Notes under the pieces: model-generated
Told to the model about the DNA's origin: nothing
Seen by the model: the letters and a program-made list of their open reading frames with translations, nothing else
Databases searched by the model: none
Shown: positions 1-64,000 of the stretch, piece by piece
Layout of the letters: every line of letters begins with the position of its first letter
How positions within the stretch are numbered: the stretch's first letter is position 1
Position numbers and translations under genes: made by a program
Assembly (NCBI GenBank): GCA_017439715.1
Contig: JAFSIR010000011.1
Coordinates: 1 to 64,000, forward strand
Direction: 5' to 3'
Origin: Clostridia bacterium
GTDB taxonomy: Bacteria; Bacillota; Clostridia; Christensenellales; QAND01
Length of the DNA: 64,000 nucleotides

Positions 1-1
1 C

Positions 2-253
2 AGCGAAGTGGATATGCGAGATCGATGTATACAAGAATTTATCCGCAACGCCAAGCAGTATATCGAGATGCCAAAGCTGACACCCGAACTGCTGCGAGTG
101 TTCATCCGGAAAATAGAGGTGTATGAGAAGTTCGAGAAATATTCCCGAGCGGCGGGCAATCCCATCCGCATACACTACGCCTTCCGACTTCCCGAACAAG
201 AAGGTGTCCCCGCAATCGACGTCCTCACACAACCCATAGCAAAAACCGCATAA
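2..253 (+). CDS. C-terminal end of a large serine recombinase (partial)
   Basis: The reading frame is already open at the window edge and ends with TAA at 251-253, so only about 83 C-terminal residues are visible. The pattern (aromatic and basic helix, then LTPELLRVFIRKIEVYEK, then a short IRIHYAF strand) matches the DUF4368-type tail of large serine recombinases of the TndX/Tn4451 kind, which excise and insert mobile elements. The catalytic resolvase domain, if present, lies outside the window. It may be the end of an intact recombinase or a remnant. Two stem-loops follow it. The family call rests on a short tail only. Confidence 0.6.
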   Translation, partial: SEVDMRDRCIQEFIRNAKQYIEMPKLTPELLRVFIRKIEVYEKFEKYSRAAGNPIRIHYAFRLPEQEGVPAIDVLTQPIAKTA

Positions 254-260
254 AAAACAA

Positions 261-290
261 TAACCGGAAGGCTTTTACACCTTCCGGTTA
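261..290. terminator. Stem-loop after the recombinase
   Basis: A perfect 10-bp inverted repeat (TAACCGGAAG / CTTCCGGTTA) with a 10-nt loop starts 7 nt after the recombinase stop. On the plus strand it lacks a T-run; on the minus strand it is followed by a T-rich tract, so it may serve the lipoprotein transcript arriving from the right. Confidence 0.5.
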
Positions 291-327
291 CATACCACCC
301 ACCAATTCTCCGTTAAGAACATCACGG

Positions 328-356
328 AAACCATTGGGAGGTTTTTGTTTTTTTAT
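328..356 (+). terminator. Weak intrinsic terminator
   Basis: A short AAACC/GGTTT stem with a 7-nt loop is followed by a long T-rich tract. It could end the recombinase transcript. The stem is short, so this is tentative. Confidence 0.35.
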
Positions 357-373
357 TTTACCCGTTCAGGTGA

Positions 374-955
374 TCATTCGTTGATCGTAACGGAATACAA
401 AAAATTGTTTTTGTCCCGTTCGCTGAACACACTCTGTTCAGCCGCGTAGATCACCATAACCAGGTACTGATCGTTCAAAATGGTTACATACTCGCCCTGC
501 GTTACCCGCTGCTGGCCCAGATCCAGCTCTTCCGTAATGACAAAGCCAGCCACATGCGCATCCTGGCCGTTTACATTCACCTGCATCTGGTCTTGTATGT
601 GCGCATCCTGCATCATAAGCTCTTCGATGTTTTTAACCACGGCTTGTGTAAATTTTTCGTTGCTCCACGCTTCGCGTTCCAGCGCCTGCATTTGCTTGAG
701 CGTGTCGCTCCAGCCAACAGACAGAGCGATGTATTCCGCGCCGTCTTTATCCGTTGATTGCAGCGCCGTTACGATCAGCGCGCCGTCAAGCCCGATGCCC
801 AATAAATTGAGCGGCAGCTGCTCCGTGCTTTTCACAGGCTCGCCCGGCATATCCACCGTGAACACCCCGGCATCTAGCTTTTTCGACATGCCGCTGCACC
901 CAAACACCGTGAACAGCAGGCACAACGCCAACACGGCTGCGCTTAGCCGCTTCAT
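374..955 (-). CDS. Predicted lipoprotein, unknown function
   Basis: This 193-residue protein starts with a lipoprotein signal: Lys-Arg, a hydrophobic stretch, and the lipobox VFGC with the acylated Cys at residue 20. The mature part is acidic and soluble, with no membrane segment, so it should be anchored outside the cytoplasmic membrane. I do not recognise a family. The ATG overlaps the gltX stop by 4 nt (ATGA), so it is translationally coupled to the two tRNA synthetase genes upstream. That coupling is odd for a secreted protein and may only reflect shared transcription. The phrase FTVDMPGEP resembles stress-type surface lipoproteins of Clostridia, but this does not fix a function. Confidence 0.75.
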   Translation of the reverse strand: MKRLSAAVLALCLLFTVFGCSGMSKKLDAGVFTVDMPGEPVKSTEQLPLNLLGIGLDGALIVTALQSTDKDGAEYIALSVGWSDTLKQMQALEREAWSNEKFTQAVVKNIEELMMQDAHIQDQMQVNVNGQDAHVAGFVITEELDLGQQRVTQGEYVTILNDQYLVMVIYAAEQSVFSERDKNNFLYSVTINE

Positions 956-2409
956 GCGTTTTTCTCCAACAGCTCAATGCCGAACCGCAGCCGGCGCAGG
1001 CCTTCTTCACGCCCAAGCAGGGCGGCCGCTTCGTCTGCCCCGCCGGGGGACACGGCCATGCCGGTCAGCGCGATGCGCACCGGCCAGAACACCTGCCCGT
1101 TTTTAACGCCCAGCTCCGCCACGGTGGCCAGCAGCGCAGCATGAACGGCTTCCTCCGTCCATACCGGCTCCGCTTCCAGTTTGGGCAGCACGCTCTTGAG
1201 CACCCGCAGCGCCAAAGGCTGGTCCGTTTTCATTTTTTTATGCTCAAACAGCGCCGGTTCATATTCGGGCAGCGCGGCCAGGAACACGATTTTTTCCGGG
1301 ATCTGGCCGAAAATCTCCAGCCGCGGCTGCAGAATGCGGCACAAAATGCTGCACTGCTCTGCCGTGGGCTCAAGCACCTTGCGATACCAGGGCAGCGCGT
1401 TTTCGGTGAACGCTTCTGCGCTCAGCGCGCGGATATACTCGGCATTCATCCAGTTCAGCTTGGCCACATCAAAAATCGCGGGGGATTTGCTCAGTCCTTC
1501 CACATGGAACGCTTTTTGCAATTCTTCAAGCGTGAAAATCTCCTGCGTGGTGCCCGGATTCCAGCCCAGAAGCGCGATATAGTTCAAGATCGCGTCTTTC
1601 AGATAGCCTTTGGAGGTGAAATCCTCATAGCTTGCATCCCCGTGCCGTTTGCTCAGCTTATGCTGGGCATCGCGCATAACGGGAGGCACATGAATATACT
1701 GCGGAATATCCCAGCCATAGGCCTGATAGATCAGGTTGTATTTCGGCGTGCTGGACAGATATTCCGTGCCGCGGATGATGTGGGTGATACCCATCAGGCT
1801 GTCATCCACCACGTTGGCAAAGTTATACGTGGGCAGCCCGTCTGTTTTGAGCAGCACACCGTCTTCCAGCTCTTCCACCGGCACGCTGATGCGGCCGAAC
1901 ACCAGATCGTCAAAAAATGCTTCGCCGCTGTCGGGGATGCGCTGGCGCACCACATACGGTTCGCCCGCCGCGATCCGCCGCCGCGCTTCCTCCACCGGGA
2001 TATCCATGCACGCACGGTCATACCGATAGGTGCCGCCTGCGGATTCCACCGCTTCGCGCTTGGCATCCAGCTCTTCTTTGGTGCAGAAGCAATAATAGGC
2101 GCCGCCGCAGTCTACCAGCATGTCCGCATATTTTTTATACAGGTCCTGCCGCTGCGTTTGGATATACGGGCCAACGGGGCCGCCGATATCGGGCCCTTCA
2201 TCATAATCAAGGCCCGTTTCCCGCATAGTGCGGTAGATCAGCTCCGTTGCGCCTTCCACCTCGCGCTGCCGGTCAGTGTCTTCAATGCGCAGGATGAATT
2301 TGCCGTTTGCATTGCGCGCAAACAGCCAGGCGTACAGCGCTGTGCGCAGGCCGCCGATATGCAGATACCCCGTGGGGCTGGGGGCAAAACGAGTGCGAAC
2401 TTCGGTCAT
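952..2409 (-). CDS. gltX: Glutamate--tRNA ligase
   Basis: GluRS charges tRNA-Glu with glutamate in the cytoplasm. The 485-residue length is normal for bacterial GluRS. The class I signature HIGG is at residues 17-20 and the KMSKS-type loop reads KLSKR at 251-255. Cys107, Cys109 and Cys134 fit the CxC...C zinc site of the acceptor-binding region. It is the second gene of a minus-strand unit, 10 nt after glnS and overlapping the lipoprotein gene by 4 nt. Because a separate GlnRS is encoded next door, this enzyme need not misacylate tRNA-Gln, although some Clostridia keep both routes. Confidence 0.97.
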   Translation of the reverse strand: MTEVRTRFAPSPTGYLHIGGLRTALYAWLFARNANGKFILRIEDTDRQREVEGATELIYRTMRETGLDYDEGPDIGGPVGPYIQTQRQDLYKKYADMLVDCGGAYYCFCTKEELDAKREAVESAGGTYRYDRACMDIPVEEARRRIAAGEPYVVRQRIPDSGEAFFDDLVFGRISVPVEELEDGVLLKTDGLPTYNFANVVDDSLMGITHIIRGTEYLSSTPKYNLIYQAYGWDIPQYIHVPPVMRDAQHKLSKRHGDASYEDFTSKGYLKDAILNYIALLGWNPGTTQEIFTLEELQKAFHVEGLSKSPAIFDVAKLNWMNAEYIRALSAEAFTENALPWYRKVLEPTAEQCSILCRILQPRLEIFGQIPEKIVFLAALPEYEPALFEHKKMKTDQPLALRVLKSVLPKLEAEPVWTEEAVHAALLATVAELGVKNGQVFWPVRIALTGMAVSPGGADEAAALLGREEGLRRLRFGIELLEKNA

Positions 2410-2419
2410 AACCGTCCTC

Positions 2420-4069
2420 CTATCGATTGATCTTGGCCCAGGTGTCTCTCAGGCCCACCGTGCGGTTGAACACCAGCCGGTCACCGGTGCTGTCCGGGTC
2501 AAGGCAGAAATACCCCTGCCGGATAAACTGGAAGCCCGTGCCGGGTGCCTGTTCTGCCAGCGATGCTTCCGCCACCGCATTTTCCATGCGCACAAGCGCG
2601 TTTTCATTGAACCGCTCGGTATAATCGCCCTCGCCGTCAAGGATCAGCCTGTCATACAGCCGCACCTCGGCCGGCACGGCCGACGTTTTTTCAACAAAAT
2701 GCAGCACGCCTTTTACCTTGCGCCCGCCCGTGCCCGAAAGAGAATCGCGGTCATACTGGCAGAAAACGCGGGTCACACGGCCGCTTTCATCCGCTTCATA
2801 TGATGTGCACGTTACGATGTACGCGCCCATCAGCCGCACTTCCTTGCCCGGCGACAAGCGCTTGTATTTGGGCGGCGGCACCACGGCAAAATCTTCCCGC
2901 TCGATATACACCGTGCGCCCGAAGCGCACCTGGCGGCTGCCCATCTCCGGGTTTTCCGTGTTGTTGTCTACCGTAAGCATTTCAAACCGGTCTTCCGGAT
3001 AGTTTTCGATCACAAGCTCGATCGGGTCAAGCACGGCCATGCGGCGGGACACGCTGGTTTTCAGCGCTTCACGCACGCAATGCTCCAGCATGCCCATTTC
3101 CACCGTGCTGTTGCTTTTGCTCAGGCCCACCATGCCGATGAACGAGCGAATGGCTTCGGGCGTATAACCGCGCCGGCGCATGCCACACAGCGTGGGCATC
3201 CGCGGGTCATCCCAACCCGAAACAAGGCCCTCTTCCACAAGCTTTCGCAGATAACGCTTGCTCATCACCGTGCCGGTCAGGTCAAGGCGCGCAAATTCAT
3301 ATTGATGCGGCGGGTTTTTCCACTCAAGCGCATTGAGGAACCAATCGTACAGCGGGCGATGATCCTCATATTCAGCCGAACACATGGAATGTGTAACGCC
3401 TTCCATCGCGTCGGACAGCGGATGCTGATAATCGTACATCGGATAGATGCACCATTCATTGCCCGTTCTGTGATGTTCCATTTTCAAAATACGGTACATC
3501 ACCGGGTCACGCATGTTCATGTTGGGGGAAGACATGTCGATCTTGGCGCGCAGCGTGCGCTCCCCTTCGTTGAACTTGCCCGCCCGCATCTGTTCAAAGA
3601 TCTCCAGGCTTTCTTCTATCGGCCGGTCACGCCAGGGGCTGTTTTTGCCCGGCTCGGTCAGCGTGCCGCGGTATTCGCGCACCTGCTCGGGCGTAAGCTC
3701 GTCAACATAGGCCAAACCTTTACGGATCAGCTCCTGCGCATAGCCATACAGCCGTTCAAAATAACCGGAGGCAAAATACAAATGTTCGCCCCAATCACAG
3801 CCCAGCCAACGGATATCTTCCATGATGTTTTCCACATACTCCGTTTCTTCCTTGCTGGGGTTTGTGTCGTCAAAGCGCAGGTTGGTGCGCCCGCCATATT
3901 TGGCGGCGATCCCGAAATCGGCCAAAATGGCCTTGGCGTGCCCGATATGCAGATACCCGTTCGGTTCCGGCGGGAACCGGGTAATGATGGCATCGTGTTT
4001 GCCGGATTGCAGATCCTGCACCACGGCTTCCTCTACAAAATTGTTTGGCGCTGGATATTCTTTTTGCAT
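2420..4069 (-). CDS. glnS: Glutamine--tRNA ligase
   Basis: GlnRS charges tRNA-Gln directly with glutamine. The protein has 549 residues, close to the E. coli enzyme. It begins the class I core with PPEPNGYLHIGH (HIGH at 41-44) and has the KMSKS loop as VMSKR at 268-272, followed by the beta-barrel anticodon-binding domain. A purine-rich RBS (GGAGGGG) precedes the ATG. GlnRS is uncommon in Bacillota, which mostly use GluRS plus the GatCAB amidotransferase; its presence beside gltX suggests acquisition in this lineage. It leads a glnS-gltX-lipoprotein unit. Confidence 0.97.
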   Translation of the reverse strand: MQKEYPAPNNFVEEAVVQDLQSGKHDAIITRFPPEPNGYLHIGHAKAILADFGIAAKYGGRTNLRFDDTNPSKEETEYVENIMEDIRWLGCDWGEHLYFASGYFERLYGYAQELIRKGLAYVDELTPEQVREYRGTLTEPGKNSPWRDRPIEESLEIFEQMRAGKFNEGERTLRAKIDMSSPNMNMRDPVMYRILKMEHHRTGNEWCIYPMYDYQHPLSDAMEGVTHSMCSAEYEDHRPLYDWFLNALEWKNPPHQYEFARLDLTGTVMSKRYLRKLVEEGLVSGWDDPRMPTLCGMRRRGYTPEAIRSFIGMVGLSKSNSTVEMGMLEHCVREALKTSVSRRMAVLDPIELVIENYPEDRFEMLTVDNNTENPEMGSRQVRFGRTVYIEREDFAVVPPPKYKRLSPGKEVRLMGAYIVTCTSYEADESGRVTRVFCQYDRDSLSGTGGRKVKGVLHFVEKTSAVPAEVRLYDRLILDGEGDYTERFNENALVRMENAVAEASLAEQAPGTGFQFIRQGYFCLDPDSTGDRLVFNRTVGLRDTWAKINR

Positions 4070-4183
4070 TCCGACCCCTCCATTGGTTCATATTCAGTTT
4101 ATTTTACATCATTCCCTTGCCCGGAACAAGGCCAACCTGCTGCCTGACCCTCTTTTTTATACACAGATTTTAAAGAAAAATTC

Positions 4184-4212
4184 TTTTCAACGCTCTGCCA
4201 TTGTGCTATGAT
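4184..4212 (+). promoter_or_regulatory. Promoter of the lactate dehydrogenase/Etf operon
   Basis: TTTTCA (4184-4189), a 17-nt spacer and TATGAT (4207-4212). A TG one base upstream of the -10 makes it an extended -10 promoter. It lies just before the RBS (AAAGGAG at 4221-4227) and the GTG start at 4236. Confidence 0.6.
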
Positions 4213-4235
4213 AAACCATCAAAGGAGATGATTCT

Positions 4236-5810
4236 GTGTTGATCCAACCGTTTTCGCCGGCCCACGCCGGCCTTGTGCGGGATGAATCCCGCACCGTCGG
4301 GTATGCTGACAGCGTATCTTTTCCTCGATCGCATGAGCAGGTGACGCAGATCGTACGTTCTCTTTATCAGGATGGTATCCCTTTTACCGTTCAAGGAGCA
4401 CGCACGGGGCTGACTGCGGCTGCCGTGCCTTTTGGCGGACATATACTGAATGTAACGCGCATGAACCGCATCCTTGGCCTCAATCGGCTGGGAGAAAACG
4501 GGTTCAGCGTGTCTGTGCAGCCCGGCGTGCCGCTGTGTGAGCTTAGAAAAGCGCTGTCCGCCCGCCGGTTTGACCATGCATCCTGGAGCAAGGCGTCGCT
4601 GGGCGCGCTGTCTGCCTTTATGCACAGCCGTGAGCAGTTTTTCCCGCCGGATCCTACGGAAACAACGGCGACTCTCGGCGGCATGGTTTCCTGCAACGCT
4701 TCCGGCGCGCGCAGCTACCGCTATGGCGCCACGCGGCCTTATGTGCTGGCGGTCCGCGCCGTGCTGCCCGATGGACGGTCCCTTTCTCTGCGGCGTGGCG
4801 AATGCTTTGCCGATGGTTACACGCTTACCCTGCCGCTGGAAAACGGCAGCCGACTGACGGTGCAGATCCCACAGTATATCATGCCCAAAACCAAAAACAC
4901 GGCCGGGTATTTTGCCGCACCCGATATGGATGCGGTGGACCTGCTCGTTGGGTCTGACGGCACACTGTGCGTGTTTACGGAGCTGGAGCTGCAGCTGCTG
5001 CCGCTGCCGGCCTGTATTCAGGGCGTGACATGCCTGTTTGAAACGGAAATTCAGGCGGCCGCATTTGTGCAGGCCGTACGAGAACAGGTGGAGGGCGTTG
5101 TTTCGCTTGAATATTTTGATGAAGGCGCTCTGGCCGTATTGCGTGATCAGCGGGCCGACCATCCTGCCTTTGCTTCTTTGCCGCCGCTGGATGAATGGAT
5201 CGGCGCAGCACTGTATGTGGAGCTACACGGAGACGATGAAGCCTTTGTGACCGACCGGCTCAACGAGATTGGTGATCTGCTGTCCGCCTGCGGGGGGGAT
5301 CCGGCGCATACATGGGTGGCGCGCACACAGACTGATCTGGACCGGCTGATGTTTTTCCGCCATGCGGTGCCCGAAAGCGTAAACCTTTTGATCGACCGGC
5401 GCAAGCAAGCGGAGCCCGGCATCACCAAGCTTGGCTCAGACATGGCCGTGCCCGACGAGCATCTTGACCATATTCTTACCTATTACCGGCAAACCACGCA
5501 GGCGCTGGGCCTGCACACCGCCACCTGGGGCCATATTGGAAACAATCACCTGCATGTGAACGTGCTGCCCCGCAACCTTGAAGAATACACCAAGGGCAAA
5601 GCCCTGTTTAACGAATGGGCGCACAAGGTAACCGCCCTGAACGGCGCAGTATCGGCCGAACATGGCGTGGGCAAACTCAAAGCCGGGTTTTTAACAGCGA
5701 TGTATTCGCCCGAATCGCTTGCCCAGATGCGTGCGGTGAAAGCCGCGTTTGACCCCAAGCTGCTGCTTGGCCGGGGCAACCTGTTTGCGGAAAAGGAGGA
5801 AAGCCGATGA
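4236..5810 (+). CDS. FAD-linked D-lactate dehydrogenase subunit of an electron-bifurcating LDH/Etf complex
   Basis: A 524-residue FAD-binding oxidoreductase of the GlcD/D-lactate dehydrogenase family. The N-terminal half is a PCMH-type FAD domain (ARTGLTAAAVPFGG near residues 55-70; a GSDGTL segment near 235). The C-terminal half is the FAD-oxidase C domain, with HIGNNHLH and SAEHGVGK near the end. The GTG start at 4236 is chosen because AAAGGAG lies 8 nt upstream. The stop overlaps etfB (ATGA). The family oxidises 2-hydroxy acids; the adjacent EtfB and ferredoxin-type EtfA make the Acetobacterium woodii-type lactate dehydrogenase the best model, in which NAD+ reduction by lactate is driven by oxidation of reduced ferredoxin. 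Glycolate or 2-hydroxyglutarate are alternative substrates. No lactate permease or racemase lies beside it. Confidence 0.85.
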   Translation: MLIQPFSPAHAGLVRDESRTVGYADSVSFPRSHEQVTQIVRSLYQDGIPFTVQGARTGLTAAAVPFGGHILNVTRMNRILGLNRLGENGFSVSVQPGVPLCELRKALSARRFDHASWSKASLGALSAFMHSREQFFPPDPTETTATLGGMVSCNASGARSYRYGATRPYVLAVRAVLPDGRSLSLRRGECFADGYTLTLPLENGSRLTVQIPQYIMPKTKNTAGYFAAPDMDAVDLLVGSDGTLCVFTELELQLLPLPACIQGVTCLFETEIQAAAFVQAVREQVEGVVSLEYFDEGALAVLRDQRADHPAFASLPPLDEWIGAALYVELHGDDEAFVTDRLNEIGDLLSACGGDPAHTWVARTQTDLDRLMFFRHAVPESVNLLIDRRKQAEPGITKLGSDMAVPDEHLDHILTYYRQTTQALGLHTATWGHIGNNHLHVNVLPRNLEEYTKGKALFNEWAHKVTALNGAVSAEHGVGKLKAGFLTAMYSPESLAQMRAVKAAFDPKLLLGRGNLFAEKEESR

Positions 5811-6586
5811 AATTCGCGGTTTGTGTAAAGCAAGTGCCGGGCACAACGGAAGTGCAGCTTGACCCTGTTACGCATACCATCATCCGCGATGGGCGCAAGG
5901 GCGTTACCAACCCGTTTGATGCCGCGGCGGTTGAGCTGGCCGTTACGCTCAAAGAGCAGGTCGGCGGCTCGGTAACGGCCATCAGCATGGGTATCCCGGC
6001 GGCGGAATCCATGCTGCGCGACTGCATTGCCCGCGGGGCAGACGAGGGCGTGCTGCTGACGGACCGGCAGTTTGCTGGGGCTGACACGCTGGCCACATCC
6101 TACACCTTATCCAAAGGCATTGAAAAAATGGGCGGGGCAGACTGCATTCTTTGCGGCCGCATGGCTGTTGACGGAGATACCGCCCAGATCGGCCCGGAGC
6201 TGGCCGAGCGGCTGGGCCTGCCGCATGTGACAGACGTGATTGCCGTGCTTTCTGTGGAAGAGAATGCGCTCGTGCTGCGCAAAACCACAGCTGACGGCAC
6301 CATTGATCTTAGGGTGGCGCTTCCCTGCGTGATCACCGTTCTGCGGGAGGTTGCCCAGGTGCGCCTGCCCTCGATTGAAGGGATACGGCGCAGCTTTGCC
6401 GCGCCGGTGCATGTGTGGTCTGCCGCCGATATTGGAACTGACCCTGCCCGCACGGGGCTCAACGGCTCGCCCACACAGGTGATGCGCACCTTTGTGCCCG
6501 AAAAAACAAAGATCACCAAAATGTTCAGCGGCACACCGGAAGAGCAAGCCACCGCGCTGTGCACAGCGCTTAAGGAGGTGCTCTGA
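5807..6586 (+). CDS. etfB: Electron transfer flavoprotein beta subunit
   Basis: A 259-residue EtfB. It begins with FAVCVKQVPGTTEV, the usual EtfB start, has the NPFDAAAVELAV segment and the CGRMAVDGDTAQIGPELAERLG region typical of the family. In bifurcating Etf complexes EtfB binds the bifurcating FAD and the NAD site. It is coupled on both sides: the ATG overlaps the dehydrogenase stop by 4 nt and its TGA overlaps the etfA start by one base (TGATG). Nothing is missing from the expected length. Confidence 0.95.
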   Translation: MKFAVCVKQVPGTTEVQLDPVTHTIIRDGRKGVTNPFDAAAVELAVTLKEQVGGSVTAISMGIPAAESMLRDCIARGADEGVLLTDRQFAGADTLATSYTLSKGIEKMGGADCILCGRMAVDGDTAQIGPELAERLGLPHVTDVIAVLSVEENALVLRKTTADGTIDLRVALPCVITVLREVAQVRLPSIEGIRRSFAAPVHVWSAADIGTDPARTGLNGSPTQVMRTFVPEKTKITKMFSGTPEEQATALCTALKEVL

Positions 6587-7731
6587 TGATTCTTGACCGT
6601 GCTGCCTGTTTAAGCTGCGGCCTGTGCGCCGATTCGTGCCCTCAGCAGGCCATTGCGATGGAAAACGGGCACCCTGTTTTTAATGAAAACTGCATCCAAT
6701 GCGGCCTGTGCGCCGATTCGTGCCCGGCCGAAGCGCTGAAACGGCCGGAAACGGCCGCTGCCAAAGCGGATAACACCGTGCTCGTTGTGGTGGAGCAATC
6801 CAACGGGCGTGTTGAAGAGGTGTCCTTGGCGCTGATCGCTAAAGCCCAGGCAATGACGGGGCAGTGCGCGGCGCTGTTGTGCGGTCCCTGCCCGGAAAGC
6901 GCAGCACAAACGCTGATCAACTGCGGCGCAGACACGGTGTTTTTCGCGCCGGATGAACGCCTGGTATACCCTGAAGAGGGGCTGTATACCGCGCTGGTTT
7001 GCGCGCTTGTGGAAAAACTGGCCCCGGCCGCGCTGCTCATCGGAGCAACGCCGTTCGGGCGCAGCATTGCCCCGCGCATTGCCGCCCGCCTGCACACAGG
7101 CCTTACGGCTGACTGTACAGCGCTTTCCATTGAGGAAGAAACCGGTTTGCTGCTGCAAACGCGGCCTGCCTTTGGCGGCAACCTGATGGCCACCATCCGC
7201 TGCGCTGCCGCCCGCCCGCAAATGGCCACCGTTCGCCCCGGCGTTTTCCCCGTGCCGGCGCTGGCTGGGCCGCGCACCGGGCGCGTTGAAACGCTGGAAA
7301 CACCGGCCGAAGCACAGCCGTTTTATCAGGTGCTCACACGTGCCCAAGGCGCGCAGGAGGACGGGCTTGCCAAAGCAGAAATCATCGTTACCGTGGGGCG
7401 CGGCATCGGCATTCGGAAAAACATGGCCCTCGCCTATCGCCTGGCTGAGCTGCTCGGCGCGCAGGTGGGTGTGACTCGTCCGCTTGTGGATGCCGGCTGG
7501 GCTACCACGCAGCAGCAGATCGGGCAAACGGGCTGTTCCGTGTCACCCAAGCTGCTCATCGCCGTCGGTGTGTCCGGCGCGATCCAGCACCTGAGCGGCA
7601 TGACAGGAGCAAAAACCGTTGTTGCCATCAATTCCGATCCTGATGCGCCCATCTTCTCCGTGACGGATTTCGGCATTGTAGGCGTTTGTGAAGATGTGCT
7701 GCCTCAGCTGATCGAGGCACTGAGTAAATAA
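6586..7731 (+). CDS. etfA: Electron transfer flavoprotein alpha subunit with N-terminal 2x[4Fe-4S] ferredoxin domain
   Basis: A 381-residue EtfA. Residues 1-52 form a ferredoxin domain with two Cx2Cx2Cx3C motifs (CLSCGLCADSC and CIQCGLCADSC). Then come the Etf alpha/beta-fold domain and, near residues 265-380, the FAD-binding domain with VGRGIG, the TRPLVDAGW segment and GVSGAIQHLSGM. The ferredoxin extension is found in the clostridial bifurcating lactate dehydrogenase and related Etf systems, where it gives a ferredoxin entry or exit point. It supports reading the whole operon as a bifurcating complex. A strong bidirectional terminator follows. Confidence 0.95.
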   Translation: MILDRAACLSCGLCADSCPQQAIAMENGHPVFNENCIQCGLCADSCPAEALKRPETAAAKADNTVLVVVEQSNGRVEEVSLALIAKAQAMTGQCAALLCGPCPESAAQTLINCGADTVFFAPDERLVYPEEGLYTALVCALVEKLAPAALLIGATPFGRSIAPRIAARLHTGLTADCTALSIEEETGLLLQTRPAFGGNLMATIRCAAARPQMATVRPGVFPVPALAGPRTGRVETLETPAEAQPFYQVLTRAQGAQEDGLAKAEIIVTVGRGIGIRKNMALAYRLAELLGAQVGVTRPLVDAGWATTQQQIGQTGCSVSPKLLIAVGVSGAIQHLSGMTGAKTVVAINSDPDAPIFSVTDFGIVGVCEDVLPQLIEALSK

Positions 7732-7747
7732 TTGAACATCGGCATAT

Positions 7748-7778
7748 AAAAAGCCGCGGTTTTCACCGCGGCTTTTTT
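7748..7778. terminator. Bidirectional intrinsic terminator between convergent etfA and CPBP genes
   Basis: An AAAAGCCGCGG / CCGCGGCTTTT inverted repeat with a 6-nt loop and T-runs on both strands. Confidence 0.9.
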
Positions 7779-7779
7779 C

Positions 7780-8523
7780 TTATATCGATTTCTGTGTTTG
7801 TGTGTCCGGCTGCAGCATGGTTTTATTTAGCGCCAGGATATACCCCACCGTCAGCACAAGCAGGATCAGATACCCGATCCACGCCCGCTCCGGCGCTGTC
7901 GGCACGGCAAAAGCGCTCAGCGCGTTGAGCACCCCGTGAGAGCATATGCACGGCCACAGCGAACCGCCGCGGAAAAACAACAGCACATACAGATACCCGA
8001 TCACCATGGCCGCCACGATCTGGATCAGGTTATCGCCAAGCGACATGCCGCTGCCGTTGACCAGGTTGATGATATGCCCAAGGCCGAACGTTACGGAGGA
8101 AACGATCATGGCCGCGGTAAGGCCGCCGTTTGCGCTCATGGCGCGGAACAGAAAGCCGCGGAAGATCAGCTCCTCCAAAAACCCAACGCACAGCATTTTG
8201 GCCACAAAGAGCGCCGTTTCCACGCCATCGGCCGGCATGGCCGCGCCGTTCCACACATTGTTGAGCGTAATCAGAACCAGCGGCACAAACCACAAATAGG
8301 CACGCAGCGGCACTTTGGCGCGGCACAGGCCGTACCGCGCCTGCTGCCCGCTGCATATCACAAGAATAAGCAGCAGGGCGCTCAGCACCCCGGCGCCCAA
8401 CGCCGGGGCCCAGATCAGCCCGGCGGTGCGGCCCAGCTCTTCGCATGCGGACAGGCCAACGGTGTACACGCCGATGCAGATCAGCGCAAAAGCAAGCTCA
8501 TGCTTTTTAAAAAACGATTTCAT
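7780..8523 (-). CDS. CPBP-family intramembrane protease
   Basis: A 247-residue membrane protein with about seven or eight hydrophobic segments. It has the three CPBP (Abi/CAAX-like) motifs: EELIFR at 117-122, FGLGH at 146-150 and SHGVLN at 195-200. The glutamates and histidines are the presumed catalytic or metal-binding residues of this intramembrane protease family, which includes CAAX-processing and bacteriocin self-immunity proteins. The substrate here is unknown, and no bacteriocin gene is adjacent. It follows the c-di-AMP receptor gene on the same strand, but a terminator lies between them, so it is probably transcribed separately. Confidence 0.88.
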   Translation of the reverse strand: MKSFFKKHELAFALICIGVYTVGLSACEELGRTAGLIWAPALGAGVLSALLLILVICSGQQARYGLCRAKVPLRAYLWFVPLVLITLNNVWNGAAMPADGVETALFVAKMLCVGFLEELIFRGFLFRAMSANGGLTAAMIVSSVTFGLGHIINLVNGSGMSLGDNLIQIVAAMVIGYLYVLLFFRGGSLWPCICSHGVLNALSAFAVPTAPERAWIGYLILLVLTVGYILALNKTMLQPDTQTQKSI

Positions 8524-8546
8524 TTTTTGTTACATCCTTTTGTTAT

Positions 8547-8574
8547 GAAAAAGGGGCAGCGCAAAGGCTGCCCC
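8547..8574 (-). terminator. Intrinsic terminator of the c-di-AMP receptor gene
   Basis: GGGGCAGC / GCTGCCCC stem with a 6-nt loop, followed on the minus strand by TTTTTC. It ends the transcript of the small gene to its right. Confidence 0.85.
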
Positions 8575-8587
8575 GTGTGCCGTCGGC

Positions 8588-8923
8588 TCAAAGGTGGATA
8601 AACTGCTCCACATCAATCACAAAAATGGTTGCACCGCCCACCGTTACTTCCACCGGATAAGGGATGGTAAAGCTCGCCGCGTCCAGCGACGGAGATGTGG
8701 CCGTAACCATCTGTTTGCGCGGCTTGCAGATGGCTGAAATGATATCCAGCGCTTCCTGCACGCGTTCTTCTTCCACACCGATCATCATCGTGGTGTTGCC
8801 CACGCGCAGAAAACCGCCGGAGGTGGACAGCCGCGTAGTGCGGAAGCCTTTCTCCATCAGCGCGTTATTCACCTTGTTTTTATCCTCGTCCTGCACAATG
8901 GCAAAAATCATTTTCATACCCAT
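8588..8923 (-). CDS. darA: PII-like cyclic-di-AMP receptor (PstA/DarA, DUF970)
   Basis: A 111-residue PII-like protein. The start MKMIFAIVQDEDKNKVNNAL and the GFLRVGNTT segment match PstA/DarA, the trimeric cytosolic c-di-AMP receptor of Bacillota. The length is normal (about 109). A GGAGG-type RBS lies before the ATG and an extended -10 (TGATATACT, about 8982-8990 on the minus strand) sits upstream. What the protein signals to is not known in most species. It is monocistronic: a terminator follows and the divergent peptidase promoter lies on the other side. Confidence 0.92.
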   Translation of the reverse strand: MGMKMIFAIVQDEDKNKVNNALMEKGFRTTRLSTSGGFLRVGNTTMMIGVEEERVQEALDIISAICKPRKQMVTATSPSLDAASFTIPYPVEVTVGGATIFVIDVEQFIHL

Positions 8924-9022
8924 TATAAAACCTCCTTTTGCGTTGCTGACACAGGGTGTTTCGGTCCCGATTTACAGATTAAGTATATCATATTTTGCCC
9001 GTTTTGCATAGCGCTATTCGGT

Positions 9023-9051
9023 TTGACAAAAAAGCGCTGTATTTGTATAAT
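9023..9051 (+). promoter_or_regulatory. Consensus promoter of the M23 peptidase gene
   Basis: Perfect TTGACA (9023-9028), 17-nt spacer, perfect TATAAT (9046-9051). It places the start codon downstream of about 9058, which decides the start of the next gene. Confidence 0.9.
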
Positions 9052-9081
9052 TATCAAATCATCCGTCGGAGCGTACAGAAG

Positions 9082-10296
9082 TTGAAAAGCAAACGTAACA
9101 AGCCGAAAATCCATCCTGTTCTGATCGCCGTAGTTGCCGGTTTATCCGCACTGGCGGTGGTCATTGCTGTATTTATCGGCCTGGCTGCCACCACCGAGAA
9201 AAGCCCTGAATCGCAGGCGGTTGTCGGGTCCATGGTTGTGGATGCGCCGGTAACGGATGATGCGGGCAGCACAGCTGCCAAGCTGATCTCCCTGGGATAC
9301 CAAAAGGGCAGCGCCATCAAAACAAACGGCGTGCAGCTGGCCCTGTGCCAGTCTAAAGAAGATGCGCAGTGGGTGGTAGACAGCATGCTGGCCACCTCCG
9401 TTATGGAAGGCGCAAAAAGCAAATTTTCCGTTCCCGTTACCATTGAAGACGGATACGGGCACATTATCGGCAAAGAGGAAGCACTGCTGCTTGTAAGCAC
9501 GGGCACTGTGTCTTTAAATTATATTGCACAGGGCGGGGAAACGGCACAGGCCGTTTGTTCCGCTTTCTTTATGGATGAAGCTGCGTTCAAAACGCTCAAC
9601 GCTGCGGCGGGCGATACGATCCCGGCGGGCACTGTTTTAAAGGTTACTTCCAATGCACAGCCGCTTTTAACCGTGCATAACGAAAAAGAAGTGGTGGAAG
9701 AAGAAGTGATCCCGTTTGAAACCAAAACCGTGCAGGACAACACGCTGTTCAAAGGCACTTCCCGCGTAAAACAGGCAGGGGTAAACGGCCTGCGCCGCCG
9801 CACGGTGATCGTAACGTATCATAACGGGCTTGAGATCGCACGCGATGAAGGCGAGTACACGGTCATTACAGAACCGGTGCAAAAAATTGTGAACGAGGGC
9901 ACCCGCAAGGCCGGGGATATCGGCTCTGCCCCGTCGTTCCGCTGGCCGCTGACCGGCCGCATCTCCAGCAAGTTCGGCCCCCGCTGGGGCAAGGAACATC
10001 AGGGCATCGATATTGCTGTCAGCGAGGGCACCAATGTGCGTGCCGCTGCCGGCGGCACGGTGCTGCGCGCGTTTAATAACGGCGGCTATGGTTTGTTTGT
10101 TGAAATAGACCATGGCAGCGGCTGGGTTACCCGCTATGCGCATAACTCCAAGCTGCTGGTCAAGCCCGGCCAGGAAGTGGTGCGGGGCGAAGTGGTTGCG
10201 CTGAGCGGCAACACGGGCAACAGCACGGGCCCGCATCTGCATTTTGAGATCCGCCGCGGCGGCACGCCCGTTGATCCGCAGCTGTATTTGCCGTAA
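9082..10296 (+). CDS. Membrane-anchored G5/M23 cell-wall endopeptidase
   Basis: The start is taken as TTG at 9082, because the promoter ends at 9051 and GGAG lies at 9068-9071; the frame opens further upstream but that part would not be transcribed. This gives 404 residues: a basic N-terminus, one membrane segment near residues 12-35, a LysM-like part (about 140-195), a G5 domain (about 200-270) and a C-terminal M23 domain. The M23 domain has HQGID (zinc His and Asp), YAHN and HLHFE, so both zinc ligands and both catalytic histidines are present. It should cleave peptidoglycan cross-links during growth or division. It is monocistronic, with no neighbour of related function. Confidence 0.9.
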   Translation: MKSKRNKPKIHPVLIAVVAGLSALAVVIAVFIGLAATTEKSPESQAVVGSMVVDAPVTDDAGSTAAKLISLGYQKGSAIKTNGVQLALCQSKEDAQWVVDSMLATSVMEGAKSKFSVPVTIEDGYGHIIGKEEALLLVSTGTVSLNYIAQGGETAQAVCSAFFMDEAAFKTLNAAAGDTIPAGTVLKVTSNAQPLLTVHNEKEVVEEEVIPFETKTVQDNTLFKGTSRVKQAGVNGLRRRTVIVTYHNGLEIARDEGEYTVITEPVQKIVNEGTRKAGDIGSAPSFRWPLTGRISSKFGPRWGKEHQGIDIAVSEGTNVRAAAGGTVLRAFNNGGYGLFVEIDHGSGWVTRYAHNSKLLVKPGQEVVRGEVVALSGNTGNSTGPHLHFEIRRGGTPVDPQLYLP

Positions 10297-10401
10297 ATTA
10301 TCACGGTTGCATTTTGCGTCTGTCCGTGGTAATGTTCTCTATATTGTTTTGCCAGTATTTTTTGCCGGTTTACCGGCTTATAAATTTTTAGGGAGGCTGC
10401 T

Positions 10402-11376
10402 ATGGAACAAAATCAGGAAACTGCTTCTGTACAGGAGCAGAATCCGGTTGCGCCGGCTGCGAAAAAATCGCCCAGCGGCACCGCCGTTCTCGCCATCGTT
10501 ATTATGAGCATGGTCATCGGCTCGTTCACCACCACGTTCACCAAAATGGTGATGAACATGGGCGTTGCCAGTGAAACCGTGTCATTATACCGTATGGTAA
10601 TCGTATCGATCTGTCTTTTCCCTTTGTGTGTCGTAAACCAACAGTATCGGGGCGAAATGCGCAAAGCGTTCAGCTCCAGGAGCATCGCGGCCAAGATGTT
10701 TGTGCTTGGCCTGTGCAAAATGCTCGGCATTGTGCTGTGCGCGTGGGGCATTCGCCATGTACCCATCATCGTGTATAACACCGTATGGAACATGAACCCC
10801 GTTTTCACCATCATCTTTGCTTATCTGATCCTGAAAGAGCGCGTGAACCCGAAATCGCTCATTGGCGTGGCCATTTGTTTGATCGGCGTTCTGGTTGTCG
10901 GCTCGGGCGAGATCTTCGGCGCGATGGGCACCGATAACTTTGGCGCGATGGTCACAGGCGTTTCCCTGGCCGCTATTTCCAGCGTCAGCTATGCTGTGTA
11001 TCTGATCGTTAGCCGCCTGCTGCGCAGCGGTTTCTCCATGGTGCCGCTCATGTTCGTGCTGTTTACCATCGCGAGCGTGCTGCAGTTCATCGTTTGCCTG
11101 TTCAGCGGCGTGTCCCTGGCCCTGCCGCTCAAAGCGCTGCCGCTGCTGTTCGTGCTGAGCATGCTGTGCACGCTGATGACGCAGAGCATCCCTGTGTGGG
11201 CCCTTAAGTTCATGAGCCCCACTTTGTATTCGCTGATCAACCTCGGCAGCATTGTTCTCAGCGCGTGCAACGCTTTCCTGCTGCTCGGCGAGGTGCCAAG
11301 CCTTTCCACCATCATCGGTTCGAGCATCCTCATCATCGGCCTGTTTATCTACCTGAAAACGAAAGACCGCAAATAA
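10402..11376 (+). CDS. EamA/DMT-family transporter
   Basis: A 324-residue protein with a hydrophilic N-terminus rich in Gln, Pro and Ala (about 30 residues) and then ten hydrophobic segments in two five-helix repeats, the EamA layout. The end of the first repeat reads NPVFTIIFAYLILKERV, the family's usual helix 4-5 signature. These proteins export or import small metabolites such as amino acids, nucleosides or drugs; nothing here fixes the substrate. GGGAGG precedes the ATG by a good spacing. A terminator follows directly. Confidence 0.88.
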   Translation: MEQNQETASVQEQNPVAPAAKKSPSGTAVLAIVIMSMVIGSFTTTFTKMVMNMGVASETVSLYRMVIVSICLFPLCVVNQQYRGEMRKAFSSRSIAAKMFVLGLCKMLGIVLCAWGIRHVPIIVYNTVWNMNPVFTIIFAYLILKERVNPKSLIGVAICLIGVLVVGSGEIFGAMGTDNFGAMVTGVSLAAISSVSYAVYLIVSRLLRSGFSMVPLMFVLFTIASVLQFIVCLFSGVSLALPLKALPLLFVLSMLCTLMTQSIPVWALKFMSPTLYSLINLGSIVLSACNAFLLLGEVPSLSTIIGSSILIIGLFIYLKTKDRK

Positions 11377-11387
11377 CAAGCCCATAG

Positions 11388-11413
11388 AGCGCCCCGCACG
11401 GGGCGCTTTTTTA
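11388..11413 (+). terminator. Intrinsic terminator of the EamA gene
   Basis: AGCGCCCC / GGGGCGCT stem with a 4-nt loop and a T-run. Confidence 0.9.
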
Positions 11414-11503
11414 TGTTCTGTTTCAGCCGAACCTGACCCGCACAGGCGTGCTTATCCAAGCATGCATGCCCCGAACAGCATTGCCATGCCCCGTGTTAGG
11501 GCA

Positions 11504-11534
11504 TAAAAAAACAGGCCGTTTCCGGCCTGTTTTT
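11504..11534. terminator. Terminator of the BMP-type ABC transporter operon
   Basis: AAAAACAGGCCG / CGGCCTGTTTTT stem with a 4-nt loop; T-runs on both strands. It lies 19 nt past the last permease stop on the minus strand. Confidence 0.9.
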
Positions 11535-11552
11535 ATTGCGTTGTATGTGCGG

Positions 11553-12521
11553 CTAACGGCTGCCCTTGTCGTATGGTTGCCCGCTGGCGCGCGGCGCCTG
11601 CGAGTTTTTGCTGGAAATCGCCAGCACCAGCAGCGTTGCCACAAAGGGCATCATTTTAAAGAAGTATGTGTCGATCCCCAAGTTTACAAGGAAGGGGATG
11701 ACCGTGTATGTAGCGGCAATCGTTTTCATGAACCCGAAGAACAGGGAGGCAAACAGGATGCGCATCGGCTTCCACTGCCCGAAGATGAGCACCGCGATCG
11801 CCAGGAAGCCATAGCCGGCCACCGTTGCGTTAAAGTTTGTAGACGTCGGAATCACGTATACAAGGCCGCCAAGGCCCGCCAACGCGCCGGAGAGCATCAC
11901 GCCTGCGTAACGGATCTTGTACACGTTCACGCCCACGGAATCGGCCGCTTGCGGGTGTTCGCCGCAGGCCCGCAGCCGCAGGCCAAACTTGGTTTTGTAC
12001 AGCACAATGGCCGACACGATCAGGATCGCAAACCCGATATAGGTGGTGATATAGCAGTTCTGGAACAGCAGCGGCCCGATCACCGGGATATCGCCCAGCA
12101 CAGGGACGGACGCGATGCGGAAGGTGTTCAAAAACTCCACCTGCTGCACGCCGTTTGACTGAATCATGCGCGCCGTGTAAATCGCAAAAGCAGGGGCAAA
12201 CATGTTCAGCGCTGTGCCGCTGATGGTCTGATCACTGCGCATGTTGATCGCCGCAAAGGCGTGCAGCAGCGAAAAGATCATTCCGCTTGCCATGGAAACC
12301 AGGATGGCCAGCAGCAGCAACAGCTGCCCGCTCATTTTATCCTGCATGAAGTTAATGAACAGGATGCCGGCAAAGGCGCCGATGATCATAATGCCGTCCA
12401 ACGCAATGTTTACCACGCCGCTGCGTTCGCTGAACATACCACCCAGCGCCACAATCAGCAGCGGGATGGAGAAGAACATCGTTTGCTGAAACAGAAAAGA
12501 GATAATACCCGATACTGTCAT
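11553..12521 (-). CDS. BMP-type nucleoside ABC transporter, second permease
   Basis: A 322-residue membrane protein of the branched-chain/ribose-type permease family (NupQ/YufQ-like). It has about eight to ten hydrophobic segments and the family stretch SERSGVVNIALDGIM near the N-terminus. It forms the membrane channel with the other permease, whose stop it overlaps by 4 nt. With the BMP lipoprotein and the double ATPase upstream it makes a complete importer; deoC and udk nearby point to nucleosides as cargo. The substrate is inferred from relatives such as B. subtilis NupNOPQ. Confidence 0.9.
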   Translation of the reverse strand: MTVSGIISFLFQQTMFFSIPLLIVALGGMFSERSGVVNIALDGIMIIGAFAGILFINFMQDKMSGQLLLLLAILVSMASGMIFSLLHAFAAINMRSDQTISGTALNMFAPAFAIYTARMIQSNGVQQVEFLNTFRIASVPVLGDIPVIGPLLFQNCYITTYIGFAILIVSAIVLYKTKFGLRLRACGEHPQAADSVGVNVYKIRYAGVMLSGALAGLGGLVYVIPTSTNFNATVAGYGFLAIAVLIFGQWKPMRILFASLFFGFMKTIAATYTVIPFLVNLGIDTYFFKMMPFVATLLVLAISSKNSQAPRASGQPYDKGSR

Positions 12522-13672
12522 TCCTGTGCACCTCCTTCAGACGCAGCAGCTTTCACTGCCGCCCGCTGTTCCCGCCTGCGGCGCAAATACATGATCACCT
12601 GGCGCACCACCAGCGAAAGCGCCGCAAAGTAGATGATCACGGCAATGATGATATTGATTACTTCCGGCATAAACGCCAGGCGCTGCAGATAATTGCCGCC
12701 CAGCGTGATATACGCGATAAACAGCGCGCTGAACACGATGCCGATGGGATTGTTCAGTCCCAGAAGCGCAACCGATATGCCGTTGAACCCTTCTTCCGCC
12801 AACACATCGATCACCGAAATGTGCCGTCCGTTGGCGCCCGAGAGATACAGCAGGCCGCCGCCCAACCCGGCCAGCATCCCGGAAATCACCATGCTCAGCA
12901 CGATGGTGCGTTTTTCATTGATGCCGGCGTAGCGGCTGGCGAACCGGTTGGCCCCGCAAGCCTTGAGCTCGTAACCGAACTTGGTTTTGTTCAGCAATAT
13001 ATAGATAACGACTGCCGCGGCAATGGCAATGAAGAAGCCGCCGTTAACGGTAGACGTGTCCATCAAATTGCCTTTTACGTTCACAAACACCTTGTCCATC
13101 CCAAAGCGGGGGATTTCCGCCGTGGCTGCCACGTTCATGGATTGGTTTTTCAGCGAGTTATACACGGTTCGCTTGATCAGCATGTTCACCGTGTACATGC
13201 CGATATAGTTCATCATGATGGAGGCGATCACTTCATGCACATTCAGATACGCTTTGAGAATCCCCGGGATCAGCGCCCACAGGCCGCCCGCCACTGTTGC
13301 GCCCAACAGCGCCACGATCCACTGCACTCCGCCGAGGAACGTCCATTTCACGCCGATATAGATCGCCACATACGCGCCGACGATGAACTGCCCCGGCGTA
13401 CCGATGTTGAACAGGCCGGTTTTAAACGCAAAGCCAACGGCCAGGCCCGTCATAATGATGGGCGTTGCCAGATACAGCACCTGCCCGATGCCTTTGGCGC
13501 CGCCGGAGAACCCGCCCTGTAAAATGATGCCAAGGCCCTGCACCGCCTGCCCGGGGTTGCTGATCAGCAGGATCAAGAACCCGAACAACAGGCCCAGCAC
13601 GATCGCCGAGATGCTCGACATGGCGGAAAGAAAGCCGGGGCTGTCGATCAATGAAACGAGTTTCTTTTTCAT
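12518..13672 (-). CDS. BMP-type nucleoside ABC transporter, first permease
   Basis: A 384-residue permease (NupP/YufP-like) with an N-terminal cytoplasmic stretch, about nine hydrophobic segments and the family motif FNIGTPGQFIVGAY. The tail is basic and Ala-rich (RRRREQRAAVKAAASEG). The longer of the two permeases is usual in BMP systems. It overlaps the ATPase stop by 4 nt upstream and the second permease start by 4 nt downstream, so all three are translationally coupled. Confidence 0.9.
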   Translation of the reverse strand: MKKKLVSLIDSPGFLSAMSSISAIVLGLLFGFLILLISNPGQAVQGLGIILQGGFSGGAKGIGQVLYLATPIIMTGLAVGFAFKTGLFNIGTPGQFIVGAYVAIYIGVKWTFLGGVQWIVALLGATVAGGLWALIPGILKAYLNVHEVIASIMMNYIGMYTVNMLIKRTVYNSLKNQSMNVAATAEIPRFGMDKVFVNVKGNLMDTSTVNGGFFIAIAAAVVIYILLNKTKFGYELKACGANRFASRYAGINEKRTIVLSMVISGMLAGLGGGLLYLSGANGRHISVIDVLAEEGFNGISVALLGLNNPIGIVFSALFIAYITLGGNYLQRLAFMPEVINIIIAVIIYFAALSLVVRQVIMYLRRRREQRAAVKAAASEGGAQE

Positions 13673-15201
13673 CCCACAACTTCCTCCCTCTTACTGCCGG
13701 CCATATACAGGCCCAGTTCCTGCGATGTAACGGTTTTCGGGTCAAGCTCTGCCACGATCTGGCCTTCATAGATCACCAGAATGCGGTCCGGCAGGCTCAT
13801 CACTTCTTCCAGTTCCAGCGAAACGAGCAGAATGGCCCGCCCCTGATCGCGCAGGTTGAGCAGCTCGCGCTGGATGTTTTCAATCGCGCCAACGTCCAGC
13901 CCGCGCGTGGGCTGCACGGCCAGCAGCACTTCGCTGCCGGTATCTACCTCACGGGCGATAATGGCTTTTTGCTGGTTGCCGCCCGACATGCTGCGCACCG
14001 TGGTGGCCGCGCCCTGGCCGCTGCGCACATCATACGCATCGATCAGCCGCTCGGCATTTTCGCGGATGGCACGGAAATCCAAAAATCCGTGTTTTTGGAA
14101 CGCCGGCGTATGATACCGCTTGAGCACAAGGTTTTCTTCCAGCGTATAATCCAGCACCAGCCCGTCTTTATGCCGGTCTTCCGGGATATGCGCAAGGCCG
14201 CTGTCGTTTCGTTTGCGCACGCTTGCCCGCGTGATGTCCTGGCCGGACAGCAGGATCGTGCCTTCATCGATGGGCCTTAGGCCCGCCAGCGCATAGATAA
14301 GCTCGCTCTGACCGTTGCCGTCAATACCGGCCAAACACACGATCTCGCCTTTTCTGACGTGGAAATTGATATTGTCCAGCAGCTTTTTGCGCCGGTTGCG
14401 GTTCCACATGGAAAGCCCGCGCACTTCCAGCGCCGTTTCCCCCGGGTGAGCCTCGTTCTTTTTCAGCTCCAGTTCCACCGGGCGGCCCACCATCATCCGG
14501 CTGAGCTCTTCGCGCGTGGTATCTTTCACATCCACCGTGCCGATGCAGCGCCCGCGCTGCAGCACTGTGCACCTGTCGGCCACGGCCATGATTTCGTTCA
14601 GTTTATGCGTGATGAAAAGGATGGATTTGCCTTCCTTGGCCAGCCCGCGCATGATCTCCATCAGCATATCGATCTCCTGCGGGGTGAGCACGGCGGTCGG
14701 CTCATCAAAAATCAGGATATCGTTGTCCCGATACAGCATTTTTAATATCTCAACGCGCTGCTGCATGCCCACTGTGATATCGCTGATCAACGCATCCGGC
14801 TCCACCCGCAGGCCGTATTGCTCGCTCAGCGCCAACACGCGTTTGCGCGCCTGATCCATTTTCAAAAGCCCGTGCCTGGTGCTTTCAACGCCCAGCACGA
14901 TGTTTTGCAGCACCGTAAAATTATGCACCAATTTAAAATGCTGGTGCACCATGCCGATGCCAAGGGCGTTTGCATCGTTCGGATCATCGATGCGAACCGT
15001 TTCCCCGTCTTTTTTGATCTCGCCGCTGTCCGGCTGATATAAACCGAACAACACACTCATCAGCGTGGATTTGCCAGCCCCGTTTTCACCCAAAAGCGCA
15101 TGAATCTCGCCCCTGCGCAGCTGCAGGGTGATATCGTCATTGGCGCGTATGCCGGGGAATTCTTTGGTGATATGCAGCATTTCAACAACATAATCTTCCA
15201 T
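13669..15201 (-). CDS. BMP-type nucleoside ABC transporter, duplicated ATP-binding protein
   Basis: A 510-residue protein with two ABC domains, as in NupO/RbsA-type ATPases. The first has GENGAGKST and a weak signature (TVGMQQRVEI); the second starts near residue 260, with GIDGNGQSEL as a degenerate Walker A and MSGGNQQK as signature. The ATG at 15201 begins MEDYVVEMLHI; the frame is open for another 101 codons upstream, but that part runs into the lipoprotein gene and reads as non-coding. GGAGGGG lies rather far (about 16 nt) from this ATG, so the exact start is a little uncertain. Confidence 0.93.
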   Translation of the reverse strand: MEDYVVEMLHITKEFPGIRANDDITLQLRRGEIHALLGENGAGKSTLMSVLFGLYQPDSGEIKKDGETVRIDDPNDANALGIGMVHQHFKLVHNFTVLQNIVLGVESTRHGLLKMDQARKRVLALSEQYGLRVEPDALISDITVGMQQRVEILKMLYRDNDILIFDEPTAVLTPQEIDMLMEIMRGLAKEGKSILFITHKLNEIMAVADRCTVLQRGRCIGTVDVKDTTREELSRMMVGRPVELELKKNEAHPGETALEVRGLSMWNRNRRKKLLDNINFHVRKGEIVCLAGIDGNGQSELIYALAGLRPIDEGTILLSGQDITRASVRKRNDSGLAHIPEDRHKDGLVLDYTLEENLVLKRYHTPAFQKHGFLDFRAIRENAERLIDAYDVRSGQGAATTVRSMSGGNQQKAIIAREVDTGSEVLLAVQPTRGLDVGAIENIQRELLNLRDQGRAILLVSLELEEVMSLPDRILVIYEGQIVAELDPKTVTSQELGLYMAGSKREEVVG

Positions 15202-15272
15202 CCGGCTTTGCTCACTTCCCCTCCGTGATAACTCCAGTTCATTGTATACCAAAACAAAAAAATGATAAAGAG

Positions 15273-15297
15273 AAAAGCGGGCAAAAAGCCCGCTTTT
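15273..15297 (-). terminator. Attenuator-like hairpin between the binding protein and transporter genes
   Basis: AAAAGCGGGC / GCCCGCTTTT perfect stem with a 5-nt loop, followed on the minus strand by CTCTTTATC and later T's. It sits between the solute-binding protein and its ATPase, a common position for partial termination that gives more binding protein than channel. Confidence 0.65.
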
Positions 15298-15319
15298 CCA
15301 TGCAGATCTATCAAAGATC

Positions 15320-16393
15320 TTATTTCTCGTACACGATTTTGATGATCTCGCTGGCGAACACTTCGGGGGAATCGCCCGCATCATCCGCTTTGACAACGAT
15401 GGAGCCATCAGCCAGTTTGGCATACAGCGCGTTGTAAGCTTCTTCGGTGAAGTTGTCAAGCTTGGTGCTTTCCACAGGCATCCGCACGCCGTTGTCAGCC
15501 GCATCCCGCGTCATGATCTGGCCGCCCGGGAATTCGCCGGCATAGTATTTCTCCAGCGCATATTCAACCGCAGCGCCAAGGCCCTTCATCGCGGAGGTAA
15601 CAACCGTTTCGGATTCGCCGGACTGGTCGCCGTCAACGCCGATCACATAACGGCCTTCGTCCGCTTCGGCAGCCGCCATAACGGAGTTGCCAACCGCGCC
15701 GCCGCAGCCGAAGATGATCGTGGTGCCGCCTTCATACCAGGCAGCCGCTTTGGCCTGCGCCTCGGGAGTCGCATCAAAGTTGCCGGTATAGTAGTAGTTC
15801 ATGTTGATTTCTTCGATGCCCAGTTCTTTGGCAGCAGCTTCGGCGCCCTGAACATAGCCATAGCCGAAACGGACAACGGCCGGAACCGCCATGCCGCCCA
15901 TGAAGCCGAGGTTGGTGTGGCCGCCCTTAACGGCAAAGTAACCGCACATGAAACCGACCTGTTCTTCAGCAAAGTAGATGGAGAGCACGTTATCTTCAAT
16001 GCGATATTCGGTATAGTCACCGCTGTGGGGTTCGCCATCGATGAAGATGAACGTTACTTCGGGATACATATCCTGCGCTTTGAAGATGGTTTCTTCAAAC
16101 AGGAAGCCCGGGGTCACAACCACTTTGGCGCCGTTTTCGACAGCCAGTTCAATGGCGGCCAAGCAAGCATCCGTGGTGCCTTCGGCGGGTTTGTAATACT
16201 TATGGGTGATGTTTTTCTCTTCGCAGTAAGCAACGATGCCTTCCCACGTGCCCTGGTTGAAGGACTTGTCGTCGATCGTGCCGATATCGGTCACCATCGC
16301 AATTTCATACGTTTCCGGCTCTTTCGCTCCGCCGCAGGCCACAACGCTCAACACCATCAGTGCCGCAAGCAGCAGCGTGACAAATTTTTTCAT
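15320..16393 (-). CDS. BMP-family nucleoside-binding lipoprotein
   Basis: A 357-residue lipoprotein starting at the ATG at 16393 (GGAGG 10-15 nt upstream). The signal ends in the lipobox VVAC with Cys at 20. The mature part starts EIAMVTDIGTIDDKSFNQGTWEGI, the signature of the BMP/PnrA/Med family of nucleoside-binding proteins, and includes the GCGGAVG and GVDGDQSG segments. It would capture purine or other nucleosides outside the membrane and deliver them to the transporter encoded downstream. It has its own promoter. Confidence 0.94.
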   Translation of the reverse strand: MKKFVTLLLAALMVLSVVACGGAKEPETYEIAMVTDIGTIDDKSFNQGTWEGIVAYCEEKNITHKYYKPAEGTTDACLAAIELAVENGAKVVVTPGFLFEETIFKAQDMYPEVTFIFIDGEPHSGDYTEYRIEDNVLSIYFAEEQVGFMCGYFAVKGGHTNLGFMGGMAVPAVVRFGYGYVQGAEAAAKELGIEEINMNYYYTGNFDATPEAQAKAAAWYEGGTTIIFGCGGAVGNSVMAAAEADEGRYVIGVDGDQSGESETVVTSAMKGLGAAVEYALEKYYAGEFPGGQIMTRDAADNGVRMPVESTKLDNFTEEAYNALYAKLADGSIVVKADDAGDSPEVFASEIIKIVYEK

Positions 16394-16415
16394 TGTCTTT
16401 TCTCCCTCCATGATT

Positions 16416-16434
16416 TTGTGGACATACGCCACAA
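16416..16434. promoter_or_regulatory. Inverted repeat (possible operator) in the BMP leader
   Basis: TTGTGG, seven bases, CCACAA. It lies between the -10 box and the RBS of the binding-protein gene, where a bound repressor would block transcription or an RNA hairpin could form. No regulator gene is adjacent. Confidence 0.45.
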
Positions 16435-16444
16435 TTCTTCGGAT

Positions 16445-16473
16445 ATTATACTATATTATTTTCTTTCCGTCAC
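16445..16473 (-). promoter_or_regulatory. Promoter of the BMP transporter operon
   Basis: On the minus strand: GTGACG (16473-16468), 17-nt spacer, TATAAT (16450-16445). Confidence 0.7.
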
Positions 16474-16496
16474 TCTATTTTGCGCTTTTTTGCAAG

Positions 16497-16535
16497 AAAA
16501 AAGGGGGCAGGCGCGGTTTGCCCGCGTTTGCCCCC
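16497..16535 (-). terminator. Terminator of deoC
   Basis: GGGGGCA / TGCCCCC outer stem with an inner CGCGG/CCGCG stem, followed on the minus strand by seven T's. It separates deoC from the transporter promoter. Confidence 0.85.
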
Positions 16536-16548
16536 GCCGATCACGCTC

Positions 16549-17208
16549 TTATTCATTTTCCTGTGATTTTACGATCTTCACAATGCGGCTTGTGCCCAGG
16601 CGCGCCGCGCCGAGCGCAATAAAATCGCCCGCGTCTTCGAGCGAGCTGATACCGCCCGCCGCTTTGATGCGCACATCGGGGCCCACATGCTGCTTGAACA
16701 GCGCCACATCTTCGCGCGTGGCGCCCGCGGTGCCAAAACCGGTCGAGGTTTTGATAAAATCCGCCCCTGCCTCGGTCACGATGCGGCACATTTCCACTTT
16801 TTCTTCGTCCGTTAAATAGCACGTTTCGATGATCACTTTTAAAATCTTGCTGCCGCAGGCTTCACGCAGGGCTTTCACTTCGGCCAGCACACCGTCATAA
16901 TCCCGGTCCTTCACCATGCCGATGTTGATCACCATATCAATCTCATCCGCCCCGTTTTTAATGGCGTCTTCCGCTTCAAAGCATTTCACCGCCGTGGTGT
17001 TGTATCCGTTAGGGAAGCCGATCACCGTGCAAACCGGCAGCCGCCCGCCCATATACGCTGCCGCACGGGCCACAAAAGAAGGCGGGATGCACACGGAAGC
17101 CACTCCGTATTTCATGCCGTCGTCACAGATCTCTTTGATCTGTGCCCAGGTTGCCGTTTGCGCCAGCAGGGTATGATCCGCTGTTCTCAGGATGTCTTTG
17201 ATTTCCAT
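16549..17208 (-). CDS. deoC: Deoxyribose-phosphate aldolase
   Basis: DeoC splits 2-deoxyribose 5-phosphate into glyceraldehyde 3-phosphate and acetaldehyde, the last step of deoxynucleoside breakdown. The ATG at 17208 has AAGGAG at good spacing and gives 219 residues, the usual length; the open frame upstream is ignored. It has VIGFPNG, the Schiff-base lysine in [10 protein letters not shown], and RIKAAGGI near the end. It lies beside the nucleoside importer and opposite udk, so it probably processes imported nucleosides. No phosphopentomutase or nucleoside phosphorylase is in view. Confidence 0.96.
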
Positions 17209-17241
17209 ATCCACTCGCTCCTTCGCGTAGATTGTATATTC

Positions 17242-17270
17242 ACTATACCAAAAAAACACCGGCTTGTCGC
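17242..17270 (-). promoter_or_regulatory. Promoter of deoC
   Basis: On the minus strand: GCGACA (17270-17265), 17-nt spacer, TATAGT (17247-17242). Confidence 0.6.
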
Positions 17271-17333
17271 GTAAAACAGGGTATGCAGCACTGCAAAAAT
17301 TGTCTATACTGATAACGATCGGAGGGAATGGGT

Positions 17334-17984
17334 ATGACAGACATTCTGGTTATCGGTATTGCCGGTGGCACCGGCAGCGGCAAAACCACGCTTACCGAGC
17401 GAATCTGTGCCCGGTTCGGCAGCAGCATCAGCGTTGTGTATCACGATAATTATTATAAAGCGCATGACGATCTGTCCTATGAAGAGCGCACAAAACTAAA
17501 CTACGATCATCCCGATGCATTTGATACATCGCTGATGGTGGAGCATCTGCGCAAGCTCAAAGCCGGCGAAGCGGTAGATTGCCCGGTGTATGATTTTTCG
17601 GTGCACAACCGGTCTGACCAAACGGTGCGCATCCACCCGGCTCAGGTGATCCTGGTGGAAGGCATTTTGATTTTTTGCGATCCGCGTGTCCGCGAATTGC
17701 TGGATATCAAAATTTTTGTGTATACCGATGCGGATGTGCGCATCCTGCGGCGCATCCTGCGCGATGTTCAGGAGCGCGCCCGCTCGCTCGAATCGGTGGT
17801 GTCCCAGTATCTGACAACGGTAAAACCCATGCATGAGCAGTTTGTTGAGCCCTCCAAACGCTACGCGGATATCATTTTACTGGAAGGCGCACATAACCTG
17901 GTAGCGCTGGATATGGTCATGCATCGCATCAGCTATCATTTGGAGCGGGGGCATGCCAAAGATGCCGACATGGTAACGCCATGA
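17334..17984 (+). CDS. udk: Uridine kinase
   Basis: Uridine/cytidine kinase phosphorylates nucleosides to UMP or CMP. The protein (216 residues) has the P-loop GGTGSGKTT, the YHDNYYK and NYDHPDAFD segments and the [10 protein letters not shown] strand typical of Udk. ATG at 17334 is preferred to the in-frame ATG at 17328, because GGAGGG at 17321-17326 is 7 nt from the former and only 1 nt from the latter. It overlaps the next gene by 4 nt. With deoC and the BMP transporter it forms a nucleoside salvage neighbourhood. Confidence 0.95.
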
Positions 17985-18253
17985 CAAAGGCGCTAACGGA
18001 GCAGATGCTTCGGTCCGTTTTTTCCTCGCTGGATCCTCCGGTGCTCATCGCCCTGCCGCGCAGAGCGGAAAAGCGCCGCGCCGTGCTTGAACGCATTGCC
18101 GCATTGTTCAGCCCCGGGCGCGATTACACGGAAAAAGAAGTGAACGCCGTGCTGGCCCCTGTGTTCAGCGATATCACCTTGCTGCGGCGTGAACTGATCG
18201 AATCCGGCCTGCTTTGCCGCGAACGGGACGGTTCCCGCTATTGGCGAACATAG
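17981..18253 (+). CDS. DUF2087 protein, possible transcription factor
   Basis: A 90-residue protein that is almost entirely a DUF2087 domain: [14 protein letters not shown], then [12 protein letters not shown] and the ending [14 protein letters not shown]. The domain looks like a winged helix and is usually fused to ArsR/MarR-like regulators; here it stands alone with only a short N-terminal helix. It overlaps udk by 4 nt (ATGA), so both are made from one mRNA. A role in DNA or nucleotide sensing is only a guess from the fold and the neighbour. Confidence 0.8.
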
Positions 18254-18269
18254 GAGAATAAGGTATAAT
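18241..18269 (+). promoter_or_regulatory. Promoter of trpB
   Basis: TTGGCG (18241-18246), 17-nt spacer, TATAAT (18264-18269). The -35 overlaps the end of the DUF2087 gene, so trpB can be expressed independently of udk. Confidence 0.7.
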
Positions 18270-18302
18270 AGAACAAATCATTTGCGGTTATGGGAGGCAG
18301 TT

Positions 18303-19544
18303 ATGAATCAATACCGTGATTTTGACAATTATTTGAAAGAGTATCCGGATGAAAATGGCCGTTTTGGTGCGTATGGCGGCAGTTATCTGCCCAAGGAGCT
18401 GATCCCCGCTTTTAAAGAGATCACCGATGCATATGAAACGATTTGCCACAGCGCCCAGTTTATCAACGAGCTGCGGCGGATTCGCCGCGAGTTTCAGGGG
18501 CGGCCGACGCCGGTATACCATTGCGAGCGGCTGAGCAATTATCTGGGCAAATGCCAGATCTATCTCAAGCGTGAGGATCTTAACCATTCCGGCGCGCATA
18601 AGCTGAACCACTGCATGGGCCAGGGCCTGCTGGCCAAATATATGGGCAAGAAAAAAGTGATCGCCGAAACGGGCGCCGGGCAGCACGGCGTGGCGCTGGC
18701 CACGGCTGCCGCGTTTTACGGCCTTGAGTGCGATATTTACATGGGCGAGGTGGACATTGCCAAGCAAGCCCCCAACGTTACGCGCATGAAGCTGCTGGGC
18801 GCGCGCGTTATCCCCGTAACGCACGGGCTGAAAACACTCAAAGAAGCGGTTGATGCGGCGTTTGAAGCGCTGATGAAAGAATATAAAACGGCGATCTACT
18901 GCATCGGTTCCGCGCTGGGGCCGCACCCGTTCCCCATGATGGTGCGCGATTTCCAGATGATCGTGGGCGAAGAAATGCGCGAGCAGTTCCGCGAAATGAC
19001 GGGCCTGTTCCCCGATGCGGTCACTGCCTGCGTGGGCGGCGGGTCCAACTCCATCGGCACTTTCGTGCCCTTCCTGGCAGATCCGGTCGACCTGTACGGC
19101 GTGGAGCCGCTCGGCCGCGGCACGAACCCCGGCGATCATGCCGCTTCCGTTACCTACGGCAGCAAAGGTGTGCTGCACGGGTTTGAAAGCTATCTCCTTC
19201 AGGATGAGGCGGGCGAGCCGCTGCCGGTTTACTCTGTTGCCAGCGGGCTTGATTATCCGTCCGTCGGGCCGGAGCATGCGTTCCTGCATGATAAAGGCCG
19301 TGTAAATTATGTGACCGTGAGTGACGAAGAAGCGATGGAAGCTTTCTATCTGCTCAGCCGGCTGGAAGGCATCATCCCCGCGGTGGAAAGCGCACACGCC
19401 GTGGCATACGCCATGCGCTGGGCGCGGGAGCACTGCACGGGCTCCATCCTCGCCACGCTCTCCGGCCGCGGCGACAAGGATATTGATTTTGTTGTTGAAC
19501 AGTATGGGTACGGCGAGCAGTATGCTCCCAGAAAAGCCGAATAA
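18303..19544 (+). CDS. trpB: Tryptophan synthase beta chain (solitary)
   Basis: A 413-residue PLP enzyme that joins indole and serine to make tryptophan. GGGAGG sets the ATG at 18303. It has [15 protein letters not shown] at the N-terminus, the PLP lysine in SGAHKLN, the catalytic glutamate in ETGAGQHG, the phosphate-binding loop GGGSNSIG and the SGRGDKD ending. The segment after the PLP lysine (HKLNHCMGQ) differs from the usual HKINNxxGQ. No trpA, trpC or other tryptophan gene is adjacent, so it may salvage indole or have a trpA partner elsewhere. Its own promoter and terminator make it a single-gene unit. Confidence 0.93.
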
Positions 19545-19574
19545 CCGGCTGTTCCCAAGCGATTTTTCTGCCTC

Positions 19575-19607
19575 AAAAGGCGGCGCCTTATGCGCACCGC
19601 CTTTTTT
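19575..19607 (+). terminator. Terminator of trpB
   Basis: AAAGGCGG / CCGCCTTT stem with an inner CGC/GCG pairing and a T-run. Confidence 0.85.
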
Positions 19608-19660
19608 GTTTCTTCCCCCGAAAAAACAAGGCATTTTAACTAAAAATGCCGCTGCCGTTA

Positions 19661-19692
19661 TTGACTTTTTCTGCCTGAAGCTATACTATAAT
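19661..19692 (+). promoter_or_regulatory. Promoter of the liv operon
   Basis: TTGACT at 19661-19666, then overlapping -10 candidates TATACT (19682-19687) and TATAAT (19687-19692). Spacers of 15 or 20 nt are both imperfect, so the register is uncertain. Confidence 0.5.
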
Positions 19693-19735
19693 TTCAACGC
19701 TTTAGTGCAATATCATTTTTAGTGAGGGGATAACC

Positions 19736-20887
19736 ATGAAAAAGATGAAAATGGCTGCTCTTCTGATGGCTTGTCTGATGCTGGTCGCCATGCTGGCCGG
19801 CTGCGGCAAAAAAGCAGATGAGAATGTTGTGAAGATCGGTTTGATCGGTCCTCAGACCGGCGCTGTTGCGGCCTACGGCCTGTCCGTGAAAAACGCCATT
19901 GAGCTTTATATCAAAGAAGCGAATGCCAACGGCGGTATCAACGGCAAAACGATCGAGTTGATCGCGTATGACGACAAGGGCGATCCGACCGAAGCCAAAC
20001 AGGCGTATGACAAGCTTGTCACGGCTGACGAAGTCGTTGCCGTGCTCGGCCCGGTCACCTCTGACCCGACGTTCGGCGTTGCCGAAGCGTCCGTTGCCGA
20101 TAACATGCCCTGCATCACCGGCACCGCTACGCACCCGGATGTTACCACCTATGGCGATAACTTCTACCGTGCCTGCTTTGAAGATCCGTTCCAGGGCGGC
20201 ACTGTGGCGCGCTTTGCCCAGAAAGAGCTGGGCGTTAAGACCGTTGCAATCATCTACAACACCTCCAGTGCTTACTCCACCGGCCTCAAAGATGCCTTCT
20301 CCAAAGCCGCTAACGAAGCGGGGATGACCATCCTGGCCACCGAAGGGTATGCCGAAGGCGATGTTGACTTCAAGAGCCAGCTGACCAATATCGCGGCTGT
20401 GAAAGCCGATGCGCTGTTCATGCCCGACTATTACAACAATGTGTACATGATCGCCAAACAGGCGCGTGAAGCGGGCATCAACGCCACCTTCCTGGGCGTT
20501 GATGGCACTGACGGCGTGCTCAAGATCGAAGGCGCCGATACTTCCGTGTTCGAAGGCATGTATTTTGCCAACCACTATGCCGCCGATGATACGGCTGATA
20601 TGGTCGTGAACTTTGTTTCCAACTACAAAGAAGCCTATAACGATACGCCGGACGCGCTGGCCGCCCTTGGTTATGACGCTGCGATCATCCTGATCGACGC
20701 GCTCAAGAAAGTGGATGCTGCAGGCACCGATCTGAGTGACCGCCAGGCCGTGATCGATGCAATCGCCGCCACGGATCTTGACTGTGTAACCGGCCACATC
20801 ACCTTTGATGAAAACAACAACCCGATCAAGGATTGCACCATCATCAAGATCGTGAACGCCCAGTACACCTTCGTGACCAAGTATTGA
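19736..20887 (+). CDS. livJ: Branched-chain amino acid ABC transporter, binding lipoprotein
   Basis: A 383-residue lipoprotein: signal peptide with lipobox LAGC (Cys at 23), then the periplasmic-binding-protein type I fold starting VKIGLIGPQTGAVAAYG. This opening and the TYGDNFYRACFEDPFQG segment are typical of LivJ-type receptors for leucine, isoleucine and valine, though the family also binds other amino acids or amides. GAGGGG precedes the ATG. It leads the livJHMGF operon, separated from livH by about 140 nt holding two strong hairpins. Confidence 0.94.
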   Translation: MKKMKMAALLMACLMLVAMLAGCGKKADENVVKIGLIGPQTGAVAAYGLSVKNAIELYIKEANANGGINGKTIELIAYDDKGDPTEAKQAYDKLVTADEVVAVLGPVTSDPTFGVAEASVADNMPCITGTATHPDVTTYGDNFYRACFEDPFQGGTVARFAQKELGVKTVAIIYNTSSAYSTGLKDAFSKAANEAGMTILATEGYAEGDVDFKSQLTNIAAVKADALFMPDYYNNVYMIAKQAREAGINATFLGVDGTDGVLKIEGADTSVFEGMYFANHYAADDTADMVVNFVSNYKEAYNDTPDALAALGYDAAIILIDALKKVDAAGTDLSDRQAVIDAIAATDLDCVTGHITFDENNNPIKDCTIIKIVNAQYTFVTKY

Positions 20888-20916
20888 TCTTAAGGATCAG
20901 CCGAATCGATGTTGAT

Positions 20917-21000
20917 GGGGGGCGGCAGCAGCCGTCCCCCCTATCATACTCGATGGGAGACACCGGGCGTGCAAAGGCCCGATGCCTCCCACCCAGTATG
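20917..21000 (+). other. Two stem-loops between livJ and livH
   Basis: First hairpin 20917-20941: GGGGG and CGGC arms pair across a short loop. Second hairpin 20945-21000: three stacked arms (CATACT/AGTATG, GGGAG/CTCCC, CGGGC/GCCCG) around a small loop. Neither is followed by a T-run, so they look less like terminators than like 3' stabilisers for the livJ mRNA or a processing site. Confidence 0.6.
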
Positions 21001-21030
21001 AAAAAGATGTAAAAAAGGAATGATCTGTCC

Positions 21031-21903
21031 ATGACTCTGATTTACCAATTGATCAATGGGTTGCAGATCGGCAGCATTTATGCGCTGGTAGCCCTGGGCT
21101 ACTCCATGGTGTACGGTATTGTCCGTTTGATCAACTTCGCCCACGGCGAGATCATCATGGTTGGTGCATACTGCGTCTGGTTCTGTATGAGCAGGCTCGC
21201 TTTGCCGGCGCTGCCTGCCGTTGCGATCACGGTGATCGTTTGCGCCGTTTTAGGTGTTTCGATCGAGCGCATTGCCTATAAGCCGCTGCGCAAAAGCGCG
21301 CGCATCTCGCTGCTGATCACGGCCATCGGCGTCAGCTTTCTGCTGCAGAATCTGGCCCAGCTGATCTTTACCGCTAACCCCCGGATGTTCACCAACCTGT
21401 TCACCGGGTCTATTGCCATTGGCACGCAGGAGATCTCTGCCGCAACTGTAGCCACCATCGGTGTGTCCGTGGTGCTGATGATTGCCCTGTCTGTTCTTGT
21501 TAATAAAACGCGGATCGGCAAAGCCATGCGCGCTGTAAGCGAGGATGCCGATGCGGCACAGCTGATGGGCATCAACGTGAACAGCGTGATCTCCTTCACA
21601 TTTGCCATCGGCAGCGCGTTGGCCGCCATTGCCGCGGTGCTGTATTGCTGCTCGTATTCCCAGATCTCGCCCACCATGGGCTCCATGCTCGGCCTGAAAG
21701 CCTTTGTGGCGGCCGTGCTTGGCGGCATCGGCTCCATTCCCGGCGCAATGACCGGCGGCCTGTGCATCGGCATTGCCGAAAGCCTGACCAAGGGCTATAT
21801 CAGCAGCCAGCTGTCTGACGCGGTTGTGTTCGGCATCCTGATCGTAGTGCTGCTCATTAAGCCGACGGGCATCTTCGGCCGCGGCGATCATCAAAAAGTG
21901 TGA
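21031..21903 (+). CDS. livH: Branched-chain amino acid ABC transporter permease
   Basis: A 290-residue permease with about eight hydrophobic segments, beginning LIYQLINGLQIGSIYALVALGYSMVYG, the standard LivH opening. The loop EDADAAQLMGINVNSVISFTFAIG is the cytoplasmic coupling segment that contacts the ATPases. It pairs with LivM in the membrane. AAAGGAA-type RBS before the ATG at 21031; its stop lies 10 nt before the livM ATG. Confidence 0.95.
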   Translation: MTLIYQLINGLQIGSIYALVALGYSMVYGIVRLINFAHGEIIMVGAYCVWFCMSRLALPALPAVAITVIVCAVLGVSIERIAYKPLRKSARISLLITAIGVSFLLQNLAQLIFTANPRMFTNLFTGSIAIGTQEISAATVATIGVSVVLMIALSVLVNKTRIGKAMRAVSEDADAAQLMGINVNSVISFTFAIGSALAAIAAVLYCCSYSQISPTMGSMLGLKAFVAAVLGGIGSIPGAMTGGLCIGIAESLTKGYISSQLSDAVVFGILIVVLLIKPTGIFGRGDHQKV

Positions 21904-21913
21904 GGAGGTGGCA

Positions 21914-22927
21914 ATGATGACAAAAAAGAATGTCGGAGGTCGTTATCTTCTGAACACTGTTGCAACCTGCCTGTTGTTCGGCGCGATCATGCTGGTGGTC
22001 GAGTCGGGGCTGATCAACCGTTATATGGCCATGATGCTCATCCCCGTTGGGTATAACATCATCCTTGCCACGAGCCTGAACCTTTCGGCCGGTTTCCTTG
22101 GCCAGCTACCGCTTGGCCATGCAGGGTTTATGTCGATCGGTGCGTATACGTGTGCCCTTTTCACCATGGCGGTGGATATGCCTGCTGCAGTGGAGTTCCC
22201 GCTCGGGCTGCTGATTGGCGGTGTGGCAGCGGCGCTTTGCGGCGTGATCATCGGCCTGCCGGCGCTGCGCCTGCGCGGCGACTATCTGGCCATCATCACC
22301 CTCGGCTTTGGCGAAATCATCCGCGTGATCATCCTGAACCTTGATTTTACAGGCGGTGCTTTCGGCCTTAAGGGCATCCCGAAATATACAACGATTCCTG
22401 TGGTGTTCGTGTGCGTGGTGATCACCATTTTCGCCATTCACACGCTGATCAAATCGCGCCACGGCCGCGCCATTCTCTCCATCCGGGAAGATGAGATCGC
22501 TGCCGAAGCGAGCGGCATCTCCACCACATATTACAAGGTGCTGGCCTTCTCCTTCTCGGCGTTCTTTGCCGGGATCGCCGGCGGCTTGTATGCGCATTAT
22601 CTGTCCATCCTCGGGCCGGCAAACTTCGGCTTTATGAAGAGCGTGGAAATCCTGGTCATGGTGGTGCTCGGCGGCCTTGGCTCCATGATGGGGTCTGTTG
22701 TTTCGGCCACAGCGCTCACCCTGCTGCCCGAGCTGCTGCGCGGCTTCTCCGAATATCGGATGATCGTGTATTCGCTGCTGCTGGTGATCGTTATGATCTT
22801 CAAACCGTCCGGCCTGTTCGGTCGGTATGATTTCTCGCTGGGCGATTCGCTTGGCAAGATCGGCAGCATTTTCCGCCGCAAAAAGAAGCCTGAACAAGGA
22901 GGGGAAAATGATGAGTCCGATTCTTGA
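21914..22927 (+). CDS. livM: Branched-chain amino acid ABC transporter permease
   Basis: A 337-residue permease, second half of the LIV channel. It has the AGFLGQLPLGHAGFMSIGAY stretch usual for LivM, ten or so hydrophobic segments, and a charged C-terminal tail (RRKKKPEQGGEND). GAGGAGG at 21902-21908 allows ATG at 21914 or 21917; the first is given. The end overlaps livG by about 20 nt. Confidence 0.95.
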   Translation: MMTKKNVGGRYLLNTVATCLLFGAIMLVVESGLINRYMAMMLIPVGYNIILATSLNLSAGFLGQLPLGHAGFMSIGAYTCALFTMAVDMPAAVEFPLGLLIGGVAAALCGVIIGLPALRLRGDYLAIITLGFGEIIRVIILNLDFTGGAFGLKGIPKYTTIPVVFVCVVITIFAIHTLIKSRHGRAILSIREDEIAAEASGISTTYYKVLAFSFSAFFAGIAGGLYAHYLSILGPANFGFMKSVEILVMVVLGGLGSMMGSVVSATALTLLPELLRGFSEYRMIVYSLLLVIVMIFKPSGLFGRYDFSLGDSLGKIGSIFRRKKKPEQGGENDESDS

Positions 22928-23684
22928 TGTTTCCCATCTGGGGATTGATTTCGGCGGCCTGCAGGCGCTGGATGATTTTAATATTCAGGTCGATGCCAAA
23001 GAGATCGTTGGCCTGATCGGTCCTAACGGCGCAGGTAAAACCACGGTGTTCAACCTGCTGACCAACGTGTATAAGCCCAGCCGCGGTTCCATTTCCCTTA
23101 CCGGGCAAGACACGCGCGGCAAGAGCATTCATGCGGTGACCCAGTCCGGCATCGCCCGCACGTTCCAGAACATCCGCCTGTTCCGTGATCTAAGCGTGAT
23201 CGATAATGTGAAGATCGCGCTGCACAACGGCATGAAATATACCATGGCAGAAGCCATCCTGCGCCTGCCGCGGTATTGGAAACAGGAAAAAGAAAGCACG
23301 GCCACAGCCTTAAAGCTGCTTGACGTGTTTAATATGGCGCATCTGGCCAACGAGCCGGCCGGCAGCCTGCCGTACGGGTCTCAGCGCCGGCTGGAGATCG
23401 CCCGTGCTTTGGCCACCAACCCGCGCGTATTGCTGCTGGATGAGCCGGCTGCGGGTATGAACCCGTCCGAAACACAGGAATTGATGGACACCATCCATCA
23501 TATCCGCGATATGTTCGACATTGCCATCATCCTGATTGAGCATGATATGAGCCTTGTTATGGGCATTTGCGAGCGCATCCTTGTTCTCAATTACGGGCTG
23601 ATCATTGCCCAGGGCACGCCGGAAGAAGTGCGGAACAACCCGGTTGTCATCGAAGCGTACCTTGGCCAGCAGAGGGGAGAATAA
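22908..23684 (+). CDS. livG: Branched-chain amino acid ABC transporter ATP-binding protein
   Basis: A 258-residue ABC ATPase with Walker A GPNGAGKTT, the QNIRLF Q-loop, a signature that reads LPYGSQRR in place of LSGGQ (usual for LivG), and Walker B LLLDEPAAGMNP. AGGAGG lies 5 nt before the ATG at 22908 and 8 nt before the next ATG at 22911; either could be used. Partner of LivF in powering uptake. Confidence 0.95.
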   Translation: MMSPILDVSHLGIDFGGLQALDDFNIQVDAKEIVGLIGPNGAGKTTVFNLLTNVYKPSRGSISLTGQDTRGKSIHAVTQSGIARTFQNIRLFRDLSVIDNVKIALHNGMKYTMAEAILRLPRYWKQEKESTATALKLLDVFNMAHLANEPAGSLPYGSQRRLEIARALATNPRVLLLDEPAAGMNPSETQELMDTIHHIRDMFDIAIILIEHDMSLVMGICERILVLNYGLIIAQGTPEEVRNNPVVIEAYLGQQRGE

Positions 23685-23688
23685 CGGC

Positions 23689-24393
23689 ATGCTGAAAGTT
23701 GATAATATCAATGTGTATTACGGTGCGATCCACGCCATTCAGGGCATTTCTTTCGATGTGAAGGAAGGCGAGATCGTTACGCTGATCGGCGCCAACGGTG
23801 CGGGCAAAAGCACCATTTTGAAAACCATTTCCGGCCTGCTGCGCTCCAAAACAGGGCAGATCACCTTTATGGACAAGGATATTTCTGCCGCAATGCCGCA
23901 CAAGCTGCTGCCGATGGGCATTTCCCATGTGCCCGAAGGGCGCAGGATCTTCCAGCGGATGACGGTGGAAGAAAACCTGGATATGGGCGGCTATATCCGC
24001 AACAATAAGGAAAATGCCGCGCTGGTCGAGTCTGTCTATGAGCGGTTCCCCCGCCTTAAAGAGCGGCGGCGGCAGATCGCAGGCACGCTGTCCGGCGGAG
24101 AACAGCAGATGCTGGCCATCGGCCGCGCGCTGATGGCTTCGCCCAAGCTTGTGATGCTTGACGAACCGTCTATGGGATTGGCGCCCCTGCTGGTGAACCA
24201 GATCTTTGATATCATTCAGGAGCTGAACAAAAGCGGCGTGACCATTCTGTTGGTGGAGCAGAATGCCCGTATGGCGCTGCGCATCGCGCATCGCGGCTAT
24301 GTGCTTGAAAGCGGGCGCATCTCGCTTGCGGATTCAGCGCAGAACCTGCTCAGCGACCCCAACGTGCAGCGCGCGTATTTGGGTGGCAACTGA
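23689..24393 (+). CDS. livF: Branched-chain amino acid ABC transporter ATP-binding protein
   Basis: A 234-residue ABC ATPase: Walker A GANGAGKST, signature LSGGEQQM, Walker B LVMLDEPSMGLAP. The opening MLKVDNINVYYGAIHAI and the HVPEGRRIF segment are typical of LivF. The ATG at 23689 follows an AGGGGAG RBS and comes 4 nt after the livG stop. It is the last gene of the operon and is followed by a strong terminator. Confidence 0.95.
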   Translation: MLKVDNINVYYGAIHAIQGISFDVKEGEIVTLIGANGAGKSTILKTISGLLRSKTGQITFMDKDISAAMPHKLLPMGISHVPEGRRIFQRMTVEENLDMGGYIRNNKENAALVESVYERFPRLKERRRQIAGTLSGGEQQMLAIGRALMASPKLVMLDEPSMGLAPLLVNQIFDIIQELNKSGVTILLVEQNARMALRIAHRGYVLESGRISLADSAQNLLSDPNVQRAYLGGN

Positions 24394-24406
24394 TCCCCTG
24401 CTTTTT

Positions 24407-24438
24407 AAGGGACAAAACGCTGTGTTTTGTCCCTTTTT
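24407..24438 (+). terminator. Terminator of the liv operon
   Basis: AAGGGACAAAAC / GTTTTGTCCCTT 12-bp stem with a 5-nt loop and a T-run. Confidence 0.92.
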
Positions 24439-24492
24439 TATAAAGAAAAAGCCGCGGCGCGGCGCAAAACATTCTCTTTGGAGGCAAACACG

Positions 24493-25737
24493 ATGAAACA
24501 GGAATTGATGGAAAAATATGCGGCGCTGGCCATCGGCACGGGCGTTAACGTACAGGAAGGCCAGGTCGTGCAGATCCACGCCAGTGTGGATCAGTATCCT
24601 TTTGTGCGCCTTTTGGTAAAAGAGGCGTATGCCCGCGGTGCCAAACGTGTGGATGTGGAATGGGCCGATCAGCCTGTGACCCGCATGGCCTATGAAAATG
24701 AAACGCTGGAAGTGCTCAGCGAAGTGCCCCAGTGGCGCCGGGAAAAACTGCAGCTGATGACGGAGGAACTGCCCTGCCGCCTGTATGTGCTCAGCGAGGA
24801 CCCGGATGGCTTGGCCGGCATTGACCAACAGAAAATGATGAAAGCGCGCCAGGCAAACGCCCGCGTGGCCAAGCCGTATCGCGATGCGATCGATAATAAG
24901 CACCAGTGGAGCATTGTTGCCATGCCCTCGCCCGAATGGGCCCGCAAAGTGTTCCCCGACCTGAGCGAGGAAGAAGCCTTTGAAAAACTGGGTGATGCGA
25001 TCCTGCAGAGCGTGCGCGTAACGGAAGAGAACGATCCTGCCCAGGCATGGGCGGCGCATAATGCAACGTTTGCCGCCGTGTGCGAAAAGCTCAACGCGTA
25101 TCGGTTCACCGCCATGCGCTATCGCAGCGCCAACGGCACCAACCTTGAAGTGGGCCTGATGCCGGAAAGCCGCTGGCAGGGCGGCGGGGAATATACGCTC
25201 AACGGCGTGTATTACAACCCGAACATGCCCACGGAGGAAGTGTTCACCTCGCCGTGGGCCGGCAAAGCGGAAGGCACCGTGGTGTCCACCATGCCGCTGT
25301 CTTACAACAGCCAGCTGATCGACGGTTTCTCCATCACGTTTGAAAACGGCCGCGCCGTGTCCTGTCAAGCGGAACAGGGGCAGGCCCTGCTGGAAGAAAT
25401 GCTGGCCATGGACGAAGGCGCTTCCATGATCGGCGAACTGGCGCTGATCCCCTTCGATTCCCCCATTGCCAACACCGGCATCCTGTTCTATGAAACGCTG
25501 TTTGATGAAAACGCAAGCTGCCATATCGCGCTGGGCAGCGGCTATGAAAACACCATGGATGGGTATGAAACCCGCAGCCATGAAGAAGCCCAGGCCAAAG
25601 GCCTGAACGATTCGATCATCCATGTCGACTTCATGATCGGCGCGGCAGACCTGTCCATCATCGGCATTACGGAAGACGGCCGCGAGATCCCCGTGTTTAT
25701 CGAGGGCAACTGGGCGCCCGAATTTGCGCAGGAGTGA
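24493..25737 (+). CDS. M29-family aminopeptidase
   Basis: A 414-residue protein of the M29 (aminopeptidase T/AmpS/PepS) family, cytosolic metalloenzymes that remove N-terminal residues from peptides. The ATG at 24493 has GGAGG at 24479-24483. Family landmarks are the N-terminal KYAALAIGTGVNVQEGQ, the metal-site region with NMPTEEVFTSP (about residue 245) and the ending IIHVDFMIGAADLSI. It sits between the liv operon and a YbaK gene, 3 nt ahead of the latter, so it is likely in one unit with it. Supplying amino acids from peptides fits the neighbouring uptake genes. Confidence 0.92.
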   Translation: MKQELMEKYAALAIGTGVNVQEGQVVQIHASVDQYPFVRLLVKEAYARGAKRVDVEWADQPVTRMAYENETLEVLSEVPQWRREKLQLMTEELPCRLYVLSEDPDGLAGIDQQKMMKARQANARVAKPYRDAIDNKHQWSIVAMPSPEWARKVFPDLSEEEAFEKLGDAILQSVRVTEENDPAQAWAAHNATFAAVCEKLNAYRFTAMRYRSANGTNLEVGLMPESRWQGGGEYTLNGVYYNPNMPTEEVFTSPWAGKAEGTVVSTMPLSYNSQLIDGFSITFENGRAVSCQAEQGQALLEEMLAMDEGASMIGELALIPFDSPIANTGILFYETLFDENASCHIALGSGYENTMDGYETRSHEEAQAKGLNDSIIHVDFMIGAADLSIIGITEDGREIPVFIEGNWAPEFAQE

Positions 25738-25740
25738 GCC

Positions 25741-26223
25741 ATGTCGATCGAACGGGTGCGCACGTATTTGGCTGAGCGCGGGCTTGACAGCCGCATTATG
25801 GAGTTTTCCGTTTCCAGCGCAACGGTGGCGCTGGCAGCGCAGGCCCTTGGCTGCGAAAAAGCGCATATCGCTAAAACTCTGTCCTTTGCCGATGGCGACG
25901 GTTGTTTATTGATCGTGGCGGCCGGCGATGCACGGATCGACAACCGCCGGTTCCGCGAACGGTTCGGCTTTAAAGCGCGCATGCTTACCCATGAAGATGC
26001 GCTGCGGCTGACCGGCCATGCGGTGGGCGGCGTTTGCCCGTTTGCCCTGCCTAAGGAAGTGGCCGTGTATCTGGATGAATCGCTCAAGCGGTTTGAAACG
26101 GTGTATCCCGCCTGCGGCAGCGCAAACAGCGCCGTGCCCCTGTCGTGCGAAGAGCTCAGGCAAGCCTCCGGCGCCGTTGGTTGGGTAGACGTTTGCAAGG
26201 CCTGGCGGCCCGAAGAAGCATAA
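25741..26223 (+). CDS. YbaK/EbsC-family aminoacyl-tRNA deacylase
   Basis: A 160-residue YbaK/ProX-fold protein. Landmarks are the TVALAAQALGCEKAHIAKTL helix, the AGDARIDNRRF segment and HAVGGVCPFAL, which matches the G-G-x-x-P-F signature of YbaK-type editing enzymes. These hydrolyse mischarged tRNAs such as Cys-tRNA(Pro) or Ala-tRNA; which one here is not clear. It begins 3 nt after the M29 stop and ends before a strong terminator. Confidence 0.9.
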   Translation: MSIERVRTYLAERGLDSRIMEFSVSSATVALAAQALGCEKAHIAKTLSFADGDGCLLIVAAGDARIDNRRFRERFGFKARMLTHEDALRLTGHAVGGVCPFALPKEVAVYLDESLKRFETVYPACGSANSAVPLSCEELRQASGAVGWVDVCKAWRPEEA

Positions 26224-26259
26224 AACCAAAAAGAGAGCCGGTTGGCTCTCTTTTTGGTT
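26224..26259. terminator. Terminator after the YbaK gene
   Basis: A 16-bp perfect inverted repeat (AACCAAAAAGAGAGCC and its complement) with a GGTT loop and an internal T-run in the descending arm. Confidence 0.9.
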
Positions 26260-26323
26260 CGAGCGGCGCCCTGCAATGGGCAAACCCGGCGCAGCGCTCC
26301 CGCTCTTTTTTCCGGTTTATTTC

Positions 26324-26352
26324 TTGACATCCAATCAATAAAATTCTATACT
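26324..26352 (+). promoter_or_regulatory. Promoter of the potABCD operon
   Basis: TTGACA (26324-26329), 17-nt spacer, TATACT (26347-26352). Confidence 0.9.
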
Positions 26353-26410
26353 AAAAAGGGATAATTCATACAAATTTAGTATGAATTAAAAACAAGGTTT
26401 GCGAGGACGC

Positions 26411-27484
26411 ATGGATAACAGAAGCAGTATTCTTCAAGTGCAAAATATTGTAAAGCGGTTTGGCGATGTAACGGTGCTCGATCATCTGAATCTGAGTGTT
26501 GATCGGGGCGAATTTGTTACGCTTTTAGGCGCATCCGGCTGCGGGAAAACCACGCTGCTGCGCATCATTGCGGGGTTGGAAACGCCGGATGAGGGCACAG
26601 TTCTTCTTTCCGGCCAGGATGTGACCGATTGGGCGCCCAACAAGCGCAATGTGAACACTGTATTTCAAAACTATGCCTTATTCCCGCATATGAATGTAGA
26701 AGCCAATGTGGGATACGGGCTCAGGCTGAAAAAAATGGCACGCCCGCAGATCCAGAAAACCGTGAGTGAGGCGCTGGCCCTTGTGCAGCTGCCCGGCTAT
26801 GAAAAGCGGCACCCGCAGGAGCTTAGCGGCGGGCAGCGGCAGCGCGTGGCCATTGCCCGCGCCATTGTGAACAGCCCGGATGTGCTGCTGCTGGATGAGC
26901 CGCTCGGCGCGCTCGATCTTCAGCTGCGCCGCCAAATGCAGATTGAGCTCAAACGCCTGCAAAAACAGCTTGGCATAACGTTTATTTATATCACCCATGA
27001 TCAGGAAGAAGCGATCAATATGTCTGATAGGATCGCGGTGATGTATGGCGGCACCTTTGCGCAAACGGGCACGCCTGCGCAGATCTATGACGAGCCGATT
27101 AATGATTATGTGGCCACCTTTGTGGGCAATTCCAACATCATCCGCGGCGTGGCCGAAGCAGCGGATGGATCGTATATCAAAGCTTCCCTGCCCGGCGGCA
27201 CGCTTTTGGCCCGCAAAGGCGCGGTGCAGGCGGCAGCAGGCGCGGATGTGCTTATCGCTGTGCGCAGCGAGAATATTGACCTTTTGCCCCCCGAAGAAGC
27301 AGGGCTGCCCGCCGAGGTGCGCGAGGTTGCCTTTGGCGGCGGCATGCAGCGCATCACGCTGCTGCTGCAGGATAACAGCGAGATCGTTGCTTCCCGCCAT
27401 GGGATCGATTCCGGCCTGCAGGCGGGCGACCGCGTTAGCGTTTACTGGGATAAAGACAAAGCGATCGCGGTGCAGAAAGCATGA
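26411..27484 (+). CDS. potA: Spermidine/putrescine ABC transporter ATP-binding protein
   Basis: A 357-residue PotA. Walker [10 protein letters not shown], signature [14 protein letters not shown], Walker [13 protein letters not shown] and the switch [12 protein letters not shown]. The C-terminal TOBE-type domain (from about 280) binds regulatory ligands in this family. ATG at 26411 is used because the upstream TTG would leave no RBS. Its stop overlaps potB by 4 nt. The order A-B-C-D is the standard polyamine importer arrangement. Confidence 0.95.
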
Positions 27485-28344
27485 AAAAACGGTTTTTGAA
27501 AAAGCCGGGAGCCGGTATAGCCGCTGTGCCGCTGTGGATGTTCACATTGGTGTTTGTGGCCGGGCCCATGGTGTATATGCTCATCCTGAGCTTTTTAACG
27601 CGCGACCCGAGCTGGGGCGTTGTGAACGAGTTCACGCTGGATAATTATGCCAAGATCTTAAACCCGGTGTATGCTGGCACGTATCTTTCCAGCCTCAAGC
27701 TGGCGCTGTCCACCACGGCGATTACGCTGGTGATCGGATATCCGTTCGGATATTTTATGGCGCGGCTGAGTGAAAAATGGAAAAAGCGGCTGATGATGCT
27801 TGTGGTTGTTCCGTTCTGGACCAATGCGCTGGTGCGCATGTACGGATGGATCATCATTTTCCGCAGCAACGGGCTGCTGGATAAGCTGCTGATGGGGCTG
27901 GGAGTAACCGATGCGCCGCTGCGCTTGCTATATACCTATCCCGCTGTGCTGGTGGGCATGGTATACGCGCTGCTGCCGTTCATGATCCTGTCGGTTTATT
28001 CCAGCGTTGAAAAAATGGATTGGTCGCTTGTGGAAGCGGCTCGTGATCTGGGGGCGAGCAAGGCCCGTGCGTTCTGGACGGTTACGGCCAAACTCACGCT
28101 GCCCGGTGTGCTTTCCGGCGTGATTCTTACGTTTATCCCCTCCATGGGCCTGTTCTTTATTGCCGATGTGTTGGGCGGCGGTAAGTTTATGCTGGTAGGC
28201 AACCTGATCCGTGACCAGTTGTTCAGTGCGCGTGACTGGCCGTTTGCCGCGGCGCTGGCCGTGATCCTAACGCTGCTGACAACGCTGTTCCTGTGGTTGT
28301 ATCGCAAGATCACCCATGTGCGTGATTTGGAGGGGATCCTATGA
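27481..28344 (+). CDS. potB: Spermidine/putrescine ABC transporter permease
   Basis: A 287-residue permease with six hydrophobic segments and the EAA loop ([17 protein letters not shown], about residue 180) that docks on PotA. It opens with a basic N-terminus and a long extracytoplasmic loop holding the FLTRDPSWG segment usual in PotB. It overlaps potA and potC by 4 nt each. Confidence 0.94.
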
Positions 28345-29120
28345 AGAAGAAAGCTTCTGTTTTCCCCAAGATCTATCTGGGCGTGATCCTGGCGCTTACG
28401 TATGTGCCTATCATTATCGTAATCATCTATTCGTTCAACGCCTCTAAAAGTGCAACGGCATGGGGCGGCTGGTCGCTTGATTGGTATGCAAAGCTGTTCA
28501 GAAATGCAGATCTGTTCGACGCGCTGAAAAACAGCGTGGTGCTGGCACTGATGAGTTCATTGGCGGCCGGCGTGATCGGCACGGCGGGAGCTGTTGGCAT
28601 GGCGCGGTGCAAAAGCCGGCTGGCCGGCGCAGTGGAATATGTTTCCACCCTCCCCATCATGATACCGGAGATCATCCTGGGCATGGTATTCATGGCGTTT
28701 TTCACCCTGCTGGGGCTGAAATTCGGCATGCTCACGCTGTTTTTAGGGCATACATCGTTCTGTATCCCCTATGTGTACATGATCGTGAAAGCGCGGCTGG
28801 TGGGGCTGGATAAATCGCTGCCCGAAGCGGCGCGCGATCTGGGCGCAAGCGGCTTCCGCGCGTTTTGGGATGTCACGCTGCCGCTGATCATGCCGGGCAT
28901 TTTGAGCGGCATGCTGCTGGCGTTCGCCATGTCGCTGGACGATGTGGTGATCAGCATTTTCGTTACCGGCGCCCGAACGGTGACGCTGCCGGTAAAAATC
29001 TACACGCAGATCAAAACGGGAATCACACCGGAGATCAACGCCCTGTGCACGCTGATGCTGCTGGCCACGTTCGTGCTGGTAACGCTTTCGGGTATATTGG
29101 GCAAAAAACGAAATTCATGA
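28341..29120 (+). CDS. potC: Spermidine/putrescine ABC transporter permease
   Basis: A 259-residue permease with six hydrophobic segments and the EAA loop [17 protein letters not shown]. The segment SLDDVVISIFVTGARTVTLPVKIY is a hallmark of PotC. It overlaps potB by 4 nt and is followed after about 45 nt by potD. Confidence 0.94.
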   Translation: MKKKASVFPKIYLGVILALTYVPIIIVIIYSFNASKSATAWGGWSLDWYAKLFRNADLFDALKNSVVLALMSSLAAGVIGTAGAVGMARCKSRLAGAVEYVSTLPIMIPEIILGMVFMAFFTLLGLKFGMLTLFLGHTSFCIPYVYMIVKARLVGLDKSLPEAARDLGASGFRAFWDVTLPLIMPGILSGMLLAFAMSLDDVVISIFVTGARTVTLPVKIYTQIKTGITPEINALCTLMLLATFVLVTLSGILGKKRNS

Positions 29121-29166
29121 GCGCAGCTCAATGAATAAACAATTCCATATAAGGAGGCGTAAAACA

Positions 29167-30216
29167 ATGAAAAAATGGTTGTGTATTGCTTTGGCGCTGG
29201 TCCTGTGCGTGCTGCCGCTGGCCGGCTGCGGCGCCCAGGCCGAAAAGGAAGAACTGATCGTGTATACATGGACCGGTTATATCCCGGACGATGTGATCCA
29301 GGCGTTTGAAGAAGAAACGGGGATCAACGTGATCTACAACAGCTTTGAGACCAACGAAGAAATGCTTGCAAAGCTGGAAAACACCAACGGCGGCGAGTAT
29401 GACCTGGTGCTGGCGTCTGACTATATTATCAAGCTTGCGGGCGACAAAGGCCTGATCGGTGAGCTGGATAAAGAACAGATCCCCAACCTGAAAAACATTG
29501 ATCCGCTGTACCAGGGCTTCTTCTATGACCCCGAAAATAAACTGACTGTTCCGTATGCGCCCGGCATTCCGCTGATCGTGTACGATCCGAGCCGCGTTTC
29601 CTGCGAGATCACCGGTTACAGCTCTCTGTGGGATCCTTCGCTCAAAGACAGCATTGCTGTGATGGACAGCACCCGCGTGATCAACGGCTTTGCACTCAAA
29701 ACACTGGGCGAATCCTTCAACACGGAAGACCTTGACAAGATCCGTCAAGCGGGCGACAAGCTGCTTACCCTGGCGCCGAACATCCGCCTGCTGAGCGTGG
29801 ATCAGACGCACGAATACCTGCTCAACGAAGAAGTCAGCGTTGCGCTGCTGTTCACTTCTCAGGTGGCGCTGGCCCTGCAGGGCAACCCGAACCTGAAGGT
29901 TGTGTACCCCACCGAAGGCCTCGGCTTTGGTGTGGATGCCATGTTCGTGCCGTCGCAGGCTCCGAATGCAGACAATGCGTATGCGTTCCTTAACTATATC
30001 CTTGATGGTAAAGTGGGCGCCCACATCTCCGAGCAGATCCTCTACCTGTGCCCGAACCAGGCCGCGTATGAGTTCCTGCCCGAAGCGTTTGCCGACAGCC
30101 TGAAGATCACCGGTTCTGACATCCCCAACGGCGAATTTATCATGGACGTCAGCGCTGATGCTGCAGAACTGCATAACCAGATCTACACGGCGTTTAAAGC
30201 GGCTTGCGGCCAATAA
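29167..30216 (+). CDS. potD: Spermidine/putrescine-binding lipoprotein
   Basis: A 349-residue lipoprotein: the ATG at 29167 follows AAGGAGG; the lipobox LAGC puts the acylated Cys at 21. The mature protein begins with LIVYTWTGYIPDDVIQAFEEETGI, the PotD/PotF signature, and continues with YDLVLASDYII. It captures spermidine or putrescine for PotABC. Putting the binding protein last is usual. A terminator lies just after the stop. Confidence 0.95.
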   Translation: MKKWLCIALALVLCVLPLAGCGAQAEKEELIVYTWTGYIPDDVIQAFEEETGINVIYNSFETNEEMLAKLENTNGGEYDLVLASDYIIKLAGDKGLIGELDKEQIPNLKNIDPLYQGFFYDPENKLTVPYAPGIPLIVYDPSRVSCEITGYSSLWDPSLKDSIAVMDSTRVINGFALKTLGESFNTEDLDKIRQAGDKLLTLAPNIRLLSVDQTHEYLLNEEVSVALLFTSQVALALQGNPNLKVVYPTEGLGFGVDAMFVPSQAPNADNAYAFLNYILDGKVGAHISEQILYLCPNQAAYEFLPEAFADSLKITGSDIPNGEFIMDVSADAAELHNQIYTAFKAACGQ

Positions 30217-30227
30217 CAATCAAAACC

Positions 30228-30257
30228 AAAAAAGGCCCCTTGAAGGGGCCTTTTTTT
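30228..30257. terminator. Bidirectional terminator between potD and the aldo/keto reductase gene
   Basis: AAAAAAGGCCCCT / AGGGGCCTTTTTT stem with a TGA loop; T-runs on both strands. Confidence 0.9.
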
Positions 30258-30263
30258 ATGCGG

Positions 30264-31406
30264 TCAGTTTTCAAACATGGCGGCGGCTTTGGCCATATTT
30301 TCAATCACCGGCACGCCAAACGGGCAGCGGCTTTCGCAGCTGCCGCAGGACAGGCACTCGCTGCCCTTATGCGCAAGCGTTAAATAGTGGGACTGCACAC
30401 TGGGGTCTACCGTGTCCGGATTGAGCAAAGCAATATCCAAATACTTGTTCACGGCAGCGATATCGATATCCACCGGGCAGGGCTGGCAATGGTTGCAATA
30501 CACACAATGGCCGCGGAAATCATTGCGCACGGTCTGCAGGATATCGGTATAATCCCGCTCTTCATCAGACATGGAAAGATATTGGAGCGCATGGCGCACC
30601 TCATCAGCTGTTTTGCAGCCAACCAGCGCGCTGGCAACCGCCGGGCGGGAGAGCGCATAATGGATGCACTGCGCCACCGTCATCGGCTTGGCAAACGGAG
30701 TATGCTCAGCCGAGATCAGCTTGCCGCCGCCCAGGGATTTCATCACCGTGATGCCCACGCCCCGCTGCTCGCACAACCTATACAGTGCCGCACGCGATTG
30801 ATCTATCCCGCGGAACATCTCTGCGCCAAAGTTTTTATCAATATAGTCCATGGAAGCTTCGCTGGAAGGCAGCATGTCAAACGCAGGGTTGATGCTGAAC
30901 ATCATCATATCGGGCATCCCTGTTTCGATCACACGCATGCCGATCTCCGGATGATGGCAGCTAAAACCGATGTGATGCACCTTGCCTTTCGCCTTCAGGT
31001 TAACCAGATAATCCGCCAACCCCGTTTCAAACACAGCGCGGAACGCGCTGTCGGAATCAATAAAGAACAACATGCCAAAATCAATATATCCAAACAGATT
31101 CAGCAGCTCTTCAAAATAGCGTTTGGCAATAGCCGGATCACGGCTGATATCATATTTTTTATTGATATTGGTAGAACAAAAATGCCCCTGAATCATTATC
31201 TGTTCGCGCCGATCGCCGATTGCACGGGCAATGTTGGTGCGCACCTCCGTGCCCGGCATAAACAGATCCAAAATATTCACGCCGTTTTCCATCGCACAGT
31301 CAACGGTTTCCTTCACCTGTTCATACGGCTTTCCATCCAGATACTCGCAGCCAAGGCCGATCACACTTACTTTTTTCCCGGTATTTCCCAGTTCACGATA
31401 CAACAA
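30264..31406 (-). CDS. Aldo/keto reductase fused to a 4Fe-4S domain
   Basis: A 380-residue protein. Residues 1 to about 270 form an aldo/keto reductase barrel starting LLYRELGNTGKKVSVIGLG; the end is a ferredoxin-like domain with CVYCNHCQPC and CLSCGSCESRC motifs. This fusion is common in anaerobic Bacillota and its substrate is unknown. The start is placed on a TTG (31406; a second TTG follows at 31403), because AAAGGGG lies about 8 nt upstream and homologues begin at this point. A single-gene unit with a candidate promoter (TTGACA, 18 nt, TAGAGT, at 31461-31432 on the minus strand). Confidence 0.92.
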   Translation of the reverse strand: MLYRELGNTGKKVSVIGLGCEYLDGKPYEQVKETVDCAMENGVNILDLFMPGTEVRTNIARAIGDRREQIMIQGHFCSTNINKKYDISRDPAIAKRYFEELLNLFGYIDFGMLFFIDSDSAFRAVFETGLADYLVNLKAKGKVHHIGFSCHHPEIGMRVIETGMPDMMMFSINPAFDMLPSSEASMDYIDKNFGAEMFRGIDQSRAALYRLCEQRGVGITVMKSLGGGKLISAEHTPFAKPMTVAQCIHYALSRPAVASALVGCKTADEVRHALQYLSMSDEERDYTDILQTVRNDFRGHCVYCNHCQPCPVDIDIAAVNKYLDIALLNPDTVDPSVQSHYLTLAHKGSECLSCGSCESRCPFGVPVIENMAKAAAMFEN

Positions 31407-31431
31407 CTTATTCGTCCCCTTTCTATTCCAT

Positions 31432-31461
31432 ACTCTATCAACCACGGGCCGCAGCTGTCAA
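31432..31461 (-). promoter_or_regulatory. Candidate promoter of the aldo/keto reductase gene
   Basis: On the minus strand TTGACA (31461-31456), 18-nt spacer, TAGAGT (31437-31432). The -10 is imperfect. Confidence 0.5.
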
Positions 31462-31490
31462 TGGACAATCCAGGCACACGTTTTTTTGTA

Positions 31491-31519
31491 TTGTCTGCCG
31501 CCTTGTTTTACTTTATAAT
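31491..31519 (+). promoter_or_regulatory. Promoter of the HAD phosphatase gene
   Basis: TTGTCT (31491-31496), 17-nt spacer, TATAAT (31514-31519). Confidence 0.8.
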
Positions 31520-31554
31520 CAAATACAGCAATCTACAACCATAGGGTAGTACGA

Positions 31555-32184
31555 ATGACAACGTATGTATTTGATTTTGATGGTACGCTGGTAGATTCCA
31601 TGCCGGTTTTTGTACAGGCAATGGTCACCATGTTTGAAGAAAGCGGGTTGGCCATGCCGGATGATTTTGTAAAGAAGATCACGCCTCTCGGGTATAAAGG
31701 CACGGCGGCCTATGCTGCCTCTTGCGGATTCACCGGTTCGATTGATGGGTTTGTGCAAAGGGCTTCGGCGCTGACCATCCCCGCGTATCACCACACCATC
31801 CCGCTTAAAGACGGCGTAAGGGAAGCGCTGTGTGCACTGCACGAACGGGGCGACAGGCTCAATATCCTCACTGCCAGCCCGCATTCGGTGCTGGACGTGT
31901 GCTTAAAACGCCTGGGCGTGTATGATTGGTTTGAGCACGTTTGGAGCTGCGAAGATTTTTCATTGACCAAGGCGGATGTGCCGCTGTATCACGCCGTGGC
32001 GAACGCGCTGGGCGTGCCGATCGGGGCCTGCGTGTTCATTGATGACAATATTGGTTCCATCACCACCGCCAAACGCGCCGGCATGACAGCCGTTGGCGTG
32101 TTCGATGCTTCTTCTGAAGATCTTGTTGCGGAAATGAAGGCCGCAGCAGACCGATATATCTATTCTCTAACCGAACTTTTGTAG
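31555..32184 (+). CDS. HAD-family phosphatase
   Basis: A 209-residue haloacid dehalogenase-type hydrolase. Motif I is DFDGTLVDS at the N-terminus, motif II is in NILTAS (about residue 104), and motif III/IV is FIDDNIGSITTAKRAG. The cap insertion after motif I marks it as a subclass I, phosphoglycolate phosphatase-like enzyme. Its substrate is unknown; the sugar isomerase/epimerase gene 12 nt downstream suggests a sugar phosphate. Confidence 0.9.
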   Translation: MTTYVFDFDGTLVDSMPVFVQAMVTMFEESGLAMPDDFVKKITPLGYKGTAAYAASCGFTGSIDGFVQRASALTIPAYHHTIPLKDGVREALCALHERGDRLNILTASPHSVLDVCLKRLGVYDWFEHVWSCEDFSLTKADVPLYHAVANALGVPIGACVFIDDNIGSITTAKRAGMTAVGVFDASSEDLVAEMKAAADRYIYSLTELL

Positions 32185-32196
32185 GAGGATTTTTAA

Positions 32197-33042
32197 ATGA
32201 AGCTTTCCCTTGAAGTACATGTTATGCGCGAACGCTATGGCGATGCCAAAGCCATTGAAATGCTGCACAAAGCCGGCTTTGACGCGGTGGACTATTCGTT
32301 CTATTACCTGAAAAAATCTCCGAACCGCGATGCGATCATCGGCAACGGTTATCTTGAGCACGCCCATCAAGTGCGCCGCCTGCTCGATGAAAAGGGCATG
32401 GTGTGCAATCAGGCGCACGCGCCCTTTGATATGACGCGCGATGACGCCATGGATGAAAGCAATGAAAACTTCCTTGAGATCGTGCATGCCATGGAAGCGG
32501 CAGCCATCATGGGCGCCCCGATGATCGTGGTGCACGCACCTACGGCGGATATCGATTATGATATTGAATACTATCGTTCTCTGGAGCCTTACTGCAAACG
32601 GTTCGGCATCAAGGTTGCTGTGGAAAACCTGTTCCTGCGCCCCAACTTTACCAGCCGCCTTGGCACGCCGGACGAGCTGAACCAGGTGCTCGCCGCGCTT
32701 GATCCCGCGCATTTCTGCGCCTGTCTCGACGTGGGCCATGCCCAGCTGACCTATCGCGACCCCGCCGGCTTCATTGCCGGTGTGCTGCCCGGCCGCATCG
32801 AGTGTTTCCACATTCAGGATAACGATCTTGAGAGCGATAGCCACCTGCTGCCCTATCTTGCCAAAATGGATTGGGACAGCATTATCAGCAGCATCGCTGC
32901 CATCGGCTTTAACCGGGATATCACGTTGGAGCTTGTCGCCTTCCTGCAAAAATTCCCCACGGAGGAAACCATGCAGGCTGCACTGAACCTGTGCGCCAGT
33001 GTTGGCCGCAACATCATCAGCCGTATTGAAGCGGCCCGATAA
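32197..33042 (+). CDS. Sugar phosphate isomerase/epimerase-family TIM-barrel protein
   Basis: A 281-residue xylose-isomerase-like TIM barrel (AP endonuclease 2 superfamily). Metal-site type residues are visible in VVHAP, VENLF, CLDVGHAQL and FHIQDN, in the family order. Such proteins isomerise or epimerise sugars, or cleave related substrates; the specific reaction cannot be read from the sequence. AGGAGG precedes the ATG. It is probably co-transcribed with the HAD gene. Confidence 0.85.
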   Translation: MKLSLEVHVMRERYGDAKAIEMLHKAGFDAVDYSFYYLKKSPNRDAIIGNGYLEHAHQVRRLLDEKGMVCNQAHAPFDMTRDDAMDESNENFLEIVHAMEAAAIMGAPMIVVHAPTADIDYDIEYYRSLEPYCKRFGIKVAVENLFLRPNFTSRLGTPDELNQVLAALDPAHFCACLDVGHAQLTYRDPAGFIAGVLPGRIECFHIQDNDLESDSHLLPYLAKMDWDSIISSIAAIGFNRDITLELVAFLQKFPTEETMQAALNLCASVGRNIISRIEAAR

Positions 33043-33176
33043 CCGATCAAATACGCCTGCCTGTGTTTGCCGCAAAAATCGCGGATGCCAATCCGCGCGG
33101 CATTGCAGCCCTTAAAAGGATGCGGCAAACAAATCAAAAACGCAGTGCGGCGCAAAGCCGGAGAATTGAAAATTGC

Positions 33177-33206
33177 AACAAAAACCACTCGCAAGAGTGG
33201 TTTTTT
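33177..33206 (+). terminator. Terminator after the isomerase/epimerase gene
   Basis: AAAACCACTC / GAGTGGTTTT stem with a GCAA tetraloop and a T-run. Confidence 0.9.
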
Positions 33207-33362
33207 GTTTGGCGAAGCAGAGAGTGCACGGTCAATGGTACTTTATAATTATCCAAAACTTAGTGGGGCGAGCAACAAAACTGCAAGTCGAAAACTCTGC
33301 CGGCATAACAATATATGGGGTGATAAGATTAAATAACGCTCTTTCATATTCTGTTCATTGAT
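33207..33362. other. Gene-free AT-richer stretch
   Basis: Between the terminator and the lipoprotein promoter I see no gene. The short open frames here lack RBS and codon bias. Base composition shifts to AT, continuing into the next gene. Confidence 0.5.
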
Positions 33363-33373
33363 TGTGATATAAT
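33363..33373 (+). promoter_or_regulatory. Extended -10 promoter of the small lipoprotein gene
   Basis: TGTGATATAAT: a TATAAT preceded by TGA. No clear -35. The same 11-mer precedes the lipoprotein gene at 35808. Confidence 0.6.
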
Positions 33374-33420
33374 GGTTTATAATGTTAGCGGCTCAAGCAT
33401 TTTACAAAGGAGTTTATTGT

Positions 33421-33909
33421 ATGAAAAAGTTGATAGCATTGGTTTTCGCTTTGGTATGTGTGTTGTCCGTTGCAGGGTGCGCCTCGAAAACAGACAACGG
33501 TGGACCTCAAAAACCCACCGAAAGCATAATCAGCAATTCCAAACCGAACCAATGGGGTATCGTCTTGGAAGCGGAGAATATAACAGCGAGCGGCTTAACA
33601 ATTGTTTGCAGCCATTCAGGCGGAGAAAATGCGGCCGAATTAAGCACAGGGAGCTATTATGTCATTCAAAAGCTCGAAAATACAGGCTGGATAGATGTTG
33701 AATATGCTCCTCAAGAACACGACATTGCTTGGACTTCTGAGGCATGGATTATTCAAAAGGAAGGCACCACCAAATGGGATGTGAACTGGGAATGGCTTTA
33801 CGGTGAATTGTCTGCCGGCGAATACCGTATCGGTAAAGAGATTATGAATTTCAAAGCCGCCGGTGAGTATGAGACAGAACTGGTTTATGCCGAGTTTGTA
33901 ATCAGGTAA
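33421..33909 (+). CDS. Small lipoprotein with a bacterial Ig-like domain
   Basis: A 162-residue lipoprotein. AAAGGAG lies before the ATG at 33421. The signal ends in VAGC (Cys at 20). The mature part, from WGIVLEAENITASGLTIV to ETELVYAEFVI, resembles the small beta-sandwich domain (Big_14-like) found on many clostridial lipoproteins of unknown role. The pattern YxVIQKLENTGWIDVEY is characteristic. The gene is more AT-rich than its neighbours, which hints at recent acquisition. Single-gene unit with its own promoter and terminator. Confidence 0.8.
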   Translation: MKKLIALVFALVCVLSVAGCASKTDNGGPQKPTESIISNSKPNQWGIVLEAENITASGLTIVCSHSGGENAAELSTGSYYVIQKLENTGWIDVEYAPQEHDIAWTSEAWIIQKEGTTKWDVNWEWLYGELSAGEYRIGKEIMNFKAAGEYETELVYAEFVIR

Positions 33910-33946
33910 ACCAATTTCAATTGGTCGAACAGTAGCGTTCAAACTA

Positions 33947-33984
33947 AGCAGCCGTGCACAAATGCAGGGCTGCTTTTATTTTAC
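33947..33984 (+). terminator. Terminator of the small lipoprotein gene
   Basis: AGCAGCC / GGCTGCT stem, an inner TGCA pairing, then TTTTATTTT. Confidence 0.75.
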
Positions 33985-34060
33985 CTGGAAATCGGATGGC
34001 CGATAAATCAAAGATATGCTTTCCATTAAAAAGAACAGCGATTAACAAATCCAAACAAAA

Positions 34061-34087
34061 CAAAAATGGAGGTTAAAAAACCTCCAT
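34061..34087 (-). terminator. Terminator of tRNA-Ser
   Basis: ATGGAGG / CCTCCAT stem around an A/T-rich loop; on the minus strand a T-run follows. It is 8 nt past the tRNA CCA end. Confidence 0.85.
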
Positions 34088-34094
34088 CGTTGTC

Positions 34095-34187
34095 TGGCGG
34101 AGAAGGAGGGATTCGAACCCTCGAAGGGCTTATGACCCTTACACGATTTCCAATCGTGCGCGCTCGACCGGGCTACGCGACTTCTCC
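34095..34187 (-). tRNA. tRNA-Ser(GGA)
   Basis: The minus strand folds as a class II tRNA of 93 nt including an encoded CCA. The acceptor stem is GGAGAAG/CTTCTCC with discriminator G; the anticodon stem CACGA/TCGTG holds the loop TTGGAAA, anticodon GGA; a long variable arm (AAGGGTCATAAGCCCTT) follows, as expected for serine; the T arm has GGTTCGAATCC. Confidence 0.97.
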
Positions 34188-34224
34188 ATATCGATTTTGG
34201 CTCACAAAACGGAGCAACATGGGA

Positions 34225-34253
34225 AGTATACGCAATATTGCGGAAAAAGTCAA
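34225..34253 (-). promoter_or_regulatory. Promoter of tRNA-Ser
   Basis: On the minus strand TTGACT (34253-34248), 17-nt spacer, TATACT (34230-34225). Confidence 0.9.
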
Positions 34254-34453
34254 GCGAAAAGGCAAAACCCGCGAAAAAGAAAAAGGAAAAAATTTCCGGC
34301 ATAAAAAAGCGGCGGCTGCGGCATTCTATGTGTACGGAAGCAAGGAAGCCGTCCGAAGCCTGAAAAGGCAGGAAAACGGGCGTGATGAGCCGCATCTTTC
34401 GAGGAGATCGTCATTTGCACAGCTCCGTGCCCGGATGGCTTCGGGCGGCCGTG
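34254..34453. other. Gene-free stretch between tRNA-Ser and SRP RNA
   Basis: No supported gene or RNA. The open frames here lack an RBS and run through the tRNA. A purine-rich (AAAAAGAAAAAGG) tract is present. Confidence 0.5.
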
Positions 34454-34486
34454 AAAAAAGGCGGCAGGGTAATCCCTGCCGCCTTT
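34454..34486 (-). terminator. Terminator of the SRP RNA gene
   Basis: AAAGGCGGCAGGG / CCCTGCCGCCTTT 13-bp stem; six T's follow on the minus strand. Confidence 0.92.
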
Positions 34487-34497
34487 ATTTAAATGAA

Positions 34498-34769
34498 TTG
34501 CCACGCACCCTCTGGTTGACAGGCTGCAACCGGCGCCAAAATAACAGGTAGCTCCGGCTCGGCTTTCCCGCGGCACATCAGTGATACCCGCTTAATGCTG
34601 CTCCCGTCAAGGCCTGACATGGTTCACAGGTCACTGTTGCACGGGACCCAACCATCACAGCCCCTTATTATTTCGCTTTCCGACCACAACAAGCCGCGAG
34701 AGGGAATCCAACCCCGCTATAGCGGATTTCGGGTGCAGGGCACCGCTAACTCCCCGTTTGGCGTGGCAA
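34498..34769 (-). ncRNA. ffs: Signal recognition particle RNA, large bacterial type
   Basis: About 272 nt on the minus strand, the size of the Bacillota SRP RNA with an Alu domain. The ends pair (TTGCCACGC with GCGTGGCAA). The 5' part has the Alu-type run ACCCGAAATCCGCTATAGCGGG. The Ffh-binding helix 8 is recognisable: GTCAGG on one side and AGCAGC on the other, with a UGAC (URRC-type) tetraloop replacing the common GGAA. The ends may be off by a few bases. It acts with Ffh in membrane targeting of proteins. Confidence 0.93.
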
Positions 34770-34787
34770 ACGAGTGATCGTGTGTTG

Positions 34788-34817
34788 AATATACCATTTA
34801 TGTATCTGCTTCGTCAA
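34788..34817 (-). promoter_or_regulatory. Promoter of the SRP RNA gene
   Basis: On the minus strand TTGACG (34817-34812), 18-nt spacer, TATATT (34793-34788). The -35 box lies inside the last codons of the queG-like gene. Confidence 0.8.
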
Positions 34818-35709
34818 GGCGCGAAAGCGCCCATTCGGCATACGGAACGCCCTGTTCCCGCAGACGTTCAGCCGCTTCCCTGTGCTCATTTTGGCGTTTT
34901 GCCCCCGCTACCAGCAGCGCCTGCGGCTGCAAAAACTTTTTGCGGGCATAGTTTGGGCCGATCAGGCCAACAGCGGCCTTGCATTTCCCCTCCAGCAGTT
35001 CATCGATGGCAAACGCTTCTTTTGCCGCTGCCTCTATCGGCACCGGCGCAATCCCTTCATTCATCGGGCACACAAGCTGGCAGCGCTCGCAGCCAAGCAG
35101 CCGCTCTACAAACGGGCGCATATCCAATGGCATATCCGCACTGTACAGGTACCGGCGGATGCAGCGGGCCACATCCACCCCGTTTTGTTTAACTGCATCG
35201 GTCGGGCAAGCGGCGGCGCAGCGCCCACAGCCTTCACACGGCGTCACCTCTCCGTCCGCCGACGGGGCAACGCCGGTGATTAGAAGCAGCTGAATGTGCA
35301 CAAAACTGCCCAGAAGCGGATGATAATACAGCCCGTTGCGCCCCAGGCGCCCGCCGGCGCGCAGCGCTGCGGCGCGGGCGGGCAGCGGCGGATGGCACAG
35401 TGCCTGTTCCCCCGTGCGTTCCCAGGCGCGGGCCAAATCGGCCGCCGCATGATACGCTTTTTGGCTTATCAGATAATAGCGGGGCGGCAGCTCACTTTGT
35501 TCAAACGGCGGGCAGGAATAAAACAGAACAGCCAAAGCCGATGCATTGGCCATCAGCGTGCGCGGGGCAGCCACCAGGTCCGGCCGATCAATGCCGGTTA
35601 CGCGATTGCGCGCGTCCTGTTCCCACCGAGTAAACGGATCGGGCCGAACAAAACGCACATCGGAAAACCCATGCTCTTTTGCCAATTCTGTAAACCGACG
35701 CTCCGGCAT
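34798..35709 (-). CDS. QueG-like epoxyqueuosine reductase family protein
   Basis: A 303-residue protein with an N-terminal DUF1730-type domain and a C-terminal double [4Fe-4S] ferredoxin region: CEGCGRCAAAC near residue 175 and CIRR plus CERCQLVC near 200-240. QueG uses cobalamin and two clusters to reduce epoxyqueuosine in tRNA. This one is shorter than E. coli QueG (about 380), lacking the C-terminal repeat region, as in many Clostridia. The ATG at 35709 has GGAGGAGGG upstream. Other queuosine genes are not nearby, so a related reductase role is possible. Confidence 0.85.
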   Translation of the reverse strand: MPERRFTELAKEHGFSDVRFVRPDPFTRWEQDARNRVTGIDRPDLVAAPRTLMANASALAVLFYSCPPFEQSELPPRYYLISQKAYHAAADLARAWERTGEQALCHPPLPARAAALRAGGRLGRNGLYYHPLLGSFVHIQLLLITGVAPSADGEVTPCEGCGRCAAACPTDAVKQNGVDVARCIRRYLYSADMPLDMRPFVERLLGCERCQLVCPMNEGIAPVPIEAAAKEAFAIDELLEGKCKAAVGLIGPNYARKKFLQPQALLVAGAKRQNEHREAAERLREQGVPYAEWALSRLDEADT

Positions 35710-35768
35710 CTTTTGTCCCTCCTCCCTTATGATTGTATCATTAATTCCTCTTCCCATCGATATTTTTG

Positions 35769-35779
35769 TGTGATATAAT
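35769..35779 (+). promoter_or_regulatory. Extended -10 promoter of a lipoprotein gene
   Basis: TGTGATATAAT, identical to the box at 33363-33373; no clear -35. Confidence 0.6.
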
Positions 35780-35807
35780 CAATAACTGATACAAGGGGGA
35801 AATAAAA

Positions 35808-36245
35808 ATGACGAAACGTTCGATTTTATGCCTCGTTATGGCAATATTTATGGTGTTCACGCTGGTTGGCTGCAGCAAAGGCGTGCAGATTGCCACAGAT
35901 CTGGGTGGTTTCCATGTGATCCATGCTTCTTTCATGGATTCTTATGATACGATGAACGCTTCATCCGGCAACACGCTGTTGGTTGTGCGGATGACGGCGG
36001 ATACTGAATTTGATGAAACCCGCTTTAAGAGCCATTTTGCCGCGGAAGACGGATCCAGCGCGATCAAAGCTGCGGTGGGCGGCACGGAATATGCCTGCAA
36101 GGCGGTTGCCTATCAGGGCAAAGCGAACAGCGAAAAGATCGAATATGTGCTGGTGTTTGAAGTTGCAAGCGCTGCCACCACTTACACGTCTTTTGCGCTC
36201 ACCCCGCCGAATCAGCCGCCGGTAACTATTGAAGTGAACAAATGA
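35808..36245 (+). CDS. Small lipoprotein, unknown function
   Basis: A 145-residue lipoprotein with signal peptide and lipobox LVGC (Cys at 22). The mature part of about 120 residues looks like a beta-rich domain (NTLLVVRMTADTEFDE; IEYVLVFEVASAATTYTSFALTPP), with no family I recognise. AAGGGGG precedes the ATG. It is a single-gene unit with an extended -10 promoter and a terminator. It may be a surface-exposed ligand or stress protein, but nothing fixes this. Confidence 0.75.
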   Translation: MTKRSILCLVMAIFMVFTLVGCSKGVQIATDLGGFHVIHASFMDSYDTMNASSGNTLLVVRMTADTEFDETRFKSHFAAEDGSSAIKAAVGGTEYACKAVAYQGKANSEKIEYVLVFEVASAATTYTSFALTPPNQPPVTIEVNK

Positions 36246-36254
36246 AACAATAAA

Positions 36255-36287
36255 ACAAAAACAGCGTGGATATCCACGCTGTTTTTT
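36255..36287. terminator. Bidirectional terminator, end of the V-ATPase operon
   Basis: AAAACAGCGTGGAT / ATCCACGCTGTTTT stem with T-runs on both strands, between the lipoprotein and the convergent V-ATPase operon. Confidence 0.92.
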
Positions 36288-36295
36288 TGTTTTGC

Positions 36296-36961
36296 TTATT
36301 TTGCCTGTGCTGCCATCATCGCCGCATCGCGGGCCGCCAGCATATCCTTTGTTTTCATCAGCCGGGTTTGGTTGCTGCGCTCGTTTTCCGAGAGTTTCAT
36401 GGTGATAATGCGAATGCTCTCTTCGATCTGCGGAATCATCACGTATTCCAGCGCATTCACGCGCCGGCGCGTTTTCTCAATCTCATCGGCCAGCATGCTG
36501 CAGGCTTTTTCCGCTTCAGCAAGGCGGATCAACTCCGGCAGCAATTCGGCCAATGTCTCGATCGCGCCATCCAGCTCAGGCGATGTGAACGCAAAACCGT
36601 ACGGCACACCGCCATCTACGTTGCTGATGCTTTCCACCGAGATGGACGGCACATTCACGCTCATCACATTTTGCGTGGAAAAGGAAAGTGTTACTTCCCG
36701 GGCAGGCACCATCAGCGCCTGTTCCATTGCTGCATCGCTCATCACGGCGCGGGCGAGCATAAACTCGCTCAGCGCCCCGGACAACCGCGCTTCCACCTGC
36801 TCGCGCAGGGCCTTGTTTTCGCGCGCCATAACAACGAACCGGCGGATCATCTCATCGCGTTTATCTTTTAACAGCTTATGACCGCGCACGGCGGTGACCC
36901 GGCGTTTTTTAAGCCGGGACAGCTCCATCCGTGTTGGTTTGATGTTCCCCAAGCCCGCCAT
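36296..36961 (-). CDS. ntpD: V-type ATPase subunit D (central stalk)
   Basis: A 221-residue coiled-coil subunit of the rotary shaft. It begins NIKPTRMELSRLKKRRVTAVRGHKLLKDKRDEMIRRF, the standard V/A-type D start, and ends in a long helix. Two long helices at either end would form the rotor coiled coil inside the A3B3 ring. It is the last gene of the operon, 2 nt after subunit B. Confidence 0.96.
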   Translation of the reverse strand: MAGLGNIKPTRMELSRLKKRRVTAVRGHKLLKDKRDEMIRRFVVMARENKALREQVEARLSGALSEFMLARAVMSDAAMEQALMVPAREVTLSFSTQNVMSVNVPSISVESISNVDGGVPYGFAFTSPELDGAIETLAELLPELIRLAEAEKACSMLADEIEKTRRRVNALEYVMIPQIEESIRIITMKLSENERSNQTRLMKTKDMLAARDAAMMAAQAK

Positions 36962-36963
36962 GG

Positions 36964-38355
36964 TCAGTTCTCCTCGTCGCCCAGGAAGCCGGGATAGTAT
37001 TTATCAATATGTGCCTGCCGAATACGGCGCAGTTCTGCAGGCGGCAGGATGCGCAGCAGCTGCCAGCCAAGGTCCAGCGTTTGTTCAATGGTGCGGTTAA
37101 CCGTAAAGCCCTGAGAAACATACTGCTCTTCAAACGCGTTGGCAAACTTGGCATACAGCCGATCCATCGGCGTCAAGGCCGCATCGCCGAGGATAACGGC
37201 CAGCTCGTTCGCTTCCTTACCGCGGGCATACGCGGCAAACAGCTGGTTCATGGTGTCCGCATGGTCTTCGCGCGTTTTTCCTTTGCCGATACCCTTGTCT
37301 TTAAGGCGGGACAGGGACGGCAGCACGTTGATCGGCGGCGTTACGCCTTTGCGGTACAGCTCACGCGAAAGAATGATCTGTCCCTCGGTGATATACCCTG
37401 TCAAGTCAGGGATGGGGTGGGTCAGGTCGTCTTCCGGCATGGAGAGGATCGGGATCATGGTGATGCTGCCCTCTTTGCCGCGGATGCGGCCGGCCCGCTC
37501 ATACATACTCGCAAGGTCGGTATACAGATAACCCGGATAACCGCGGCGGCCGGGCACTTCTTTACGCGCGGCAGACACTTCACGTAGCGCTTCGGCATAG
37601 TTCGTGATATCCGTCAGAATGACCAGCACATGCATGTCAAGGTCAAACGCCAGATATTCGGCGGCGGTCAGCGCCATACGCGGGGTGTTGATACGCTCAA
37701 TGGCCGGGTCGTTGGCCAGGTTGATAAACAGCACTGTGCGGTCGATTGCACCGGTCCGGTTAAAGTCGGAAATAAAGAAGTCGGCTTCTTCATAGGTGAT
37801 GCCGATAGCGGCGAACACCACGGCAAACTTCGCATCCGTGCCCAGCACGCGGGCCTGACGCGCGATCTGCGCAGCAAGGTCGGCATGCGGGAGGCCGGAG
37901 CCGGAGAACACCGGCAGTTTCTGGCCGCGTACAAGGGTGTTCAAACCGTCGATGGCAGACACGCCCGTTTGTATAAATTCATCGGGATAGTCGCGCGCAG
38001 CCGGGTTGATGGGCGCACCGGAAATGGGCATCCGTTTTTCCGCTATGATCTCAGGGCCTCCATCTTTGGGGCGGCCGAAACCATCAAACACGCGGCCGAG
38101 GATATCCGGGGAAACCGCCAGTTCCACGCTGTGGCCCAAAAAGCGTGCCTTGGAATCCGAAATCTTCAGGCCGTGCGAGCTTTCAAACAGCTGCACAAGC
38201 GCGCGGTCTCCATCTATCTCCAACACGCGGCCGTTGCGGATCTCACCGTTGGCCTGCTCGATCTCCACCAGTTCATCGTATTTTACGCCTTCCACACCGG
38301 TAACCGTCATCAGCGGGCCTACTACTTCGCGGATGGTTTTATATTCTTTACGCAT
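36964..38355 (-). CDS. ntpB: V-type ATPase subunit B
   Basis: A 463-residue non-catalytic subunit of the A3B3 head. It lacks a Walker A loop, having [18 protein letters not shown] instead, and carries the [18 protein letters not shown] segment typical of B subunits. The start [16 protein letters not shown] overlaps the A subunit end by 8 nt. Length and motifs are normal. Confidence 0.97.
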
Positions 38356-40132
38356 TCAACAGCCCTCCTTCAAAGCCCAACGCGGCCATCTGCTCGTTCA
38401 AACGAGCACGGATCTGTGCCGTTGTGGCTTCATATTCGGCTTCGGGCGCGTACTTGGCGCGGCCGATCTCTTCGCGAACGGGCAATGCCGCGATCCGATT
38501 GATCTCTGCCCCGTTCTCAATGGCTTTCTGGCCCAGCTCGTTAAACATAAGGATCAGGTCCAGCATAGCCGCTTGTTTTTTTGGCGAAGTATAGGTATCA
38601 ACATCGTCAAACGCATTTTGGTGCAGGTAGTCTTCGCGGATAGAGCGCGCCACTTCCAGCGTCAGCCTGTCTTTATAAGACAGCGCGTCCTGGCCAACCA
38701 ACCGCACGATTTCCTGCAGTTCGCTTTCTTCCTGCAGGATACGCATCGCTTCGTTGCGCTGCGCCGTCCATTCCGGCGTCACATTTTTATCAAACCATTC
38801 ATCCAGCCGGCCGGTGTACAGCGAGTAGCTGACCAGCCAGTCAATGGCCGGGAAGTGACGGGCATACGCCAGCGAGCTTGACAGGCCCCAGAACACCTTT
38901 ACGATGCGCAGCGTTGCCTGGCTGACCGGCTCGGATGTATCGCCGCCGGGGGGCGACACCGCGCCAATAGCGCTGATAGCGCCTGTGCGCCCGTCTTGCC
39001 CATTGCAAACAACAATGCCTGCCCGCTCATAGAACTCCGCCAAACGGCTGGACAGGTACGCAGGGTAACCTTCCTCACCCGGCATTTCTTCCAGGCGGCC
39101 GCTCATTTCGCGCAGCGCTTCAGCCCAGCGGCTGGTAGAGTCAGCCATGATGGCAATCTTATAGCCCATATCGCGGAAGTATTCGGCAATCGTGATGCCG
39201 GTGTAGATCGAAGCTTCACGCGCAGCCACGGGCATATCGGAGGTGTTGGCGATCAGCACCGTGCGCTTCATCAGCGGTTCGCCCGAGCGCGGGTCTTTCA
39301 GTTCCGGGAACTCCATTAGAACGTCAGTCATCTCATTGCCGCGCTCACCGCAGCCAATATATACGATGATGTCGGCGTCTGCCCATTTGGCCAGCTGATG
39401 CTGCACCACCGTTTTGCCGCTGCCGAACGGACCGGGCACGGCGGCCACACCGCCTTTGGCGATGGGGAACAGCGTGTCAATAACGCGCTGGCCGGTGATC
39501 ATCGGCTCTGTGGGCGGCAGCTTTTCTTTATACGGCCGGCCGCGGCGAACGGGCCAGCGCTGCAGCATGGGCAGCTCAACGGTTTCCCCGTTTTCCTTGC
39601 GCAGGCGCGCAATGGGCTCTTCAATGGTGGCTTCTCCTTCAAAGATCCATTCCACCGTGCCAGAAACGCCGTTGGGCACCATAATGCGGTGTTCCACGAT
39701 GGGGCTTTCGTCTACCGCGCCCAAAAAGTCACCGGCAGCCACTTTGTCGCCCACTTTAGCGATCGGCTTAAACAGCCATTTCTTTTTACGGTTCAGCGAG
39801 GGAACCTCTATGCCACGGGAGATCCTGTCTCCGCTTTCATCATAAATCGTGGTGAGCGGGCGCTGGATCCCATCAAAAATCGATTCGATCAGGCCGGGCG
39901 CCAGTTCAACGCTCAGCGGCATATCGGTGGTATATACCGGCTCGCCGGGGCCGATGCCCACCGTGTCTTCATACACCTGAATGGAAGCCATTTCGCCGCG
40001 CAGCTCAATGATCTCCCCGATCAGCCTCTGTTCGCCGATGCGCACCACATCATACATTTTGCTTTCGCTCATACCACTGGCAACGATCAGCGGTCCAGAC
40101 ACTTTTACAATTGTGCCCTGCATGGCATTCAC
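38348..40132 (-). CDS. ntpA: V-type ATPase subunit A (catalytic)
   Basis: A 594-residue catalytic subunit. Walker A is GPFGSGKTV, followed by the [19 protein letters not shown] segment; Walker B-like [17 protein letters not shown]. The V-type non-homologous insertion is present before the P-loop (residues about 110-200), which separates it from F-type beta. It overlaps F by 4 nt and B by 8 nt. Confidence 0.97.
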
Positions 40133-40455
40133 CCTTCTTTCCCAAACAATATATCCGCCCCCAGCGCTTTTTCCACGTTCTGTTTCAGCTGTTTGAGGCC
40201 CAGCCCCTTGCTCTGCAGCCCCGAAGGAATGGGGATGATGGCAGGATAGGGCTGTGCGGCATACCGCTGCAGCGTTTGAGGGATCTGTTCTGCTATTTCT
40301 TCTGTTACAAATATGATGGCGGTGCCGGCACGCGCCAGTTCAAAAATCACTTGCTCTGCTGTTTGAGCATCGTCTACCGGGCGGGCATCCAGCCCCAGCG
40401 CCGAGAAACCCAAAACAGCGTCTGCGCCGCCAATGGCGGCCATTTGTTTAGGCAT
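40129..40455 (-). CDS. ntpG: V-type ATPase subunit F
   Basis: A 108-residue subunit. The ATG at 40455 gives the family's normal size (about 100) and starts with [18 protein letters not shown], the usual Rossmann-like F opening; the longer open frame upstream lies inside subunit C. It ends with a C-terminal helix ([16 protein letters not shown]). It binds subunit D in the rotor. In E. hirae nomenclature this is NtpG. Confidence 0.93.
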
Positions 40456-41437
40456 ATAACTCACGCAGCCTTTCCCGTACGCGCGCAGCCGGAATATTGT
40501 TGCGCTTGGCCAAAATAACCAGCCGCACCGCCTGTGATTCCCGCTCTTTGGCAATCAGATAGCCTACCAGCGGCAAAACGCTGTCCATCTCATGCTTGGA
40601 TCTGCGGAACAGGGCAAGCACCACATCGTCTGCAATCCGCTCGATCACGCTGAGCGTGCCGCTCTGCATCATCGCTTCCAGGCCGGGCCGCAGCAGCGAA
40701 GCGTATTGCGCCATGCCCAACGCAGACACAAGGTCTTCATCGCTGGCCGTAAACGCGCGCACACACCGCGCGGGGCGCACCGCGCCGCCCGGCAGCAGGC
40801 CTTCCATCAGCGTGTCTATGCCCTGGCCGCTCTTGCGAACGCGCAAAAAGGTAACCAAATTGAGCATATCCGCCTGCGTTTGCACTGCTTTTATCACTTC
40901 TTTGCGCCCGCTTTTAGCCGCGTATGCCTGCATATCGGCAAAACAGCCGCTGTCCAGCATGCATTCCATCTGCTGCACGGTAAGCCCGCGGCCGTCCAAC
41001 AGGCGGCATACCTTGGCCGCCGCTTTGCCAATGTTTTCAGGCATCGCGCCGAAAAACCGGCGGGAAGCAAGGTCCATCAACTTGTCTGCTTCCATCGTGC
41101 CCATGGCCTTTGTCATGGCAAGCGGGTCCTGGTCAAGCATCTGAGCTTTAAAGAATAATTTTAAATTATAACAATCGCCTTTTAACAAAAACGCGTCGGT
41201 CGCCCACCGGTTCGGAGAAACGGCTCGCACATAGCTATACGCCTGCTGCAGTTCTTCCTCCGCCGCTTTCAGCACGTCCGGGGTCATCCCGGAGCCGTAT
41301 CCGCTCTCGTACAGCATCTGAGTGGCATGGTCTGCGGTTTCCGCTTCCAGCATGCGCTCCAGCCGCTCGCGCGTTATGAGCCGCGCCGTTAAGCTTTTAG
41401 TACGGGCGGTGGCATAATAAACGCTGCTTTGCGCCAT
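40448..41437 (-). CDS. ntpC: V-type ATPase subunit C (AC39/d-type)
   Basis: A 329-residue AC39-type subunit that links the rotor to the membrane ring. It begins YYATARTKSLTARLITRERLERMLEA and consists of helices in three repeats, with LKLFFKAQML and LVTFLRVRKSG segments typical of the family. It overlaps subunit F by 8 nt and lies 3 nt after subunit E. Confidence 0.93.
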   Translation of the reverse strand: MAQSSVYYATARTKSLTARLITRERLERMLEAETADHATQMLYESGYGSGMTPDVLKAAEEELQQAYSYVRAVSPNRWATDAFLLKGDCYNLKLFFKAQMLDQDPLAMTKAMGTMEADKLMDLASRRFFGAMPENIGKAAAKVCRLLDGRGLTVQQMECMLDSGCFADMQAYAAKSGRKEVIKAVQTQADMLNLVTFLRVRKSGQGIDTLMEGLLPGGAVRPARCVRAFTASDEDLVSALGMAQYASLLRPGLEAMMQSGTLSVIERIADDVVLALFRRSKHEMDSVLPLVGYLIAKERESQAVRLVILAKRNNIPAARVRERLRELYA

Positions 41438-41440
41438 GCT

Positions 41441-42052
41441 TTACGCCTCCGTTCCGTCGAACAGCAGGCGGGACACTTCTCCCTCCGTTGCCAGCTGAAC
41501 GCCATGAATCAGCGCCGCCGTCGAAAGGTCTACCTCCATCCCGCCGGAAACAATCACGCAGCCGCCGGCAATGTCATTCCGCGGCTCGGCCAGCACAAGG
41601 CCGTTGGCCTTGCCCTGCTGCGCAAGCGCTTCGTTCAGGCCGGCAATAAACGCCTCGTTCAGGCGGCCTGCATCGGCCTGTGCCGGTGCAATGCCCTCGT
41701 TTCCATGCTCGATCATGTTCAAACATACCTTGTGATACAGCGCGCAAAAATCCCCGTCCGGCAGGGACGCAAGCGCCTGTTCAGCTTTTGCATATACCTG
41801 CGCCAGCAGATCGCGTTTGGCGCTGAGCAGGTGCTTGCGCACCTCAAGCTCCGCCACGCCGCGGATCCGCCGCGCCCGTTCTTCCGCTTCCACACAGCCC
41901 TGCTGTTCCAGGTTCTGCGCACGCAGCTGTGCCTGGTCCAAAATGCGGGCCGCTTCCGCCTGTGCGGCAGCACAAGCCTGCGCTTTTACTTCCTCGGCGG
42001 CAGAACGCGCATCGGCCAATATTTTCTGTGTAATGGTTTCGATACCCGCCAT
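41441..42052 (-). CDS. ntpE: V-type ATPase subunit E (peripheral stalk)
   Basis: A 203-residue subunit. The N-terminal half is a long Ala/Glu/Gln-rich helix (ADARSAAEEVKAQACAAAQAEAARILDQAQ) forming the stalk coiled coil with subunit G; the C-terminal half is the globular head-contact domain ending in GVQLATEGEVSRLLFD. The helix pattern and operon position make the call firm though sequence identity in this family is low. Confidence 0.92.
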   Translation of the reverse strand: MAGIETITQKILADARSAAEEVKAQACAAAQAEAARILDQAQLRAQNLEQQGCVEAEERARRIRGVAELEVRKHLLSAKRDLLAQVYAKAEQALASLPDGDFCALYHKVCLNMIEHGNEGIAPAQADAGRLNEAFIAGLNEALAQQGKANGLVLAEPRNDIAGGCVIVSGGMEVDLSTAALIHGVQLATEGEVSRLLFDGTEA

Positions 42053-42067
42053 GACTGCCCCGTTCCT

Positions 42068-44441
<2,374 letters not shown>

Positions 44442-44451
<10 letters not shown>

Positions 44452-44762
44452 ACCGCAGGTATCCTTTCCAAAACAAGTGCAACCGCGGCATCAACGCGCG
44501 CCTGTGCACGTTCGCGTTGGCCGTTGATCTGTTCGTTCTGCGCCTGCACATAGGCAGCCGCTTCTTCCTGCGCCTGCGCCTGGGCCTTGTCGATCCGTTC
44601 CTGTGCCTGCGCACGTGCTTGTTCGAGCCGCAGAGCGGCTTGTTCGTTCGCCTGATCGGTCACGGCTCGAGCAGCCTCACGCGCGTCGCGCTGAGAATCG
44701 GCCGCGATATGCTTGGCTTCTTCTTCGGCCTGACGAACGGCATCAATGATTCCCTCGATCAA
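44442..44762 (-). CDS. ntpF: V-type ATPase subunit G/H (peripheral stalk)
   Basis: A 106-residue, nearly all-helical coiled coil rich in Ala, Glu and Gln (AEEEAKHIAADSQRDAREAARAV; ARAQAQERIDKAQAQAQEE). It is the usual first gene of such operons and would pair with subunit E in the peripheral stalk. In E. hirae nomenclature this position is NtpF. It overlaps subunit I by 10 nt and follows upp by 38 nt. Confidence 0.9.
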
Positions 44763-44800
44763 AACGATCCTCTCCTTAATATGATAAGCTTACCGATACC

Positions 44801-45430
44801 TTATTTGGTGCCGAACAGCCGATCGCCTGCATCGCCCAGGCCGGGCACGATATAGGCGTGGTCGTTCAGGCATTCATCAATGCAGCCAACGAAAATATCA
44901 ACATCCGGGTGCGCTTCCTGCACAGCCTTGATCCCTTCGGGGGCTGCGATCATGCACACCATTTTGATGTTTTTCCCGCCGCGTTCTTTGATAAAATCGA
45001 TCGCCGCAGCTGCAGAACCGCCGGTGGCAAGCATCGGGTCAAGCACGATCAGTTCACGCTCGCCGATGTCGGCCGGCAGCTTGCAATAATATTCTACGGG
45101 TTTAAACGTTTCCGGATCACGGTAAACCCCGATATGGCCCACGCGCGCGGTTGGCACCAGGCGCAAAAAACCTTCCACCATACCAAGGCCCGCCCGCAAC
45201 ACCGGCACAATGCCCAGCTTTTTGCCGGCGATCATCTTGGCTTTCATGGCGCAGATCGGCGTTTGCACTTCCACTTCTTCCAGCGGTAGGTCACGCGTAA
45301 CTTCATACCCCATCAGCATGGCGATCTCTTCCGTCAGCTCTCTGAAATCTTTGCTGCTTGTTTCCACGCTGCGCAGGAGGCTCAGCTTGTGCTGGATCAG
45401 CGGATGATCCATTTCAAATACCTTCGACAT
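44801..45430 (-). CDS. upp: Uracil phosphoribosyltransferase
   Basis: A 209-residue enzyme that makes UMP from uracil and PRPP. It starts at the ATG at 45430 with [20 protein letters not shown] and has the PRPP loop [11 protein letters not shown], the family signature, plus [11 protein letters not shown] and the [11 protein letters not shown] end. The open frame upstream overlaps rpiB and is not used. In many Bacillota upp directly precedes the F-type atp operon; here it precedes the V-type operon. Confidence 0.97.
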
Positions 45431-45443
45431 GGTTTTTTGCCTC

Positions 45444-45881
45444 TCACTTATTATTCTCAATGGCCATGATCTTATCGACACGGCGCTGATGGCGCCCGCC
45501 CGCAAAAGATCCTTCCAGGAACGCGTCTACAATGCATTTGGCAAGCTCGGGGCCCACCACGCGGCCGCCCAGGCAAAGCACCTGCGCGTTGTTATGCTCG
45601 CGGCACATGCGCGCGCTGTACGGGTCAGAGCAAAGCGCGGCGCGAATGCCGGGCACTTTGTTCGCCGAAATGGAGATGCCGATCCCTGTGCCGCACAGAA
45701 GGATGCCCAGGCAACCCTGCTGTTTCACTTCTTCACAGGCCGCCTGTGCGACATCGGGATAATCCACGCTCTCAGGCGAGTAACAACCCATATCTTTTAC
45801 TTCCAAACCTTTTTCTTTCAGATAAGCCGCCAGTTCTTCCTTGAGGGCAAATCCGCCGTGATCGCTGCCGATAACAATCAT
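45444..45881 (-). CDS. rpiB: Ribose-5-phosphate isomerase B
   Basis: A 145-residue RpiB/LacAB-family isomerase. The ATG at 45881 (AGGAG upstream) begins [17 protein letters not shown]; catalytic Cys is in [24 protein letters not shown] (about residues 65-88) and the [12 protein letters not shown] segment follows. It interconverts ribose and ribulose 5-phosphate, close to the nucleotide gene upp. It lies 13 nt before upp. Confidence 0.96.
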
Positions 45882-45985
45882 AATCTTTCTCCTTTCTTGC
45901 TCTAGGCCCAGAAATAATACTATTAATCCATTATAACGAATTATATACCCATCCCTGTGAATACGCAAGAGGCCGGCGGACAAAA

Positions 45986-47014
45986 TCATGTCTCACCGGC
46001 CACATCAAACCCGGCCGCACGCAGCGCCCGGTTCATATACGCAAGCCCCGGCCCGGCCGGGTCAACACCTTGAATGAAAACGCGGTCAAACCCCCATTCG
46101 TCCGCTTGCCGCAGGGCGGCAAACAGCCCGTGGGCCATATCACCCTGCTCGTCCAGCACAAGGCAGGCACGCGCACCCATCGCCTCATGCATGGCTTTGG
46201 CGCACAGGATCACCGGCCTCAGGCCAATGCTCTGCGCCATGTCATACAGCTGCGCCAGCGTTTTCTGCGCCTGCGCGCTCGGCCACACCAGCGTTGCCTG
46301 CCCGCGGGGGGCATAGTGCCTGTGCAACATCCCAGGCGACAGTGCCTTGCCCGTTACCTCTGTCAGCACGCCGTCCGCAACGCGGCAGGCCCCGCAAACG
46401 GCTTCGATCTGTTCTTTGGTTATTTGCCCCGGCCGCAGGATCACCGGCACCTCGCCGCGCGTGTCTATCACCGTTGATTCCACGCCGATCCGGCAGTCAC
46501 CCCCGTCCAGGATCAAGGGGATGCGGCCTGCCATGTCCTCATGCACATGCGCCGCCGTGACCGGACTGGGCCGGCCGGAAAGGTTGGCGCTGGGTGCCGC
46601 AATGGGTCCGGCAAGGCGGATCAGCGCCAGCGCCTCCGCATGGTCGGGCATGCGCAGGGCCACGGAATCCAACCCTGCGGTTACCACGGCGGGAATGCTG
46701 GGCACAGCCGCTGTGATCAGACTCATCGGCCCCGGCCAGAATGCACGCGCCAGCGTTTGGGCGATCGGCGTCCAGCTTCGGCTCAGCGCCTGTGCCTGGG
46801 CCATGGTGGCCACATGCACGATCAGCGGGTTATCGGCCGGGCGCCCCTTGGCGGCAAAAATTTTGCGCACAGCTTCTGCATTGTCCGCACACGCCCCCAA
46901 ACCGTAAACCGTTTCGGTCGGAAAAGCGACAAGAGCGCCTTCCGCCAGCGTTTGGGCCGCGGCGGTCAGCGCTTCTTCGCGTTGTGAATATAAGGATAAA
47001 AGCTTTGTTTCCAT
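45986..47014 (-). CDS. tsaC: Threonylcarbamoyl-AMP synthase
   Basis: A 342-residue Sua5/YwlC-type enzyme: the N-terminal YrdC domain (EGALVAFPTETVYGLGA; AKGRPADNPLIVH; GPMSLI) activates threonine for the t6A37 modification of tRNAs, and the C-terminal Sua5 domain starts after the linker GMLHRHYAPRGQ. The ATG at 47014 overlaps the prfA stop by one base (TGATG); a TTG three bases earlier is also in frame. Confidence 0.94.
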   Translation of the reverse strand: METKLLSLYSQREEALTAAAQTLAEGALVAFPTETVYGLGACADNAEAVRKIFAAKGRPADNPLIVHVATMAQAQALSRSWTPIAQTLARAFWPGPMSLITAAVPSIPAVVTAGLDSVALRMPDHAEALALIRLAGPIAAPSANLSGRPSPVTAAHVHEDMAGRIPLILDGGDCRIGVESTVIDTRGEVPVILRPGQITKEQIEAVCGACRVADGVLTEVTGKALSPGMLHRHYAPRGQATLVWPSAQAQKTLAQLYDMAQSIGLRPVILCAKAMHEAMGARACLVLDEQGDMAHGLFAALRQADEWGFDRVFIQGVDPAGPGLAYMNRALRAAGFDVAGET

Positions 47015-48084
47015 CAATCTGCCTGTTCGCCCGAGAGCAGCTCGGTCCGCTCCTGTAAAATCAGCGCGTCGATGATCTCATCGCAATCGCCGTCCATAAA
47101 CGCTTCGAGTTTATAAACCGTTACCCCGATCCGATGATCGGTTACACGGCCCTGCGGAAAATTGTATGTGCGGATGCGCTCGCTTCGATCCCCGCTGCCA
47201 ATCTGGGAGCGGCGGTTCTGGCTGAAGGCCTGGTCCTGCTCGGCACGGATGCGGTCATACAGCCGGCTTTTGAGGATGCGCATCGCCTTTTCTTTGTTCT
47301 TCAGCTGCGATTTTTCGTCCTGGCAGGTCACCACCAGCCCTGTGGGCAGGTGCGTGATGCGCACGGCGCTGTCCGTTGTGTTCACGCTCTGGCCGCCATG
47401 GCCGCTGCTGCGATACACATCAACGCGCAGGTCGTTCGGCGCAATGGTCACTTCCACATCTTCCGCCTCGGGCAGCACGGCAACTGTGGCCGCGCTGGTG
47501 TGGATGCGGCCGCCCGATTCCGTTTCAGGCACGCGCTGAACGCGGTGCACCCCGCTTTCAAATTTCAGCCGCGCATACGCGCCGCGGCCGTTGATCACAA
47601 AAATGCTTTCCTTAATACCGCCAAGCTCCGTTAAATTCTCATTCATCGGCTCCACGCTGAAGCCGTGCCGCTCGGCATATCGGCTGTACATTCTATACAG
47701 GTTTGAGGCAAACAGGGCCGCTTCTTCGCCGCCCGTTCCCGCGCGAATCTCCATCACCACGTTGCGGTCTTCATTCGGGTCGCGTGGAAGCAGCAAAATG
47801 CGGATCTCCTCTTCGGTTTTGGCCACTTCTTCGCTCAGCGTTTGAAATTCTTCTTCCGCCATCTCGCGCATTTCCGGGTCCCCGTCTTCCCGCATCAGGC
47901 GGCAGTCTTCCAGGGCGGATAAAAGCCGCGCATATGCTTCGCTTTTATGGGCAATGGGCTCCAGCTGCGCATGTTCTTTTACCAGCACGCGCCAGGCATC
48001 CATATCCTTCATACTGTCGGGCGAAGCGATCCGCTCGCTCAACTCGTCATACCGACGACGGATGGATTGCAGCCGTTCATTCAT
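47014..48084 (-). CDS. prfA: Peptide chain release factor 1
   Basis: A 356-residue RF1 that ends translation at UAA and UAG. It has the GGQ motif in [24 protein letters not shown] and the PVT-type anticodon-like region near NENLTELGG. The ATG at 48084 is used, with an AAGGAG-like RBS; the frame upstream belongs to prmC. PrmC, encoded immediately upstream, methylates the Gln of this GGQ. Confidence 0.97.
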
Positions 48085-48088
48085 GCTC

Positions 48089-48907
48089 TCAGCTCCTTCT
48101 TCCACAGACAGCGCGGGGCCGGCCGGCATTATCCGGCACCACGGTAAGATCCACAAAGGCCGGCTCCATCATTGCCAGCACATCCCAGCACACGGCCGGG
48201 CTTACCTCAAGGCACAGCCACCCTTCCCGCCACAGATACGTGGGGGCATCCTGAATGATCATATCATACACATCCAGCCCATCCGGCCCGCCATATAAGG
48301 CCAAATGCGGCTCAAACCGGGCTACAGACGGCGGCAGCTGCTCCATTTCTTCGGCTGTGATATAAGGCGGGTTGGCCATGATCACATCAAACTGGCGCAG
48401 GCGCCACGGCGCAAGCGCGCTGCCTTGGGCAAACCGCACTGGCGCGTTCAGCTTTTCGGCATTCCATTGCGCCACGGCCAGCGCGTCGATGCTGATATCG
48501 GAGGCAAACACATTCGCATCCGGCCGCGCCAACGCCGCCGAGATCGCCAAACAGCCGCTGCCCGTGCAAATATCGGCCAACGAGCCTTCAAACGGCAGCC
48601 GTGCCAGCGCGGCCTGCAGCAGCACTTCGCTGTCATACCGCGGGATAAGCACGCGCTCATCCACATAAAACGAATGGCCGAAAAAATCGGCTTCCTTCAT
48701 CAGGTACTGCACCGGTGTGCCCGTTTCCAAACGCGCAATCAGCGACACGATGCGTTCGCTTTCTTCCGCGGAGATCGGCTGGGTGCGTGTCAGCAGCCCA
48801 TGCACAGAGGTGTTCAGCGCATGGCACACCAGCATGCGCGCATCCCCAGAGCCAACCCGATGGGCTGCCCGCTGGACGGCGCGCAGCGGCGTCATTCCTC
48901 TAAACAT
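48089..48907 (-). CDS. prmC: Release factor glutamine methyltransferase
   Basis: A 272-residue class I methyltransferase. It has the N-terminal helical RF-binding domain, the SAM motif [15 protein letters not shown] near residue 113 and the catalytic NPPYI near 180. It methylates the Gln in the GGQ loop of release factors; its substrate gene prfA starts 4 nt downstream. The ATG at 48907 overlaps the upstream gene by 8 nt; the Met at residue 5 is an alternative start. Confidence 0.95.
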
Positions 48908-49757
48908 CTTCCATCGCCGCCCGATACGCCGCGGCCGCCACTTCGATCATATCGTCAGTAGGGATGCGGGTGGTCAACCGCTGCAGCAAAAGGCCGGGGG
49001 CGCGCAGCGCGTTTGCCCACCACGCCTGTGAACGGGCGGCAAACCGCAGCAGTTCATACGCCAGCCCCGCCACCAGCGGCAACGACAGTACACGGATCAG
49101 CATACCCAGCCAAATGCTTTCGCTTCGGCCGATCAACGTGTATACCGCAATGCTTACCATCATCACCAAAAACAGATAGCTGGTACCGCACCGCGGATGG
49201 GTCACTCTATAAAGCCGGCTGTTTTCCGGCGTTGCTTCTTTTTCATGTTCATAGCAATGCAGCACGCGGTGTTCCGCCCCGTGATACATGAACACCCTGC
49301 GCATATCCTTCATTAAAGAACAGGCAACCAGATACCCCACAAAAATGAGAATGCGCAGGCATCCCTCAAGCAGGTTTTTCCACAGCCCTGCGTTTTTAAA
49401 CAGCAGGCTGGACAACAAGTTGGGCAGCAGGATAAAAAGGCCCACGGAAAACGCCACGGCAAACACCATGGCCAGTGTGCCCATCATGCCAAGGCCTTCC
49501 TCCGTTGCCTCGCCCTCGTCAGCCGCGATATAATCGGCGCTTTTCATCAGCATCCGATAGCCCACGCCCAGCTGCACGCACAGGTTCACCACGCCGCGCA
49601 CGATCGGCAGCCGCGCCCAGCGGTGTTTTTGGCTGAACGTGCTGGCCGGCACGCGATCAAGCGTGATAGATCCATCTTTTCTGCGCACCGCCATGCATAC
49701 GGATTTGGGGGATTGGATCATAACCCCCTCCATAACGGCCTGGCCGCCCAAGTTCAA
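48900..49757 (-). CDS. DUF1385 membrane protein
   Basis: About 285 residues. Landmarks of DUF1385 are GGQAVMEGVMIQSP at the N-terminus, HGAEHRVLHCYEHE and THPRCGTSYLF in the middle, and several hydrophobic segments. The function is unknown, but the gene is widely kept next to prmC-prfA in Clostridia. The start is uncertain: the frame continues into rpmE, but a terminator at 49785-49815 lies between, and TTG at 49757 (or 49751) just before the conserved GGQAVMEG is the best candidate. There is no clear RBS. Confidence 0.85.
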   Translation of the reverse strand: MNLGGQAVMEGVMIQSPKSVCMAVRRKDGSITLDRVPASTFSQKHRWARLPIVRGVVNLCVQLGVGYRMLMKSADYIAADEGEATEEGLGMMGTLAMVFAVAFSVGLFILLPNLLSSLLFKNAGLWKNLLEGCLRILIFVGYLVACSLMKDMRRVFMYHGAEHRVLHCYEHEKEATPENSRLYRVTHPRCGTSYLFLVMMVSIAVYTLIGRSESIWLGMLIRVLSLPLVAGLAYELLRFAARSQAWWANALRAPGLLLQRLTTRIPTDDMIEVAAAAYRAAMEDV

Positions 49758-49784
49758 CGGCTTGGCGGCTTTTTGCGCGGATAT

Positions 49785-49815
49785 GAAAAACAGGCCAAAA
49801 AGATTTCGGCCTGTT
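49785..49815 (-). terminator. Terminator of rpmE
   Basis: AACAGGCC / GGCCTGTT stem followed on the minus strand by five T's. It lies 16 nt past the rpmE stop. Confidence 0.75.
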
Positions 49816-49830
49816 CTCTTTGCTCGGTTT

Positions 49831-50031
49831 TTACTGCAGTCCATAACGTTTTTTGAAACGATCGACGCGTCCGCCCGTGTCCACGAGTTTCTGTTTACCG
49901 GTATAAAAAGGGTGGCACTTCGAACAGATTTCAACCCTCATTTCCTTTTTAACAGAACCGGTGGTAAACGTTTCGCCACAGGCACACCGCACAACGCATT
50001 CCCCGTAATTCGGGTGAATTTTCTCCTTCAT
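49831..50031 (-). CDS. rpmE: 50S ribosomal protein L31
   Basis: A 66-residue L31 of the zinc-binding (C+) type: [25 protein letters not shown] with CxC (Cys12, Cys16/18 region) and [13 protein letters not shown] later, giving the four zinc cysteines. The ending [10 protein letters not shown] is normal. GGTGG-type RBS upstream. A zinc-free paralogue elsewhere would be expected to replace it under zinc shortage, but none is seen here. Confidence 0.97.
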
Positions 50032-50070
50032 GGTTCCACCTTCTTCCTATTTCACTTATGTGCGAACGAT

Positions 50071-50099
50071 ATTATATCAGTGTGGAAAAAGAAAAGCAA
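50071..50099 (-). promoter_or_regulatory. Promoter of rpmE
   Basis: On the minus strand TTGCTT (50099-50094), 17-nt spacer, TATAAT (50076-50071). Confidence 0.75.
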
Positions 50100-50114
50100 G
50101 CGCAAAATCGCATT

Positions 50115-50459
50115 TTATTCGTTGTTTTTCTGGTTCTCTTCGTTATTCTCCCGTTCATCGGGTTTTTCCGGCAGCTGCGGGGCCTGTACCGGTTCCTCTT
50201 CCGGCATGCGGCACCGGTCTGCAATCTGCGCGCTGTACCGATAACAAAGAAATCCGCCGATGGCGCCCAGCGCCAGCGAAAAAAATGCGTTTGGCACCGG
50301 CGCCATGTCCAGCTGCCCACCGATGATTACGCCGAACAGCTCGCACAAAATAAACACCAATACATATTGCGCCACATGCATCGTAGCCGCAAGGCCCGCG
50401 CTTTTCATTTTCCGTGCCACGGCAAACGAGCCGAACACCAACAGCAGGATCTCGATCAC
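50115..50459 (-). CDS. Small membrane protein downstream of rho
   Basis: A 114-residue protein with three hydrophobic segments in the first 75 residues (IEILLLVFGSFAVA; YVLVFILCELFGVIIGG; FFSLALGAIGGFLCY) and a charged, Glu/Asn/Pro-rich cytoplasmic tail. I recognise no family with a known role. It starts 18 nt after the rho stop and is probably in the rho transcript. The consistent membrane pattern and position support a real gene. Confidence 0.7.
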   Translation of the reverse strand: MIEILLLVFGSFAVARKMKSAGLAATMHVAQYVLVFILCELFGVIIGGQLDMAPVPNAFFSLALGAIGGFLCYRYSAQIADRCRMPEEEPVQAPQLPEKPDERENNEENQKNNE

Positions 50460-50477
50460 TGCGTTTCTCCTCCCGGT

Positions 50478-52220
50478 TTATTTTGCGCCGTTGCCGGTAA
50501 AAGAGAAGCCCTCTTTTTCCAAAATGCGCACATAATCTTTCATGGTTTTCACAAACTCCGCGTTCGTTTTGGCGCGGGTCATCATATTCAGCACTGTTTC
50601 CGTGGCTTCCGCCGGGGCCAGGCTGCTCAGCAGCCGCCGCATGGTGAGCACACCCTCCAGCTCCTCCTGGGAAAGCAGCAGCTCTTCGCGCCGCGTGCCC
50701 GATTTATACAGGTCGATCGCCGGGAAAATGCGTTTCTCGCTCATCTTGCGGTCAAGATGCAGCTCCATGTTGCCCGTTCCCTTGAATTCTTCAAAAATGA
50801 TATCGTCCATGCGCGAGCCGGTTTCCACCAGCGCCGTGGCGATCACCGTAAGGCTGCCACCCTGTTCAACGTTACGCGCCGCGCCGAAAAAGCGCTTCGG
50901 GCGATACAGCGCGCCCGGGTCAAGCCCTCCGGAGAGCGAACGGCCTGTGGGCGCGATCGTCAGGTTATACGCGCGGGCCAGGCGCGTGATGCTGTCCATC
51001 AGGATCACAACGTCTTTTCGATGCTCTACCATGCGCTGCGCGCGTTCCAGCACGCTTTCTGCCACGCGGGTGTGATGCTCGGGCTGTTCATCAAACGTGG
51101 AATATACCACCTCGCCCTTGATCGACCGCTGCATTTCCGTTACTTCTTCCGGCCGCTCATCAATCAGCAGCACGATCAGCTCCACTTCGGGATGATTGAC
51201 TGAGATGGCATTGGCAATCTTCTGCAGCAGCACCGTTTTGCCCGCCCGCGGTGGAGACACAACAAGGCCGCGCTGCCCTTTGCCGATCGGCGCTATCAGA
51301 TCAATCATTCGCAACGCCAGGTCCATGGGCGCATCGGCGCGCTCCAGTGACAGCCGATAGTTCGGATGGATGGGCGTTAGATCTTCAAACGGAGTCCGGG
51401 CTGCCGCCTGCTGAGGATCCGTTTCATTGATGGAATCGATATATAAAAGCGCCAGGCGCCTGTCCGTTTCCGTGTTCGGGCGGGTGCGGCCGCGCACACA
51501 GTCACCCGTGCGCAGGCCAAAGCGGCGGATCTGCGCGTTCGACACATACACATCGCGCCCTTCGGGGTTGTTCTCGCCCCGCAGGAACCCGTATCCATCG
51601 GGCAGCACTTCCAAAATGCCATCGCAATAGCCGCATTCGCCGCTTTCCAGCATCTCCATAATCGCCTCATTCGGTGCATCGTCCCGCTGCACTTCATAGG
51701 GGCGGCGCAGGCTGCCCTGCGGGGCATAAGCATTGCGCTGCGCAGCACGGGGGGCGTACACACGCGGCTCTCCGATTCTGTCGCTCATGCGCGCCGGGCG
51801 CTCATACACGCGCGGCCACTCATTCTCATGGCCATGGGCAGGCGCTTGCACTACAGGCAGCTCCTCTGCTCGTTCGGATGCGGGTATTTCTGCAGGCATC
51901 GTGGCAACAGGTGCCTTTTTTTTCGTTCGCACAGCGGCTTCCACCGGCTCTGCATCTGCCTGCGCAACAGGCGCTGCTTTTTTCGCTCGCGCGGGTTTGG
52001 ACACCGGCACGGCGTTTGCCTCAACAATGCGGGGTGCACTTTTGGGCGGGCGGCCGCGCCGCTTGGCGGGCGCCGGGGCAGCCGCCTGTTCCGGCACACT
52101 GTCTACCGGGTTTGGATGCTCCATGATCGCCTGCACGATCTCCGCCTTGCGCAGCTCGCTGTAATACGGTATTTCCAAATAAGCCGCTATCTTGCGCAGC
52201 TCTACCAAACCTTTTTTCAT
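50478..52220 (-). CDS. rho: Transcription termination factor Rho
   Basis: A 580-residue hexameric RNA helicase. The N-terminal SAP-like helix (LVELRKIAAYLEIPYYSELRKAEIVQAI) is followed by a roughly 150-residue low-complexity insert rich in Ala, Pro, Lys and Arg, containing the AT-hook-like RRGRPPK, before the cold-shock RNA-binding domain (GILEVLPDGYGFLR). The ATPase core has Walker A SPPRAGKTV, Walker B VVILMDSITR and the Q-loop SLSGG. The ATG at 52220 is preferred over one six codons earlier. It heads the long minus-strand block and has its own promoter. Confidence 0.96.
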   Translation of the reverse strand: MKKGLVELRKIAAYLEIPYYSELRKAEIVQAIMEHPNPVDSVPEQAAAPAPAKRRGRPPKSAPRIVEANAVPVSKPARAKKAAPVAQADAEPVEAAVRTKKKAPVATMPAEIPASERAEELPVVQAPAHGHENEWPRVYERPARMSDRIGEPRVYAPRAAQRNAYAPQGSLRRPYEVQRDDAPNEAIMEMLESGECGYCDGILEVLPDGYGFLRGENNPEGRDVYVSNAQIRRFGLRTGDCVRGRTRPNTETDRRLALLYIDSINETDPQQAAARTPFEDLTPIHPNYRLSLERADAPMDLALRMIDLIAPIGKGQRGLVVSPPRAGKTVLLQKIANAISVNHPEVELIVLLIDERPEEVTEMQRSIKGEVVYSTFDEQPEHHTRVAESVLERAQRMVEHRKDVVILMDSITRLARAYNLTIAPTGRSLSGGLDPGALYRPKRFFGAARNVEQGGSLTVIATALVETGSRMDDIIFEEFKGTGNMELHLDRKMSEKRIFPAIDLYKSGTRREELLLSQEELEGVLTMRRLLSSLAPAEATETVLNMMTRAKTNAEFVKTMKDYVRILEKEGFSFTGNGAK

Positions 52221-52328
52221 ATATACTTCCCGAGTCATAAAAAAACGCGCTCCCTTCCTGTAAAAGCGTAGCGGAAATACACTGCTGAAAAAACACTGAG
52301 ATTAAAATACAATTTGGTGGGTAATTTC

Positions 52329-52357
52329 AGTATAATCATCTTAAAAACGGCCGTCAA
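52329..52357 (-). promoter_or_regulatory. Promoter of rho
   Basis: On the minus strand TTGACG (52357-52352), 17-nt spacer, TATACT (52334-52329). It gives a 5' leader of about 100 nt. Confidence 0.85.
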
Positions 52358-52390
52358 TCAAAACATTTGGCAGTGTGGCTCGGAATATGG

Positions 52391-52425
52391 CAAAAAAGAA
52401 CACCCGCATTTGCGGGTGTTCTTTA
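52391..52425 (-). terminator. Terminator of the M14 carboxypeptidase gene
   Basis: AAAGAACACCCGCA / TGCGGGTGTTCTTT stem with a tiny loop; T's follow on the minus strand. Confidence 0.9.
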
Positions 52426-52433
52426 ACGTACAA

Positions 52434-54124
52434 TTACAGTTGAATCTTAGCCGCAGCGCTGCCGGCTTTTTTGTTTTTTACGGTGATGGTGATCTCATCC
52501 CCGGGTTTGCCAGACACGATCCACTCCAGCTTTTTGGCGCAGGGCTGGTGCGGCGAGGTCATGATCGCGCGATAGCGATACGCCTGGTTTACGCCGGAGA
52601 AGCCTTCCAAATGGCCGATCTTGGCCGGCTGCGCCGCCTGGATCACATCAACGCCTTCGATCGATGCGGTCAGCGGCTCATCGATCTTAAGGTTGATCGC
52701 TTCACGGGAACCGTACGTGGGCAGATAGCCGGTGTTGGTTGCCACAGCGGTTACTTTATAAACCCCTTCCGCCTGTTTCTCCGCAGCGGCCTGCGTTACC
52801 GTAAGGTGCGGGAGGGCGGCGGCATAGCGCATCATGAAGCGCGTGCCTTTTTCCACTTCCTGCTCAAGGAAGTGGCACGGCGGGTTCTGCACGGTGAATT
52901 TAAAATCAAATCCGCCGATCTCCACTTCACCCAGCTGCGGATGGTCCAGCTTGGTCCAGGGCTTAATCGCGTCTTTGCCAATGTTTTCATCGATCCACTG
53001 AATGGCCAGATAAAAATCATCCTGCATCTCAATGTCAGTTTTGGAATGTTTTTCCTTCGTCGGCCAGAAATTCTTCACGCCGGCACGGATCATCAGATCC
53101 CAGAATTCAATCGTATACGCCGGGATGCCCTGCGTTTGATAAAGCCAATCATCATACGCGCCCGAGGAATAGCTTTCCTGATCGCCCAGGAACTCATCAA
53201 AAATATTCGTGCAGGCATACCCCATTTCTTCCGTGCCCATCAGGCCGATCTCGTGATACAGCTTCATGTCAAACTGATCCGCCTGTTTTTCCGGTTTCGT
53301 TCCCGGTGGATAAATGATAATGCCGCCGCAGGTGTGGTTCGTGGCCCGCAAACAATGTTTTTATGCGCAATCACAAAATCAGCCAGCGCTTTATTTTCCG
53401 GGTTGCTCAGCGGATACGCGCCGGCGCCCGGCTGCCGCACTTCGCTGAACCAGCCGAACGGATAGTTGCGGTTAAAATCAAGGCCCCATTTGTCGGGCGC
53501 GATCTGAATGTTCACGCCATCGTAATCCACAATGTCGCCTTCCGGATATACATTATAATATACACCGTCATGATCATCGGGCTGGCGCAGGATCATCCAG
53601 CGGGGATCCTTTTCGGATTCCTTCCATTTCCCGAAGGGGGACTGCACGCGCATCAGGCGGATCGCGCCGTCGCCATCCATGTCTTTGGCGTGCAGGCCGG
53701 GCTGCAGCTCTTCAAACGGATAAGGCCGGTTCACCGAACGCAGATGTTCGGGCGTGGTCAAAAACGCTTCCGCGCCATCGGGCGACACGCGCGGAATCAC
53801 ATACACCGTGGACGTATCCAGCAGCTTTGTCACTTTATCGTCCTTGCCGTAATTCTCCACCAGATACACAATAAAATGCATGGCCGCCATGGAACCGGTC
53901 ACTTCACCGGCGTGATGGTTGCCATCAAGATAATAGGCGGGTTTATCAGCAAAATCACCGGTAGCAAGATTCGTGATCTCCGCCGCCCATACTTGCCGCC
54001 CTTCCCAGGACTGCCCGATGCCGGACAGTTTCATCAGCCCGGGATACTCGGCAGCGAGCTTTTGCAGGATAGCCGTCATCTCGTCATAGGCAAAATAATG
54101 ATCAAAAGAAACAGAAAGACCCAT
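52434..54124 (-). pseudogene. M14 zinc carboxypeptidase, frameshifted
   Basis: Two minus-strand frames together make one M14 protein. The first (54124 to 53264) begins MGLSVSFDHYFAYDEMTAIL and has the zinc ligands in DGNHHAGE and the substrate-binding FNRNYPFGW; it loses homology after VIAHKNIV. The second (53351 to 52434) resumes with RATNHTCGG, the third zinc His, and has the catalytic Glu region YTIEFWD. The join needs a -1 shift within about 53360-53351, most simply one missing base. About 560 residues if repaired. RBS GAGGAGG and a promoter (TTGCAT, 17 nt, TATAAT; 54185-54157) look intact. It may be a pseudogene or a sequence error. Confidence 0.85.
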
Positions 54125-54156
54125 CAAGATAACCTCCTCAAACATTGATATGTATG

Positions 54157-54185
54157 ATTATACACAGTATGCATAGAATATGCAA
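54157..54185 (-). promoter_or_regulatory. Promoter of the M14 gene
   Basis: On the minus strand TTGCAT (54185-54180), 17-nt spacer, TATAAT (54162-54157). Confidence 0.75.
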
Positions 54186-54208
54186 CTATTATTTTATACA
54201 TTCTCAGA

Positions 54209-54237
54209 TTGTATTACACTGTATAAAGCAGTAGAAT
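54209..54237 (+). promoter_or_regulatory. Promoter of the MATE gene
   Basis: TTGTAT (54209-54214), 17-nt spacer, TAGAAT (54232-54237), about 20 nt before the ATG. Confidence 0.6.
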
Positions 54238-54259
54238 AAAATAAGATGATATTATTGCG

Positions 54260-55780
54260 ATGAAAGAAGATGATTGGATGGAAGAAGTGAAAAAATCAGC
54301 GGAGGTGCAGGAACAGCAGGAAACGCCGGAACAGGCGTTGGCGCGGGCCAATGAGGCCATCGTAAAAGCTGCCAGGGAGTATCAGGCACAGCCGTTTTTA
54401 AAGCGGATGTTCAGCCGGCAGAACCGCGTGCCGCATGATATGACCAAGGGCGAACTGGGCAGGGATATACTGCATATTGCCTGGCCGTCGATGGTGGAGC
54501 TGTTTTTGCAAAGCCTGGCCGGCATTGTAGACTTGATGATGGTAGGTCAGCTGGGTGCATGGGCAATCTCAAGCGTTGGCTTGGCCAACCAGCCGAAATT
54601 TATCATGATGGCCGTGATGGTGGCCCTTAACGCGGGCACAACGGCGCTGGTTGCCCGGTTCCGCGGCGCGGGCGACCGGGAAAATGCCAACCGCGTGGTG
54701 CGGCAGGGGCTGCTGCTCACGCTGGTGTTCGGACTTGGCATCTCATCAATCATTTTTATTTTTGCAGAGCCGCTTGTTCAATTCATGGGTGCGGCCGAAA
54801 CAGCCACGCTCGTTGGCGGCACGATATACTTAAAATATCAGGCGGCCGGGTTCATCTGCGTTGCGTTTTCCGCGGGCGTCACCGCGGCGCTGCGCGGCGT
54901 AGGGCAAACGCGTGTGTCCATGGTGTATAACATGGTGGGCAACGTGGCCAACGTGATCCTCAACTATGGGCTGATATACGGCAATTTCGGCCTGCCGCGC
55001 ATGGAAGTGGCCGGTGCGTCGCTGGCAACCATCCTGGGCCAGGCCATTGCAATGGTGTTTGCCTTTATCGTGCTGCTCAAAGGCCGGGGCGGCTTTTTGA
55101 AGCTGGAACCACGCAAAGGTTTTAAACCCGATTTTCAACTTATCAAGCGCATCCTGCATATCGGCATCCCCAGCATGTTTGAGCAGTTTGCCATGCGGTT
55201 GGGCATGATCCTGTTCACCAAAACCGTGGCTGTGCTGGGCACCGTGCAGTTTGCCGCGCATCAGGTGTGTATGAATCTGCAGAGCCTGACCATGATGAAC
55301 GGGCAGGGCTTCGGCATTGCGGCCACGGCGCTGCTCGGGCGCAGCATGGGGCAGGGGCGCATCGATAAAGCGCATGCATATACCAAGCGATGCCGGCGGT
55401 TCTCGCTGTATCTGTCGCTGGGGCTGTCTGCATTTTTCCTGTTCCTGGGCAGATACGCCATTATGATGTATAATTCAGACCCGGCGATCATCACGGCCGG
55501 GCTCACCATCATGCCCATCATGGCCTTGCTGCAGCCGCTGCAAGGCGCGCAGATGTGAACCAACGGCGCGCTGCGCGGCGCGGGCGACACCAAAGCCACT
55601 GCGATGATCATTGCCGTGGGCATCATCGTGGTACGCCCAATTTTTGCTACGCTGTTCGTAAACACGCTCAACTGGGGCCTTATGGGCGCATGGCTGGCCA
55701 TGCTGATGGACCAGGGGCTGCGCTCTCTGCTGTGTTATATGCGCCTGCAATCCGGCCGCTGGATGAGCATCCGCGTATAA
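54260..55780 (+). pseudogene. MATE-family efflux transporter interrupted by an in-frame TGA
   Basis: The first frame (54260 to the TGA at 55556-55558) encodes 432 residues of a MATE transporter: a 70-residue charged cytoplasmic N-terminus, then ten or so membrane helices with the typical IAWPSMVELFLQSLAGIVDLMMVGQLG opening. After the TGA the same frame continues for 73 codons with NGALRGAGDTK, the highly conserved MATE motif of the second half, to TAA at 55778-55780. The TGA falls where homologues have a hydrophobic or aromatic residue; TGG (Trp) to TGA is the simplest origin. The truncated product would lack the last two helices and is probably not functional. RBS is weak. Confidence 0.85.
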
Positions 55781-55795
55781 ATCGAGGAGATTTAC

Positions 55796-56509
55796 ATGAA
55801 CGTTGCCTGTATTTTGGCTGGCGGTGCAGGGCGCCGCATGGCAGGGGCTTCCATACCCAAGCAATTTTTAACGCTGTATGACAAACCGGTGCTGATGTGG
55901 TCTGTTGAAACGTTTGACCGCTGCGCACAGATTGATCTGATCTGTCTTGTGGTACCGCCGGGATATCGGGCGGTGGTGGAAGGCTGGCTGCGTCAGGCCG
56001 GGCTGCGCACATCCGTGCGTTTCGCTTCGCCGGGCGCCGAACGTTTTGACAGCGCGTATGCTGCGCTGATCGCCGTATCAGACGTGTGCGGACCGGACGA
56101 TATCATTTTGTTCCATGATGCTGCCCGCCCGCTTGTCAGCCTTGACACGATTGAGGAAAACATCCGCCTTGCCAAGCGCTATGGCGCCGTGTATACCGTG
56201 CTGCCCGCGCAGGACACCGTGGTCGTCAGCACCGATGGGCGCACAGTTAGCGATATTCCGCCGCGCCGGGAGCAGTTTCAGGGGCAAACGCCCCAGTCTT
56301 TTAGATATGAAGTGATCGCAAACGCGCACGCGCATTTCCGCACCCGTGGCATGGAGGTGCCGGTAACAGACGATTGCTCGCTTGTGTTCCGGTTGGGGCA
56401 CACGGCGGCGCTGTGCATCGGCAGCAAACAAAATTTGAAGATCACGACAGACGAAGATCTGGTGTTTCTGGAAGCGTTGATCGCGGCACAAGCCAATCGA
56501 AGGCAATAA
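55796..56509 (+). CDS. ispD: 2-C-methyl-D-erythritol 4-phosphate cytidylyltransferase (or TarI-like paralogue)
   Basis: A 237-residue cytidylyltransferase. It has the CTP-binding loop LAGGAGRRM with PKQFL, HDAARPLV, QTPQSFR, TDDCSL and the ending NLKITTDEDL. IspD makes CDP-methylerythritol for isoprenoid precursors; TarI makes CDP-ribitol for wall polymers and is closely related. The TDD and NLKITTDEDL form fits IspD slightly better, while LAGG occurs in both. It starts 15 nt after the MATE gene with GAGGAG upstream. Confidence 0.85.
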   Translation: MNVACILAGGAGRRMAGASIPKQFLTLYDKPVLMWSVETFDRCAQIDLICLVVPPGYRAVVEGWLRQAGLRTSVRFASPGAERFDSAYAALIAVSDVCGPDDIILFHDAARPLVSLDTIEENIRLAKRYGAVYTVLPAQDTVVVSTDGRTVSDIPPRREQFQGQTPQSFRYEVIANAHAHFRTRGMEVPVTDDCSLVFRLGHTAALCIGSKQNLKITTDEDLVFLEALIAAQANRRQ

Positions 56510-56510
56510 A

Positions 56511-56540
56511 AAAGGAGGCATTGAGCCTCCTTTATATTTT
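56511..56540. terminator. Bidirectional terminator after ispD
   Basis: AAAGGAGGC / GCCTCCTTT stem with an ATTGA loop; T- or A-rich flanks serve both strands. Confidence 0.85.
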
Positions 56541-56547
56541 GTTAGGA

Positions 56548-56835
56548 TCAGAAAAGGCGCATAAGCAGCAAGATCGCAGACCATACAACGCCCACAGCGC
56601 ACATTATCGCCATGGCAAAGCCGAACCACACTGTCCATTTCAGCTTCGGCACCTCTTTGGCCAGCTTGCCCTCCAGCTTGCTTTTGCCGGCCCGGTTTTC
56701 ACTGGAGCGACGGCGCTGCTGCTTGGACTGTTCCTGCATCTGCATCATTTTAATGCGCATATAGTAGTTGATGATACGAGTATTTACAAAATATCCCAGC
56801 GCACCCACAACCGCAAGAATATACGGCAAATTCAT
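56548..56835 (-). CDS. Small membrane protein, unknown function
   Basis: A 95-residue protein: membrane segment (about 4-20), a cytoplasmic basic Gln/Arg/Lys-rich linker (QEQSKQQRRRSSENRAGKSKLEGK), and a second membrane segment (about 70-92). GAGGGGG precedes the ATG. No family is recognised. It lies convergent to ispD and downstream of spoIIQ, though a terminator separates it from that gene. The clear RBS and the two-helix pattern support it as real. Confidence 0.65.
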   Translation of the reverse strand: MNLPYILAVVGALGYFVNTRIINYYMRIKMMQMQEQSKQQRRRSSENRAGKSKLEGKLAKEVPKLKWTVWFGFAMAIMCAVGVVWSAILLLMRLF

Positions 56836-56880
56836 TCGTTGTTCCCCCTCTAGTACATTCCGGTGTTATTACTATATAGC

Positions 56881-56908
56881 AAAAGCCCCTATCTTTCAAG
56901 GGGCTTTT
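56881..56908 (-). terminator. Terminator of spoIIQ
   Basis: AAAAGCCCC / GGGGCTTTT stem; T-rich on the minus strand. Confidence 0.8.
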
Positions 56909-56923
56909 GCCTTGCACCGTTAT

Positions 56924-57685
56924 TTACGGCTGAACGCAGAATTGCGCCGGGTCTTTGCAGGCACCGGAAACAAAATACGCAAAATGCACATGGCTCTCGT
57001 CTGCGATTTCGCTTTGCGCGCTGCGGCCCACTTTGCCGATCACATCGCCCTGGCGCACCGTTTGCCCGATGCGGATATTCTCGGGCGCACTCAGGTTGCC
57101 ATACAGCGTGGATATTTTGCCTTCATGCTCAATGATCACTGTGTATCCCGTTTCCGGATCATTGACAACGCTGGTCACCGTGCCATCCAACGCCGCGGCA
57201 ACATCCGCTCCGTTCTCTGCCGCGATGTCCACCCCGCGGTGCACCATCCACGCGTTCAGCGTGCCGAAATACACCGGATCGTTCGGCGAAAATGCGCGCA
57301 GAATCTTCCCTTTTACCGGATAGATCGCTTTTTGCTTTGCCGTTGCGCTGTTGCCCTGCACAGGCGTTTCCTGCTCAGGCGTTGGGACCGGTGTTTTTTC
57401 CGCCATGGGCGGCGGCTCAGGCGTTGTGGTTGGCGCCGGCACTTTGTCCGCTACCGACAGTTTTGGCGGCTCCACAAGCTGCACCTGCGCAGCGCCCGGA
57501 TCGGGCACGGCAGACTGCGGGGCCGGTTCCGGCTCAGCAGAAAAAGCAAAATACGCGCTGGCGCCCACAATGCCAAGGCACAGGATCATCACCAGATACA
57601 CGCCCTGCTTATCCAAAAACGCGGCAAATCGCGACCGCGCCGATCGGCGGCGGCTTGAACGGCTATGATAATTGCGGTTTTCCAT
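56924..57685 (-). CDS. spoIIQ: Stage II sporulation protein Q, M23-type
   Basis: A 253-residue protein: basic N-terminus, one membrane segment (about 28-48), a Pro/Glu-rich stalk (about 50-115) and an M23 domain. SpoIIQ sits in the forespore membrane and pairs with SpoIIIAH across the intermembrane space. Zinc ligands His149, Asp153 and His234 are present (HRGVD, HVHF), as is His232, but the second catalytic His of M23 enzymes (in Y-x-H) is Asn197 here. spoIID is directly upstream, the usual clostridial pair, which supports SpoIIQ over a general endopeptidase. Confidence 0.88.
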   Translation of the reverse strand: MENRNYHSRSSRRRSARSRFAAFLDKQGVYLVMILCLGIVGASAYFAFSAEPEPAPQSAVPDPGAAQVQLVEPPKLSVADKVPAPTTTPEPPPMAEKTPVPTPEQETPVQGNSATAKQKAIYPVKGKILRAFSPNDPVYFGTLNAWMVHRGVDIAAENGADVAAALDGTVTSVVNDPETGYTVIIEHEGKISTLYGNLSAPENIRIGQTVRQGDVIGKVGRSAQSEIADESHVHFAYFVSGACKDPAQFCVQP

Positions 57686-57740
57686 CTCGCACCTCCTCGC
57701 GCCTATTGTTGCCGCTGGGAGGGCGGTTCATACGTATCTG

Positions 57741-58727
57741 TCAGCGTGTGTACAGCGCTGTGATCTCAACACCCGTATAATAATGGCATAAGATGGCATC
57801 ATATTCGCAGCCGGCTTTTGCCATGGCATCCGCACCGTATTGGCTCATGCCCACGCCGTGCCCATACCCGCGGGTGGTGATATACACCTTGTTGTTATTC
57901 ACCGATATGGAAAAATTTGTTGAGTCCAGCCCCAGCGCTTTGCGCATTTGCCGGCCTGTAAACGTTTTGTTCGCAATTTTGATTTGCGCCACGCGGCCGG
58001 ATGGCGTTCGTTCCGGCTCGCTGATCGCCTGCGGCAGGCGCTTGGCCGTGCAGGCAAAACTATTGTTTTCGGCTTTCAGCTGCCGGATAAACGCCGCGGC
58101 GCTCATGCTCACCGTGCGTTCATAGCGGGGCGCCTTTTCTTCTCCCGGGCTGTCAACAGATTGAAGATACGGCAGCGCCTGCGCATATACGTTCTCAACG
58201 TTTTCTGTTTTACCGCCCGAGGTTGAATGGAACAGCGCCAGGATCGGTTCGCCTTGATAAGTCAGTATCTCGCCGTGCGTTTGTGCCACCGCCCGGCGAA
58301 TCTTGCTTTCATATTCATCGGCCGCGCGGCCCCAGCCGCTGCGGCGCGCTTGTGCATCGCGATACGCTTGGCAGTGCGTGCTGTCCGTGCAGATATCCGC
58401 GCCCTCGCGGCAGCCGCCCTGCGTAACCTTTTGCCATGTATATGTGCGTGCGGCCACAGCCTGCGCTTTGAGCGCTTCCATTTCAAACGAGGCGGGCATC
58501 TCTGCCGCCACCACGCCCAGAAGATACGCTTCCATGTCCATTTCTATGATCTCATCCGTTTTATGATGGTGCACACGCACCGTTACCGGGCCCGGCAGCA
58601 GCGGGTCTGCCTGCGGCGCAGGCATGGCCCGCTGCCGAAAGAACGCAAAAATGCCCATCAGCATCAGCGTTGCCAATAGGGCGAGGATCACGCGCAGCCA
58701 CCCGTATTTTTCAAACAAATTTTTCAT
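57741..58727 (-). CDS. spoIID: Stage II sporulation protein D
   Basis: A 328-residue lytic transglycosylase that strips peptidoglycan during engulfment. It has an N-terminal membrane segment (about 12-30) and the SpoIID domain: MDMEAYLLGVVAAEMPASFEMEALKAQAVAARTYT, with the catalytic-type Glu in AEMPA, the FHSTSGGKTENVENV segment and the ending RGYGHGVGMSQYGADAMAKAG. It is 55 nt upstream of spoIIQ and probably shares its transcript under a sporulation sigma factor. Confidence 0.95.
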   Translation of the reverse strand: MKNLFEKYGWLRVILALLATLMLMGIFAFFRQRAMPAPQADPLLPGPVTVRVHHHKTDEIIEMDMEAYLLGVVAAEMPASFEMEALKAQAVAARTYTWQKVTQGGCREGADICTDSTHCQAYRDAQARRSGWGRAADEYESKIRRAVAQTHGEILTYQGEPILALFHSTSGGKTENVENVYAQALPYLQSVDSPGEEKAPRYERTVSMSAAAFIRQLKAENNSFACTAKRLPQAISEPERTPSGRVAQIKIANKTFTGRQMRKALGLDSTNFSISVNNNKVYITTRGYGHGVGMSQYGADAMAKAGCEYDAILCHYYTGVEITALYTR

Positions 58728-58768
58728 GGATCAGTATATGCCGTTTCCTTTTCTTTTATCCTGCCGCG

Positions 58769-58796
58769 AAAAAGGAGCAGCTGCAGCCGCTCCTTT
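58769..58796 (-). terminator. Terminator of the symporter gene
   Basis: AAAGGAGC / GCTCCTTT stem with an internal GC-rich loop; T's follow on the minus strand. Confidence 0.8.
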
Positions 58797-58806
58797 CAGC
58801 CAAAAT

Positions 58807-60255
58807 CTATGCTTGTTTGCTTTTAGCGCCCGCTATGCGGGACACAATGGGCACTATGATAAGCGACAGCAGCATGGAGATCACGCCCAGCAGCGGGGCA
58901 AACGCGCCGTTGAATCCGGTGACGGCAGCGCCGCCCAGGTTTGTGAGCAGGCCCACCGCAATGCCGCTCCACGCGCCAGCCAAATTTGTGCGCTTATCGC
59001 GCAGCCCCCACAGAAACGGCCCAAGGAAGCAGCCGGCAATGGTGCCCCAGGAAAAGCTCATCAAAGACACAATGGCTTTAATCTTGCTCAGCGCGATGCC
59101 AACGCTGACGGCCACAAACAGCAAACACAGCGTTCGCATCAGCATAAGGGCCCGTTTTTCGCCCAGTTTGTGCGGGAACAGCACTTTTAAACAGTCGTTC
59201 GTTACCGCACCGGCGCTGGACATGGTCAGCCCGCTCAGCGTTGACATGGAGGCGGACAGCACCAGCACTACGATCAGCGCCATCAACCAGGGCGGCAGCA
59301 CGGCATCAAGCATGTTCGGCACCACCATATCCACATTGGCCGCGCCGGTGGCCGGGTCGATCGGCATGGTGTTGTTAAGCACCACGCGGCCAAACGCGCC
59401 GCATAAGTATGCCCCGCCGCCCACCACGGCAGCAAACAGCGTGGAGATCAGCGTGCCTCTTTTGATGGAAGCCTCGTCACGGATGGCGTAAAACTTGTGC
59501 ACCATCTGCGGCAGGCCCCACGGGCCCAGGCTGGTAAGCAGCACGATGGAACAAAGCGTTACAAGGTTGTTCCCCGTTGGGAGGCCCGCCAATGCCGGGT
59601 CAATGGCGGCCAGCTTGCCAAGGCCGTTTGCCAGCCCACCCACCGGCGCACTTCTGAGCACAAAAAACACCATCAGGCCGATGCCGCAAAGCATCACAAG
59701 GCCCTGAAAAAAATCAACCATCGTTGTGGTGGTATATCCGCCCACAATCTGGTACAGCGCGCTGATCGCCGCCATGCCGATCACGCACAGTATGAACGGC
59801 ACGCCAAACACCTGCTCAAACAGGTAGCTGATCCCCTGATACACAGAGGCGCTGTACGGCACCAAAAACACAAAAATGATCATGGCCGTTGTCAGCCGCA
59901 GCGCGCGTGAGCCAAACCGCGCCTCAAAATATGACGGCATGGTGGACACGCCCAACCGATGCGTGGCTTCACGCGTGGGCCTTGCCAGCACTTTCCATGC
60001 CAGCCAGCTGCCCAGCACCGCGTTGCCGATGCCGATGGCAACGGCGGTGATGCCAATATTCCAGCCGAATTTGCCCGCGTATCCCACCATGATCACAGCG
60101 GAAAAATAGGTTGTGCCATAGGCAAACGCGCTGAACCAGGCGCCCGTTCTCCGGCCGCCCAACATAAACTCACTTACATTGCTTGCTTTGTTTTTTTTGC
60201 GAAACGTTAAAAAACACAGAACAAAGGCATATAGCCCCAACACAAAAAACTTCAT
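58807..60255 (-). CDS. Sodium:solute symporter (SSS family)
   Basis: A 482-residue transporter with about 13 membrane helices and the LeuT-like fold of the SSS/SLC5 family. It contains the early GGRRTGAWFSAFAYGTTYFSA segment and GPWGLPQMVHKFYAI, similar to PutP-type proline or pantothenate carriers; the substrate is not settled. ATG at 60255 is preferred over 60264, because GGAAGGA ends 8 nt upstream of the former and 1 nt from the latter. Na+-coupled uptake fits the predicted Na+ V-ATPase. A strong promoter gives a leader of about 105 nt. Confidence 0.92.
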   Translation of the reverse strand: MKFFVLGLYAFVLCFLTFRKKNKASNVSEFMLGGRRTGAWFSAFAYGTTYFSAVIMVGYAGKFGWNIGITAVAIGIGNAVLGSWLAWKVLARPTREATHRLGVSTMPSYFEARFGSRALRLTTAMIIFVFLVPYSASVYQGISYLFEQVFGVPFILCVIGMAAISALYQIVGGYTTTTMVDFFQGLVMLCGIGLMVFFVLRSAPVGGLANGLGKLAAIDPALAGLPTGNNLVTLCSIVLLTSLGPWGLPQMVHKFYAIRDEASIKRGTLISTLFAAVVGGGAYLCGAFGRVVLNNTMPIDPATGAANVDMVVPNMLDAVLPPWLMALIVVLVLSASMSTLSGLTMSSAGAVTNDCLKVLFPHKLGEKRALMLMRTLCLLFVAVSVGIALSKIKAIVSLMSFSWGTIAGCFLGPFLWGLRDKRTNLAGAWSGIAVGLLTNLGGAAVTGFNGAFAPLLGVISMLLSLIIVPIVSRIAGAKSKQA

Positions 60256-60361
60256 TTTTTCCATCCTTCCGTTCTACCGTTCGGCCCATGGCCCTACCGT
60301 ACCCGAGCAGGACGCCTTGCCTGCCCCACCCTGACTCCGTCACTTCCGTTTTTCCAAGGTT
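60256..60361 (-). promoter_or_regulatory. Structured 5' leader of the symporter gene
   Basis: About 105 nt from the predicted transcription start to the ATG. It contains a GCAGG/CCTGC hairpin and a GGCC-ATG-GGCC hairpin followed by a repeated ACGG(T/A)AG pattern. It matches no riboswitch class I can name. Confidence 0.35.
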
Positions 60362-60367
60362 GAGGGC

Positions 60368-60396
60368 ATTATAGCACCGTTATTTGGGGGTGTCAA
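60368..60396 (-). promoter_or_regulatory. Promoter of the symporter gene
   Basis: On the minus strand a perfect TTGACA (60396-60391), 17-nt spacer, TATAAT (60373-60368). The -35 lies inside the last codons of the LysM gene. Confidence 0.9.
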
Positions 60397-60574
60397 CGCC
60401 TTTTTTCGGCACGATAAACACCTGCCCCGGCGCAATGCGCGCCGGGTGTACGCCCGGGTTGTGCACAAGCATCTCATGCAGCGTAACGCCATGTTTATCG
60501 GCCAGCATCGCCAGCGTTTGTCCTCGCTCAAGCCGCACAAACACACCGGCCGGGCAGCCCGCTTCTTCGTTCAT
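60380..60574 (-). CDS. LysM-domain mini-protein
   Basis: A 64-residue protein that is essentially one LysM domain (RLERGQTLAMLADKHGVTLHEMLVHNPGV...IAPGQVFIVP). LysM binds peptidoglycan or chitin-like glycans. There is no signal peptide or membrane segment, so it may be cytoplasmic, a spore-coat type protein, or exported by another route; sporulation genes lie next door. It sits just upstream of the symporter with the latter's promoter in its 3' end. Confidence 0.75.
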   Translation of the reverse strand: MNEEAGCPAGVFVRLERGQTLAMLADKHGVTLHEMLVHNPGVHPARIAPGQVFIVPKKGVDTPK

Positions 60575-60656
60575 CCCTTTCGCCCCTTGCTTTATCCTAT
60601 GCCCCCGCTTTCCTTTTTATCACACTCAAACACCCGTTTTCCCACCCCTGCACAGG

Positions 60657-60685
60657 TTGACAAACCTCCGCTTGGATTTTACAAT
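60657..60685 (+). promoter_or_regulatory. Promoter of tRNA-Arg
   Basis: TTGACA (60657-60662), 17-nt spacer, TACAAT (60680-60685). Confidence 0.85.
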
Positions 60686-60722
60686 GTGGTAACAGCGTTG
60701 TGAAAAACAGCGCCCGGATCGG

Positions 60723-60799
60723 GCACCTATAGCTCAGTAGGATAGAGCGGTCGCCTCCTAAGCGACAGGCCACAGGTTCGACTCCTGTTAGGTGCGCCA
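60723..60799 (+). tRNA. tRNA-Arg(CCT)
   Basis: A 77-nt tRNA including encoded CCA. Acceptor stem GCACCTA/TAGGTGC, discriminator G; anticodon stem GTCGC/GCGAC around loop CTCCTAA gives anticodon CCT; T arm ACAGG-TTCGACT-CCTGT. Its 3' half is repeated at 62245-62290, suggesting it is an integration site. Confidence 0.97.
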
Positions 60800-60850
60800 T
60801 AAAGCCCCGAAAAACGAGTGTTTTTCAGGGCTTTGTTTTTCTTGCTCGCT
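60755..60850 (+). repeat. Direct repeat copy 1 (tRNA-Arg 3' half plus terminator), left end of a putative element
   Basis: Runs from the anticodon loop through the CCA and the following terminator to CTTGCTCG. About 86 percent identical by eye to 62245-62340, 1,490 bases away. Confidence 0.8.
60801..60840 (+). terminator. Terminator of tRNA-Arg
   Basis: AAAGCCC / GGGCTTT with an inner GAAAAAC/GTTTTTC stem and a following T-run. Confidence 0.85.
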
Positions 60851-60958
60851 CATTTTCACGAGTGGGGTTATTTGTTTTGTCATTTCATGCATCTTGCCGT
60901 TTTCTTTTCGCGTTGCTTCATAGAATTCTTCACATTTGTGTGGCATAATTAGGGCGTT

Positions 60959-61318
60959 GTGTTAGAATTCGCGAGGGAGAAGATTATAACGCTTAAAGAT
61001 ATAAATAGCGGTCCGAACGGAATGATATGGGCGGTATTTGCTGTTTTGGTTTTAATGAGTATCATATTGCTTTCCGGTCGCGGTGCAAGATTGATTGCAG
61101 GATATAATACCGCAAGCAAAAAAGGAAAAAACGAATACGATGAAAAGAAATTAAGCAGAGTGGCAGGCGCAGGCTTATCTGTGATGACAGTTTCGGTTTT
61201 TATAATGGCAATGTGGAAAGAGGCTTTACCATCGGTATTTATATGCATTTTTCAGGCAATTGCGGTCATTGATTGTGTGGTTATGATTGTATTGATGAAT
61301 ACTGTTTGTAAGAGATGA
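60959..61318 (+). CDS. DUF3784-family small membrane protein
   Basis: Up to 119 residues with three hydrophobic segments (about 22-40, 72-87 and 90-113). The basic loop LIAGYNTASKKGKNEYDEKKLSRVAG is the DUF3784 hallmark; these proteins are common in Clostridia and of unknown function, and often travel with mobile or antibiotic-response loci. The start is uncertain: GTG at 60959 is close to a possible -10 (TGGCATAAT), while GAGGGAG at 60973-60979 favours a later start; ATG at 61022 keeps the membrane part. AT-rich codon use unlike the surrounding genome. Confidence 0.75.
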   Translation: MLEFAREKIITLKDINSGPNGMIWAVFAVLVLMSIILLSGRGARLIAGYNTASKKGKNEYDEKKLSRVAGAGLSVMTVSVFIMAMWKEALPSVFICIFQAIAVIDCVVMIVLMNTVCKR

Positions 61319-61344
61319 TTCCCAATTTGGCGAGGTGAACTACT

Positions 61345-62016
61345 ATGACAGCTAAATTATTCATACAGGCAATCACGAAGTTTTTATTAGGTGTTGTTTT
61401 AGTTGGCATGTTATTATTTTTGCCTGCAGGCACGCTTTCATTTTTTAACGGCTGGTTATTGATGAGCATTTTATTTATTCCAATGTTTTTTGCGGGAATT
61501 GTAATGATGTTCAAAAATCCCGGTCTGTTAAAAAGCCGACTGAATGCAAAAGAAAAGCAGCAAGAACAAAGCCTGGTTGTAAAATTAAGCGGACTCATGT
61601 TTTTGGTAGGTTTTATCGTGGCAGGACTTGGTGTCCGTTTTAACTGGTATGCATTCCCCACACCCGTCGTGATTGGTGCGACCGTGTTATTTCTTGTTGC
61701 TTACATTCTTTATGCAGAAGTTCTAAGAGAAAACACATACCTTAGTCGTACCATTGAGGTGCAAGAAAACCAAAAGGTAATAGACACAGGGTTGTATGGT
61801 ATCGTCAGACACCCAATGTACAGTTCCACATTGCTTTTGTTTTTATCGATACCACTGGTGTTAGGTTCCGTATATTCTTTTTTGATTTTTCTTGCGTATC
61901 CGTTTATCATTGCCAAAAGGATTAAAGGGGAAGAAGAATTCCTCGAAAAAGAACTAAGCGGATATCGTGAATATAAGCAAAAAGTCAAATATCGCTTGAT
62001 CCCATTCATTTGGTAA
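61345..62016 (+). CDS. ICMT/DUF1295-family membrane methyltransferase
   Basis: A 223-residue protein with about six membrane helices. The C-terminal half has the SAM-binding signature of the isoprenylcysteine carboxyl methyltransferase-like family: GLYGIVRHPMYSSTLL and RIKGEEEFLEKELSGYREYKQKVKYRLIP. Such enzymes methylate lipids or small molecules at the membrane; the bacterial substrates are mostly unknown. GGCGAGGTG RBS before the ATG, 26 nt after the DUF3784 gene. AT-rich, probably foreign. Confidence 0.88.
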   Translation: MTAKLFIQAITKFLLGVVLVGMLLFLPAGTLSFFNGWLLMSILFIPMFFAGIVMMFKNPGLLKSRLNAKEKQQEQSLVVKLSGLMFLVGFIVAGLGVRFNWYAFPTPVVIGATVLFLVAYILYAEVLRENTYLSRTIEVQENQKVIDTGLYGIVRHPMYSSTLLLFLSIPLVLGSVYSFLIFLAYPFIIAKRIKGEEEFLEKELSGYREYKQKVKYRLIPFIW

Positions 62017-62244
62017 CGATCAATCAAATTCCAATTCAGAGAAGTGCCCTATCATAGAACAAGCTCGATAACAAACCAAGGTGCAAGCGTTTAAACCAAA
62101 ACATTTCGTGCAAATATAACCGTTTTCCTGAATCCAACCCCTCACAACCCCCCTCTGATTTGTCGGGCGAACACAAGGAGCAAAAAATAAAGGTGCGGGA
62201 TCATCGGGCGCAGGAAAAGGCTCTGCAACTGTGTTTCGAGATCA
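62017..62244. other. Gene-free stretch inside the putative element
   Basis: No supported gene. AT-rich at first, then mixed; it ends at the second copy of the tRNA-Arg 3' half. No integrase gene or remnant was recognised. Confidence 0.5.
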
Positions 62245-62340
62245 CTCCCAAGCGACAGGCCACAGGTTCGATTCCTGTTAATTGCGTCATAAAGCCCCGA
62301 AAAACACTTGTTTTTCGGGGCTTTTGTTTTTCTTGCTCGT
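62245..62340 (+). repeat. Direct repeat copy 2 (diverged tRNA-Arg 3' half plus terminator)
   Basis: Matches 60755-60850 from CTCC(C)A through AGCGACAGGCCACAGGTTCG and the T arm; the acceptor end is decayed (AATTGCGTCA instead of AGGTGCGCCA). There is no 5' half, so this is not a tRNA gene. It looks like the far attachment site of an element inserted at the tRNA. Confidence 0.8.
62291..62330 (+). terminator. Duplicated terminator
   Basis: AAAGCCCCGAAAAAC / TTTTTCGGGGCTTT stem with T-run, a better-paired copy of the tRNA-Arg terminator. It ends transcripts from the ICMT gene. Confidence 0.8.
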
Positions 62341-62446
62341 TCTTTTTCCGAACGGGGTTTAGTAAAACTCATTTATATAATGTTTTTCCCGCAACCCGTT
62401 CACTTTGTTGTTCCGTTTTTCGCAGTTTGCATGATCAAATTTTCAT

Positions 62447-63178
62447 TCAATCAAGAATTCTGCCATCGGTAGAAACGGTCACTACCTGCCAGGGGATGAA
62501 CTTGCCGCTGGCCCGCAAGGCGTTTTGTGCCGCCGCCTGAATACCGCCGCAGCAAGGAACTTCCATCCTCAGAATGGTCAACGACTGAATGTTGTTGTTT
62601 TGGATGATCGCAGTCAGCTTCTCGGTATAGTCAACCGCGTCCAGCTTCGGACAACCGATCAGCGTTATCTTGCCTCGCATAAACTCTTCGTGGATATTGG
62701 CATAGGCATATGCGGTGCAGTCCGCCGCGATCAGAAGCTTAACTCCATCGAAAAACGGAGCGGTCACCGGCACAAGCTTGATCTGGCAAGGCCACTGTCC
62801 CAATCTGGAAATCGGCTTAGATATATAGGCCGTTGTATCCACCTGCGGTTCTTTTGCCAAAGACCTCATTTGAGAGCCGGGGCAGCCGCCGAGGTGACGG
62901 TTGTGTTCCATATTGCCCGTGTGCGCGCCTGCATTCTTCTGATGCGCTTTTACAGCCGCTTCATCATAGGCCGGCGCTTCGCGCTCTTCAAAGGAGATCG
63001 CATCCATCGGGCAACTCGGCAAACAATCCCCCAGCCCGTCGCAGAAATGCTCTCTTGTGAGTTTTGCCTTCCCGTCGATAATCTCAATCGCGCCTTCGTG
63101 GCAAGCCGCGGCGCAAAGCCCACAGCCGTTGCATTTATCTTCATCAATGCGGATGATTTTCCGAACTTCTTTTACCAT
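62447..63178 (-). CDS. 4Fe-4S cluster protein divergent from a Crp/Fnr regulator
   Basis: A 243-residue protein. The N-terminal ferredoxin domain has a full Cx2Cx2Cx3C (CNGCGLCAAAC) and a second motif CDGLGDCLPSC in which one Cys is missing. The rest has conserved cysteines (LGGCPGSQ, LIAADCTAYAYANIHEEF, LIGCPKLDA, VPCCGGI), typical of a clostridial Fe-S family of unknown reaction that is often linked to Crp/Fnr regulators and nitrosative-stress genes such as hcp. AAGGAGG precedes the ATG. It reads away from the regulator, with a shared palindrome between them. Confidence 0.85.
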   Translation of the reverse strand: MVKEVRKIIRIDEDKCNGCGLCAAACHEGAIEIIDGKAKLTREHFCDGLGDCLPSCPMDAISFEEREAPAYDEAAVKAHQKNAGAHTGNMEHNRHLGGCPGSQMRSLAKEPQVDTTAYISKPISRLGQWPCQIKLVPVTAPFFDGVKLLIAADCTAYAYANIHEEFMRGKITLIGCPKLDAVDYTEKLTAIIQNNNIQSLTILRMEVPCCGGIQAAAQNALRASGKFIPWQVVTVSTDGRILD

Positions 63179-63191
63179 TTTCTGTCCCTCC

Positions 63192-63220
63192 TTGTTTTTC
63201 TGTGTTTATTTTAGTATAAT
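63192..63220 (+). promoter_or_regulatory. Promoter of the Crp/Fnr gene
   Basis: TTGTTT (63192-63197), 17-nt spacer, TATAAT (63215-63220). On the opposite strand an overlapping TATACT (63218-63213) can serve the Fe-S gene. Confidence 0.75.
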
Positions 63221-63230
63221 CCCGAGCAGA

Positions 63231-63254
63231 AAAATGTGGTTATAACCACATTTT
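63231..63254. promoter_or_regulatory. 24-bp perfect palindrome, probable Crp/Fnr operator
   Basis: The half-site is AAAATGTGGTTA, perfectly mirrored. It lies a few bases downstream of the predicted start of the regulator transcript and about 36 bp upstream of the start for the Fe-S gene. Confidence 0.8.
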
Positions 63255-63276
63255 GCAGAAAAGAGGGAAAGATTTT

Positions 63277-63951
63277 TTGAAAAGTGAATTTCTTCAGTCC
63301 AGCCGGCTGTTTCGGGGTATGGCGCAAAATGAAATAGAGGCTGCCCTGGAAGCGCTGAACGCTTCGAGCAAATTCTACCATAAAGGGGAATACATCCTTC
63401 ATGCCGGGGACAGAACGGATAGCGTTTGCATCGTGATCACCGGCAGTATTACCATCGAAAGCAACGATATGTGGGGTAACCGAACGATCCTGAACATCAT
63501 GGGCGCCGGCGATTTTTTTGCCGAAACATACGCAATCCTGAAAAACGAAACCTTGTTGGTGGATGCCGTGGCAAACAAAGCATCAGAGGTGTTGTTTCTC
63601 CGCGTGGACAAGGTGTTTGGCGCAATGAATCCTCAGCCGTGGCAAAGCAAGCTTGTTCGCAATCTCCTGATCATAACGGCCAACAAAAATCTTATGCTTT
63701 CAGGGCGTTCTTTTCATATTTCACCCAAAACAGCAAGAGGAAAGATCATGGCTTATTTGAACTCCGTTTCCTTGAAAAAACACAGCCGAACGTTTGATAT
63801 CCCCTTTGACCGCCAACAGATGGCTGATTACCTGAACCTTGAAAGAACCGCGCTTTCAAAGGAGCTTGGGCGCATGAAACAAGAGGGGATTATCGATTTT
63901 CAAAAAAACCATTTCAAATTGCTTTTATCTGCCGATACAGCCAAATTATAA
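63277..63951 (+). CDS. Crp/Fnr-family transcription regulator
   Basis: A 224-residue regulator. The start is TTG at 63277, since GAGGG at 63263-63267 is 9 nt upstream; the frame reaches back to 63253 but would put the RBS inside the gene. Residues about 10-125 form the cNMP-type sensor beta-barrel (KGEYILHAGDRTDSVCIVITGSI; GAGDFFAET), and the end is the Crp-type winged helix with QQMADYLNLERTALSKELGRMKQEGII. It lacks an FNR-type N-terminal Cys cluster, so it senses something else, possibly through haem or a small ligand as in HcpR-like proteins. Likely controls itself and the Fe-S gene. Confidence 0.9.
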   Translation: MKSEFLQSSRLFRGMAQNEIEAALEALNASSKFYHKGEYILHAGDRTDSVCIVITGSITIESNDMWGNRTILNIMGAGDFFAETYAILKNETLLVDAVANKASEVLFLRVDKVFGAMNPQPWQSKLVRNLLIITANKNLMLSGRSFHISPKTARGKIMAYLNSVSLKKHSRTFDIPFDRQQMADYLNLERTALSKELGRMKQEGIIDFQKNHFKLLLSADTAKL

Positions 63952-63959
63952 AAAAGCCA

Positions 63960-63994
63960 ATACCCCTGCGCTGAACCTGCTCAGGGGTATTTTC
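63960..63994 (+). terminator. Terminator of the Crp/Fnr gene
   Basis: ATACCCCTG / CAGGGGTAT 9-bp stem with a 13-nt loop, then TTTT. Confidence 0.85.
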
Positions 63995-64000
63995 CTATCA

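Follow-up and report, generated by a model that had tools for sequence, protein, structure and literature searches.

The window, as the whole stretch of 64,000 nucleotides from a Clostridia bacterium is termed here, contains a complete tRNA-Arg(CCT) gene at 60723-60799 on the forward strand, on which all other features of the window described below also lie. It is detected by both ARAGORN, for which it is the only tRNA-Arg(CCT) call in the window, and Rfam, and its stems pair perfectly, with 7/7 pairs in the acceptor stem (GCACCTA/TAGGTGC). A sigma-70-like promoter is predicted upstream of the gene (TTGACA-17-TACAAT, 60657-60685; one mismatch to consensus). From the anticodon loop onwards (CTCC...), the gene is the first copy of a direct repeat, each copy of which comprises a tRNA 3' half, a terminator hairpin and about 30-35 bp more. 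Copy 1 (60755-60869) holds the 3' half of the complete gene, a terminator-like inverted repeat (60801-60834) and some 35 bp further, whilst copy 2 (62245-62359) holds a decayed, orphan tRNA 3' half with its terminator, directly upstream of which a 5' half is absent. Self-BLAST of the whole window aligns the copies at 87.07% identity over 116 columns with an E-value (7e-29) that rules out a chance origin, and finds no other direct repeat at E 1e-4 within the 64 kb; a separate repeat search delimits an 86-nt core (60755-60840 and 62245-62330, 87%) with a start-to-start distance of 1490. The sequence-only reading of this DNA had described a tRNA-Arg 3' half and terminator repeated 1,490 bases downstream without a 5' half, which self-BLAST, ARAGORN and Rfam bear out, and had judged the copies by eye to be about 86% identical, close to the 87% computed. 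It was right about the repeat itself and too narrow about its extent, as the similarity passes the terminators by about 30 bp.

Copy 2 scores 21.6 bits against the Rfam tRNA model, below the gathering score of 29, and is therefore regarded as a half tRNA rather than a gene; its acceptor strand (TAATTGC) forms 5/7 pairs with the 5' half of the window's tRNA. Its first eight bases (62245-62252), which correspond to the anticodon loop, read CTCCCAAG and are taken as the attachment core (CTCCTAAG in other genomes), the breakpoint being equal to that of the related insertions described below. No orphan 5' half lies within 500 bp upstream of the complete tRNA, and the repeat occurs nowhere in the window's genome (1.2 Mb in 38 contigs, 81% complete) beyond its two copies. 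Matches of the repeats to Rfam sRNA and miRNA families, which include the terminator hairpin, fall below gathering scores and were rejected, as were phage records matching the region, whose similarity is confined to the tRNA part.

The 1.49 kb between the copies encodes two proteins, a 119-residue DUF3784 protein (60959-61318; PF12650, E 5e-19) and a 223-residue membrane methyltransferase of the ICMT/PEMT type (61345-62016), assigned by family and relative searches. No recombinase is present among the open reading frames of the insert and the 81% complete genome contains no PF00589 match, so the earlier statement that no integrase is left between the copies is correct and extends to the entire assembly. 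The window thus has a complete tRNA at one end and a displaced tRNA fragment at the other with no integrase between them, and for this reason is called a relic rather than an island. Of 151 genomes of the order, 11 encode DUF3784 relatives, a count that includes the genome of the window, and neither insert gene is present in the same-family genomes G001 and G002. Relatives of the methyltransferase, at about 69-91% protein identity, were compared in 80 retrieved loci, mostly from metagenome-assembled genomes of Clostridia and also from Treponema, Sphaerochaetaceae and Fundicoccus. Across these 80 loci DNA similarity is limited to the gene and, at most, some 25 bp on each side, an abrupt ending near the gene ends that marks the methyltransferase as a travelling gene; judged by these comparisons, it is a single gene of unusual mobility. 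Against plasmids, the methyltransferase has only matches below 60% identity, and no phage or viral carrier of either insert gene was confirmed.

How the methyltransferase gene travels may be hinted at by local repeats, which flank it in 3 of 75 loci as against 2 of 357 other genes (the window locus, and loci or genes less than 600 bp from a locus end, being left out of this count). This is suggestive of a cassette moving between repeated terminators. Direct repeats of 57-150 bp of the local terminator-promoter region flank the gene at L050:4836-6346, L013:4882-5792 and L006:919-2098; L050 has an additional, third copy beyond the next small gene, and its genome contains this repeat at no other place. 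Sense tRNAs lie 0-500 bp upstream of the methyltransferase in 6 of the 80 loci (nine tRNAs in all), with one within 500 bp downstream, and no tRNA-end repeats were found at those tRNA-adjoining loci.

Among the genomes compared, the genus is represented by the window's genome alone and the family by three. In G002 the region upstream of tRNA-Arg(CCT) encodes a LysM-type protein followed by SpoIID-like and M23-like proteins (identified by similarity to the window's proteins, the names being our reading), as does the window's neighbourhood. The orthologous tRNA-Arg(CCT) is cut there at the anticodon loop: the 5' half, of which 40 bases match those of the window exactly, is preceded by a predicted promoter of the same type as at the window's tRNA and followed by CTCCTAAG, foreign DNA and then, at the contig end, another tRNA-Arg 5' half of different sequence. 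An intact 3' half is located on another contig of G002 and is directly preceded by 49 bp (C27:54-102) that align to the 49 bp before the core in the window (62196-62244), the right end of the element in both. Right end and 3' half together align over 98 bp at 85.7% identity (E 3e-27). The two ends in G002 lie on two contigs and may belong to different elements, and since G002 lacks both the methyltransferase and DUF3784 genes, the insertions in the window and in G002 may be separate events. The right-end motif, allowing up to two mismatches, was found in 3 of 396 genomes of the order, namely the window's, G002 and G152, the last being a weak match with two mismatches and a changed core; it was not found in viral contigs. 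About 70 bp after the core are common to the left ends of G002 and G218, which belong to different families. By our reading, the only PF00589 protein of G002 is XerD-like and is encoded beside LexA. A second duplication is present on contig C27 of G002 (L128; 130-255 and 368-492, 238 bp apart), comprising a tRNA 3' end and about 110 bp beyond at 75.6% identity. At the position of the window's locus, G002 is therefore syntenic and occupied and G001 has a single, non-syntenic tRNA copy; no syntenic empty site was found among the three family genomes.

Similar scars are distributed more widely across the order, in which 278 of 396 genomes have tRNA-Arg(CCT) matches. Inspection of neighbourhoods revealed extra 5' halves shortly upstream of complete tRNA-Arg(CCT) genes in G244, G339, G168 and G063. 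An exact pattern for a 5' half without its tRNA matched 8 of 396 genomes, seven of them true cases (G168, G202, G218, G386, G062, G002 and G270) and one false, the tRNA of G056 being complete; this pattern misses variants, as in G244, G339, G063 and G141. A 5' scar precedes the complete gene in 7 of 37 loci (G202, G063, G244, G141, G270, G339 and G168), a proportion that is not a frequency because the 37 are the best tRNA matches plus three loci from the pattern search. The scars score 58-80, the next best hit 30 (a tRNA-Met-like match in a tRNA cluster) and shuffled controls at most 29. In G002, G218, G386 and G062 the contig ends after the orphan 5' half before any complete tRNA is reached, and a search allowing up to three mismatches found no partner 3' half in G244, G339 or G202. 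Altogether, orphan 5' halves ending at CTCCTAAG are present in at least 11 genomes carrying eight family labels (f1, f4, f11, f13, f14, f24, f28 and f31). Another orphan tRNA-Arg(CCT) 3' half, preceded by a different end, occurs in G062 (L275; C25:16858-16888, minus strand). Repeat-like matches of 18-42 bases to the tRNA-Arg(CCT) 3' half, situated 118-149 bp downstream in L118 (G146), L148 (G136) and L152 (G355), perhaps represent another insertion class using the tRNA 3' end.

In G270 a single 144 kb contig contains an orphan 5' half (107079-107118), 126 bp, a complete tRNA-Arg(CCT) (107245-107321), about 16 kb and then an orphan 3' half from 123549. G168 repeats this order on a smaller scale (5' half 14761-14800, 33 bp, complete tRNA 14834-14910, 5.8 kb, 3' half from 20738), and in G063 the orphan 3' half lies on a contig other than that of the 5' half. 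In all three genomes the orphan 5' and orphan 3' halves form 7/7 acceptor pairs with one another, against 3/7 (G270) and 5/7 (G168) between the orphan 5' half and the 3' strand of the element's tRNA; in G063 the orphan and element tRNAs are of one type, which makes this comparison uninformative. Anticodon stem pairs number 5/5, 4/5 and 5/5 in G270, G168 and G063, and have no discriminating power alone. The complementarity of the orphan halves indicates that they derive from a host tRNA cut in its anticodon loop and that the complete tRNA between them came with the insert. The ends share an 8 bp core, from which G168 and G063 each deviate by one base at one of their ends, and the element-borne complete tRNA-Arg(CCT) is located 30-200 bp inside the left end. 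A pattern search, within the completeness of each assembly, returned one complete tRNA-Arg(CCT) gene each in G168, G063, G244, G339, G202 and G270; with the host tRNA cut, the element's copy is thus the only complete gene found. G270, G168 and G063 therefore combine a short core, a host tRNA that is split and not rebuilt, and a tRNA of the same anticodon aboard, the features by which tRNA-dependent integration is recognised. The window lacks an orphan 5' half before an element-borne tRNA and so is not counted as a member of this group, its kinship being drawn only from the shared right end.

Two further features of the left ends bear on the order of events and on expression. Two successive 5' halves stand in G202 and G218, and in G062 the second is more diverged; such stacking is most simply read as the tRNA of an earlier element having been cut by a later arrival. 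Promoter-like sites with no more than one mismatch precede the first half in G339, G202, G168 and G002, the second half in G062 and the tRNA of the window, and none was seen at the other five loci. No such site occurs in the gap before the element tRNA at the loci scanned. This distribution suggests that the host promoter would read through into the element's tRNA.

The element of G270, 16.4 kb in length, encodes a tyrosine integrase (PF00589, with a SAM-like N-terminus), KwaA- and KwaB-like proteins of the Kiwa system, type I restriction-modification proteins and a PDC-S57 protein. A small gene adjoining the integrase, without a family match, may encode an excisionase, and a weak match to phrog_428 identifies a possible replication initiator. 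Phage structural families were not detected among the proteins searched from this element, a few small open reading frames lying outside the search. Beside the tRNA in G244 are genes for a tyrosine integrase, an HTH_17/excisionase-like protein and a MazF-like protein; the integrases of G270 and G244 share 27% identity over 263 residues and hence are not close relatives. No tyrosine integrase was found in the elements of G168 and G063, where PF00589 matches sit on contigs without tRNA halves, and the G168 element contains only a resolvase-like piece below Pfam's cut-off. These two elements may have decayed or, in G063, the middle of the element may have escaped assembly.

In viral contigs the geometry of these elements was found in no stretch with short gaps and in one (L277) with longer gaps. 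There (L277:3984-4119), a CTCCTAAG core lacking a 5' half stands a short distance before a complete tRNA-Arg(CCT), with phage lysis genes on one side of the whole and a ParA gene on the other; this is possibly the attP of a phage of this type, or else a chromosomal junction. Viral contigs encode relatives of the G270 integrase, with 25-36% identity over the longer matches, and in L268 and L271 these relatives adjoin complete tRNA-Arg genes of other anticodons, no split tRNA being seen in L268.

Taken together, these observations favour, with a probability of roughly 0.75, the interpretation that the window's half tRNA is the scar of an old site-specific integration in the anticodon loop of tRNA-Arg(CCT) and the relic of an element that carried a replacement tRNA. 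Such an element would have recombined at the 8 bp core, leaving at its far junction the orphan 3' half that was originally the host's, and the replacement tRNA would have been transcribed from the promoter of the host tRNA. Subsequently, the integrase and most of the element would have been lost, leaving two cargo genes, and the left scar would have disappeared when the host 5' half recombined with the element's tRNA. In G063 and G270, too, the similarity between the element's tRNA and the orphan half extends past the tRNA into the terminator, which favours this loss of the left scar without proving it. On this basis the window most likely represents a decayed member of the class to which its relatives' elements appear to belong, and its element would have brought its own tRNA. 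The proposal in the sequence-only reading that the repeat is the footprint of integration at a tRNA is supported by the junction geometry, the element end shared with G002 and the independent same-site insertions in other families; the great age it assigned to the event fits the decay of copy 2 (5/7 acceptor pairs) compared with the intact 3' half in G002.

As the window retains no orphan 5' half, its tRNA may instead have been rebuilt classically. In this scenario, an attP carrying only a 3' half and terminator restored the tRNA at the left and displaced the host's 3' half to the right, after which the island decayed. This is the usual geometry of islands in tRNA genes (PMC4383910), and an element with a 3' half only would leave an identical picture at the window, where the complete tRNA lies behind a host promoter with perfect stems and no 5' scar. 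Against it, the element end is common to G002, whose cut 5' half has no 3' half after it, and the similarity continues about 70 bp past the tRNA. Attachment cores of tRNA-targeted islands usually reach less far beyond the tRNA than this, and we regard the classical scenario as possible and somewhat doubtful. Alternatively, the tRNA-terminator segment might have been duplicated locally in tandem, after which the second copy lost its 5' half and two foreign genes entered between the copies. This would account for similarity through and past the terminator and has a parallel in L006, L013 and L050, in which the methyltransferase is flanked by local terminator repeats unrelated to tRNA, those of L050 being confined to that place in its genome. 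It is nevertheless unlikely, given that the breakpoint, like those of 11 other genomes, lies in the anticodon loop, that the bases preceding it are the shared 49 bp element end and not tRNA, and that the missing 5' half is left unexplained. Group I introns are known in the anticodon loop of tRNA-Arg(CCT), and the position of the breakpoint would suit a copy that is the 3' exon of an interrupted gene; with the 3' half present twice, one tRNA complete and no Rfam group I intron match in 60000-64000 at E 1, this origin is extremely improbable.

A broader reading, to which we assign slightly better than an even chance, joins the integration scar of the window with the elements of its relatives. 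Integrative elements of this order, defence islands included, would live by taking over tRNA-Arg(CCT): a newcomer cuts the working copy in the anticodon loop and installs its replacement a few dozen nucleotides past the old promoter, where it is the cell's sole source while integrated. Later elements would cut the tRNA of earlier ones, a row of 5' halves being an ordered record of invasion, and the window would represent a late stage with the last 3' scar and two cargo genes. Alone, the window would be an old integration scar of a known sort; what appears to be new is that elements in many families of one order replace tRNA-Arg(CCT). No earlier description of tRNA-Arg(CCT) integration in Clostridia, or of island-borne replacement tRNAs, was found in the open-licence literature, which is weak evidence of novelty. 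That the relatives' elements carry a whole replacement tRNA, and not a 3' half only, is not visible from the window alone. Complementary split tRNA halves around a self-supplied tRNA provide a test for tRNA-dependent integration that requires only sequence, and searches restricted to complete tRNA genes overlook such scars. The wider implications are that elements without recognised phage genes, and with defence cargo, are able to use tRNA-dependent integration and that repeated replacement of a conserved host tRNA gene is possible.

Lactobacillus johnsonii, one of the hosts in which a comparable replacement has been described, belongs to the Bacillota. Its prophage Lj965, as described in PMC10865867, leaves the host tRNA unrebuilt and encodes the cognate tRNA; the host tRNA is likewise not rebuilt here, and Lj965 differs in being a recognised phage. 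Fragments of tRNA genes are treated in PMC9897764. In Islander genomic islands (PMC4383910), site-specific integration into a tRNA gene leaves a displaced fragment at the far end, a geometry that the window fits; in the relatives, by contrast, the host gene is replaced by a separate complete gene instead of being restored. In Sinorhizobium meliloti, phage-related sequences substitute host tRNA genes, for which the authors cite tRNA-dependent lysogeny (PMC11476347). The host tRNA is there likewise replaced by an element-borne isoacceptor, the differences being that the host is an alphaproteobacterium and the sequences are phage-related; a second Sinorhizobium study reports no tRNA replacement in its prophages (PMC12429752). 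The closest logic is that of tRNA-dependent lysogeny, defined for the mycobacteriophages Fionnbharth, Gaia and others (Guerrero-Bustamante and Hatfull 2024, PMC10865867), and the frequency of such integration outside actinobacteriophages is posed as a question in that report. The relatives' elements are likened to it by integration geometry. The elements described here share the logic of those actinobacteriophages, also in cases without recognised phage genes, and are in places stacked; their target is tRNA-Arg(CCT), and that of G270 carries defence genes and no recognised phage structural gene. Moreover, whereas the Fionnbharth tRNA has its own strong promoter (PMC10865867), the element tRNAs here are set 30-200 bp in from the left end, and no good promoter was seen in the intervening gap.
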